Position numbers and translations under genes: made by a program
The notes under the pieces: model-generated
Databases searched by the model: none
What the model was told of the DNA's origin: nothing
What the model saw: only the letters and a program-made list of their open reading frames with translations
Shown: positions 1 through 64,000 of the stretch, one piece after another
Numbering within the stretch: the stretch's first letter is position 1
Layout: each line of letters starts with the position of its first letter
NCBI RefSeq assembly: GCF_032854445.1
Contig: NC_088300.1
Location: 47,280,984-47,344,983 of the forward strand
DNA from: Liolophura sinensis
Lineage: Eukaryota > Mollusca > Polyplacophora > Chitonida > Chitonidae
Reading direction: 5' to 3'
DNA length: 64,000 nt

Positions 1-535
1 TGGGTGGTAATGCTGTGGGCTTGACACATTGGCATACTGCTGTGAGTGTTGTCAGTAGTGTCAGTGTAAACTACTCTGTCCGATTCTGTCCCGCCACATT
101 CACTACGTCTGATTATATTACAAATGTAGAGACAAACACAGGCTTATCCTCAGCGTTTTAGCACTGGTGTGCAATCAGCAATGGTTAATTGACATGTTAA
201 AAATGCTGTGTTTGCAGACGTCTCAAATCGCAATTGTTATCCAAGCATTTGGACTTTTTAGGCCGGTGTCCATTTTATTATTATAATGTGGACCTACTTC
301 AAGCTTTAGTTACATGCTACCACAAGTACTAGATGGAGTGAAATGTGCAGAAATGCTACAGAATCTTGCAAAACTACATAAATGTATTTTCATTTGTGGA
401 TTTGGGGATGAGGAAAAGGAAACCAAATTACAAGCAAACCAGTTATTGAAAAACTGAGTCTGTTTCTTTTTTTAAATTTGAGTTGCTTCATTACTTAAAT
501 AAGGTTTATTTGACTTTTGGTTTTTTTATTTTCAG

Positions 536-3500
536 ATTTGTGTCAAAACTGTTATACATAAAGGAAAAAGATGTGATTGTGTCTGGAGGAGGAGTAAGTA
601 CATTATTTATAACACGTTTTATTTAGTTGTTGCAGTTAATTAACTTTGTGTGGTGTACTAATTAATCCATATAAATGTAACTAATTCTAAAGCAATACAG
701 CTTTTGTAAACTGTGATAGTTGTTACAGTTATTACAATTGTTATGTTTTGGTATATTTTGAATTGATGCCTTTAATCTCTGATTCTCATAAATATCACTA
801 ATTCTTATATATCATATCTTACATATAAGCCAGTTGTGAAAATGGTGTAAAAATTGATTGAAACTTCATTCAACAGTAATCATGATTTCCCTTAAAGTCC
901 TTCAAATGTGTACAAATATTAGATTGATTAATTTTGTTTACACCTCTACAGATATAAATTTATCAGTGATAAAATAATTTGTATCATGATATACGCTGGC
1001 AAACACTATAGTGAATAGTATACTGAACAGGTCTACAAACTAATGAGACAAATAGCAGAAATCCGCCTAGAAATGTGTGTGATTAATAAGGGAGAATCAG
1101 AACAGAAAAAAAAACTATCATATAAAGAAACTCCCTCTGAGGATAACCTGGCCCCAGGGTGCCTTAAACTGTCCTGGGAAACCACCCCTCCCTCTCAACC
1201 TGGGTCCATCCCATCACCATAGCAACCACACACTTTAGTGTAACCAGATAGCTGTGAGTCAGAAGCCTTGGTGCAGATTGCTTCACTCTTTGGGCTTTGT
1301 TTCTTCTATTTGATACATGATACACAGTTTTAGGATGGTGGAGGAGTCCTCTAAAACACCTGCCTAACATACTTAGTAATACACACCTGTACACACTTTA
1401 TAACCACTAATTTCATTGAAATTTTGACATAAACCAATTACCATAGATTTGGATATTGCTTTGTGTATTTCATATAAAGTGATATGCGAACCCACTTATT
1501 CCGTTTGTTTTGTTTTGTGTTCTGCAAGGAAAATATAAATTTCTAAGTGCAGTACTAAATAATTTCCACTTCCATTTCTATTACTAATGATTTTTTTTCT
1601 TAAGTTAACAGATTCTTGGAGACAAAGTTATTCATGGTTAAAGCAAGATAATCTTGAACCTCACATCACACCTGTTCAGCGATATATAAACATTTCACTT
1701 CCTGAAATGATTTGATCACTTGAAGAGGTGTGATTAATACTATGGCATTTGTGAAGCTTTATCATCAACTGGCATGTCTCAAATTGGCACCCGTTACCTG
1801 CAATCACCTATCAAACACACCTGATTAAAGGTGGTTATCAGTTCTTATTGATAAGTGGGGTAAATTTTTTGTAAGTGGAATTATTGATTATTGAAAACAG
1901 CATAAAAGGACAAATTTTACCAGCCATGTTTGACTTAAATGTGAGAAAAGAATTCACAAATCGTTCTGGCAGTTTTGGGGATTTACAGTTGTGTTATGAC
2001 AAATGACGTGGGTGAATAAATAGAATGGGGAAAATTACACGTACATTTTAGCCGAAGAAAAGTGAGTTATTCCACCTCAAACTATAAGCTCCTCTCCGAC
2101 CATACATGGGAAGGTCTTCCAGCAACCTGTGGATGGTCATGGGTTTCTCCCAGGTTTCGTGCTACCATAATGTTGGCCACGGTCGTATAAGGGAAATATT
2201 CTTGAGTAAAATAAATATGTATATCAAACTATAATCAGAGACTCTTTTTCTTGAAAAAGCATAGTCATTTAGAATAGATGAAGAGTACAAGTACATGAAA
2301 ATGAAATTCTGATAAAAACTTAAATGCTGTGGAAAATAGGATAGCAAAAAAGATGTATGTTAATTGAAAAGTCGGTAATCTTTGAGTGAATTTTAGGAGC
2401 TGTTTTTTAGGAAAAGAATAGACTGACTGATCGTGAGAATTGAGAGGCATGTGGCAAGGAACATGAAAGAGAGACAGCCTAACACTGCCAGCTGACACCT
2501 GTGACAGTTCAAACCAGTGTGTGTGTGTGTGTGTGCGTGTGCCTACATGGTCAATCCAACCTGTGGAGCGTAGCGCGCTCAAATTTCATAAGCTTTTGTT
2601 GGGAGGGCAGCAGATAAAGCTAATTTCCTGGATAGGCATGTTTGTGCTGTATCTGGAGAATATGTGTGTGGAGAGAGGTGTTAAGGGTGGGGGTGGGGGG
2701 GGGGGGGAGGGGCTGGGGATGATAGTGTTGGTATAGTTTGTGCATGGAACATACAGCTGTCAGTCCACTGAGCAAACACAATCACCCTCTTCCCCCATTT
2801 CTCTGTGTATGCAATGTGACTTTAGCAGCAAAACAGCTGGACAATAATATAGGCTGCATAATGAAAGTCCTTATTTATTCTAATTTTGAAGTTTAATTTC
2901 ATATGGTTCATATAGCAGTAGGCAGAAAAAAGGGACCCACTGAGATAAAGCTTACAAGAGTTCATATTTGATACTAAAATTTTTTCATTTTAGCATTTGA
3001 TTTTGAAAGAAAAACTGCTCAGGTTTGTGCCATTTACCGACCACCAGCCAGTTGATTTATGAGCCATGTAAAATTCAACAACGTATCAAAAATCGGGTTG
3101 GAAACAGCAAACCGTCTTGTCCCAAAACGCATTCATCTTTCCATTAGGCCACTCGTGTTTAGTCACCTATATACAAATATATTGTTCATTTTAGTGTTTA
3201 GCAAGCAGTTTGTCAATAAGTTGTTTAATGAAAATTTCTTTACGCATGCCGAAGGTTTATTGGAAATGGAAGATGACTTCTTATTGTATAGCGTTTAAAA
3301 GTAAATTTTCTGAAGTAATAATTTTTTTCTTTAAAATTATCACTACTGACATCACTTTCTGTTTTAGTTTTATAAAAAGCAGTAAAATTATTCACACATG
3401 GTGTTCGAGCCACGGTGCCTTCTTTGACGTTCACGATAATTTTTATAATTCACCACCACCACCGCCAATGCGCTGGATAAAAATGGGAGTTGATACAATT

Positions 3501-6500
3501 CTTACCCATATTAGTAACCTTGCAGTCATATCTCTCTATCACTGATTTAATGGTAGTCGAGCACAGCCATTTTGCCAAGTTTAGATAAGAATATCAATCC
3601 TGTCTCTCATGTCTGCTGATAGATCTACTTGACTTAAAATTTTACTCGGACCGGACTAACACCAGGCAGGTAAACATATTTTGCTCCCAGATCAATCCAC
3701 AAAATATTTATTTAGTGCGTAAAATAGCGACACTGTTGACAACGAAAGACAACGGATAGCGACATGTACTTGAATGTGTAGGCCTATGTCCTACACATTC
3801 AAATATGTTTCCATGTTTTAAAATTTGTTAAATCTGAGGTGACCAAAAACCAGGAATCTCCATTTCAGCTGCAGATGTTTTGAACTAGGCCGCAGATCAA
3901 ACCTTCTGCAATGGCCGTGCATTCTACTGTACATTACACTGAGGAATTAACTGAGGAATTGTAAATGTTAGTAGGTCTATGGTACCAACAGTTGTTTTAT
4001 CTGTTGGATTGAGAGCTTTACTCTTTTTGGCCCTGCTAAAGAATACTACACTTCTACAGCTGCTGCCAGCATTATGGTGGAAGGAAACCGGGCAGAGCTA
4101 AGGTGAAGGCCACAACCATCTGCATGTTCTTGCAGTCGTCCACACGTATGCCTGCACTAATAGTTCAAGTGGTGGAAGAAAAAGAATTATTCTGATGTGT
4201 CTAATTTCTGGAAGCATATATAAATGGTTGATCACTTGGGCTTTCATTGCCAATATCCACGGTGAAAACTTTTTTTCCTGACATGTAGGCTACTGCCATG
4301 GCGATAATAAGGATAGTTCTTCTAACATTAAAGAGCTAGAGTAAATGTGACGTCACTTTGCTCAGTAATGGCGAGGTATTGAAACCCCGTCAAAATCAAG
4401 TTTCACTAATCTTCTGTTTGGTTGAAAAAAAATCAAAGAACATTTAATGTCATTTTATGATACTTTGAATATAGAAAATAATCAGGTGCTGTTTTATACT
4501 TAAAGTTTTACTTAGAAAATATGCAGAATTTTGAAGGTTAATGTAAAGCTCTCTTTTATGTCATTCCGTTTTTTTTATGACCTAAAATTATGTTGCTTGA
4601 TCTACTCAAAGTATCTGAAGTATGAAGTCTAAAGTCAGTAAAGTGTTTATATATTCAAGTGTGTGGAAATTTTGATTCAAACAATGTAATTATTGGAGAG
4701 TTGACTTGGTAATGATGGTGTTCATCATTTTCATCTTGTAGGATAAAAATACCAAAGTATAAACTACACACTTGATTTTACCCGATTTGAATTTTGATTC
4801 GTTTTGGTTGGGATCATTGCCCTACCTCCAGATCTATTAGAATTTGTCTTTCTCTCTGCTGGAATGAAATATACAATGTCAGCACCTTCAGTTTCATCCG
4901 TCGGGAGTCGAAGTTTTTTTGGTGACGGGCAGTCATCAAAAAATTTGGAGTCCTGTAATGAAACAGTTAAGGCCTTTTGGTTTGGTCAAAGGCTTACAGA
5001 CCCTCTGGATAGAATACTGCCAAAATATTACTGTTTAAAAGATTGTTGGAGCTGGAATAAAGATACCTGTGCTATTTTCTCAGCCATGCAGATTTCCATT
5101 TCTGCTTGTTTCCAGGATGGCAGCATCAGATTCTGGACAGTGGATGGTAAACAGTTGCTATGCATCCCAAGACCTGATGAACAACCACCTGGTGGAGGAG
5201 ATGATGAGAAGGAGAAGATAACTCCAGCTATTAAGTGTTTATGTTACTCTCCAGCTGAGCATTGTCTTCTTGTGGCTTATGATAGGTACAATTCTTTATT
5301 ATTTGTATCAACTTTTAAAAATAAAATTCCACTTTTTGAACAGACCGTCAAATTCTGCTTTTTGAACAGACCGAAACTTCAGAGCATTTATTTTCGTATG
5401 CATTGTTAAATTACGAGGTCTTCACTGGCTGTGAGAGTTAAATCACTGACTCACTGCACACATCAGGCCCTTAATCATTGAGGTCGCGTGTTCAAACCCA
5501 GCTTTTGATTCTTCAGCTGCATTTTTAGTCCTGGTAAATGGCAGTATAGAATGTATTTCCTCAATGATTAACCTCCTTTCAAAGCCATTTGATGCCGTGA
5601 CATATATAACACTCGAAAAACTTATGTTAAATTTACTTATGCTGTGCTGAAACATTTTGGGAGATATTCTCTTTGAATGATCACACTTTTGATTGATTGT
5701 AGTTGAATTTTTTTTGGCTGAATAGGTATTTGTCCAGCCTAGTTGTCAGTTGTGTTGCTATTGCATTTCATTGCAAAGTTTACCCAGCTCTCATTGTTTG
5801 TGTAGCCTTGGTTACAATAAGAGATTGCTGCTCATGTGGATATTTGCGCAGTTTTAAGTTCAATAATTGATGTGTATGGCCCACTTTTACAAAACTTCAT
5901 GAGTCATATTTCTTGTAACTTTTTTCGTAAAAGATGTCTAGGTTATAGTGCCGTAAGTGCGATGTCATTCACGAGAAAAATTACGAAATTAAGTTTTGTG
6001 AAATTCACCTATATCTGCATATCCCATGACGGAAAGTTCTGGTTTCTTTTACCCAGAACACTTATGGCCACTGTGTGAGTGAAAAGTTCTGGTTTCCTTT
6101 ACCCAGAACACTTATGGCCACTGTGTAAGTGTAAAGTTCTGGTTTCCTTTACCCAGAACACTTATGGCCACTGTGTAAGTGTAAAGTTCTGGTTTCCTTT
6201 ACCCAGAACACTTATGGCCACTGTGTAAGTGTAAAGTTCTGGTTTCCTTTACCCAGAACACTTATGGCACCTGTGTGAGTGAAAAGTTCTGGTTTCCTTT
6301 ACCCAGAACACTTATGGCCACTGTGTAAGTTAAAAGTTCTTGAGTATATATCTTTAAAGTAGTTCTTGTTGTTTTCACCCACAGTTTACCATGCCTGCGG
6401 ATTTACTCACTGTCCTCATCTACAACGAAGGGGGATGTCTTCCTCTTCGCTGACCTCAAACAGGAAGTGACCTTAATGCATTCCCCCTGGGATATCTGCT

Positions 6501-7772
6501 GTGATCAGTCGGATTTTGTATGGGTTCTTCAACCAGTGGAGGGAGAAACACTCACAGTGTGGTCATTCTGTGAGGGGCAGCTATGTCAGGTTAGCTTTTG
6601 TTTGCACAATTTGGCGTGCAGTGTAATTGAATTTCAATGAAAAAGATAATGAACAGTCAAGTGAGCGTGATTCACTGAAATTTTGCATATTCAGTCATTG
6701 ATTAACCCAGGTTTTATGTTAAATGTCTAGTCAAGTTCCTTTGCTTCCATTATTCTCATGGCCTTTGTGGCAAGATGTGGTCAGCGATGTTGTCTCTTTA
6801 TTAAGGTTGTTAGCCAGATAGTCATGATTGTGGTACAAAAACAAAAAACAAAAAAAAAAAGCTTCCAACAGTGAGTCAAACCAGAATTCTATTAGTTAAT
6901 AGAACTGGCATTTTGATCAGAAGGTGACTGAGGTGTTGTAAATTTGAAGACTGACATGTCTGCTTATTTTGCTGGGCCCAAAAATTGACTACAAATAAGA
7001 TTAACTTTGCCGAAATTTGACACAAGTATGTGCATACTGAATGCAGATGTATAATGCATTTATATGCAGATATACAAATTGGATTTGCATACACATGTTT
7101 CTTTGCAGTCTGGATTATCTTGGCCTGCTTTTAACCACAGGTGACCGATCCTTCTGATGATGCTGTGACACCTATTGAGAAGGTAAACAGTAACTGGGCA
7201 TTTTTCAAAGGTAGGTCTGTTTTCACAGCAAGCATTCTGTTATAAAAATGAATTAATAGAAATTTACTGAAAAACACTATGGCTGTAGATTTTTTTATTT
7301 TATGTCAGAAATTTATTTATTTTTTTTTTTGTTTTAAATAGTCTTCTTAGAATCATCAAGCTGAACAGTGAAGGTATACTAAATTGTAAATCAGATTGAT
7401 TTTATGATAAAAACTTACCTCAATCAATAAATTTCAAATCTGGCCTAAATGGGTAAAATTAGAAGACATTGCATTCAGTGAATTTTCAAGTGATATACAC
7501 ACTGCTCTTTTCATTACTAATGGAAATACCAAACATCTTCAAAAATCCAATTTTTTAGGAGGCAAGAGGTTGTATGATAGGAAAATCTATATGTTTTTGT
7601 TTTGCTCATTTCAGACTCTCTTTCAGTAGAAAATATGTTTACTGTTTTACGGAAAGCAAAGGTAGACAACATGAAGGAATATCTGGAGCGAAAACAACAA
7701 CGACTTGGTGGCAAGGGCCAGCAAGCTACAGACCAAGGTGTTTCTCCTGCCAAAAAACTGAAAGCAAACTGA
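536..7772 (+). CDS. WDR4: WDR4: tRNA (guanine-N7)-methyltransferase non-catalytic subunit, C-terminal part (5' end outside window)
   Basis: Exons 536-593, 5116-5285, 6385-6589, 7141-7210 and 7615-7772; all introns are GT/AG, the phases join without a break, and 219 residues plus TGA are recovered. WDR4 is the WD40 partner that stabilises METTL1 for m7G46 methylation of tRNA in the nucleus. Exon 536-593 begins inside a codon and gives FVSKLLYIKEKDVIVSGGG, which joins DGSIRFWTVDGKQL as a WD repeat ending in the F-W signature. The third exon carries SPWDICCDQSDFVWVLQP, matching the WDR4 segment VWDVAF...LWVLQ. The end (NSNWAFFK, then ENMFTVLRKAK, YLERKQQR and a basic KKLKAN tail) matches the family's NWAMLEG...YLKKKEERL. 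Human WDR4 has about 412 residues, so the N-terminal repeats lie upstream of base 1; no convincing further exon was seen in 1-535. The first visible intron is 4.5 kb. Confidence 0.9.
594..5115 (+). other. WDR4 intron of 4.5 kb with repeat fragments
   Basis: AT-rich intron sequence with a (GT)n tract at about 2519-2536, a G-rich run at 2688-2712, a SINE fragment at 2087-2217 and a perfect 13-bp hairpin at 3770-3802. The stretch 4804-5115 is open and in frame with the following exon (see findings). No other exon could be supported. Confidence 0.6.
2087..2217 (+). repeat. SINE 3' fragment (tRNA-derived, widespread lophotrochozoan type)
   Basis: Shares the body and tail of the fuller copies at 39038-39290 and 48912-49157: CTCTCCGACCATACATGGGA, then GTCATGGGTTTCTCCC, then TAATGTTGGCCACGGTCGTA and AAATATTCTTGAGT before an AATAAAT tail. 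The tRNA-like head is missing. Confidence 0.75.
5425..5660 (+). repeat. tRNA-derived SINE of another family
   Basis: A tRNA-like head with a Pol III B-box-like GGTCGCGTGTTCAAACCC near 5481-5498 is followed by a body ending in TGCTGAAACATTTTGGG. It lies in a WDR4 intron just downstream of exon 5116-5285. Confidence 0.5.
6031..6340 (+). repeat. 50-bp minisatellite, six copies, in a WDR4 intron
   Basis: The word CTTATGGCCACTGTGT recurs at 6061, 6111, 6161, 6211, 6261 (one base shift) and 6311, an exact 50-base period. Each unit has a 7-bp hairpin (GTTCTGG / CCAGAAC) around a pyrimidine tract, and a GTAAGT or GTGAGT. The array ends about 45 bases before the acceptor of exon 6385-6589. Confidence 0.95.
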
Positions 7773-8378
7773 TGCAGATAGTTTTATTTTAAGGTTGATG
7801 CAGAACCATGTACAGATGTGCAAAGTGACTTTTTCTTTTTCTTACACAGAAGAAATTGGTGAAAAATACCTGCACTCAAAGTAACTGTCTTTGCCAAAAA
7901 CACCTTTGTTGTGTCTGTTTTTTTTTTTTTTTTTTTTGGCCTTAGAACTGAAAATTATTGGCATAGAACTCAAAATTTATAATTTCTTAATTGAAAAGAT
8001 GAGTGTATGAATCCATTGTTTGAAATAAGATTTATTGCTCTAACTTATCATTCCTTCTGGTCAGGCGGTATGGCGAGGGATTCAGCAGAGTCTGTATTTA
8101 TAGAGTACAATGAGAAAGTTTATGTCATGCTTCTGTGGAGTTATTAATTCATGTGTTCGTGCAGTGTAGTCAGAAAGTTCATTTCAAGTCTATGTTGAAT
8201 GCAGGAAACGTATATCAAGTATTTTAATTTTAAGAAAAAAAAATGTATATGCAAAACTTTGTAAGACTTATCATGTGTGCATTTTCCTGCTGATATAAAA
8301 GGAATGAATGGTTTTTGTTTGATACGTTTGAGTGTCATTAACAAATTAAATTAAAGTAGCATCATTCTGAGGATGTGT

Positions 8379-8384
8379 AATAAA
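8379..8384 (+). terminator. Candidate polyadenylation signal of WDR4
   Basis: AATAAA lies about 610 bases after the WDR4 stop codon. Further AATAAA-like hexamers follow near 8626 and 8781, so the real cleavage site is uncertain. Confidence 0.4.
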
Positions 8385-8780
8385 GTTTTAAAGTAATCTC
8401 AAAATTGAAGCACTTGTAATTAATTTCTTTTTTTTTTTAAATCTTCATGTCATATTAGTTTAGAATTATTTATGGTGAAGATTTTTTTAAATTTATTTCT
8501 GTAAGTATAGTTCTGTTTAACAAAAGTTTGTATCATGGCAGAAGATAACGGCCATTTAACGTAACTATAAATGAAATCCATAAAACTGACCTTTCAGTTC
8601 AAACAGTTTATAGTGCTTGTTTCAGTGAAATAAATACTTCAAAAATGTGTAAGTATTTTGTGGCGGGAAATTGAATGCATCTAATGATGATATTTACATT
8701 TGGACCTATCATTGTCTTTGATAAGAGAAATGCTTTCTGTGAAGATGTGTTTCAAAGACTGACTCAAGCAGTTGTCCTAT

Positions 8781-9152
8781 TTAATAAATTCTTAAATTTT
8801 TACAAGAGATTTTGAGGTGGATTTGTTTGTTGTTTTTGTCGTTCGTCTTCTTGACTTCTTGAAATCCAGTGTTTTCACTCAAACCCTGATTAACCCAATT
8901 TATTAAGGCCAATGAATTAAGAAGATATACATGTTTATTATCAGAACGGAAAATATTTATGGTGTAGCCAATTCTGCTCATTTGCAGATGGTTGACACAA
9001 ACTGCCGGTTTGAAAGAAATATTTAAGAAATGGCCTTCATACAGATTCATAGATGTTGCCCAAGTCTGGGGAATTTTACCACTGAAGTTGCCAAGACAAA
9101 GCCCACGACCAAAAAAAGCTTTGACTTTTTTCTGGTCAATGTTAGTGTACAA
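8781..9152 (-). other. Open stretch of unclear status
   Basis: A 123-codon minus-strand ORF with a weak leucine-rich-repeat flavour (LGNFSGKIPQTW). Neighbouring frames are broken by stops and no splice sites were found that would extend it. It may be a decayed gene fragment or chance; no function is assigned. Confidence 0.15.
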
Positions 9153-9466
9153 TGCTTCAAAGCATGTTCTAATATATTTCCTGCGAGTCAGTACAAAATG
9201 TAAGCGGAATATGCTCGCTCACATTTACTGTAATTGCAGTATGTTGAAGATCAAAGAGTGCACAGTCATTGCATCTATTTTTACCTTCAAGATCACAATG
9301 CTCAATACCATGGTAGTCCTCTGGACACGATCATTATCACTACCAATTTCACCTGCTCTAAATTCGCTGGAAACCTGTTTTTAACCGAACTGACGTTCCA
9401 CATTCTTTGATGATGCGGATTTGGGCTTAATTTGAATAAAAATCCACCGCAATCTGATTTTGGTGT

Positions 9467-9600
9467 TGGTGCCTCGATGACAATGACCGTTTAAAGCGTT
9501 GACTCACAACAACTGTCAATACCTCGAGCAGATCGCGTGTTCAAATCCACCTCTGGCAACTCTTCGGCTCGGGTTTAAGGCCGGAAGGGTTTTTTTTAAA
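9467..9600 (+). repeat. tRNA-derived SINE fragment
   Basis: Has a tRNA-like head with B-box-like GATCGCGTGTTCAAATCC around 9530-9547, then a body containing CTTCGGCTCGGGTTTAAGG. Not a functional tRNA gene: the arms do not fold into a cloverleaf by eye. Confidence 0.5.
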
Positions 9601-10206
9601 GAATTTGAGGAGGGTAGATGATTTAGTTTCCGCCGGTATAAACTGAAATAATCTTGCGCACAGCGTTAAACACACTTCAGATTACTAAATAAATGTTTTG
9701 GGCTACGAGGAAATATGATCTTTAGGTAGTAAGAAAATAAGTAGGCGATTATTTGCTCTCAAAGCCCGTAAATGGACATGTAATAATGAGATCTACCACG
9801 CGATGTTGACAATGTGCGGAGGTTTCCCGTCTGCTCTGTCCGGTTTTCCCCGCCTCTGTTAGTCTTCGTTTGGTGCACCCTCATTTTTGTCCAGTTACCT
9901 CTCGGCATCGCCTTGTTTCCGCGTTATATTACCAACTTTAAAAGATACGTGAAACGCTTATTTTTTATTTTTATTTGTTTAAGATGTGTTCTAACATATG
10001 AAAGTATAAGAAAAGAAAAAAAAACTCTAAGCTTACTTCTTGGGGTGTAAAAATGGCTTTAAACTACAGTTTTCCTACAACGCCCCAGAGGTCAGCGTGG
10101 AAATTAAGTACACGTCAACGGTGATAGATATCAAATCAACTTTCTTAGGTGAAGAGCCAGAATTGGGAGCGCTTAGATGGTTCCGCGTTCCCGGTATGTT
10201 CATCGA

Positions 10207-10214
10207 TGACGTCA
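10207..10214. promoter_or_regulatory. Perfect CRE/ATF palindrome TGACGTCA
   Basis: TGACGTCA within GATGACGTCATTTCC. No transcription unit starts nearby that I can support, so its role is unknown. Confidence 0.25.
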
Positions 10215-11472
10215 TTTCCGACCACTGACGAAAATATGCATAAAATGAAAGGGTTATTTATAAATATAAAATATGCCTCAAAAACGAAATTGTTTTCTCA
10301 TCCTTTTTGGTATATTTATTTTCCTTTCCCTTAAACCATACTCTTCGTTTTACAATACCTTTTCATGTATCCTTTTATGGAAATGTTTTTGGAGATCTAT
10401 GCAAAAGGCCAAACTTATCAAATACAAAAAAATATTGTCTATACAGCATTCGATCATTCGTCTTTCTTGCTGCGAAGTTACAAACATGGATTTATGGTAG
10501 ACTACAAAGTTGATCGCTCAGTAAACGGCACGAGAAATATTTTATGGTCTGATCTTCTCTTCAGACATATATGCTTTAGTATATTGGCACACTTCAGTGT
10601 CATTAGTACAAATTATTAAATAAATACGTCTGTACTTAACCCTACTCGTAGGATTCACTGGTTGCAGCTGTTTTTTTTTTTTAATTAAATTGCAGTTCGT
10701 GCACGCCAAGCTCAATTGATGTTTCTCAGTGTATAGGCACTTATATATTCATACAGATGTTATAACTAAGATGTTATCCGACGTGGTATATCACACTAAA
10801 ATAGCTATAATTCATTTATTAACATATCTTCACACTGGCGGTATATTGGTGAGTGGTCGGAGAGTGACGGTTTCTTCGTCCAGTCCCGCGGTAATTGCTA
10901 AGTGTATATACTTATTTTTTTTTTTCACCACAGCTGGAAAGTATTGATTTGGGGCAATTTAACAATGGTCCGTATTTAGCGAAAAACAAGCTCTCCATTC
11001 AGGGTTTATGTCCACATATAACAAAGATGTGTTCTCGTTAGACTATAGCCTTCTCTTAGCATTTTGTTATCTCTTGTTTGGATTGCTTGGTAAACAGGAG
11101 AGTATTTTTCTTCGAGAGCCCGTCTCCACGCTGCCGTATTGTGAAAACACGCGCACAGTTGCTATCTGTTGTCAGTAGCTTGGCCAGACACGGTTACTAG
11201 CACGACTCGGGGTTAGGCGAGCCCAAGCCGTGTTTTAACTGCTAAAACTAAAACATTAATAATTGAAAAAACGTAAAATAGATGAAAACACACTGCATGA
11301 GTGCGGAGAAATTAGTGTTGTCAGAGCCGTGGCTTTTGTGTTGGCTATAGAGCTAACATACACGGCTTATATAATATAAAAAGCACTGTAAAGGCCAAAT
11401 ACATTTGGTATAATCCTATTCATGCATCTGATATTAAAGCATATAACCTTCAAGGTCCGGGATTTAAATACC

Positions 11473-11479
11473 TTTTATT

Positions 11480-11510
<31 letters not shown>

Positions 11511-11538
11511 TTCATTTATTTATTTATTTATTTATTTT
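11473..11538 (+). repeat. (ATTT)n microsatellite
   Basis: About 16 ATTT units with one ATTC interruption. Confidence 0.95.
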
Positions 11539-14444
11539 TGTGTTAACTAAGAACAGGAGAGGAATGGCTATAATCATTCGTATAAGATTATTTATCTGTA
11601 TGAATCCTGTGATTCATAGAATTTTTATATCATTCGTAAAAATGATTTATTTATTCAACAAATGGGACATATATCTCCCCTGCATGTTATTTTATATGTA
11701 ATCACTATAATAACTTTAAAATAACATGTCTGTATATATACTGTGACGTTTACATGGAAAATATAGTACATGAATATAGGGTACAATGTGAGGTCAGCAT
11801 GAACGTATTTCAAGTGTCTTGCACACATATAGTTATTACATTGAATATTTTTATTTTCTCTGTCTTTTCAAGAAATATATATCTTACCAAGCATTTCGTA
11901 TATACAAAGTTATACATGGCATTCGCTACCGTGAAAATTATCGTATTTTGATCAGGACATCAAAATGATACTGATTTTCCTCCCAATATTATTTAGCTAC
12001 ATATGAACATAGAAAACGATTTTCAACGCATTTATGTTAAGCTTTTCAAGCCAACAAGCTCTTTACGAAAAACAGAACAGATATGTCACAATACAATGTA
12101 TATTAAGCAACAATGAGAAAGGTTTATAAAAGCTGTCCTGCACCGAGTATAGTAGAGCGGGCCTATGAACTATATAAGTAAAAGCCGCATAAAAATAAAG
12201 TCTGCATCAGATTAAAATATATGTTACATATATATTTTAATTGAATTAAATTGTATTGGAATTATTAGGTCTGCTTTCAATACCATACATTTTCAGACGT
12301 TAAATTTATTTATTTATTTTCTTGGCTTCTCACGAGTAAACGTGTAAAGTTTCACAGAAGTCTGTTTTCTGTGATGCTAAGAAGTATTCAGTTGTTATAA
12401 CAATGCTGTGTTCAAAATACTATCCTGATCGCCCAATATAATCTTCCTGATTATTTAACAGAATACCTGTGTTATATTTAACTGATCAACTGAATGTATT
12501 AGACTCGTCGAATGTAATATGCCACAATGACTGTTGAAATAACAGAATACATTTCAGCATACATCACTCAGATAACAGAGTTTCTTTTAAATTTCGCAGA
12601 TTATTTTTTGGAGAGCGTGCAGGTTTTGTCACCAAATGACACAAGCACCTAAAGCGTTAAACACATGTAGCTACATGTAGCCCTGTTAAATTTTGCCCGA
12701 AACGTTTACTGAAAAAGTTTAGACTTGGCTGCATTCGATTCAGTGAAGTTTCACTTCACAGAGAAATGTACGTTCACTTTTGTAGTGTAAAGGTTAACAT
12801 TGATCTTGGTGAAGTTTTACCACACACGAGTATAGGACATTGAAACATTTACTCAAAAAAGATGCAGACTAGATTTGCACCCCTCTTCCAGTTATGCTGC
12901 AGTAGGCCTATTTGCTTCTGGAAAGTAGTGATTTGACATACACATAATTTAAAAACACTAGTGTCTTACATCGCCAAATGTAAACGTTCAGTTATTTGGG
13001 TTGAGAGAGGGATATACCCGTACGTGAACATGTTTACTGACTGTTACTATCGCAATGTAAAAGATTATACTATTTCAAGTAAATATACCCTAGTTCATCC
13101 TACATATGTGGACTGTTTACTGTGAAAAGTAAACTGTGTAAAACATATACATGCAGTAATTGCCGAGCGTTTACTAGGATTCCTAACAGTGTATATTTAT
13201 GTATATTTATTTGATCATAAAACATTACTTGATAGGAAAAATTGCATCCAAAAAGAAGTCTGAATTCTGCGTGCGCTGCTAAGGGCGAGTTCTGGTATAA
13301 ACTATACCTTGTATATATACGTGTTTGGGACTACACACGTCACTGTTGTAGCAGAATTGACGCGTGCACGTATGCATGCATGCGTGTAACTGCCGAGGCA
13401 TGTAGTCTGCAGCATGGTATTAAAGGCCTAACTACACTGTCACTGGGGAGGTACGGTAACTAGCAATTCACACCTGCAATCTATGTGGGAATTAAAGTGT
13501 ACTGTGACCCAAGGGTAATTGAGGCGGCCGGCAAAGTCTTAATAACAGTATTGTAAAAGGTCCCGTCTTAGAATAGGGCCAATCGCACGGCTAAGCCCGA
13601 TGTGATCGGACCTCCACGTGCAGTGCACGCGCAGCAAGCTTTTGGTCGCGTGTGACCAGCGAAGCGTACAGCCGTGGAAAATGACCCAGGCATTGACAGC
13701 GATTGCGTTGAGAACTCCGCCCCAGACCAATTTTAGCCTTAGTGTTTGGCGTCCGCAAGTCAGCATATCATACAGTGAAAGCCACCAGCGTATGATTAGG
13801 GTTAAGTAATTTTTAGCTTGGCTTGAGTAATTTAATGGTGACACCTTTCGTGTGTGCTTATTACCACGTGTCTAACACAGGACTACCGACGCTCTCATGC
13901 TGGTATTATTGCGTATCTGCCAACGTTATGTCAACATGCTTTCTTTTTCTTTTCTTTGTTATTATTCCCCAGTATCTGAAGCGGAGTGGACTACATGCCT
14001 TTCAACCATTTTACATATACCAATTAAAACTTCAATGAATAATTCTTGACAATGATGTAATATATAGACTGCGCAATGTGTACAGAAACCTTCTTTCCCA
14101 CGCTGTATGTAGGCTATGATGGTTTATCGTTGACAAACGTATGTGACGGTCAGCCATGCATGGCCGTGAGTATAATGCATGAAAAATGTATGCACCTTTT
14201 GATGTCGCCAACAATGCAACTTGCAGAATCAGTCACGTGAACTTGACCACTTCCATGCTGTGTATGTTGAATTCTTGTACCTCAACATGCTTGCCGATTA
14301 ATTGATAATAAATCCAGTACACATCACCATCACTATCATCATCATTGTAATTATTGAATGCATTGAATGATATTTGGGCTAATACTGGACTGAGAAAACG
14401 TTCTGTTATTTCCCTTTATATCAATCGTATACTTAGAAAGAGCG

Positions 14445-14446
<2 letters not shown>

Positions 14447-14509
<63 letters not shown>
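14447..14509 (+). repeat. (TA)n microsatellite
   Basis: About 31 uninterrupted TA dinucleotides. Confidence 0.98.
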
Positions 14510-14511
<2 letters not shown>

Positions 14512-14786
14512 AAAACAGAGAGTATTTTTCGCATGCAATTATTTAAAGATAAATAATATAATAGGCTACATAATTTGTGTACTAAAACTGACATGCAGGT
14601 ATATAGAAATGTGTACATGCAGTCCACCAAAAAGTTAGTCAGTTAGAATATACACATATATAGTATATTTTTCGCCTGAATATATACATGGTTGCTGTAT
14701 AGAATTGCTCTGCACATCGTATCAATCATGACGTTATTTCAGTCACATGCATGAAAACATATAGACCTACCCACTATATCTAATAA

Positions 14787-15040
14787 AGAGTGGGTGAGTG
14801 AGTGCTTGGGGTTTAACGTCGTACTCAACAATTTTTCAGTCATATGACGACGAAGGAATCATTAGGGTGCATGCACGTGTAATGTGCCTCCTTGTTGCAG
14901 GACGGATTTCCACCGCTCTTTTATTTAGTGCTGCATCACTGAGACGACTTACCGCAGGCAAGTAAGCCGCCCCGCCCGAGCCATTATACTGATACGGGTC
15001 AACCAGCCGTTGCACTATCCCCTTCAAGCTTCTAATAAAG

Positions 15041-15070
<30 letters not shown>
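14787..15070 (+). repeat. Interspersed repeat family B, copy 1, with poly(A) tail
   Basis: Starts GTGAGTGAGTGCTTGGGGTT and contains CAGTCATATGACGACGAAGG, ACGGATTTCCACCGCTCTTT and CTGATACGGGTCAACCAGCC, all shared with the copy at 62633-62880. It ends in TAATAAAG followed by about 28 As, which suggests insertion by reverse transcription. Confidence 0.85.
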
Positions 15071-15078
<8 letters not shown>

Positions 15079-16206
15079 GTAAATCGAGATATTGAATTAC
15101 TACCTAATTCTTTAAAATTCGTAAAGCTGTTTATTTTTCTGCGTGGATAAGCTTGTACATGGATTTTCAGGAGTGAGAAAAACTATTGTACAGAAGCTCT
15201 TGCAGGTGTTTCATCTAAATTGCCATCTATATGAATGAAAGACGGGATATATTTAAATTATACGATCTTCAAGAAGGTCATAAAGTTGCCCATTGCTTTG
15301 AATATAGAGAGAGTTAAGTTGTATCTATACCAGCACTGTGGTTAACTGCAAACCATTTTGTTTGAATGGTTTTCATTCAACAGCCTGTGATGGTTTGGGC
15401 GATGAATGTAGACTCGTATACCAGCGAACAGCGCGCCAGTTCAGCTGTGAAACGAACTGACAAGGCAACAGCCGGTTGGCAATAAATGGCATTTCTTTTC
15501 GCGCGTGACTGAGGCAAGGAAGATTTGCATATGCCTCAACCTTAATTCTTAATCCAAACGAAGAATGCCCGCATTCAAATGAGGCTTCCAAATGTCGCCA
15601 CATCGGGAGCGTAGTTTTGTTGTTACCAAGACAGTCTAAGACCCGTGCCAAATAAACAGGACACTATGTTATAGCGACTGCAATAAAGCTTTACAACAGC
15701 ATGACGGGTGCAGTCGGACGGAAGCAATGCCTGGAGCGAGCGCATGCAGTATTCTGGCATTTGCTTTTTTCTTCTTATTTCTCTATTTTTTTAAAGATTG
15801 AACATACATGTAAATTTAGGAGAGTTAGAGTGTTGGGCGACAGGGCGAAATTATAGAAAGAAAAACGTCTTGCCGTTTGAAAATAATGAGTTTTAAATGC
15901 AAATAGCATGGTTTCATTGAGAGAGACGCATAGGGAATTTTACCATTTATTGTAAAGGGCCTGCTATATTGTAACATGCATGCACGCAGTCGCGCTATAC
16001 CAGTAGCTTATAAAGCTGAATGTGAAAGTCCCCGAAGCGTGTGGAGGTTTTACTTTGTGCAATAAAAAATTCACACTTATTCTCTGTGTAGACGGCGGGT
16101 TGTTTATCATGGCACACGACAAACAATGACCTGCCTAGGTTATGTGAGGGTGTTTATAGCGCCTGGCAAAGCACGGCTTTGCATATATAAGGCAGACTCG
16201 ATCGCT

Positions 16207-16209
<3 letters not shown>

Positions 16210-16282
<73 letters not shown>
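16210..16282 (+). repeat. Compound (TA)n(GA)n microsatellite
   Basis: TA dinucleotides to about 16236, then GA dinucleotides to 16282. Confidence 0.98.
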
Positions 16283-16285
<3 letters not shown>

Positions 16286-19200
16286 TGCATGGGTGGTTAT
16301 CAGCGGCTTACATATATGTATACCTGGGTATAGCCCATATGTACTTATATTATCTGCGGGCTTGCATGATGTGGCCATATACCTATGCATGCAGTATGTA
16401 TAAATGTATGGACATGATATGCATACAACATGCATTTTTAATTATTTATATTCAACATATATGCATATATTGCCATTGTTCATGTAATTCATATTCATAT
16501 ACATTTAATTTTCCTAAGCTACAAATATTCACTTGTGTATTTATTGACACGTTGTTGTTAACTCTGAACGAGTTCCAGAGAAACATGTTAGAATAAACCA
16601 TTATACCTATAGGCCTATTACTGGAACTGAACACTTAAACTTATCAGCGAAAAGCGATATCTCAGATTATGTATATTCCAAAACTCTTCAGTTTTATTCA
16701 TAAAATGTGCCGAGCTCACTAAAGTTGTATGTAGTCCTATAGCCATCATCAGACGATCAAACGTATATTTTATGCGTATGGAAAATATAAATACTTAAAT
16801 ATATAAGTTATATTTGTGGCATTTCTGTAAACCGGCATGCATTAATGAGGTACAATGTAATTAAATCGTAAACGAAAAAAAAAAAATAGAATAAAAAAGG
16901 AAATCTTGGGTTCAGATTCTTTATCCGGAAAATGGCTCTCAATCGATGACAAAAGAGGGATTTGTAGTGGTTGAGACTGTAATGTGAAATTAGGGGAAAG
17001 AACGCTGAATTTCCAAATGCCCTGCCTTAGTGAGGAATCGATTGACGGAAATGTGAGTAGAGGGTTTGTGTGAGGGAAATCCCCTTTTTAATGACGCTTA
17101 AATCCTCATTACCAGCCAGCTTCTGTGTCGCATTTGGAGAAGTTGGTTCTCACCCACATATAGTGCATGGAATGTAAGAAAAAAAATCCAACTATGACAG
17201 CAGAATTGGACATGCTTTAGCTGTAGTAAACTTTTGAAGACAAAAGTCTTCATAGGCTTTGTTGTACATTGCGCCATGTGGAATTCTGTCCAAGCAGTGT
17301 TATGTACTTACACGTAACTGGATTTAAAACATGAAGATATAACAAGGAATTCCCTGCGCAAAAAACATGCAGGAAGGTACACTTTATAATCATATACAGT
17401 ATAAAGGCCTCTGTGCCGATGGCTACCCAAAAAAGAAAATCTTCCGTTAAATCGGTTTGCTGAGTGATGACCGATTGAATCTTCATCATCCGTATAGGGA
17501 CGGATTAATCCCTTAGATCGACGAAAATGTAGTCCATCGTCACTTACCAGGGAACAGACTCACTTCTTTGAGGGTATACAATTACTGCGAAACATAACAT
17601 TCAAAGGATTAAAATTTGATCTCAGTACATGACTTAATTCTAAGCCAGTAAAAAATATACTGTCATAAACATATATACTCAATAATTTTTCACTTATGCG
17701 ATGACGGTCAGTTTTATGCGTGGTAGAAACCGGAGTACCCGGAAACCGGATTTAAATTATCACATGGTCATATTGTATCAATTCACCCAAAAACCATGGA
17801 TCACCTTTCTATAGGAAGAAAACTGCTAAATGTGCATACTAAATATGCTTTGCTTCAACATAAATCTAAACCAGTGAATCAGAATTCATCGTTTTTTAAG
17901 TCTATGGGAGGCTAATCTAGTTCGTAATCTTGTAAAGGCATTTTATCCGGTTTAATTTTCTACAAATTTTTGTACATACGGTACGGTACACAACATAAAG
18001 GCTTATAAAAGTATATAAAGAGCATGGTTTTCGGTATTGACTTCCATCCCATGTATATAATCCTATTAGGCTAGCGCACCGCAAACAAAGTTGAAACATT
18101 CTGTATCTTCGCATTCGACTGTAATCGAGTTGCGAAATGACCGTTGGTGTAGTTTCCAATATCTGGTTCGGGTTAGTTTAATCTCACTTTTCACATAAAT
18201 CACAAAGTGAGACTTTCTTTTTTGATCCGAGTTAAAACTGTGAGCACAAAAGAAGTGTCTTGCCTTGTCAGATCTGTCAAAATTCGTAGCCAGTAATAAA
18301 GTAGTATAGTTTGTAGTACAATAAAAATTAAAATTTAGGCTTATGTTAAAATCGGTCTCTCTTGCTGTATTTCATGTTCGCATGATTTGAGCAACCATGG
18401 CATGAGTTTTTGACGACCAGCTCGCTGTTGGTTCAGGGGAGATAAATGCAATGTTGAAGTCCATGGCCTATGCGCGTTGTCAGTTATTCCCCCTGCATCA
18501 GCGCATACAGCCTTGGCGAAAGAAAAACATTAGCGTTTAAAAATAATTCGAGTTAACACATGCCACTAAGACACTATGCCATTTAATAAGAAATACAATA
18601 ATGTATCACAGAAGCTGTCCAGGAATATTCAATCACCTATAACTTATATAGGCCACTCCATAGGCCAACTGATGCCTGTGTGCCTGTGCGATTTTACTCT
18701 CGAAATTATTCACAACGTTTGTTTAATGTACCGGTATCGTTAAATAAACTGAAATTAAAGTATAAACCTAATTTTTTCCTGCCTCGCAGAAAGTGACTAA
18801 GAAAACTGTACAGTATAGGCCTACATAACAATATAGTCCGTGAATTTCTGGCCAGAAATTGACCACACTGCAAAACTCACTCGATCAGTGCTGTAGCTAA
18901 CTTTTATATACAAGTTTAGAAAATAAAGTAGGCCTACCAGTACCATAAATATGAAACTATTTTGCTACAGGCTGTGATCCCAGAAACAATCGATATAATA
19001 TTTATAGACATTTGATTCCTTAATCACCACGCAAAAGCTTGAATACACAGATGACATCTCAGATCTAAATTTCTCCCCGTGTCTACACATAACTTTATTT
19101 TGTATCTGTAATGTGATATTTTTAATTTCTTTTTACTTAAAAAAAAACAACTTATAGCGTGTTCCTAAAGATTCTTCTATGCCGTGGCGTTTAAATGTTA

Positions 19201-19879
19201 TCGTTCATGAGTATCTTTTACAAAAAACGGGGGAAAAAAAACAAGATCAATTTTTGACGGACAATGTTTAGAAAACTCCTCGACAGTCTCAAATAACTGC
19301 GTCTCTCATACACGATCATATGCCTCTTCACTTTCGTCATTCCTCAATTTCTTTGTGCGGTTAGGGGGTAACTTTTACTTTCTAATGCAACAATGGCTTA
19401 CATTAAACCACAATAAACTAAAAATCAATGAGTGAATTCACAAAATGAGCGATTCTCGACCCAGCTCACTCATGTCACGGCATGCATCAAAATGGCTGAA
19501 AATCCTTTCTCCCCAGCGTAAAAGTGTGCTAAACACCTTGTATGAAAGTCCACCTTAAAACAAAACCATTGTTGTAAACAAATTTATAGCAGTAGCACAT
19601 TCTAAATATGTAAGAGATCTGGTGAAATATCACTGGATATGTGCTAAAAATGCAAAGATAAACCGAATATTTCGAAAAATATCCGAGGTTATGCGAATTT
19701 TTTGTACAAGATTTCTCAACGTCTCATATGAATCGGCTGTTTTCTAGTTTTGTCAACGTTTCTCAAGGATAATAAACAGGGTCGCCATATAATGTAGATA
19801 TCTGAGAATTAATTCGAATTGTTTTTTCAACTGAAACGGGAACACTATTCATTTTGTACCAGTTTTTAAAAAGTGCAAG

Positions 19880-19886
19880 AAACACA
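19880..19886 (+). promoter_or_regulatory. H1 box (AAACACA) of the linker histone gene
   Basis: AAACACA lies about 140 bases before the H1 start codon and about 70 bases before the TATA-like box. This is the hallmark upstream element of replication-dependent H1 genes in vertebrates and other animals. Confidence 0.65.
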
Positions 19887-19936
19887 TCACAGCAAAACAA
19901 GGAAAAAACTTTCTCGCACCGAGCATGTGCATTTCG

Positions 19937-19961
19937 TTGACGTCCGCGCGATGTAAATTTA
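19937..19961 (+). promoter_or_regulatory. Likely core promoter of histone H1
   Basis: A CRE-like TTGACGTCC is followed by a TATA-like TAAATTTA at 19954-19961. An initiator-like TCATCATT at 19981-19988 sits about 28 bases further on, which would give a 5' leader of about 40 bases. Positions are by eye. Confidence 0.45.
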
Positions 19962-20022
19962 TGCAGGCGCGTACTCGGGTTCATCATTTCTTCTCAGCTT
20001 CATCTGATAAGAAGATTACAAG

Positions 20023-20610
20023 ATGTCCCAACCAGGTTCAAGAACAGCTAGTCCACCTCGGTCAGCCCCTAGGTCTGCACCAAAGGCAGCACCACTGAAG
20101 AAGAAGCGTGCTCCAAGACCACCACCAACCCATCCACCCTACGTTGAAATGGTCCGCGGTGCTATTGCTAGTTTGAAGGAGCGCGGAGGCTCATCTCGTC
20201 AAAAGATTCTGGCATACATTACCGCCAATTACGATGTGGGGAAGGAGACTGGTCCAATCAACGCTCGTCTGAGGAACGCCCTGAGATCTGGCGTAGAGAA
20301 AGGCTTCCTGTTACACAGCAAGAAAGGCACTGGAGCCACCGGATCATTCCGCGTTGGAAAGGCTATACCAAAGAAGAAAGGTAAGGCTTCACCACGCAAA
20401 AGAGGCAAGTCTCCAAGAAAGAAGAGGACCGCAAAGAAGAAGTCTCCCCGCAAATCCGCCAAGAGGACAACAAAGAAAGCCCGCAGGTCACCAAAGAAAA
20501 AGGCTGCGAAGAGGAGGACTGGCAAGAAAGCGGCCAAGAGAAGGTCACCAAAGAAGAAGGCTAGGCCAGCAGCACGTCGCCCCAAGGCTAAGGGAAAGGC
20601 CCGCCGTTGA
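20023..20610 (+). CDS. Linker histone H1 (sperm-/PL-I-like tail), intronless
   Basis: 195 residues in one exon; the context ATTACAAGATGTCC makes the first ATG a good start. Residues 1-34 are a Ser/Pro/Ala/Lys-rich tail. Residues 35-113 are the H15 winged-helix domain (YVEMVRGAIASLKERGGSSR, ARLRNALRSGVEKGFLLHSK, GTGATGSFRVGK) that binds the nucleosome dyad. Residues 114-195 are a Lys/Arg tail with five SP(R/K)K minor-groove motifs (SPRKRG, SPRKKR, SPRKSA, SPKKKA twice). Such motifs are typical of sperm H1 and of molluscan protamine-like PL-I proteins, but somatic H1s carry some as well. No core histone gene is within reach, so it is an orphan. H1 box, TATA-like box, stem-loop and downstream element are all present, so S-phase-type expression is likely. 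The antisense ORF over the gene is a shadow. Confidence 0.95.
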   Translation: MSQPGSRTASPPRSAPRSAPKAAPLKKKRAPRPPPTHPPYVEMVRGAIASLKERGGSSRQKILAYITANYDVGKETGPINARLRNALRSGVEKGFLLHSKKGTGATGSFRVGKAIPKKKGKASPRKRGKSPRKKRTAKKKSPRKSAKRTTKKARRSPKKKAAKRRTGKKAAKRRSPKKKARPAARRPKAKGKARR

Positions 20611-20652
20611 GCAACAAATCTATCTAAGCTCGGTATTTCCCATCTTTCCAAA

Positions 20653-20668
20653 GGCCCTTCTCAGGGCC
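20653..20668 (+). terminator. Histone mRNA 3' stem-loop
   Basis: GGCCCTTCTCAGGGCC: a 6-bp stem with a 4-base loop, 42 bases after the stop codon. It fits the SLBP-binding consensus of replication-dependent histone mRNAs. Confidence 0.95.
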
Positions 20669-20680
20669 AACCACATTTCC

Positions 20681-20690
20681 CGAAAGAGAA
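20681..20690 (+). promoter_or_regulatory. Histone downstream element
   Basis: Purine-rich CGAAAGAGAA 12 bases after the stem-loop is where U7 snRNA pairs to direct 3' cleavage without polyadenylation. No AATAAA was seen close downstream. Confidence 0.75.
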
Positions 20691-21605
20691 CTTTTAATCT
20701 GAGCATTTACAAAGAACAAAGCAGAACCCTCATTTCACTTTCAGTACTTTTTAAAACTGGATTGTATATTTATATATAACGTGTCAAATTTTAAATTCAT
20801 TTAAACTTTTTAAAAATGTAACATTACATGTAGCATATATAAAAGTAAACACAAATTTTTTTAACCTTTGTAAGCTGTATAGTAATGATTACTTAGAGCT
20901 TTACTTACAGCTTGGCGCAATGACCACCTAAAAGATGTATAATAGTTAAGCCTACATGAACCCATTTTCAAAAAGTTATAAAAATAACCAAATAGTGTAC
21001 ATGTGACGTGTATTTCACTTTTCAAGTTCAGACAAAAAATGGGCTATTTGCCATTTTTGCTACATAACACATATACTTTTTTGTTTTTGTCAGTAGATGA
21101 ACCAAATACATGTATCTGATTTGCGCTGCTCAAAATTGGAACATGAATCCAAATTTATGGGATGAAAAAAAAAAATTCACAAATCATATTCAAACTTGCA
21201 GGCCTGTATAGATCAAAAAGTTTTGTGTGCCGGATCGGATGCTCCGAGATGCTTCGAGTCGTCGACTGGCCCAAGCTGATCTAGCTTTATGGATTGGAAT
21301 ATACTTAAAGGGGGAGAAAATATAGAAATAACATAAAGGTCAGATGAAAGCGTTTGAACAGTTAGTTGGTTACTTTTTCCCCCCCATTTTTCTTTATTGA
21401 GAAAAAGACATTTGAAAATAATCTTTGAATTGTGTGTATTTGGGACCCCCCTCTTGGTATGTATTGTCTCTGCATAATAATGAGGATGTAATCCATGTTT
21501 AATAAACATATACAAATTCAATTTACTACAAGCGCACTTCGTTAGATAGAGGCTAAGGTTCAAACTGGAGTCAAATAACACATGTGACTTCTCAATTTGA
21601 GCTCT

Positions 21606-21905
21606 CAGAATCGTGGCCAAATGGTTAAAAATGCTTGTCTTTCAATCCGGCTTTCTGCAGAGAATTTGCATATTCCCCACGCACTCCTTTTCGTGGGGCC
21701 TTGGTGAAAATACCTGGCCGAGGACGCTGGCTTTACCGTTTGACCAGTCTAATGCTGGCTGAGTACCACGTGTCCTCCCCCATTATGATAGGCATATATG
21801 TATGCTGGATCACTACCAGAATTGCCAAGGCCAAACTGTGGTGCAGTAAGTTTTGAGAAAAGCCCTGACAGGCTAGCTTGTCCGTGTATATACCTCTACC
21901 TCTAT
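21606..21905 (+). repeat. tRNA-derived SINE-like element
   Basis: Begins CGTGGCCAAATGGTTAAAAA, a tRNA A-box-like head, and continues through CTGGCCGAGGACGCTGGC and ATGCTGGCTGAGTACCACG to a terminal TACCTCTACCTCTATCAA. It is compared with known families only by general form. Confidence 0.45.
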
Positions 21906-22048
21906 CAACTTACAATGAAACATCCTATAGCGTAGCAATTCAGAACACAATGCAAAAACCAACCGGAAAATGAAGTATACTAACCGTTATCATAAATCCA
22001 TTCTGAAGTATTGTAGATAAAGGCAGTAATGAGTATAATTCATAGAGG

Positions 22049-22175
22049 ATATTGTACAGTGAAGGTTGAATGCCATAAATGTTGTTCGAGTGAGAGTTGG
22101 AAATGATTACCCACGAGCCACGAAGCGTTTCACGAGAACAATATTTACGATATTCAACCTTCACTGTGCAATATT
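22049..22175. repeat. Inverted repeat at the edge of the 75-bp array
   Basis: The left arm at 22049-22071 (ending GTGAAGGTTGAAT) is the reverse complement of the right arm at 22152-22175 (beginning ATTCAACCTTCAC), with one mismatch over about 22 bases. CCCACGAG inside is also mirrored by CTCGTGGG at about 22182, so the array edge is a fold-back. Confidence 0.7.
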
Positions 22176-22225
22176 CACGTCTCGTGGGTTATCAGTACTA
22201 CCTTTCACGAGAAGAATATTTACGA

Positions 22226-22932
22226 GGGTTCGCACGGGTCCTTGAAAGCCTTGAAAGTAGTTGAATTTTATTTGGTGATAAGAATCTGTGAATCTACTGG
22301 CAACGTGCATGCTCCTAAAGCGGCCGCCAGTGATATGTTTTTTTTTTTTTTGGTTTGTCGGTAAGAAATTACGCTGTGGTCAGTGAGAGTGATTTGGTGC
22401 GTGAAAAAAAAAGCATTAGAGATGCCAGGCAACTGTCGTTTTCGCGATGAATGACTGCAGTTCCCAGATTTCAAGGACTGGCTCCGCGACGCCAGCAGTG
22501 TCAATCGGGCATACTGCCGATTGTGTCTCTGAAGTATAAATGTCTCCTGGACTACTCGTGAATGACAGTGGCGCTGTTTACAAATACGTGCGTTGTGAGG
22601 AAATATTTTAAGCTGCGCTTTTTATTCTGACGGAAAGTGGAAAATTTATAAGAATCAATGATGTGTTGTCTAATTATCAGTGATGTCTGCACCGACTGAA
22701 GGTTATGGCACCAAGACAAGGCTGCGTATTGTTCGAATGCCACGGCATGGCTGTACCACGCTTACGAAATGAAAAGTGAAAAAAAAAGGATTCAAGCTGT
22801 GTCTGTTGTTGCATTTTGTATGCGAAAGTAGAGATTGTGACTGTCGTTTGAGGTACTTGAATTTGTATTTTAAGTACTTGAGAGTACTTGAAAGTCCTTG
22901 AATTTTATTGGCCGTCAGGCGTGCGAATCCTG
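22226..22932 (+). mobile_element. Non-autonomous hAT-like DNA transposon
   Basis: About 707 bp with short imperfect terminal inverted repeats (GGGTTCGCACG at the left; the right end in reverse complement is CAGGATTCGCACG). It is flanked by 8-base target-site copies ATTTACGA (22218-22225) and ATTTACAG (22933-22940). Subterminal CTTGAAAG words lie at both ends. Inside, 22422-22531 encodes MPGNCRFRDE, a stop, then LQFPDFKDWLRDASSVNRAY and CRLC. This resembles the zinc-finger N-terminus of hAT-type transposases. No catalytic domain remains. Confidence 0.75.
22422..22531 (+). pseudogene. Remnant of a hAT-type transposase N-terminus
   Basis: Starts with ATG and keeps a conserved start (MPGNCRF), an FKDWL motif and a C-x2-C (CRLC), but has an in-frame TGA after ten codons and a second TGA at the end. 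Where related transposases have Trp-Leu, this copy has stop-Leu, a likely nonsense change. Confidence 0.6.
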
Positions 22933-23394
22933 ATTTACAGTATTCAACCTTCACTGTGCAATATTCGCGTCTCGTGGGTTATCATTTCTACCTTTCACGA
23001 GAACAATGTTTAAGGTATTCAACTGTGCAATATTCTATTTATTATTTATATCCTATTATATATTTATATGACATTTTGTCTATATGTATATAAATGCGTA
23101 TCAGTTTATCTGTTGCATCCGTGAAAAAAAACAAGCAACGTGCCATCTTCATCTGTCTGAAGACAGAGACACCAGTCGGTGAGCACCAAGGACAAACATA
23201 AACCAGCAAGAAAACTGTAACTGGATGAGCACTAACGACTATCATGAGCCAGCGTGAACACTGGTAGTACTGGGTGGTAACTGCAGTCATGGTCCAGTCA
23301 TAAGACTTGTATGGTGCTGCCTGCTAAGCACATTCATGAATCAGTCTGAACACAAGCGAAGTATTGAGTTACGGTATACTACAGGCAATAACCT

Positions 23395-23572
23395 GGCGCA
23401 CAGTGTTTCGTCTCCATAGTGACTCTAAAATGACATGGTGCATGGTGTTTTGTCTCCATAGTGACTCTAAAATGACCGCGCATGGTGTTTTGTCTCCATA
23501 GTGACTCTAAAATGACATGGCGCATAGTGTTTTATCTCCACATTGACTCTAAAATGACATGACGCATGACAA
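23395..23572 (+). repeat. Tandem repeat of about 42 bp, four copies
   Basis: The word CTCCATAGTGACTCTAAAAT recurs at about 23411, 23454 and 23494, with a diverged fourth copy (CTCCACATTGACTCT) near 23536. The flank at 23165-23340 has looser internal repetition of AGCAC/CCAG words. Confidence 0.85.
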
Positions 23573-24160
23573 AAACTGTACTTGACACTCATAGTAACCT
23601 CCCGTTTGAAATGCTGCCTGTCAGGCATCTGACTGTCTCCCACTCCACCGCCCCCCACCCTCATATCTTTTCCAGTCTCAGTGCCTATTTCTTGGAGCTA
23701 TATAACCTGACGGAGCTAGATGCGAAAATAACAAATGTAACTGACAGGCTATGCAGGTAAACATGGATATATGTGTACCAAAAAAGGAAATGTATTTCAT
23801 TTAAACTCCTTTCCACATACATTAACCACGTTTGATCATGTGTGATTCTATTTGAAAATCGTTTGCTCTACATTTGACTATAATGTATGAGAGGAATCAA
23901 TACCGATAGTGATTGTCATAGTCCGCACAACTCTGTGTGGCTATAGAGCTCTCTCTCAACCAACGACACCAACGCATCTAGACGCAGAGAGAGAGGTATC
24001 GGGTAGTTAGAGAGACCGCTCACCGAATCCCAGGAACGGATGGATGCGCGGTAAGTGAAAGGAAGACAAGAGATCGTAAGTATCTAGGCCTAGCATGTTT
24101 ATTTATAATGTAATCTCACATCGTTATAATATAACCCCACAAATGACATTGTATAAAACT

Positions 24161-24292
<132 letters not shown>

Positions 24293-24952
24293 ACGGCTTG
24301 ATTTTTTTTCCATGAGACGTGACAGAAAAAACCCTTATATGTATACACACGACCATTAGTCAGTGAGATTTTCTTGGGGTTATAGAAAAAGTCGATTCAT
24401 TATTAAATAGCCCTTCACATCGAATCGGCCCTTAACTTCGTTGATATCAGATTTTGTAGTTCATATAAATGTTTGCTTAATTTCACGACCGGGAGTGTAT
24501 CTTCGTAAGGCCGGTCTGAGGCCTATTTTACTCACAAGTTCTCACAATGGCAAGTCTTTTCGACTTTGACACATTGTGATGATTTTCAAGCAGAAAGACT
24601 TAACAATGTAAACTCTGTTGTGGACAAATATCTTTGCTTACTCTCGTGTTTGGCCTAACCAATGCTGACCAAAGACATATTCCTGAATATTTCCTTTGAA
24701 TTCAAACGACATGCCAGAATATTTCCTTGCGATGATTGCTCCGCATTTGATTTATTATTTATAGAAGCATTGCCATCCTTTAAAGCGCGATACACTGACA
24801 GCTAAAAATTGTGAGGAGCCTTCATTTTAAAATATATCTGGCATGTTTATATTTGTAGGGTGAGCTTGTGTGAAGAGCAATTCCGTTAGTCGTCAAATCA
24901 GTGTCCAATCTTCGTGCATATTTTGATTTGAATCGTGCAAGAATTTGCGTGA

Positions 24953-31827
<6,875 letters not shown>

Positions 31828-32151
31828 ATCGAAGCCAGTAGTATAAAAATGGAAACTAGTTTGTTTGTAGAAGCTATTTTTAGTAACGGGTGGAAATATC
31901 AAATGGACTCACTCAGATGACGTATTTCATGCTTCCTGGTTTCTGCCTTTATGTGAGTCAGTGTAGGCATGTAAATAACAGAAGTTACTTTTCTCTCATT
32001 AATAAGGTTAAATGTCAAATGAAATATATGGAGATAGAAAAACTACTGTCAGATGAATATGTTCAGTTATAGACATATGTAGCGTCAGAACCACTGTTAT
32101 CCAGCTAGTAGTATCCTGGTATCTTTTTGTCTGCGATATGTGTAAAGAGTA

Positions 32152-32157
32152 AATAAA
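32152..32157 (+). terminator. Candidate polyadenylation signal of the GRL gene
   Basis: AATAAA 325 bases after the GRL stop codon, before the SINE and minisatellite. Confidence 0.5.
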
Positions 32158-32254
32158 CTGATCATGACATTCAGTGTTTAACAGCTTCGCCTTATGGAAA
32201 TGTTGGTTTTACCAACTACCTACACTTATTTACATACACATTGTTAAGTTTTTC

Positions 32255-32372
32255 TTGGTCGTGGATTTCCAACGGACTCTGTCCGGTTTCACCCACCACA
32301 ATGCTGGCCGCCCTCGTATAATGGAAAAACTCTTGAATGTGGCGTAAAACAACAATCATATAAATAAATTAA
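32255..32372 (+). repeat. SINE 3' fragment
   Basis: Shares GTCCGGTTTCACCCACCACA, ATGCTGGCCGCCCTCGTATA and GGCGTAAAACAACAATCA with the full copies and ends in ATAAATAAATTAAG. Confidence 0.7.
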
Positions 32373-32404
32373 GTCTTTGTATACAGACACTTAACCACTC
32401 CTAC

Positions 32405-34475
32405 ATGTCCGTCCTGTTTAATGTCAAGAGATTGTCAGTTACCTGGTCAATCCTCTTTAACGTCAAGAGATTGTAAGCTACCTGGCCAGTCCTGTTTAAC
32501 GTCAGGAGATTGTCAGTTACCTGGTCAATCCTCTTTAACGTCAAGAGATTGTAAGCTACCTGGCCAGTCCTGTTTAACGTCATTAGATTGTCAGTTACCT
32601 GGTCAATCCTCTTTAACGTCAAGAGATTGTCAGTTACCTGGCCAGTCCTGTTTAATGTCAGGAGATTGTCAGTTACCTGGCCAGTCCTGTTTAATGTCAG
32701 GAGATTGTCAGTTACGTGGCCAGTCCTGTTTAACGTCAAGAGATTGTCAGTTACCTGGCCAGTCCTGTTTAACGTCAGGAGATTGTCAGTTACCTGGCCA
32801 GTCCTGTTTAATGTCAGGAGATTGACAGTTACCTGGCCAGTCCTGTTTAATGTCCGGAGATTGTCAGTTACCTGGCCAGTCCTGTTTAACGTCAGGAGAT
32901 TGTCAGTTACATGGCCAGTCCTGTTTAATGTCAGGAGATTGTCAGTTACATGGCCAGTCCTGTTTAATGTCCGGAGATTGTCAGTTACCTGGCCAGTCCT
33001 GTTTAACGTCAAGAGATTGTCAGTTACATGGCCAGTCCTGTTTAATGTCAGGAGATTGTCAGTTACCTGGCCAGTCCTGTTTAATGTCAGGAGATTGAAA
33101 GTTACCTGGCCAGTCCTGTTTAACGTCAAGAGATTGTCAGTTACCTGGCCAGTCCAGTTTAACGTCAGGAGATTGTAAGCTACCTGGCCAGTCCTGTTTA
33201 ACGTCAAGAGATTGTCAGTTACCTGGTCAATCCTCTTTAACGTCAAGAGATTGTAAGCTACCTGGCCAGTCCTGTTTAACGTCAGGAGATTGTCAGTTAC
33301 CTGGCCAGTCCTGTTTAATGTCAGGAGATTGTCAGTTACATGGCCAGTCCTGTTTAATGTCAGGAGATTGTTAGTTACCTGGCCAGTCCTGTTTAACGTC
33401 AAGAGATTGTCAGTTACCTGGCCAGTCCTGTTTAATGTCAGGAGATTGTCAGTTACCGGACCAGTCCTGTTTAATGTCAGGAGATTGTCAGTTACCTGGT
33501 CAGTCCTGTTTAATGTCCGGAGATTGTCAGTTACCTGGCCAGTCCTGTTTAACGTCAGGAGATTGTCAGTTACATGGCCAGTCCTGTTTAATGTCAGGAG
33601 ATTGTCAGTTACCTGGCCAGTCCTGTTTAACGTCAGGAGATTGAAAGTTACCTGGTCAGTCCTGTTTAATGTCAAGAGATTGTCAGTTACCTGGCCAGTC
33701 CTGTTTAATGTCAGGAGATTGTCAGTTACCTGGCCAGTCCTGTTTAATGTCAGGAGATTGAAAGTTACCTGGCCAGTCCTGTTTAATGTCAAGAGATTGT
33801 CAGTTACCTGGCCAGTCCAGTTTAACGTCAGGAGATTGTAAGCTACCTGGCCAGTCCTGTTTAACGTCAAGAGATTGTCAGTTACCTGGTCAATCCTCTT
33901 TAACGTCAAGAGATTGTAAGCTACCTGGCCAGTCCTGTTTAATGTCAGGAGATTGTCAGTTACCTGGCCAGTCCTGTTTAATGTCAGGAGATTGTCAGTT
34001 ACATGGCCAGTCCTGTTTAATGTCAGGAGATTGTCAGTTACGTGGCCAGTCCTGTTTAACGTCAAGAGATTGTCAGTTACCTGGCCAGTCCTGTTTAATG
34101 TCAAGAGATTGTCAGTTACCGGACCAGTACTGTTTAATGTCAGGAGATTGTCAGTTACCTGGCCAGTCCTGTTTAATGTCCGGAGATTGTCAGTTACCTG
34201 GCCAGTCCTGTTTAACGTCAGGAGATTGTCAGTTACATGGCCAGTCCTGTTTAATGTCAGGAGATTGTCAGTTACCTGGCCAGTCCTGTTTAATGTCAGG
34301 AGATTGAAAGTTACCTGGTCAGTCCTGTTTAACGTCAAGAGATTGTCAGTTACCTGGCCAGTCCTGTTTAACGTCAGGAGATTGTCAGTTACATGGCCAG
34401 TGCTGTTTAATGTCAGGAGATTGTCAGTTACATGGCTAGTCGTGCTTAATGTCAGAAAATTGCCAGTTACACGGC
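32405..34475. repeat. 39-bp minisatellite, about 53 copies
   Basis: Each unit contains GGAGATTGTCAGTTACCTGG and CCAGTCCTGTTTAA(T/C)GTCA. The unit is 13 codons long, so frames stay open. On the minus strand 32401-34338 is open for 645 codons (repeat NLLTLNRTGQVTD). On the plus strand shorter runs read LSVTWPVLFNVRR and CQLPGQSCLMSGD. The last few units (34400-34560) decay gradually. No promoter, splice site or non-repeat coding flank supports expression, so I call it satellite DNA. Confidence 0.95.
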
Positions 34476-34559
34476 AAGCCCTGTTAACATCAGGAGAACT
34501 GTCAGGTGCACGGCGAGTTCACGTTTTAGCGTGAGAAAATTGTCAGTTACCGGGTGAGT

Positions 34560-35376
34560 TCTGCTTGTGGCTGGAAGATTGTCGGTGGCTTAAACCCACA
34601 GCCATTCGTTCGTTCTTTTTTCTGGGATTTGCTGCAAGCTAGAGCGTGTAGGCCTATTATTCAGTACCGGCAGTAAACACCTCCAGTGCATACAGAAAAC
34701 ACCCTCTGTTCGCGTGAGCTTCCGTCGACAGTATGACAAGACATGAACAGTCGATCAGTTGCATAACAACTGGTTAAACGCCATGTGTGGTGTTTCCAGC
34801 AAGGTATTTTAGCGAGGCAGCATAATATATGTCTTGGGACTAGGGGCATACCATCGTGATATAATCAGCCGAAAGCGACGTTAAACTAGAAACCTGTCTC
34901 TTTCTAGGAATAAACCAAGACGTCGACAAAAATTATACCATAGAAAAACATTGCATAGCATTTGTTTATTGCACTTTGCTTAAGGTGAGAGACGTAAATA
35001 TACATTTTCGCACAGTTTGTTATTTTAAACTTATAGTACCTACAAAACATTATTTCCACGGTTTTCCGATATATTAAATACTGTAACGCGGAATCGTACA
35101 AATAAAGAACCGGAAGGAAGGGGATTTAACAACGAAGAGCTAACAAATATATTTTGTTTGATCTGAACTGAGCAACATGAATAAAGAACTATTTAACGGT
35201 ATACTATTTTTTTCTACTGTGTGCTAATCAACAAACTATAATTAATTTTGCATATAAAGTGGGTCAACAAACAACAAATATGTAACAGCATCACAACATT
35301 CTGGGTATATATATGTATATTGTGTAACTTGATGTTAGTCCTTGATCGAGATCTATGATATCTAACAGTATCTATC

Positions 35377-35457
<81 letters not shown>

Positions 35458-36900
35458 TTATTATTTTCAGGTAAATAATAACTGACCAGCTTTTAACTGT
35501 ATAACTTGTGTGCAGTTATTAAATTTTGTTGCAATCTTCAATTAGTTGCTTCTTGTGACTAGTAATTATATAATTATCCCCTGATGACTAAAATATTTTG
35601 GGGGAAACTCCGAATTTACCTATTCAAACAACTCTATGCATTTATGTATATACATGGCTAGAGTATGAATATTGTTTACTTGTTATTCTCTTTTTCTTAC
35701 AAGGCCACCTAAATATGCATGTTTTCAATATTTTAGAATTTCTCTTGGAATTATATACTATGTAGTAACATGGATATGTTTTCCACATATAAGGCATGTT
35801 GGATAATGGGTAGGACTATCACTATCAGAGCCATTTATGTCAGATGACAATTAAAGGAATATTATGTGGCCTAATAGTCAGTATTTTGTAAGACTGTCTT
35901 ATTTCACCTGTTTTTGAAAACAATTCGAAACCAGCTGCGGATTTTCTCCATGTAACTTAAGAAGGTAAGTCTTCCACTTTTCCACTGTCACATTCTGCAT
36001 TACAATGCCTTAACATAAACTCTTTTATACTTGAAGTAATACACAATCTAGTTCATCATAACAAACAAGCCCCTCTCATCTAAATGTTACAAAAGGACCT
36101 TTCCGAATACGAAACAATGGCTTTGAATTGCCAGACGTTGTATCTGACTATCTGACTTGCCATGCTGGCGGGAAGTCGACCTTAATCATGGTCAAAAAAA
36201 GTGGTACAGACAATGATGTATCGTAGTGTTTATCGAAAATGTACCACCATTGTGTTTCATGATTTACTTAGTATCGATACTAGGATAGATTTACAATGAA
36301 ACTAAAGTCATTAAGGCTTGTTCTGGTGACGATCTGAAATATAGCTCTAGAATAAAATCTCACCAAAATGTTTCGTTCAGAGCTTTTGTCTTGAAACCAT
36401 TAGAACAGGATTTTGCTACGGGTACAGTCAAACATTTGCTTTCTTTCGTTTCAAACACATCTATTTGTCTTAAACGGCACGTCTGTATATAACATAAAGA
36501 TGTTGCCTCGTTTTGCAACATACACAGGGAAGACGAATTTAACATTACGATATCAATCTCCCATATTCGGTAGAAATGTCCGCGTTAACACTTTAACGTC
36601 CGCCATGCTCGAAATCTGTCGTTACCGATTCTGCCTGTCCATATGGCCACATCCAGCCTTCCCGTGGATTTGGCCTTGGTTGTTAAAGGAACAGCTCTTA
36701 GCACGCGGCTCCATTTTTCTCGTAGAAAGCAGAATCATTTCTTTTTCAAAACAGCACTGCATCTCCCATTTTTAAAACATAAGGAACGCCTTGTCCAGCA
36801 TTTTCGCAAACATGTTACTGTTGTCTTGATGGTCGTTGTCATATAATAATTAGAATTCACATATGTTGACACATGTTCCGATGTTGATATCTTTGGGTTC
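34560..36900. other. Spacer between minisatellite and the PDZ gene
   Basis: Nothing recognisable except a (TA)n tract at 35380-35450. It probably includes the 3' untranslated region of the PDZ gene at its right end; no convincing poly(A) signal could be chosen. Confidence 0.5.
35380..35459 (+). repeat. (TA)n then poly(T)
   Basis: About 35 TA dinucleotides followed by ten Ts. Confidence 0.98.
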
Positions 36901-36909
36901 AGGGATATT

Positions 36910-39900
36910 TTAGTGTTTCCATGGCGAAAACTTGACAGGTCCTTTGGGCTTGATATCACTGAATCCTTTGTACTGGCCTCTGGAAGTTGTCAGAAACAGA
37001 ATTCACATTAAATTCTGCTGGAATTTTTGAAAATGTTTTTCAGATAACAAAGATACTATTGAAGCATACAATTTAACAACAATTTGTGATTATTTAATAA
37101 AGGGTGCTCTGTAACTTGATAAAGATTACTAGAGGAAAATTCTGAAAATTTGTTGCATATTCAGAAATCAGTTTTTGGTTTTATAGTTCTTGAGGACGTT
37201 TCTACCAAGTATTGTCTCAAGCCACACATGTGTTAAGTTATACTCGTTTAAATATGATACATCCCTACACTTGAGGAACGGTGTGCCAATCATATTTTTG
37301 TCACCTTTCTAAATATATTATCTTCAAGATATATAGAGAATTCACTCAATATGTGTTACAATAGACACATCACATAACATGCAGACATCTTTCATGAACT
37401 GGGTCACTCACATGTTCCCTCTACACATGCCTTTAATACTATGCATTGAGTCAATAATATACTAGAAATAAAACAATGTTTCATTGAACCTACTTCCCCA
37501 AAAACTGTCCTAGTTTAACAGAGTTCATTAGACAAACTTCATGGTCAGTAAAAATACCCCAATGATTCAGCAACTTAACGTACTACAAAACCTATGAATA
37601 GAGATCAATACGCACTGGGAAATCATTAGAAAACAAGCTACCAGGTGCACGGTTTCTTTAACACCTTTGATAAAAACGCCGAACACATGCCATACGGTCT
37701 GCAGATCTATCCGGTCACGTAGGACAGGCTTTTGTCATGTGGGTGTGGACAGTAAAGCGCCATCTTATGAGCTAACGAAGAAAACAGTTATGCACTTCCA
37801 AGTTTAACTGGAAAGTAAATACGATGTTTGGTTGTCATATGTATATTTCAAGGCTTTTGGATGTAGTAAGGATGAAGTAATCATAAACTGCTCATTTTGT
37901 TCGGGAGAAATTTAAAGCCTGTTCTTGTCTGATGATAAATACCTGATCTTGAATGGTCGATATTAAGGTAAATACAGAATATACATACTCACTGACTTAT
38001 CTAAGGCTCATATGATTAAAGCAATGCTATTCTAAAATACATGTACCACTTGAAAATCAATATCTTACTCTTTTTATTGCACACCAGCGTTATCGTTATC
38101 ATGCCTCTCAGACTCATCACAGCACTGAGTGTGTCAGATTTTTTTTAAATGTTCGTTCATGATCATCCTTCATACTTCATCCCATAATACGGAGTGATTC
38201 ATTTCTTGTCAGAAAAACTTCAGTGTTGACGTCACAAGTATCATTTTAAGGCCTTTATGCGTTTCTGAAAGCCTATTTTTACAGGTCAAACGTGAATTGA
38301 AATGGAGACTTTACTGGCCTAAAGACTCAAGGTGTAATAGTTTTGTCTTGATGTCTGCCTTAAAACTGACACGATACAGATGTCAGTCATTGATAGCTTT
38401 AACCGGCATATTTGCGTTTGCATGCAGCGATGATACTTCATTCAATCTTTGACTTGAAAGACCTTTAACCACAGAATGTGTCCATCAAGGCTTCACGATT
38501 TTGTGGATAGAAGGCCTTGCACTTTACATTGAACAATATCGTCCTTGTGATTACCTCATCAAATGTCCACATGGACCAATCGATGGCAACGATCATCGCT
38601 TTCTTCGTCATTAACAGTGAGGTAGATAAACAGAGCGAATAAAACAGACTTCGGGCTAAAGCCAATTTTTCAAGGATTTGAATACAGAGGGGAAACAGGG
38701 GACCGGAAGAGATACACAAGACGTCAAACTTCTGTGGTGGGTCGATTTAAGATCAGATTGATTCGTCCATTTGGGCTTACACTGTTTTGAACAGTTTATG
38801 TCATGCGCAAACATGTATTACATCGTGATCATTGATAGCACTGTGGGTAAGTGAATCTGATCTATATTTGATACATGCTTGGAGGAAAAATCACAAAAGT
38901 GTAGTGCACACCGTCTGGTACGGCTGAGAATTGCCTGAAAACCGCTGTAATGTATAGGCCTATGCAGTACGCTCCTAGTGTCTTCCATTGTACTAATGTA
39001 TTTTAAGACTTTGGAGCGATTTTTTTAACCCCAACAAGGCGTCTTCAAGGCCTAGTGGTTAACGTACTAGAGCAGCACAATGACCCAGGAGTCTCTCACC
39101 AATGGGATTGTTGTGAGTTCAAGTCCAACTCATTCTTGCTTCCTCTCTGGTTGTACGTGGGAATGTCTGTCCGCTACCTACGGATAGTCGTGGGTTTCCC
39201 CTGGGTTCGGCCTGGTTTCCTTCTACCATAATTCTGACAGCCATTGCCTAAGTGAAATATTCTTGAATACGACGTAAAACTCCAATCAAGAGTGCATGTA
39301 GCAAAGCGATACAAACTGGGCCATACACCGGGAAAAGACTATTAGGGAGTAAAGGAATCGTAACCATTTTGTACATAACATCAGTCAATCTCCTTTCATC
39401 CAAGGCGAAACATTTTTCCGTGAGGGAAAAGATATCTAAAAATCGAAGTTAGCATTACTAAATAGACCACTTAAATCTATACATAAATATACTTCAATTT
39501 AATTTTGAAGATTTTTGTCAAAAAAGTTAAAGGCGCCCAAACGTTTGAATTCTAAGGAGGGCTTCATTTACCATACTATCAGAAGTTAGGAACTCTAACG
39601 TCACAGGAAGCTTTTTCACCTCTGATCACGACACTTAATGTTGGAATATTTTTTTACCCATGAGTGAAAGACTATTGAAATAATAAAAAAATTCTTCCTT
39701 TGGTGAACATCAGTAAAAAAAGGTGAAGCGACATCAGAGTTCCTAGATTCCGCCAGTATGGCTCATAAAGCCCACCATAGTTTTCAAATATTTTAATGCC
39801 TTTCAACACTATTAAAAAATCTGAAAAAATAAATGAAAGTATTTATACGCATAGTTTTCAGTTGTTTGTATGATGAACCTTATTTCATATATTAGTTTTC

Positions 39901-42900
39901 GTTTACTTTAACGGCTGAAGGGTCTATTGCAAGACTTTCTACAAACATGCTGAACAGCTAGGGACACAAACTTGAGATATATCTGAACAAACATAACTAA
40001 ACTTGTTACATGCATTTAAGCTCACAAGGTCCACCCTTACCTGAGATGTACCGTTACCATGTTACATAGAATTCCAGACACATACATGAGATATGTTTGA
40101 ACAAGCACATCGGCAAAAGTTACGTATACCGTTGACAGTTGCAGACACTTACTTGAGAAGTGTAAGTTGTAAAAGTTGGCCTGCTGATTTTATCAACTGA
40201 TGAGCCTGCATATGTGTCAAGTTTTGTGCGTTTGAGTTTCCGATTCCCAGAATAATGTCGCCGGCGCCGACACGTCCGTCAGCGGGACTTCCGGGTGCTA
40301 CCTGTAAAACAGACGAGTAATTGATTTAGGTATTTATTTTACGACTGACAGGGAGTCGTTGGGTCAAATAATTGATTGATTATTGGCTGTTTTTCGATTC
40401 GATCGATCTTTTGAGAAAAACTGATTAATCAATTGACTGAGTGATTGAATGATTCTGCATATAGCGGAAGCTCTTTGCTATTTACCTCTAGATCTGAGGC
40501 AAACAATGTCATCTCTTGTTTATTTAACCACTGCTTCACATTGTATTTTAGATTACATGTATTTCACTTGGAAGATAGATGTTTACACATGGAGGAAAAT
40601 GAAAGTAACCGGACAGTAATAATTGTTTAACAGTGCTGTGTACACTGACAATACAATATTATATAAAAAAAGCAAATTAAACATGTATAAATTGACGAAA
40701 TTATTAAGAATTTTGTTGTTAAGATTAATTTCACGTTCTAAAAGCTCTTAAATAAAAGTAAAAGAAGGTCAAGTGTTCGTGACAATCAACTCACTGAGAT
40801 AATATCAGTACAAGTATAAGTTATTAAGCATGTATCGCTTTAAAATACATAGTTTAAACATTGCATACATTAACGTTCACATTATCTGTCATCGCGCTGT
40901 CTAAAAAGGAGCGTAATATATAGGTTGTCAAAATTAACAGCAATTAGTCTCATAGCATTATCAATATTAATACAAGTCGTTCATCATAAATAGATTTAAA
41001 GTGTGCGGGCAAACAATCCCACCTCGCCACCGTATCTTGTCCCCGGGGTTAAGCACTTTTCGACTTGCAGGGTAAACAGGGATCTCGGAAAATGTTTGTG
41101 ATCTTTGATTAGTTTATTTTACAGAAACAACTGACATATCAATGAATATGACAATGTTTTGTTTAAATATCACGAAGCCCTTGTATCGCCATTGGCTTAC
41201 GTCAGACTTATTTGTCTTATTTGACAAATACTCCCAAAATGCCTATCAGACCTACCAAATTAACATAGCCTGCTGTCATCACCAATGAATGTTTACTGTT
41301 TTATAACAAATCCAGTCTGAGCTGAATAACATTGTTTCCGTAGCCTAAATTAGACACGTATTTGTTAAGCTGGTGCTCTAAGCTATGATATACAGAAATC
41401 CAGGTAGGGCTACAAAAGTATTCATCCTTCCTGCTGAATCATTCACCATGTTGGCAGAAAAACAAGTGAGACGCCCATACCCTGCAGGCAGGACATACGT
41501 TTATACCGCTTTTACTCTGACTGTAAGCTAGAGGCAAAACACAAACATATGCTATGTGAATTCCGTCGTAATTTTGTACTCCAAATAATTTCTTAGTTCG
41601 TTGATAGTTTGTGTTAAACGTCGTTTTGGGAATTGGCCTGGCCATTGTTGACTAGGAGCCTCCATTTTGATTGACGACCGGTATACGAATGTCTGTTCCT
41701 CACCGCCTCATCACAGGCAATCAATGACAATTATAAAAATTTGGTAGATACTAAACAATTAACCAACTAAATAGACAACAAGTAAGAAAAAGAAAACAAG
41801 GACATTAAAATGTTTTTTTTTTGCAATAATATTCTTGACATGACATATATACCTTCCTTTAGGCAACTGATCTACAGGTTAAGGGCACGTCTTTGGACAG
41901 CAGCCAAAGAAATGTTCTCAAGGAACAACTAGACGTAGCCGCCCACAACGTTCACGAAGTATGTTACCAGGGATACATAGCACATCAAGAACATTGAACC
42001 CGTATCCCCACTCTTGGGAGTGATAAACGGTCAAGCTGAACCCCGATTTATTTCTATCGTCACTGAGGAAGAGGAATCCTCTACAGCTTTGTCTTAAGAA
42101 TTTTATCATTGTCCACAATGATAACGAAATGAATCTGTGCTATCATGCAGACAGTGGACTTATTGTTCAGTATATATAACTCCAGCATGGCATTTAAAAA
42201 CAATGAAATAATTTTTAATCAAATATTTTAATAGTCTTTTATTAAAAGTGTTTTAATAAGGAAATTTGTTTGCACTGTTTCAAGGATTTTGCACATTCCA
42301 TTCGGTTTAAGTACAACGTCAATAGGCCTACCATGTGGCAACAGTCATGGTGTATGTGAATAATTAGTTTGAAACTTTCATGTTAACGATCGGATGAACT
42401 GGCTTTGTGTATGACAGTCATATGCGTGTATGTAGCGATGTAGTAATTCCAGGTGTGGTATCGTTTGCAGTTTACCTCCATGTGTTATCCTAATAGTAAA
42501 CCCATTTGACCTCTGGCCCGGAAGTGAAGACGAGGTGGAATGCTCCAGTCTCGGTGTCACGTTACCTATAGACTAATTTGGACTAGCGAATGGACGGGGT
42601 GTGCAAACTGCAAGCAGATCGCAGGGCGCTGACCTGAGGGGAAATATGCAGGTCGATTAGGCATATAGAGAGGGAAATACGGCACATCCAGGAATTGTAA
42701 ACAAGACTTCTAAAACAGGATGCCAGATTCTTTGGAACATACGTCCTCGTGCTGTTGTTGTTTTTGTCGGCAGTGCTTTACCGAATTGGGCTGTTATCAT
42801 CATGTGACTCAGGACAGAGCTATGGTTGTTTTCTTTGTAGACTTGAACAGTTAAAATCATTTCTTATTATCGAGATACCACCCGCTTTCCCTTCAGGAGA

Positions 42901-45799
42901 TATCTAATATATATTTTACTTTATTAGAAATGATGAGCAATATTTGAGGAATGGCGGCTAATACAAAATTGCTGAATGTAGACTGATCTTGCACGAGTGT
43001 TTATAGGCTCACAGCCTTACAAGGTACAATAAACTCCGAGCGCCGTCTTCATAACGCTGGGAAAGTTATTGGTTGAAAGCTTCGTTAAGTTTACCTTAAA
43101 AACTTTCGGGTTATATTAGAATGCAGACCTAGTTTTTCGTTCCTTGAAACGGCAGAATAAATCTTCTTCATGGAGTAATACTGACAACGATATATTTAAT
43201 AACCAGTGAGTTAAGTTGCAGAATAACATTACTTTTGAGCTAATACATGGATTGGATGGTGCTTTTTAAGCCATTTCTTAAGAGTCACATTCACATTCGA
43301 TGTATGAACAGTTGCAGGACAAAGTGCAGCTGAGATACAATATTTCCTATTAACGACAAATTAACGTTGTACATTATTTGGATACTGTTTAACTTACGCA
43401 ACCTAGAGCGTATTCCTCCTTGCAAGACTCCAAATTTCTTACAAAATGTACTTTCTTAATTGTCATTTGATTTGTGTTGAGAGTTGTTTTGCACATTCGT
43501 CTCAGGTACTCATTGACCCGTAACGCCCTTTATAGTTGACAGTTGGCATATGATTTATGCCTATTATGATGGCTACATTTACATCATGGAGCAACGACAT
43601 GTATATCACCAATCATTTCTAAATACAAACAGAAGTGTAGAATGGCATTTTGAAGATGAGTTGGATAACATAACATATATATCACAACTTCTAATTATTT
43701 CTTCTTCTAATTACTGAGCGACATTTCGGTATAGGCTCTAATACCGTTATAGGTACTAAGTCCGTTATCAAGCATGGTAATAATGGTATGGTTGATAACG
43801 CCGTTGATTATGCTTGATAACTGTATTAGTACATATAGACCCAATCGTCGCTCATTGAATGAATGGAGTTGTGATCCATGTACATGTATTTGCTACGTTA
43901 CCGGTGTAGAAATGCCTTAGTGGTTTGTATTCCCAGAATTGGAACTGACCCATGTCTTATGTACACTGACTACAACCATGCAATTATACTGACTGGATAC
44001 ACCGTTTACACGTTCTCCCCAGGGGTTAGTGCTTCGAGTATCTCTCACGGTGGGGATTCTGCAAGTGTCAGGAGATAAGAGAGACGTGGCCAGTGGTGAA
44101 AACCAGTACGTTTGTATATATACAAATCTGTCAGAGGGGTCAGAAATGTTATTATCTAACTTTAGAAGGGTGTGAACAGTGTCAAGCCGTACAGAGCAAT
44201 CCGGTCACCGGGAATGGAAGATACACTTATACCTACACTGTAAAAAGTAAGGTTCGAGTCAGCAAAAAGTTAGTGGATTTGGACTGCAATAATGTGGCGT
44301 TCGCTGATCGTTTTCATCGCTTACTGAAGTCAGTTTTAAGGTTTGATAGGTCATATTTCAGGAGGCTGTATTTCACTTGTTATACGTGCGTGTGACAAAC
44401 GTCATTGGACTGCAATAATGTGGCGTTCGCTGATCGTTTTCATCGCTTACTGAAGTCAGTTTTAAGGTTTGATAGGTCATATTTCAGGAGGCTGTATTTC
44501 ACTTGTTATACGTGCGTGTGACCATCGTCAACCATGACCCTGTTCTGATTTTACTCTCTTTGTAATATATATATATAAGGACATCAGTTTTGAGAGGTAC
44601 ATGTAGGATTGTTCCAATACATTTTGGAGAAATAGACAACAAAGAATCCGGTACGAGAAAATAGGTACGTAAGGACCTCTGAAAGCAGATAAAGCATTCT
44701 TCCCACGTCACTTAGGCCACGTCGGATTTTACCATTTTCAGTATAACCACCGTTAAAACAGTTGGCCAAGTTCTTCAATATTTGTTCAGTCGTATTTAAA
44801 GCACAACATTCTAAAATGAACTTTGGTCCATTCGGTTTACGAACTGGATGTTTAAATAACTTTTTAGCGTGTATACCATAACCATGTATGCCTATATACT
44901 TCTGCTTATCTGAATTTCTTCAGAACGTTAGATCTCACAGACGACCCAGCTGCTTGAGACTGACATTTAGAAAGAGCATCTGTTTTACTGATAAACACCA
45001 GTGAAATGTCGTGAGTGAAACCCAAGTGCGCATGCGTGCGTGGGTCTAACCTACTTTTCAGACAAACACGCTGATGTCAGCAACATATGCCCACACACGC
45101 TTATAGTGGTTTCAGATTGTGGTGGTGATTCTATTGCATAATAAGCATTTATCTATTTATGTATTTATTTTTTTTACAGTAATACCAATGGGAACATGTC
45201 CTATTTACACGCTTCGTAAAGCCGTTTTTGTCACAGGATTCACACACCACAAAATTTATTTCCATTGCCACTTGTTCATTGCAGCAGATTTGTTTTCTGT
45301 ATTTATATCCACATACTTTACCGGTTTATAGTTTAAGATAATAAACTGTACAAATTTAAGATTTTTGTTTTGAAACAAACAGAATAAAAGTTTGCATGAT
45401 GCATTTTTATATGATTCGCTCGGTTTTCACTATTTGTTTGTCTTGTTACACGCATCAATAAAAAGATGGTATTCAGAATTTCTGTTTATGTAAAAGGCTC
45501 TTGCTTTCCCTACAAGCCATTGACCAGTGAGACCACAATCTCGAATGCAGTTTGGCTGCAGCCTTAAATCAGAAGGTATAGAGGAAGAGCGGTGGTTTAC
45601 ACCGGCCACCCATGCAGGTATGAACTTGATCGCTGTCATTAAACTTAGGGTTTTTTTAATGTGCCGAATAAAATGTATAGGCCAAAATACTTAAATAAAG
45701 GTAAAGCAAATTAAATTAAATATACTGCGTAATAATTCTAGTGAAAGTAATTTATTCCTTTATTTATGTATGTATGTATGTATGTATGTATGTATGTAT

Positions 45800-45835
<36 letters not shown>

Positions 45836-46279
45836 TGGTTAAAACGCTGTATAATGATATATATTCGACACTGACCAGGTTTACTGTTAAGGAATACACG
45901 CCAAAAAACAAATTTGTTTAAGGTCAAGATTAGCGAGATATTGGATATTCAAATAACTTGGAACAAGGAAACAAAATCTGGTGAAATATTAATTGAAATA
46001 AATGTTTGAATTATTTGAAAGGATGTGAGGTACCCGGTATTAAAATACCAGAAACTCAAGCAATTTATTCAGAAAGAATGTAAATTTCTGAACATTTCCA
46101 ATTAGGGATTCCATACAAGAGAGGTAAGTTTTCCCTCTTCCTCCTCTTCTTTCTGACTTTTAGTTTCTCACCTTTTTGACGGAAAGCTGCATTCGGAAAT
46201 CCTGGCCCCCTTGTAACCGGAAACCCCAAGGCTCCATCATGTGACTCCTCTGAATTTGGACCACTACAGGTGACGCCAT
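36910..46279 (-). CDS. Short PDZ-domain protein of Zasp/PDLIM (Alp-Enigma) type, 108 residues
   Basis: Exons, in gene order: 46279-46172 (ATG, 36 codons), 40301-40153 and 36979-36910 (TAA). Junction phases 0 and 2 match and all sites are GT/AG. Residues 5-86 form one PDZ domain: the ligand loop is PWGF (17-20) in EPWGFRLQGGQDFRMQLSV, as in Zasp/LDB3 and PDLIM proteins, followed by VAPGSPADGRVGAGDIILGI and the helix THMQAHQLIKSAGQLLQLTL. In relatives this domain binds alpha-actinin at Z-discs and stress fibres. The last exon gives a short basic tail ending GPVKFSPWKH. No LIM domain or Zasp-like motif was found downstream, so this is a PDZ-only gene or a short isoform whose longer exons I did not detect. 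Confidence 0.82.
39038..39290 (+). repeat. Full-length tRNA-derived SINE
   Basis: The tRNA-like head (AGGCCTAGTGGTTAACGTAC, then GTTGTGAGTTCAAGTCC as B box) continues through CTCTCTGGTTGTACGTGGGA and CGTGGGTTTCCCCTGGGTTC to CGACGTAAAACTCCAATCAA. Same family as 48912-49157. Confidence 0.88.
39527..39803. mobile_element. Fold-back (MITE-like) element
   Basis: The left half (AAAGGCGCCCAAACG; AGGAGGGCTTCATTTACCAT; TTAGGAACTCTAACGTCAC) is an imperfect reverse complement of the right half (CAGAGTTCCTAGATTCC; AGTATGGCTCATAAAGCCCA; AATGCCTTTCA). No ORF. Confidence 0.55.
44279..44522 (+). repeat. Tandem duplication, period 126 bp
   Basis: TTGGACTGCAATAATGTGGC starts at 44279 and again at 44405; the copies stay identical for about 117 bases up to CGTGCGTGTGAC and then diverge. 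Confidence 0.97.
45764..45836 (+). repeat. (TATG)n(TTAT)n microsatellite
   Basis: About eight TATG units followed by about nine TTAT units. Confidence 0.95.
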
Positions 46280-47339
46280 TTTACCTGACCAACCAAGTAT
46301 ATTTTTCTTCAAATGAAAAAGTATCACAAAAGTTTTCTCAAGGAAAACTCCACACAATGAATAAGTGAATCAAGTATATCCAACTTCTTGTCTGAGATGT
46401 GATCCAAACTGAAGACAGTCTTTTGGGAAACGAAAACTCTGCTCTATATACAACCAACTGCTAGGCGAGGATTCAGGACAGAAGTTTCTCGCAAACCCAA
46501 GAAGGGGTAGGCCTAGCTAATGTGGGTACTAACTGCCTGACTGGTGCTAGATGCAGCGCTATGAGATAATCACTGTATGTGCTTCCACTGATCCAGTGGT
46601 ACCGCTGAAAAGATGGGGGACTACACTGGGATAGGAACGCACTATTAATACGCACCTTCCAAAGATAGATTTGGCCACGACTTTCGGCAACAGGCATCAT
46701 GGGGCTATTTTGGGAGCGGCTTACGCCTTATCTACGTCAGCGACCAGTTATTCTTCCAATGGAGAGCGAGGGTCATAGGCATCGATAGGGCAGGGCATGT
46801 TAAACAAGTCATGTAAGAAGTAAGATTGGGAGAAAACGGTGAGCGGTGTCAGCGCGAATTCCATCTCTCACCCTCACTTCACATGCACAATCATACTGCT
46901 AGATTCTAGCCAGGAGTATGCGCTGTGGAAAAGAACTGGGATGTTTTGATAACGCCTTGAATGATGCGTTTGTAAACGCTCGAATAGAAAACAGTAACGT
47001 CTGGCACCAACTTGTGTACACCCATCGTCTCAGATTAACCGTGTTGATGATTACGCTGAGGCTTGCTGTGATAGACACACTATAGCTACTGTCTCCTCTG
47101 TATTAAACGGAGAGATCGAACCCGGTTTGGGCCGATTTTATTAATTTTTCCTTTTCATCTAAATTATATGCACTGCTTGAACACTTACATACATAGTTTC
47201 CGTAGCAGTGTAAACCCGTGTATTTCCTTTGAAACTTGAATCATCTGAAAATGGGCTCAAAACGGTTTACTGATTTACCACTTCTTTTGTAATGCTTGAC
47301 ATATAATAGTTAATTTGGGTGTAAAGAATTGAACACTAA

Positions 47340-47576
47340 AGCAAGACCAAATCCACTGTGGGCGCAGAGAGAGCTTTTGCCTTCCATTTAGTGAAGGATA
47401 TAGACTCTGAAGACGAGACATATCCCAGTCTCTCGCATGAAGCCATCATTATTCCCCCGCTCCCAGAGTTCTCGGGGGCCGTGGGGGCAATTAGAGTCGA
47501 CGGAGCACGTGGGGATATTTATGAGGTATTACATGAAATTCGTAGACGATCTCTTGCACTCTTCTAATTTGCTATA
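47340..47576 (+). other. Uncharacterised open reading stretch
   Basis: Open from a TAA at 47337 to TAA at 47565, without an early ATG. It encodes an acidic then proline-rich sequence (DIDSEDETYPSLSHEAIIIP, PLPEFSGAVGAIRVDGARGD) of more protein-like composition than nearby ORFs. A possible donor GAG|GTATTA lies near 47526, but no good acceptor precedes it. It may be an orphan exon or a decayed fragment; no family recognised. Confidence 0.2.
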
Positions 47577-47589
47577 CATTTGTACGTCA

Positions 47590-47725
47590 CATGTGGAAAT
47601 GTTTGTCGGTGAATAATTGGCCAAAGGTAGGTGGTTTAAGTTGGTTCCCTCCACATATTAACTTGACCACCGACGTCAAAGTAAAAAAAAGTTGAGTACG
47701 GTGTTAAACCCTAACGAAATAGGAA
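47590..47725 (+). repeat. SINE 3' fragment (variant)
   Basis: Ends GTTGAGTACGGTGTTAAACC after GACCACCGACGTCAAAGTAA, in the pattern of the SINE tail family, followed by AAATGAAAT. Confidence 0.55.
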
Positions 47726-48911
47726 ATGAAATAAGCAAATATTAACACCTATCATGTACCTATCATAGTGATCATCGACTGAAGTTCTACTTACCCTCGC
47801 CAACTTTGTTGTATGAAGTATATGCACTAGATCTACGATCAACAGTATTATTCAGTACTAAAATGCGTGCACTGTATACTGACAAATGAATGAAGTCACG
47901 TAACTTCTCTGCACGTGATCAAAGAGCAACACTCAAAACACCAGACCCCACCCCTCACACCGCCGTAAGTTCTTGGGGTCACATTTGGGGCCACACGGAA
48001 GATTATCAACTATAACGTCCCTGATTATCTGCACTACAATTAGCCTTACGATCATCACTGGTAACGAGACAGCTGACAAAGCATAACAATTATCATGAGA
48101 AACAATGTATTATAATGATCGTTCCTGGTTGTTTGATCGGATTTTATTACGACTTAATCTACGACAATAGGCCTGTGACAAGTTTATCTCGAAAAACAAT
48201 GCGCCGTCACAATAAAGTATAAAAATAAACCCACAGCCATCAGGAGTTACATAACCGATATTGTGATGGTTGTTAGAAGACTTGGCAAAATTGTCAGGTA
48301 CAGAGATTGACTTAAAGCTTTATGCCGGAACTGAAATCCAGTCGCTATAGCTACCGGTGTCGACAACAGTAACTTTTAATCTCCTTGTCTGAAAGTCAAA
48401 CATACGAGGGGGAACAGTCTAAAATGTGATACCTACGTCGATAAAAGTCTGCTTAAATTCTGATCGATTGGAGTCCGATATTTTCAGGTAACATTACAAA
48501 AAAAAAAAAACGCTGTTGGTGTCTTGTACATACACGTGGCCGCTGACCAGATAATGCCCGTTATTATAGCATAAAGATAACCAAAACATACTGATTTCAA
48601 AATCGCTGCGCTCGAGTCTAGTGGTGTATAAGCATTAAGGTCAAAGGTTCGAGGCCAGCTACAGATGGCTAGGCTGTGCGTATTTTTTGTTGGTGTGTGT
48701 GTGTGTGTTTTTTCTGTCAAATATTGATTTCTTGTGAACTTGCTGCTCCGTGTCCAAAATGTATATCACGCAGAAATAATAATCCTTCTTTGCCACATGT
48801 AACAGTCATTCACGACAAAGGAGCTTGTTCTCGAGGATGGTTTGTCCTCACAGAGCATGCGCCAAATGCTCATTCAGTCATTCCCGGATATGACACAGTA
48901 TATATTTTATT

Positions 48912-49157
48912 TGTTTATTTATTTGATTGGTGTTTTACGCCATACTTAAGAATATTTCATTTATACGACGGCGGTCAGCATTGTGGTTGGAGAAAACCGG
49001 TCAGAGCCCGGGGGAAACACACGACCGTCCGCAGGTTGCTGAAGACCTTCCTGCATACGGCCGGAGAGAAAGTTAGCACGAGCTGGACTTGAACTCACAG
49101 CGACCGCAATGATGGGAGGCTCCTGAGTCATTACGCGCTAACCGAGCCACGGAGGCC
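48912..49157 (-). repeat. Full-length tRNA-derived SINE, reverse orientation
   Basis: In reverse complement the head GGCCTCCGTGGCTCGGTTAG and B box GCTGTGAGTTCAAGTCC are intact, followed by TCTCTCCGGCCGTATGCAGG, CCGGTTTTCTCC and GCCGTCGTATAAATGAAATA, with a poor-quality (AAAT)n tail. Confidence 0.92.
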
Positions 49158-51659
49158 GCCGACACAGCATATATGCGTTACATCTCAACTTCAAAAAGTG
49201 ATACATTGACTGATATAAGGATAGATGGATTATATATGATAGACAACTAAACTTGATACAGAGTAGATGAATATATAAACGGCGACCGACTTAACGTGCA
49301 TGTTTGCGATATAAAAACGAGATTTACATGGGGTTATATATATTCTGCCTTATAGATATTCAGGAAAAATACAATGGTAACGATTGAAAGTTTATGCCGT
49401 GTAGGAATCCTGAAAATCAATGCCCTCTTTTTTCAGGTGTTCGTTGTTTGCAAGTAGGAACTACATTAAGAGATATTATAGACACTGTGGCCATTCATTC
49501 GTGCTAATATTATGGCTTGACGATCCCCAGTACTGATCTCTCATTGCACGTTCAAATTTATTGGCTCAACTACTGCATTATCCACCCACTCCACCGGTAC
49601 CGGTGCCCCATGACTGTTTCTTGTCAGCCTGTCTCTTAACCTCGTTCATCTCTATCAATCGGTTAGTGGAGAAACTGTATAATAGCTTGTAACTGCTCGA
49701 TGATTGATCCGTTACTAATTATACGTTGTCACCATTGTGCAGGGGTGGGAGAAAAATGGTGATGGGGACAATGGTTACTGGGCGCTCGAGACGCAGGTAA
49801 AAATGCCGTTAACTGTTATACTTCAACACCTGGCAGCCTCAAGTACAAGGCATGGTCATTTGTTATTCTCCTTCACTGACTGGGATCTATGTACATACTT
49901 ATATATATGCAATGTGGTCAGAAAGGCTGGATGTTTTTTCGAAGTGTTTATCTAGTGAGCGAGTATTCTATTCAAACCCCAGAACACAAAAATAACCAAG
50001 ATTTCGATGACAGCCTCTGAGGTACCTATTCTTACAACAATAAACAACATTTTTGACTTAAGATAACAACCAGGTTTGTGTCCTGAAAATTTGGACGATT
50101 CTCGAATGATCCTTAATCTGATTTTTGTTGCGTCGTTAAACACAGCTGTTTTCAATTAACCTGCTTGAAAAAGTGTGCAACTATAAGATTCACAGAGCAT
50201 TGTCTTAATTAAGAGGTGGTAGTTTTTTTTTATTTTAGACTTATCTCTCTCAGCATAGAGTGTTAGATATGTCATATTAACTTAATCAATCACTTAAGTA
50301 AAACAAACAATCATTTTATCATTGTCATTTTATAAATAATTTGTTACTTGAACTCTGACTTGACCTCCCTTGAAAATGTTTATACTACTCTTCCAGGATG
50401 ATAAATATCTAGTCACGTGACGAATATATTTATATAGACAGTGGCACTCGTGTTCAGTGTGGACAAATATCCATAATTGTCTCTTTTCAAAGCGCATTTA
50501 TGTAAGTAACGTCTATCGATTGCGTGACCAATTAAATACCTCTGAAGTAGTTACATCGCTGATGATGCTGGGAAGTAATTTACCTATTGAACCAATAAAT
50601 CAGGCTCAGCACAATGCTAGTTTGTATTTGTTATTGTAATGTACACAGCAGCCTTATTATTGACTGTAAATGGTCGATTAACTGTTTGCACGATCGACAG
50701 ATTGCTTGTATTGGCGAAAAAGCGAGTTGTAGGAACGGTTTCAGTGCTGTACCAATATAGTTTTATTTATGTGGTAGTTTTATAGTGTTGTCTGTATTAG
50801 CAAAGCACAACAGCTATCAGGCTCTTGAGTTATATAGAAATCCCATATATACGCCGTATGTCTATATCTCTTATAAGGTAAATGCAGTTAATTAGGATTA
50901 GCACTAATATCATTTCGTGGGTATTTGTCAGCCATGCATCCCTTCTATCTGAATCACCCACAAAGGCACCACAATTTGCAAAGCCTCTCTTTGATTTGCT
51001 ACACATTTTCGTTATAGGCGTTTTTTTTTCACCTATAATATATATTCTCTTTACCACAAAAGGCTTACGATTCTTCAACATGTGACACCATTTCAGTCAA
51101 ATTTGCCATCTGCTGTCACGAAACTCGGGCAATTGTGACTTAATTTCCAGTAACTGAAATTTACACCTACAGACTGTGAATTCGTTTTCCTCCGGCTAAA
51201 CATATAGTTATGACCTTGACAAAACATGGCTGACGTGTTAATTTTATTAACACTAAAATTGAAGGTAAATGTTACACGGTATATTAAAGCGTTGGGGGAA
51301 TAGGTTAGTTTGCCCTTCAGAACGTGACCTTCACATGCACAGTACAATATATATAGATATTTGATTCTTTTGTCCATCGCAGAAACCCAGCGACAAGTCG
51401 CACGACAAGGATATGCGTCAAGGCATTATGCAGAGCAGTAAAGATCACATAATTAAAAGCATTCGGAGATATTGGAATTAGTTTAAAGCATGTTCTGTTT
51501 TTTTTATATCATGTCGTGCATGAGATTATTGATCAAAACAAATGCAGAATGATGTTGTGCGCATGATATTTTCATTAAATGTCATGAATAGGGAAACGTC
51601 TTTCGATGCATATCGGTTCAGTTTATATACGATGTTATAATCCGTCAATGGGTTAAATC

Positions 51660-51905
51660 AAGCACCACCCAGGACTTCATGCTCCCAGAAAAGCTCTTGC
51701 GATCTCTTTCAGGATCATCTCATGAGGTATCTAACTTTCACTCCGGTTCTTTTATATTCCTCCAAAAATCACGTGACGAACTGATCAGCACCACCCGTGA
51801 ATTCATGCCCCAAGATAGTTCTTTGGGTCACTTTGAGGGTCACCTGATGAGGTATCTAGCTTTTACTCCTGTCCTTTTATACAATCACGTGATGAAATCA
51901 ACCAA
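51660..51905 (-). repeat. Two decayed copies of the sulfatase last-exon end, after the stop codon
   Basis: Reading on the minus strand, AGCTAGATACCTCATCAGGT..CCTCAAAGTGACCC (about 51860-51790) and GTTAGATACCTCATGAGATG (about 51735-51680) repeat the exon's GCCAGATACCCTCCGGACGA..CCTCAAAGTGACCC. Each copy is about 115-125 bases, ends in GGTGGTGCTGAT or GGTGGTGCTTGAT like the genuine GGTTGGTGCTGAT, and is separated by TCACGTGAT spacers. Both have lost the frame. Confidence 0.85.
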
Positions 51906-54900
51906 TCAGCACCAACCGGGACTCCAAGCTCCCCCAAAGTTCTTGGGGTCACTTTGAGGATCGTCCGGAGGGTATCTGGCTTTCACACCTGTCTTCTTAT
52001 ACTCCTCCAGCCTCGCTATCATTTGCCCAAGAATCGCAGTTTCTGTGGGAGCAAGGTCATAACGCTCCTCAGGGTCATCTGGCAACATATAAAAACAACA
52101 TAACTGGCTAAATGTTATGACATACGTATCTCATCAGCCATCAGGCAGTTTATTTCAAAATGAGAAACAGTTTCAAGTATGAACGTCTGGGGCATGGAAA
52201 GAGATGAAAAGAGTGGCGACTCCTTCGTGTTAGCACTTGGTGGCAAGTGTAGGCGAAACTATATGCACAAGTGAGATATCGAAGTTCAAAATCAGCCAAA
52301 GCGCATACACTGAGATAATCGAAATATTTTAACTAATCAGGGGCCAGTTATTTCTATAACCCGATGACGGTGTTGTTTCCGCTTACGTCACCAGGAGCCT
52401 ATCTTGCCTTTTAGCCATTCGTGTCCACGAGTAACGCTACATCGTGTTTCCAGGTTTGGGCACCCCATGGCCACGTAAGAATTTCTAATTAAAAGTTAAT
52501 TTATAAGATGACCAAGAACGTCAGAAAAAATGACTCAAACCATTTAGGCCTGTTTCCACCCATCTTCCTAAATATATTATTTGTTATCTTTTCTTGTAAT
52601 GAACGCTTTGGGCCGTGCTTAATACACAACTAGACTCACAGTAAGTATGGTCATAAACCTGACCTAGACTGGAGTAGCTATAGCTACACAAATGTCATAG
52701 GATCGATAATGTGAGTGACCAGTTGGTTCAGGTAGCCATGGCTACACAAATGTCATAGGATCGATAATGTGGGTGACCAGCTGGTTCAGGTAGCTATAGC
52801 TACACAAATGTCATAGGATCGATAATGTGGGTGACCAGTTGGCTATAACCCTGCCTCTAATACTGTAGAGCCGATAAAGTTGGTGATCAGTTGGTTCAGG
52901 CAGCTATAGCCCTACCTCTAATATTATAGAGCCCATACTGTGGGTGATCAGTTGGTTCAGGTAGCTATAGCCCTACGTCTAATATTATAGAGCCGATACT
53001 GTTGGCGATCAGTTGGTTCAGGCAGCTATAGCCCTACCTCTAATATTATAGAGCCCATGCTGTGGGTGATCAGTTGGTTCAGGTAGCTATAGCCCTACGT
53101 CTAATATTATAGAGCCGATACTGTTGGCGATCAGTTGGTTCAGGCAGCTATAGCCCTGCCTCTAATATTATAGAGCTGTTGGTGATCAGTTGGTTCATGT
53201 AGATACATAGCCCTACGTCTAATATTATAGACCCGATTCTGTGGGCGATCAGTTCGTTCAGGTAGCTATAGCGCTACCTCTAATATTATAGAGCCGATAT
53301 TGTAGCTGATCAGTTGGTTCAGGTAGCTATAGCCCTATCTCCAATATTGTAGAGCCGCTACTGTTGGTGATAGTTGGTTCAGACAGTCTCTCGGGTAGAT
53401 ATAATCCTACCTCTAATGTTATGGTAACTTTAGCCCTACCTCTAATATTATAGAGCCCATACCGTTGGTGATAAAGTTGGTTCAGGTAACTATAGCCCTA
53501 CGTCTAATATTATAGAGCCGATACTGTGGGTGATCAGTTGGTTCAGGTAGCTATAACCGTGCCTCTAATATTATAGAGTCCATACTGTGGCTGATCAGTT
53601 AGTTCACGTAGCTATAGCCCTGCCTCTAATATTATAGAGTCGATACTGTGGCTGATCAGTTAGTTCAGGTAGCTGTGGCTCTACCTAGAGCCGATATTGT
53701 AGCTGATCATTTGTTTCAGGTAGCTATAGCCCTACCTTTAATATTATAGAGTCGATACTGTGGTTGATCAGTTGGTTCAGGTAGCTCCTCGGGTAGGGGG
53801 ATGCTCCGTGTGTCCTCTCCCGGAAGGGGATACCAGTCGTTGTATTTGCCAGCTTGTCCTTCTATCAGCTTGTAATCGTCTTGTCTGAAAACCAGATTTG
53901 GTCTGCTTTGTTAATCGGATTTGCATTTGCATTTAACGCCTTCCACCTTTCTTACCCAAGGTACCTTTCCTGCGATAACTTTTTGTGAGCAATCTGGCAA
54001 CGAAGGTAGAGATCGATATCAATGAAAACAAAAAGCTTATAGGATTGTGCTCTCAATGGTTTTTTTATTTGTCAACAAAATCTAGAGCACACATCGTTTT
54101 GAATAATATGAACTGGAAAAAAAACAACTGCCAATCGCAATGCAAATTTACCTTGTATTCTCAGTATCTTTGTCATCTGTAACTTCTTCAACGTAAAAAT
54201 TCTCTTATTCACAATAAAGACGATTTAACTTTGCACCTGACTACAATAGGGGAATCCAGTTCGAAGGCTTATCTTGTTGAAGACAAAAACAGTCCCATAT
54301 GTGACCTGGCAAAAATGCTAGGCAACTTTTGTCGACATTAATTTACCGATCACCTGTCTCTGGAGGCAAAAATGACACCACTTACCTGCAGGAATTTCTT
54401 AACGTCATACACGCTCACAGCCTCGTTTTTTTCCCTTCGTTGTCTGCTCTAAATAGCTTTTTGTGAAACTTCAGAGGCCCATGTTATAGTAAATGTAATA
54501 AAAATAGTTGCCTAACATTTCTGACAGGTCACATGGCACATTATAACTTTTTCACCTTCAGCGATAAAAGACTTCGAACTCGAAACTCCCCTATTGTGCT
54601 CAGATGATGTTTCGGCAATCATATCATAAAGACTACAGGGCATCCACACAATATTCATCCCTGACTCTGATCCGTTACTGACCTGAGAGCGGCATTTTTA
54701 TATATGTCATCGATGTTGTATAGGAACTCTGTCCTCGGTGGAGGTTCACCCTCACTGAGCATGCGCCAAACGCTCATACCGTCAATGCCCGGATCTGACA
54801 ACACAAAGGTCATAGAGGATTGGCTGTTTCATTTATTGAAAATGGTTCACACACTTACAGCCATTTACACCAAACCAAACAATTTGTCGCAGAATTTAAC

Positions 54901-57900
54901 TGTGTCGACCTTTTCACCAAAGATAAAGAGGTGACAATATAGAGAAAGCTATATTCTATGAGCTTTATGTTATTTACCTGGTTTCCCGCCAGCGACTTCA
55001 AGAATTGTTGGAAACCAATCTACGGCATGCATTAACCTGCAACAGACCTTACTTTTATCATACTGTGTAAAAGTAAATTAGAAAGGAGCAGCTTCCATTC
55101 AACACCCGTCACAACAACATATTCCATGGCCAATGTTGAACCACATACCCTTTGACGACCATGCAAGTGTTGTGTAAATACAGACATATGAAAAGTCTAC
55201 TGCGATCTTAGTCTTCAATTACAGAGTACCGATGAATCAAATATGGCCTTGGAAAGAGTTCCAGATCCTTTTAATTGTAAAAAAAAGGGAAATGTAGGAC
55301 ATGTGGAGTGAACATTCCTTCTCGCAAGATCGACACAAGCAAATTTGCTCAATCTTTGGATTCCTGGAGCCCATTGTGTGAAGAAACCTATCTTTATGAC
55401 AAAAGGAATATTTTCAACTTTAACATTGGTAATTATCCTTATACTTGGATAACAATATATCCCGAGAGGTGCTGCACATTGCCTGCGCATGTCTCGCCTT
55501 GCAGGATTTGTTACAGCTTGTGTGATCTGGGGCAATTTTAGTTATTATTGCAAAAACTAGTGTGTCAAGGTAATCCAATCAAAACCTTCACCCTAAACTT
55601 CTTAAACATTACAAAAGGTACAGTTCTCTTGTAAGTAAATATGGACAAAGTGTTCAGAAGCCTCGGCACTCTGCATCACATCTGTATCTAATTCCGCATT
55701 ATCCCAAACTATATGGTTGTATATGCATTGTGCTGAATACCATGGCCAAATTGGACATACGATCAGCTGCGATCAAAGTGCAACCGAGATACATATTCTG
55801 ATTTTAAAACTTTTAAAATGGCGTTGTACACGATTTGGATACTGATTAAATTTCCAGGAGCATTCCTTATACGTATTTCCTGCATATCTTGGTTGTTCTT
55901 TTAGAAATTTAATTAATTTATTTATTTAATTGGTGTTTTACGTCGTACTCAAGAATATTTTACTTATACGACGGCGACCAGCATTATGGTGAGAGGAAAC
56001 CGGACAGAGCCAGGGGGGAAACCCTTGACCACTTTTTTGAAATTTGGTCCTGCGCTTATTGACCTGGAACTTCCATTATATGACTGACGATTGGCAGTTA
56101 AATGTTTGTTTCAACCTGTAGATTTATCCATGAGTCATTAAACAACATGAGCCTAACTTTTCAAGCCTTAAACTGAATCCTCACCCATTGCTGGTGTAGC
56201 CTGTTTTCTTCAGTAGCGTTCTGCTATAAACGAAAGCTGCACCTCTGGTACCCCCTTCCCATAGGGTCGTCTTAGCACCTCTTAGGGGTAAATTGTTAGC
56301 CGCAAACCAGACGGGACCGCCATTCTGTCACAAAGATTCAAGTGACGTGGTAAGTCAAAAATGCAGGACTGCATGATGTAATAATAATGTAAATGATTTA
56401 AACATTCATATTAGTTTGCTGTGTTTAAATGCAGAATGCAGATATAAAATGCTTCCACCATTGGAAATGGTGGGCCACTTTTGCTACATCTTATTGTATC
56501 CTGTGATTTCGAGATCAATACTCGCCTGGTGACGTGGGGTTCCTATCCGTGTAATGTCGACTCGAATCCAAATTAAATGGACAAAACTGTTCCATAGCCA
56601 TGCATTCATGGGTATAATGCAATGTGTAGCACCAGACTGCTCACAAAGAGTCATCGCGAAATAAACAACAGATTACACTAGAGACCCGAATTATACTTTA
56701 CTTGGGAAAGGCTCACAATTACGGTCTGCATCGATTATCAGGGCATTCACAGGTGTGACCGCGCGTTCGAATCCAGCTAATGCTGTTTTATCTGAACGTT
56801 TGCTAGGTCTGTTGGTTTACCCAATTTTGGTGCTAAATATTCAATCAGTGTTATCAAATCTATGACTTAACATATCAAGAAAAGTCCATGACACATCTCA
56901 GTTCTGTTGAAATGACTGGTCGGCCATCTTTTGGACTCGTGTTGAAATTATAGGTTACGTCACTCTAGCGTGAGAAAATACGTCAAAGTCATTCAATGCA
57001 TAGGTATAGCTCACGTCGGTGGTAAAGATGATTAAAGTGTTATCCATATAGCCATTGTCATCTAAGGCCCGTGTGATGTTTCCTATAGCTTCGTCCAACG
57101 CTGTTATCATGCCTGTGAAAAGCCACCAGAGCAGGGGAGGTAAAAATGCCACGTTATTGACTAGAATAGACATATTCAGTGATCTCCCTTTTGATCTTTA
57201 TTGAATACGTGCATAACAGGATAGAGGCTGTTCAGAGTTAGCTCAAATAGTGCAACGAAAACCGCATTAATACTACATGATGTCTCTTGATAAATACAAA
57301 GTTATAGGGAAACACTGGATGAAAAAAGAAGAACATATAACCCTAGATTAGAAGAAATCTATATGTTGGCATTTTCAGGCCACATAGTAAAAGCAAATGT
57401 CTCTTTATAATCACCGAGTTAATTTTCCTTTAATAAGCCGCCATACTTACCACACTTTTTGCGTCTTGTGATATTCTTTATATTTGGATACATATCTTCG
57501 AATCTTTTCGGAACCTACAGTGAATAATTCAGGTATTTGGTCGACTGCAAAAATGCTATTCCTATAGTTTAAAGGAGAAGAAAATTTAAATATCAATCAA
57601 ATACCATTGAAAGGAGTATGTATTTCTTCGCAGGTGCATCCTATAAAAAATTTTTAATATGTACCTCAAGTTGATAAATTATAAATGAAGTCCAAAATCC
57701 GCTGTGGGCAACTCCATTTTGCCTAAGAACTAGTGCTGAAGTCTTCTGTGTTAGGGGGAGAATTGCTGTCGGAAACCGCTGAAGTGCAGTTCGTACATAT
57801 GCGGTAGAGCTCTTCTTCCCAGAAGGTAGAGAACAGTACAGTTTGTTTTCAGCTTGACGATCGGGAAACCGGAATGTTGGACATAGGTTCCGAGTTTAAA

Positions 57901-60900
57901 CGAACAAGCCGGCAATTTTAACAACTCTCATTGGCTGAGAGGCAACAGCATAAATTACAGTGTGTTAAATATGGAGGATACGATGGACAGCGATTTATGC
58001 CAGCTTTGCCCTTTTCAGGCTTTACGTGTATGGCGAGGAAAAATGGCAAAATTATGCAGCAGGCACCACCATATAGAAAAAAATGTGCTCTTTTTAGCCT
58101 ATGGTGTCATGTTTTTAAGATTTCTTCTCCTTTAACATGTAGGCTGCGTATTTCACCATCTCACTGACCTTCCAAATACCGGTTTTTTTTACTACTTAAT
58201 TAACAGGAGTTTATTATATCCTAAGAAATATTCCACACAGTTTATACTGATATATTCCAGTTGAACAATACAAGTGTTAAATTTCTATAACCCTGTAATT
58301 AAAGACAAATCGCATGTGTATTTCTGTGTCATAAGCTACAACAAACAAAAACAAAACGGCATCCGCCAGAAAGCACTCTCCAAACACTTTGTACAACAAC
58401 AAACATTTTACTATATCTGAACTCACCATAATAGGAGCGTGGACTGACTGGAATGGTAAATATACAAATAACGGTTTGGACTTGTCGTGGGTTTGAAGTA
58501 TGTCTTCTGTTCTCCGCACAAAAATATACTGGAACAGAACATGTTATCATACATGTACGAAAGCCATATTCCATATAAGAATCCATTTTTTCGTATTTTC
58601 TTTTGTAGTTGGGTTATATAGACATTGGTTAGCCTGGTGATTTACCGAAAACAAGTTTCGAGTAAATAATTTACAAGTTTTGTGAAGGTGGACTCCATAT
58701 ATATAGTAAGACGTATACGAATTGAAACGAAAAGAAAATACCTGTTTCTTTGTGAAAGAAATAATTAGGAAACAGCACACACTATCTACAGGACAAGAAA
58801 ATGTAGATTACAAAAACTTTGTAACATTCAGTAAAGGCTTTTGTGGTGTAAGAGGCATTCGTTTCATATTCTATTCCTACTATTGTATAACCCTGTGTGG
58901 CTACCCACGATAATATAGCTGCGTTAATCACAACGGCTGAAGAATGAGAAATTTACAGTGAGTATACATCTAGCAAATGATGAAATACTGATACATTCAT
59001 ATGCTTAAAGTATCAGTGTATTTAAAGTTTTTTGGAACTTACCGGTGAGTAGGTTCCATTGTCTGAAAAGTTAGGTTTGGTGTCCATTCGGAAATCCAAT
59101 CCGCTATAATTTTTGTAATCTGAATATTAAAAAGACCAAGAAAAGACAGATCTATATGACAATAAGTCCCATCGCACGTGCATTTCAAAAACGATCAAGC
59201 TGCAGATGAACGCAATCTCCAACAACAACAGCAACAATTAACGCTTACAATATACAAGTATATAACTTATGCATTTACCTAAGTTTGTTACACCACAAAA
59301 ACATCGGCACGAAATTCGTCCACGGCGGTCAAAATTGTTTTCATTAGGCTCTATCGACCTCAGTCAAAGTATATATTAGACTAGTGTATATATTATCAAA
59401 AAATGATTAAATCATAATCCCTTTTCTTCATTTTTCCCTTTAGGTTTATTTTTGAATAATTATTGGTTTACCCTTTTTCTGAAAAATACCCGCTAAATTT
59501 CATCCTTTGTTTAATGAGTGAATCTGAAAACACCAATCACTAAAACTGCAATTAAATTTGAAACCAAACATGATCGCGAAATATGGTCATAAGCCAATCT
59601 TTCACTCAAACAATCCATCAGTCCACGTTAACAGACCTCTTACGTGAGTGTTGTAATTTTCCATGCTGGTGTAGTAACCCAGGAAGCTGTCAAAGCCGCG
59701 GTAAGTCGGTGTATAGTTCCAGTTACAGAAGCCCAGATGCCACCTGAAAGAAAGTTCAGTTAATTATAAAAATGTGATCTGTTCGAAACCCAAAACAGAT
59801 TTTACAGAATAGTTGGTATATACATATTTCTGTATTACCATTCAAAATGAAAAAATCTAAAATAAGAAATATTTCTATATATAATTTTAACTATATAGTT
59901 AGATAACAATTTAGTAGGTAAAATGATGATAACTGTAAAAGTTATCATAAATTATGATAATGATTAATTTGCAAATAAACTCTAATGTCATCAACAAAAT
60001 GACCGCAAAGTCAAGGTTATTTGGTTTCAGTTGATGCCTGTGGGGAGTGATTAATTTGGTGTTTTACCAAAATGCCCTTATAAATGTAACGTAAATCTAA
60101 ATCCACTTATTTCAAATACCTTACTTTAGTGAAGCGATACTAAAACTTTCGCGAGGAGGTGGACAAATATAATTTTTTCGGTGAGAGATGGGCTTAACTA
60201 GTTTCACCACCGAATCTGTTTTCTGTGAGAGAGAATGTACCCTGTAAGTTACTTAGAAGATGACGCCTGGCTGTGAAGATTATATTTTTCGGAACTGATT
60301 GCAAATCATGTGAATTAAGTCATAGACTTGGACAAGATAAATCTATATTTTTCTGACAGCATATTTGGTTCAAAGACATATATACAGATAGTGTAAATAC
60401 TGACACCAAATGATTCAGCCAGAACTCGAAGCTACTTGCCATAGCTCATACACGATGCAGAAACCAACACAGATACACAGAAGAGTTTCAGAAAGGGAGT
60501 GAATGTATAGCTAAATTAAGCATTGTCAGTGTGAAGATTTCCAGAAAGAAGCAATAAAAGAATTCTCTGCGATAGGGCCGAGGTACTCAAATACACATGT
60601 ATGTGAATAAAATGTCACAGCATATATACACAGCCATATAATCGAAGGGAATACTTGAGATGCGTTAATTAAGACGCGATTCGTATGTTTGTTACCATCG
60701 CAACACCTGAGTTGTAAAAGAATTGGACATCCGCGCAAAAAACATGATGGAAATAAAACCTACGGAACAGAAAACACAAAACACAGACGAAAGAGAATAA
60801 CCTGGGTTTCAGTAAGTGAGGAACGTAAACTCACTTCAGAATATAGACTCACTGTCAACACAAAGTATCGCTTTTCGCCATTCTGAGACGTGTGCAATCG

Positions 60901-63858
60901 GTCAGAAACTCTCATATCGTTACCATGCCAACAAGCATGGCGAAAGTATCTCATATATCTGAGTAATGACACACAATAAGTTCGTACATCTTTCCATCAG
61001 ACAATTCTTCTGAGCCAATGACTATCTCACGGGATTCATCCACAGGTTGCCTGAAGACCTTCTCATGTACAACCGGAGAGGAAACCAGCAATTTTTAAAA
61101 AAAAATTTTATGAAACGCTAAAGCACTTCCCGCTGCTCATTGTAATCTTGAACTGAATCGACACTACAATATATGCACTAAATGTTAAGAGTTAATCTGT
61201 CCGAGTTATTTATATGGATTACAGAATACCCAGACTTATCAGCCCAGAAATATAACTTACTTGCCAACGATATGTGTAGCGTAACCCACATCTTTGAGTT
61301 TCTGGGGTAGCAATGTCACATTCAGTGGTAACCCAGTGGGTTGTGAAGCCAGAATCACATAATGCTGTTAAAATAAAAAGAAGTTAAGAGGTTGTGCATT
61401 GTGTTGTCGACAAACAGGTCAGTCAGTGGGTTATAATCCTTGTCGCATATATGCAAACAGGATTACTACTCTGCAAAACAGTGGCAACCCAAAGGATTAT
61501 GGAGCCGGATTTACAAAGCGCTGTCAAAAGAATGCTAACCCTGTGGGTTTTGTTTCCAGAGTCACAGTACCGTCAAAACAGAGGGAGGTCAATGAGATAT
61601 GCAGCCAGAATGACGTCAGTGGGTTGTGAAGCCGGAGTTACATAGCGCTGTCAAACTTGTGGGAAGTCAGTGGGTTGTGAAGCCGGAGTTACATAGCGCT
61701 GTCAAACTTGTGGGAAGTCATTGGATTGTGAAGCTAGAGTAACATAGCGCTGTCAAACCTGTGAGTGGGTTGTGAAGCTGGAATTGCATAGCGCTGTCAT
61801 GCCTGTGGAAAGTCAGTGGGTTGTGAAGCCTGAGTTACGTTGTGCTGTCAAAACAGAGGGAAGTCTGAATGACAAAACGGTGTACAAATGGATGGAAGAC
61901 AGTGGGTTGTGCAACCATAACCGCATAGTACCGTAAAAAGAGGCAAGAAAGTACGTTATGCAGACAAAATGCCTCAATTTGTTAAAAAAAAGCAAGGTTT
62001 TAGTGAAATCTGCGACAAGGATGACAAAACCTTTTAAAAACAGGTGCAGGTCAATGGGTTGTCCAGTCAGAATGACCAAATGCAGTAACAATATGGGCAA
62101 GTCAATGGGTTGTGCAGTCAGAATGACCAAATGCAGTAACAAAGCAGGCAAGTCAATGGGTTGTGCGGTCAGAATGACCAAATGTAGTAACAAAACAGGC
62201 AAGTCAATGGGTTGTGCGGTCAGAATGATCAAATGTAGTAACAAAACAGGCAAGTCAATGGGTTGTGCGGTCAGAATGACCAAATGTAGTAACAAAATAG
62301 GCAAGTCAATGGGTTGTGCAGTCAGAATGACCAAATGCTTAAACATGTGCAAGTCTATGACACACATGCCTCAAGTACAGAGACAACCTATTCGATTGTA
62401 TAAAAGCCAAAACATAATACTCGAAAAACAAGCATTGTTAGTACAGCCTCCAAAACACAAGGCTGCGCATAAAACAAAGGTCACACAGTCACATCGTACT
62501 GATCAGTACCTGGCCTATTCGCTCCTGCTGGGTGCCAAGCTAGGCAGTATCAGGATTTTGAAGGCGTGTAGAGTTTGACTCAATTTGACTGCTTACCAGA
62601 CAAACGCCTTTAAATGTAGTTTTAAACTATGGAAGAGTGAGTGAGTGCTTGAGGTGTAACGTCGTACTGACAATTTTTCAGTCATATGACGACGAAGGAA
62701 TCCTTAGAGTACATGTAATGTGCTCCCTTCTTGCAGGACGGATTTCCACCGCTCTTTTATCTAGTGCTGCTTCACTGGGACGCCTTACCGAAAGCAAGTA
62801 AGCCGTTCCGCCCGAACAATTTTGCTGATACGGGCCAACCAGTCGTTGCACTATCCCGTTCATGCTAAAAGCCAAGCGAGGAAGTTACAACTTCCTCTTT
62901 TAAGGTCTCAGGTGTGACTCAACCCCAGAAATGACCCTGGATCTACCGCCCTCGAACACAACATTTTCGTCGGTCTGTCGAAATTGAATTTGCATAGCAA
63001 AATAAAAAAATAAAAATCTTGGAGTCGTGTTGCGCACCTATCAGTTTGAAAGCAGAAATGCAGACAACCATCCCGATCTAACTTTCAATGTAGTATTCTA
63101 GCTTTTTTACATCCATTAAAAATACAGTTGAAGAGAGAAATCGCAATGTTTCGATGTAAAATTATATGTTTATGTTGTGCTTCTTTTCATGATTGAAATG
63201 GAAAAAAAGGTCGACAAGGGGCAAGACATAACATTTAATTTGAAAAAACGTCGTCTTTGGGTATAACAGTTTTGTGTTTGACCGAGACTTAGTGTTTTGT
63301 TTGTGTTTTTACAAGTTTAGTTCCAGACTCGCTCACGATGTAAGCAATTGCGATACAGATAGTAATCTGCTACTTTTTCAACCACTTAAACACTTTTTAA
63401 CTGGAATTTATGAATTGTTATGAAAATGACGCTAGAAACGATTTATTTGTGTCACTTAACATTTATTTATTTGATAGGTGTTTTACGCCGTACTCAAGAA
63501 TATTTCACTTATACGAAGGCGGCCAGTATTATGTTGGGAGGAAACCGGGCAGAGCCCGGTGGAAATCCACGACCATCCGCAGGTTTGTCACTAACACGTA
63601 AGCTTTATAAAACTGTGCAGATTATATCCCTACATCCATAGTTCTCTCAGAATGTGTCAGAATATTGGTTACTGAGGCGGGTGAAAATCTTGAAGGACTA
63701 GGGTACGTGTATGTTACAATGTAGGCTGATACTTGTCAGTTAATACCATGTATTTATCTATCCTTCATGGAACAAAACAATGAATGAGTTTTAAGGCTTA
63801 TGTTACCTGTAAACCTGTGTGGTAAGGATAGTATCCACTCATGAAGGAATTCCTGGAT
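51906..63858 (-). CDS. Arylsulfatase B-like sulfatase (N-terminus beyond right edge)
   Basis: Twelve exons, in gene order: 63858-63807, 61364-61261, 59743-59637, 59119-59043, 58528-58427, 57514-57451, 57112-57015, 56324-56185, 55036-54978, 54794-54683, 53884-53736, 52078-51906 (TGA). They join in frame to 411 residues. Seen: [17 protein letters not shown] right after the missing C-x-P of the formylglycine site, [52 protein letters not shown] (the Asp-Asn metal site split by an intron), [18 protein letters not shown] with the active-site Lys, and DPEERYDL. This is the ARSB/ARSI/ARSJ group, which hydrolyses sulfate esters of glycosaminoglycans in lysosomes or outside the cell. All visible catalytic residues are kept. 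Human ARSB has 533 residues; about 85 N-terminal residues with signal peptide and Cys should lie past 64000. The substrate cannot be inferred. Confidence 0.93.
52665..53735 (-). repeat. 61-bp minisatellite made from the 3' edge of sulfatase exon 11
   Basis: About 17 units. On the minus strand each reads GCTACCTGAACCAACTGATC, then CACAGTATCGGCTCTATAAT, then ATTA..GTAGGGCTATA. This equals the last 50 nt of exon 11 (encoding [17 protein letters not shown]) plus the first 11 nt of the intron with its donor. The far units (52680-52840) form a diverged subtype containing ATGTCATAGGATCGATAATG in plus orientation. Confidence 0.93.
54476..54600. mobile_element. Half copy of the MITE found at 28703
   Basis: CCATGTTATAGTAAATGTAA and GTTGCCTAACATTT, down to GAACTCGAAACTCCCCTATT, are the reverse complement of 28806-28703 with scattered differences. 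It lies in a sulfatase intron; the second arm is absent. Confidence 0.65.
55905..56032 (-). repeat. SINE 3' fragment, reverse orientation
   Basis: TTTATTTAATTGGTGTTTTA, CGTCGTACTCAAGAATATTT and TACGACGGCGACCAGCATTA, then AGGAAACCGGACAGAGCCAG; the head is missing. In a sulfatase intron. Confidence 0.85.
56735..56795 (+). repeat. tRNA-like SINE relic
   Basis: GTGTGACCGCGCGTTCGAATCCAGC holds a good B box, but the preceding A-box region does not fold as a tRNA. Confidence 0.35.
61020..61095 (-). repeat. Short SINE body fragment
   Basis: GGGATTCATCCACAGGTTGC and CTGAAGACCTTCTCATGTAC, then CCGGAGAGGAAACCAGC, match the middle of the reverse-oriented SINE copies. Confidence 0.65.
61365..62352 (-). 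repeat. 51-bp minisatellite made from the 5' edge of sulfatase exon 2
   Basis: About 19 units of varying decay between exon 2 and exon 1. Two units at 61621 and 61672 are almost identical, and six at 62051, 62102, 62153, 62204, 62255 and 62306 are exactly 51 bases apart. On the minus strand, proximal units read TTTGACAG|CGCTATGTAA..GGCTTCACAACCCACTGAC, which mirrors the exon's AACAG|CATTATGTGATTCTG and GGCTTCACAACCCACTGGG, acceptor included. Distal units encode [17 protein letters not shown] against the exon's [14 protein letters not shown]. Confidence 0.92.
62633..62880 (+). repeat. Interspersed repeat family B, copy 2
   Basis: Begins GTGAGTGAGTGCTTGAGGTG and shares CAGTCATATGACGACGAAGG, ACGGATTTCCACCGCTCTTT and GATACGGGCCAACCAGTCGT with 14787-15070. 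It continues past the point where copy 1 turns into poly(A), through CCAAGCGAGGAAGTTACAAC. Confidence 0.85.
63461..63590 (-). repeat. SINE 3' fragment, reverse orientation
   Basis: TTTGATAGGTGTTTTACGCC, GTACTCAAGAATATTTCACT, TACGAAGGCGGCCAGTATTA and GGAAACCGGGCAGAGCCC; the tRNA-like head is absent. Confidence 0.88.
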
Positions 63859-64000
63859 CTGAAGAAATGAAATGAGCATAAGTTGTTCGAGATGATCATA
63901 TACAAACCATATCTAATATTTACGACGTTAAACCCCAATCAAATAAAAAAGTTATATCTATAGTTCGTGGTCTCGATGAAACTGAAAAACTGAAACTTCC

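Follow-up and report, generated by a model that had tools for sequence, protein, structure and literature searches.

The 64,000-nucleotide stretch analysed here, hereafter the window (C6:47280984-47344983), belongs to a chiton genome assembly of 609,464,459 bases in 632 contigs, which was first named Liolophura japonica and whose name was later corrected to L. sinensis (PMC12441733). On its minus strand lies an ARSB-like sulfatase gene, for which our own splice assembly gave 11 coding exons, e2 to e12, lying between 61364 and 51906; for e3 and e8, the ends were set manually to preserve the frame (Table 1). Once joined, these exons form one continuous frame of 394 codons plus a stop codon, whose product matches N-acetylgalactosamine-4-sulfatase (PDB 1fsu, which we take to be ARSB; E=1.5e-85) and the Pfam Sulfatase family (3e-37). 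More upstream exons were found in the next 10 kb past the right end of the window, referred to as L002. One of them, ending in CSP (L002:1149-1259), is interrupted by a frame break, with one half open in a different frame from the other. This break may reflect a pseudogene, an allele or an assembly error, and because of it the sulfatase gene is perhaps non-functional in this assembly.

Elsewhere in the window, Pfam identified a linker histone frame (20011-20607) and a 7tm_7 chemosensory receptor frame (24953-26347), both on the plus strand. An array at 32411-34505 repeats a 39-nt unit about 54 times; it stays open for 705 codons on the minus strand, with long plus-strand frames as well, probably as a consequence of a unit length divisible by three. 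At 44279-44530 there is a 126-nt tandem duplication, whose two copies are 98% alike and which is thus recent; its probable location is intronic, in a PDZ-domain gene defined by a PDZ exon at 40152-40325 (Pfam) and a predicted partner exon. Finally, a 50-nt unit with GTAAGT-like letters is repeated in six copies (6033-6340) within an intron of a WD40-like gene, presumably WDR4, whose match to Pfam WD40 reached only E=0.16. This array was considered as a donor-like edge array and rejected, as it shows no exon likeness by eye and ends 46 nt before the acceptor.

In the sulfatase gene, the terminal stretches of each exon, at most 60 nt long, were aligned with the non-coding DNA between 51300 and 62500, left unmasked, and each stretch was compared with 20 shuffles. 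Three of the 22 edges scored above chance, namely, the acceptor of e2 (score of 29, against a shuffle maximum of 16), the donor of e11 (45 against 16) and the stop end of e12 (33 against 14), while the remaining 19 edges stayed at chance level in this same alignment. The resulting arrays, which sit within introns already required by the gene model or past its stop codon, are included in Table 1.

Table 1. Exons of the sulfatase gene and the arrays copied from their edges, in positions of the window.
Feature	Positions	Strand	Remarks
Upstream exon	63807..63858	-	Begins within the CSPSR motif and ends HTGLQ; boundaries by eye
Acceptor array, intron upstream of e2	61427..62340	-	14 copies beyond the real edge; TRF/nhmmer
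Exon e2	61261..61364	-	Acceptor edge at 61364, source of the acceptor array
Exons e3 to e6	59637-59743, 59043-59119, 58427-58528, 57451-57514	-	No edge copies found
Exons e7 to e10	57015-57112, 56185-56324, 54978-55036, 54683-54794	-	No edge copies found
Span of e3-e10	54683..59743	-	Splice assembly and edge alignment
Exon e11	53736..53884	-	Donor edge at 53736, source of the donor array
Donor array, intron downstream of e11	52674..53735	-	17 copies beyond the real edge; TRF/nhmmer
Last exon, e12, with stop codon	51906..52078	-	3' end, source of the stop-end copies
Stop-end copies, past the stop codon	51650..51882	-	Two copies beyond the real edge, about 115 nt each; nhmmer

The donor unit, of about 61 nt, comprises some 50 nt of exon and 11 nt of intron, and divergence is greatest in the three units most distant from the exon. 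The acceptor copies, separated by decayed stretches, fall into two subfamilies: lone copies occur near 61479 and 61533, followed by a group at 61616-61863 and one copy at 61899, and the second subfamily occupies 62047-62340. The two stop-end copies share 77% and 73% identity with the exon unit of e12. A fourth array, with units near 37 nt (around L002:237-1148), starts at the donor that follows the CSP-ending exon and sits just beyond the edge of the window. TRF combined with self-comparison gave four array regions in 51656-65976, and all four are edge arrays. Moreover, each array has its own private unit, since the four showed no cross-match with 99 other loci (294 kb), a set from which L001 was omitted because the stop-end array lies in it; and the stop-end stretch occurs once in a search of the genome. 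Thus, exon-derived arrays at an acceptor, a donor and the stop end of one gene, unrelated to one another, are as the original prediction described them, and its coordinates proved good. The chance that three random founders (61, 51 and 126 nt) would all overlap exon edges in this gene is 0.0004-0.003, depending on the settings, a value that is post hoc because the gene was chosen for carrying arrays. Set against the base rate, this gene, which has arrays at 4 of its 27 edges, is only slightly unusual (P from 0.015 to 0.07).

As judged from the alignments, the arrays derive from the exons, and the exons are older than the copies. The alignment with 1fsu starts at the first residue of e2 and also takes in the e11-e12 region, which makes the exons the older part. 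The reverse order of events, with arrays existing first and exon edges being recruited from them afterwards, has a precedent in human boundary repeats, which can make new introns and exon ends according to the available part of one report (PMC2812944). However, such an order is contradicted by this same alignment of the edge residues with a solved sulfatase, and paralogous sulfatase exons encoding the same part of the protein lack these arrays, so that we regard it as highly improbable. It could also be argued that the arrays arose one by one, each when a mobile or retro-copied element inserted; we found no supporting evidence for this in these arrays. Against this, the units preserve contiguous exon and own intron in genomic order, so that spliced RNA is not the source and retro-copies were rejected, and neither spliced nor polyadenylated sequence was found in the copies. 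The private unit of each array among the loci compared speaks against insertion too, and given the single genomic occurrence of the stop-end stretch, a dispersed element was rejected there. Separate insertions are thus a very poor candidate, and the retro-process from partly spliced RNA that had been proposed earlier is left unsupported.

Arrays of this kind do have a name. In amphioxus, minisatellite-like tandem duplications of exon-intron boundaries are called mirages, and the available text of two reports places them in the genes for Adh3, the globins BflGb6 and BflGb9, and troponin C, with similar imperfect repeats in PGBD5 (PMC3087553, PMC3902484). Hence, the earlier claim that no named process matches does not hold. 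As far as the amphioxus mirages are described there, they resemble the chiton arrays in being tandem, minisatellite-like boundary repeats at acceptors and donors, in extending on the intron side with units of tens to about 160 nt, and in having splice signals in many copies but not in all. The amphioxus description further has regular splicing left intact and array length unstable between alleles or cells. For the chiton, the tandem repeats come from TRF and nhmmer (17, 14 and 2 copies); the unit lies across the exon-intron boundary in the e11 donor, e2 acceptor and L002 donor arrays; and, by eye, GT is retained in 9 of the 14 alignable donor copies (GC in four and AT in one) and AG in at least 6 of the 14 acceptor copies. 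The splice-edge arrays therefore have the mirage features that can be checked on the sequence of one assembly. The chiton arrays differ, when compared with these same parts of the amphioxus reports, in occurring in a mollusc, in several unrelated genes and, in one case, at a stop codon; this stop-end array has no splice site and falls outside the definition as published in those parts. The same structure is thus found in another phylum, as the sequence comes from a chiton and mirages from amphioxus, and no report of mirages in any mollusc was found among the matches listed in the literature searched.

Two other systems are related, again as described in the available portions of the sources. 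In human segmental duplications, minisatellites that can shift splicing are likewise tandem repeats placed on exon-intron boundaries, but they vary inside the coding exons of paralogues of recent origin, and transcripts retain part of them, whereas the chiton copies lie on the non-coding side (PMC2812944). In potato, an intron was gained through a tandem duplication across an intron-exon boundary (PMC4974935); there, one duplication yielded a new intron, whereas the chiton has multi-copy arrays in existing introns and in the 3' flank, and no new intron was seen.

Edge arrays recur in unrelated genes of the chiton. Genome searches returned 46 sulfatase and 138 kinase matches, and a first look at 30 sulfatase loci revealed six with exon-overlapping duplicates, including two pairs of paralogues. 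From the 138 kinase rows we sampled 56 exons with 500 nt on either side, 36 of them by a rule set before fetching (match of at most 330 nt, open frame of at most 150 aa) and 20 by a looser rule, which covered part of the remaining qualifying rows; the ends of these exons are the ends of the family matches, the splice sites being putative. Edge arrays occur at 4 of these 56 exons, namely, at the acceptors of L047 and L048 and at the donors of L055 and L062, the array copies in L062 reading GTAAGC against GTATGC at the true donor. Outside the focal gene, 9 of 56 sulfatase exons have edge arrays, or seven when the doubtful L033 and L007 are left out, and one exon of L042 has 15 additional tblastn matches to its start upstream in the intron. 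Two further observations concern array size. A 512-nt intron (L037:2291-2826) is made almost wholly of arrays, one starting at the donor and the other ending 3 nt short of the acceptor; and a 26-nt array of about 281 copies extends over 7.3 kb (L035:1-7357), in or beside a sulfatase gene and 619 nt from the nearest exon found.

We consider it very probable that these arrays are mirages born by tandem duplication across a boundary at the DNA level, subsequently expanded and homogenised, and tolerated because the exon-proximal site is used. A founder duplication would span a splice donor, a splice acceptor or a stop codon, leaving one intact edge beside the coding sequence, with the extra copies falling on the non-coding side. 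Slippage and unequal exchange are motors of array growth, and later expansion and homogenisation may have proceeded through either. Exon-proximal splicing would then act as the filter, with all additional copies treated as part of the intron or the 3' flank; as long as the site adjoining the coding exon is used, the protein would be unchanged and the gene would remain usable, and transcripts using a decoy would be lost. In agreement with this, a decoy past e11 meets an in-frame stop at the seventh codon and one past the L002 donor meets it at once; for e2, all 14 decoy extensions listed hold three or more in-frame stops each; L055 and L062 have an in-frame stop within seven codons of the end of the match; and the frames upstream of L047 and L048 also hold stops. 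Since the use of a decoy soon runs into a stop, selection can keep the arrays as silent passengers. The placement of the copies on the non-coding side, for which a special process had been invoked, is expected from any tandem duplication that crosses a boundary, provided that splicing takes place at the exon-proximal site or translation ends at the first stop, and calls for no extra mechanism.

A separate question is whether boundaries carry more arrays than expected by chance. In our null model, a founder as long as the observed period took a random position around each exon, with wholly exonic founders barred and an edge array defined by an overlap of at least 10 nt. Under this model, 4 of 16 kinase arrays are at an edge, with 0.86 expected (P=0.0075), all four coming from the first 36 exons (4 of 12 arrays) and none from the second batch of 20 (0 of 4). 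For the sulfatases without the focal gene the count is 9 of 24, with 3.13 expected (P=0.0012), some arrays having been scored at two exons, which adds non-edge rows. This count omitted L035, where 619 nt separate one of two exons from the start of the 7.3-kb array, the partial exons of L042 and L043, and the paralogues L016, L022 and L030, of which L022 and L030 have edge arrays and L016 has an array just beside the match. Taken together, both families give 13 of 40, with 3.99 expected (P=1.5e-5), an excess of about threefold. In a strict set, L033 was recounted as non-edge as its exon part does not align, L007 likewise as a single 29-nt duplicate, repeats of one array were removed, and L041 and one L043 array were dropped as paralogous; here, 9 of 35 arrays remain at an edge, with 3.55 expected (P=0.004), and sulfatases alone give 5 of 19 (P=0.11).

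Other measures gave no such signal. Over whole introns without the focal gene, 2 of 10 arrays are at an edge, with 1.5 expected (P=0.44), and in terms of coverage, arrays occupy 6.4% of the kinase flanks and cross 3.6% of the edges. Since arrays extend into the intron and may come to fill it, these two measures are blunt ones, but both results stand. Exon-only 45-mers from L033-L038 gave just 1 clear edge out of 60, in a test that misses arrays whose exon part is short, that at the L037 donor among them; and among 45 array consensus units, strong donor motifs (4, with 1.9 expected) and acceptor-like motifs (6, with 7.6 expected) provided no usable signal. The test proposed earlier, of enrichment over random placement, thus comes out positive for founders, but not for whole introns without the focal gene or for coverage, and we conclude that an excess at chiton boundaries is likely.

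This bears on the idea that boundaries, beyond merely tolerating arrays, also seed them, through a chromatin edge, breakage coupled to transcription or splicing, or local microhomology, which would add to the mirage account favoured above and not replace it. The founder-test excess, found in kinases, in sulfatases, in both jointly and in the strict set, points in this direction, as does the focal gene, where every array found is an edge array. On the other hand, the empty second kinase batch, the strict sulfatases on their own, the whole introns and the kinase coverage all argue against seeding, and no mechanism for it was seen; we would thus rate it as somewhat less probable than its absence. 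The broader proposal, that boundaries are mutational hot spots for array birth in both chiton and amphioxus, linked to gene structure and leaving a few per cent of all boundaries in the chiton genome with decoy splice-site arrays, is speculative and rather unlikely on current data.

The observation that motivated this analysis is confirmed as real, and it was understated. What is known is the structure, named in another phylum; what is new is its recurrence in the chiton, together with a likely excess at boundaries. A structure named in amphioxus is carried over to a mollusc, where it is not rare (4 of the 56 sampled kinase exons). Because array copies resemble exon ends, these arrays are also a warning for gene predictors. 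The chiton genome is suited to asking where new introns and cryptic splice sites originate, and whether tandem duplication favours exon edges. If boundaries did prove to be hot spots, arrays of decoy splice sites would form a permanent reservoir of new introns and isoforms.
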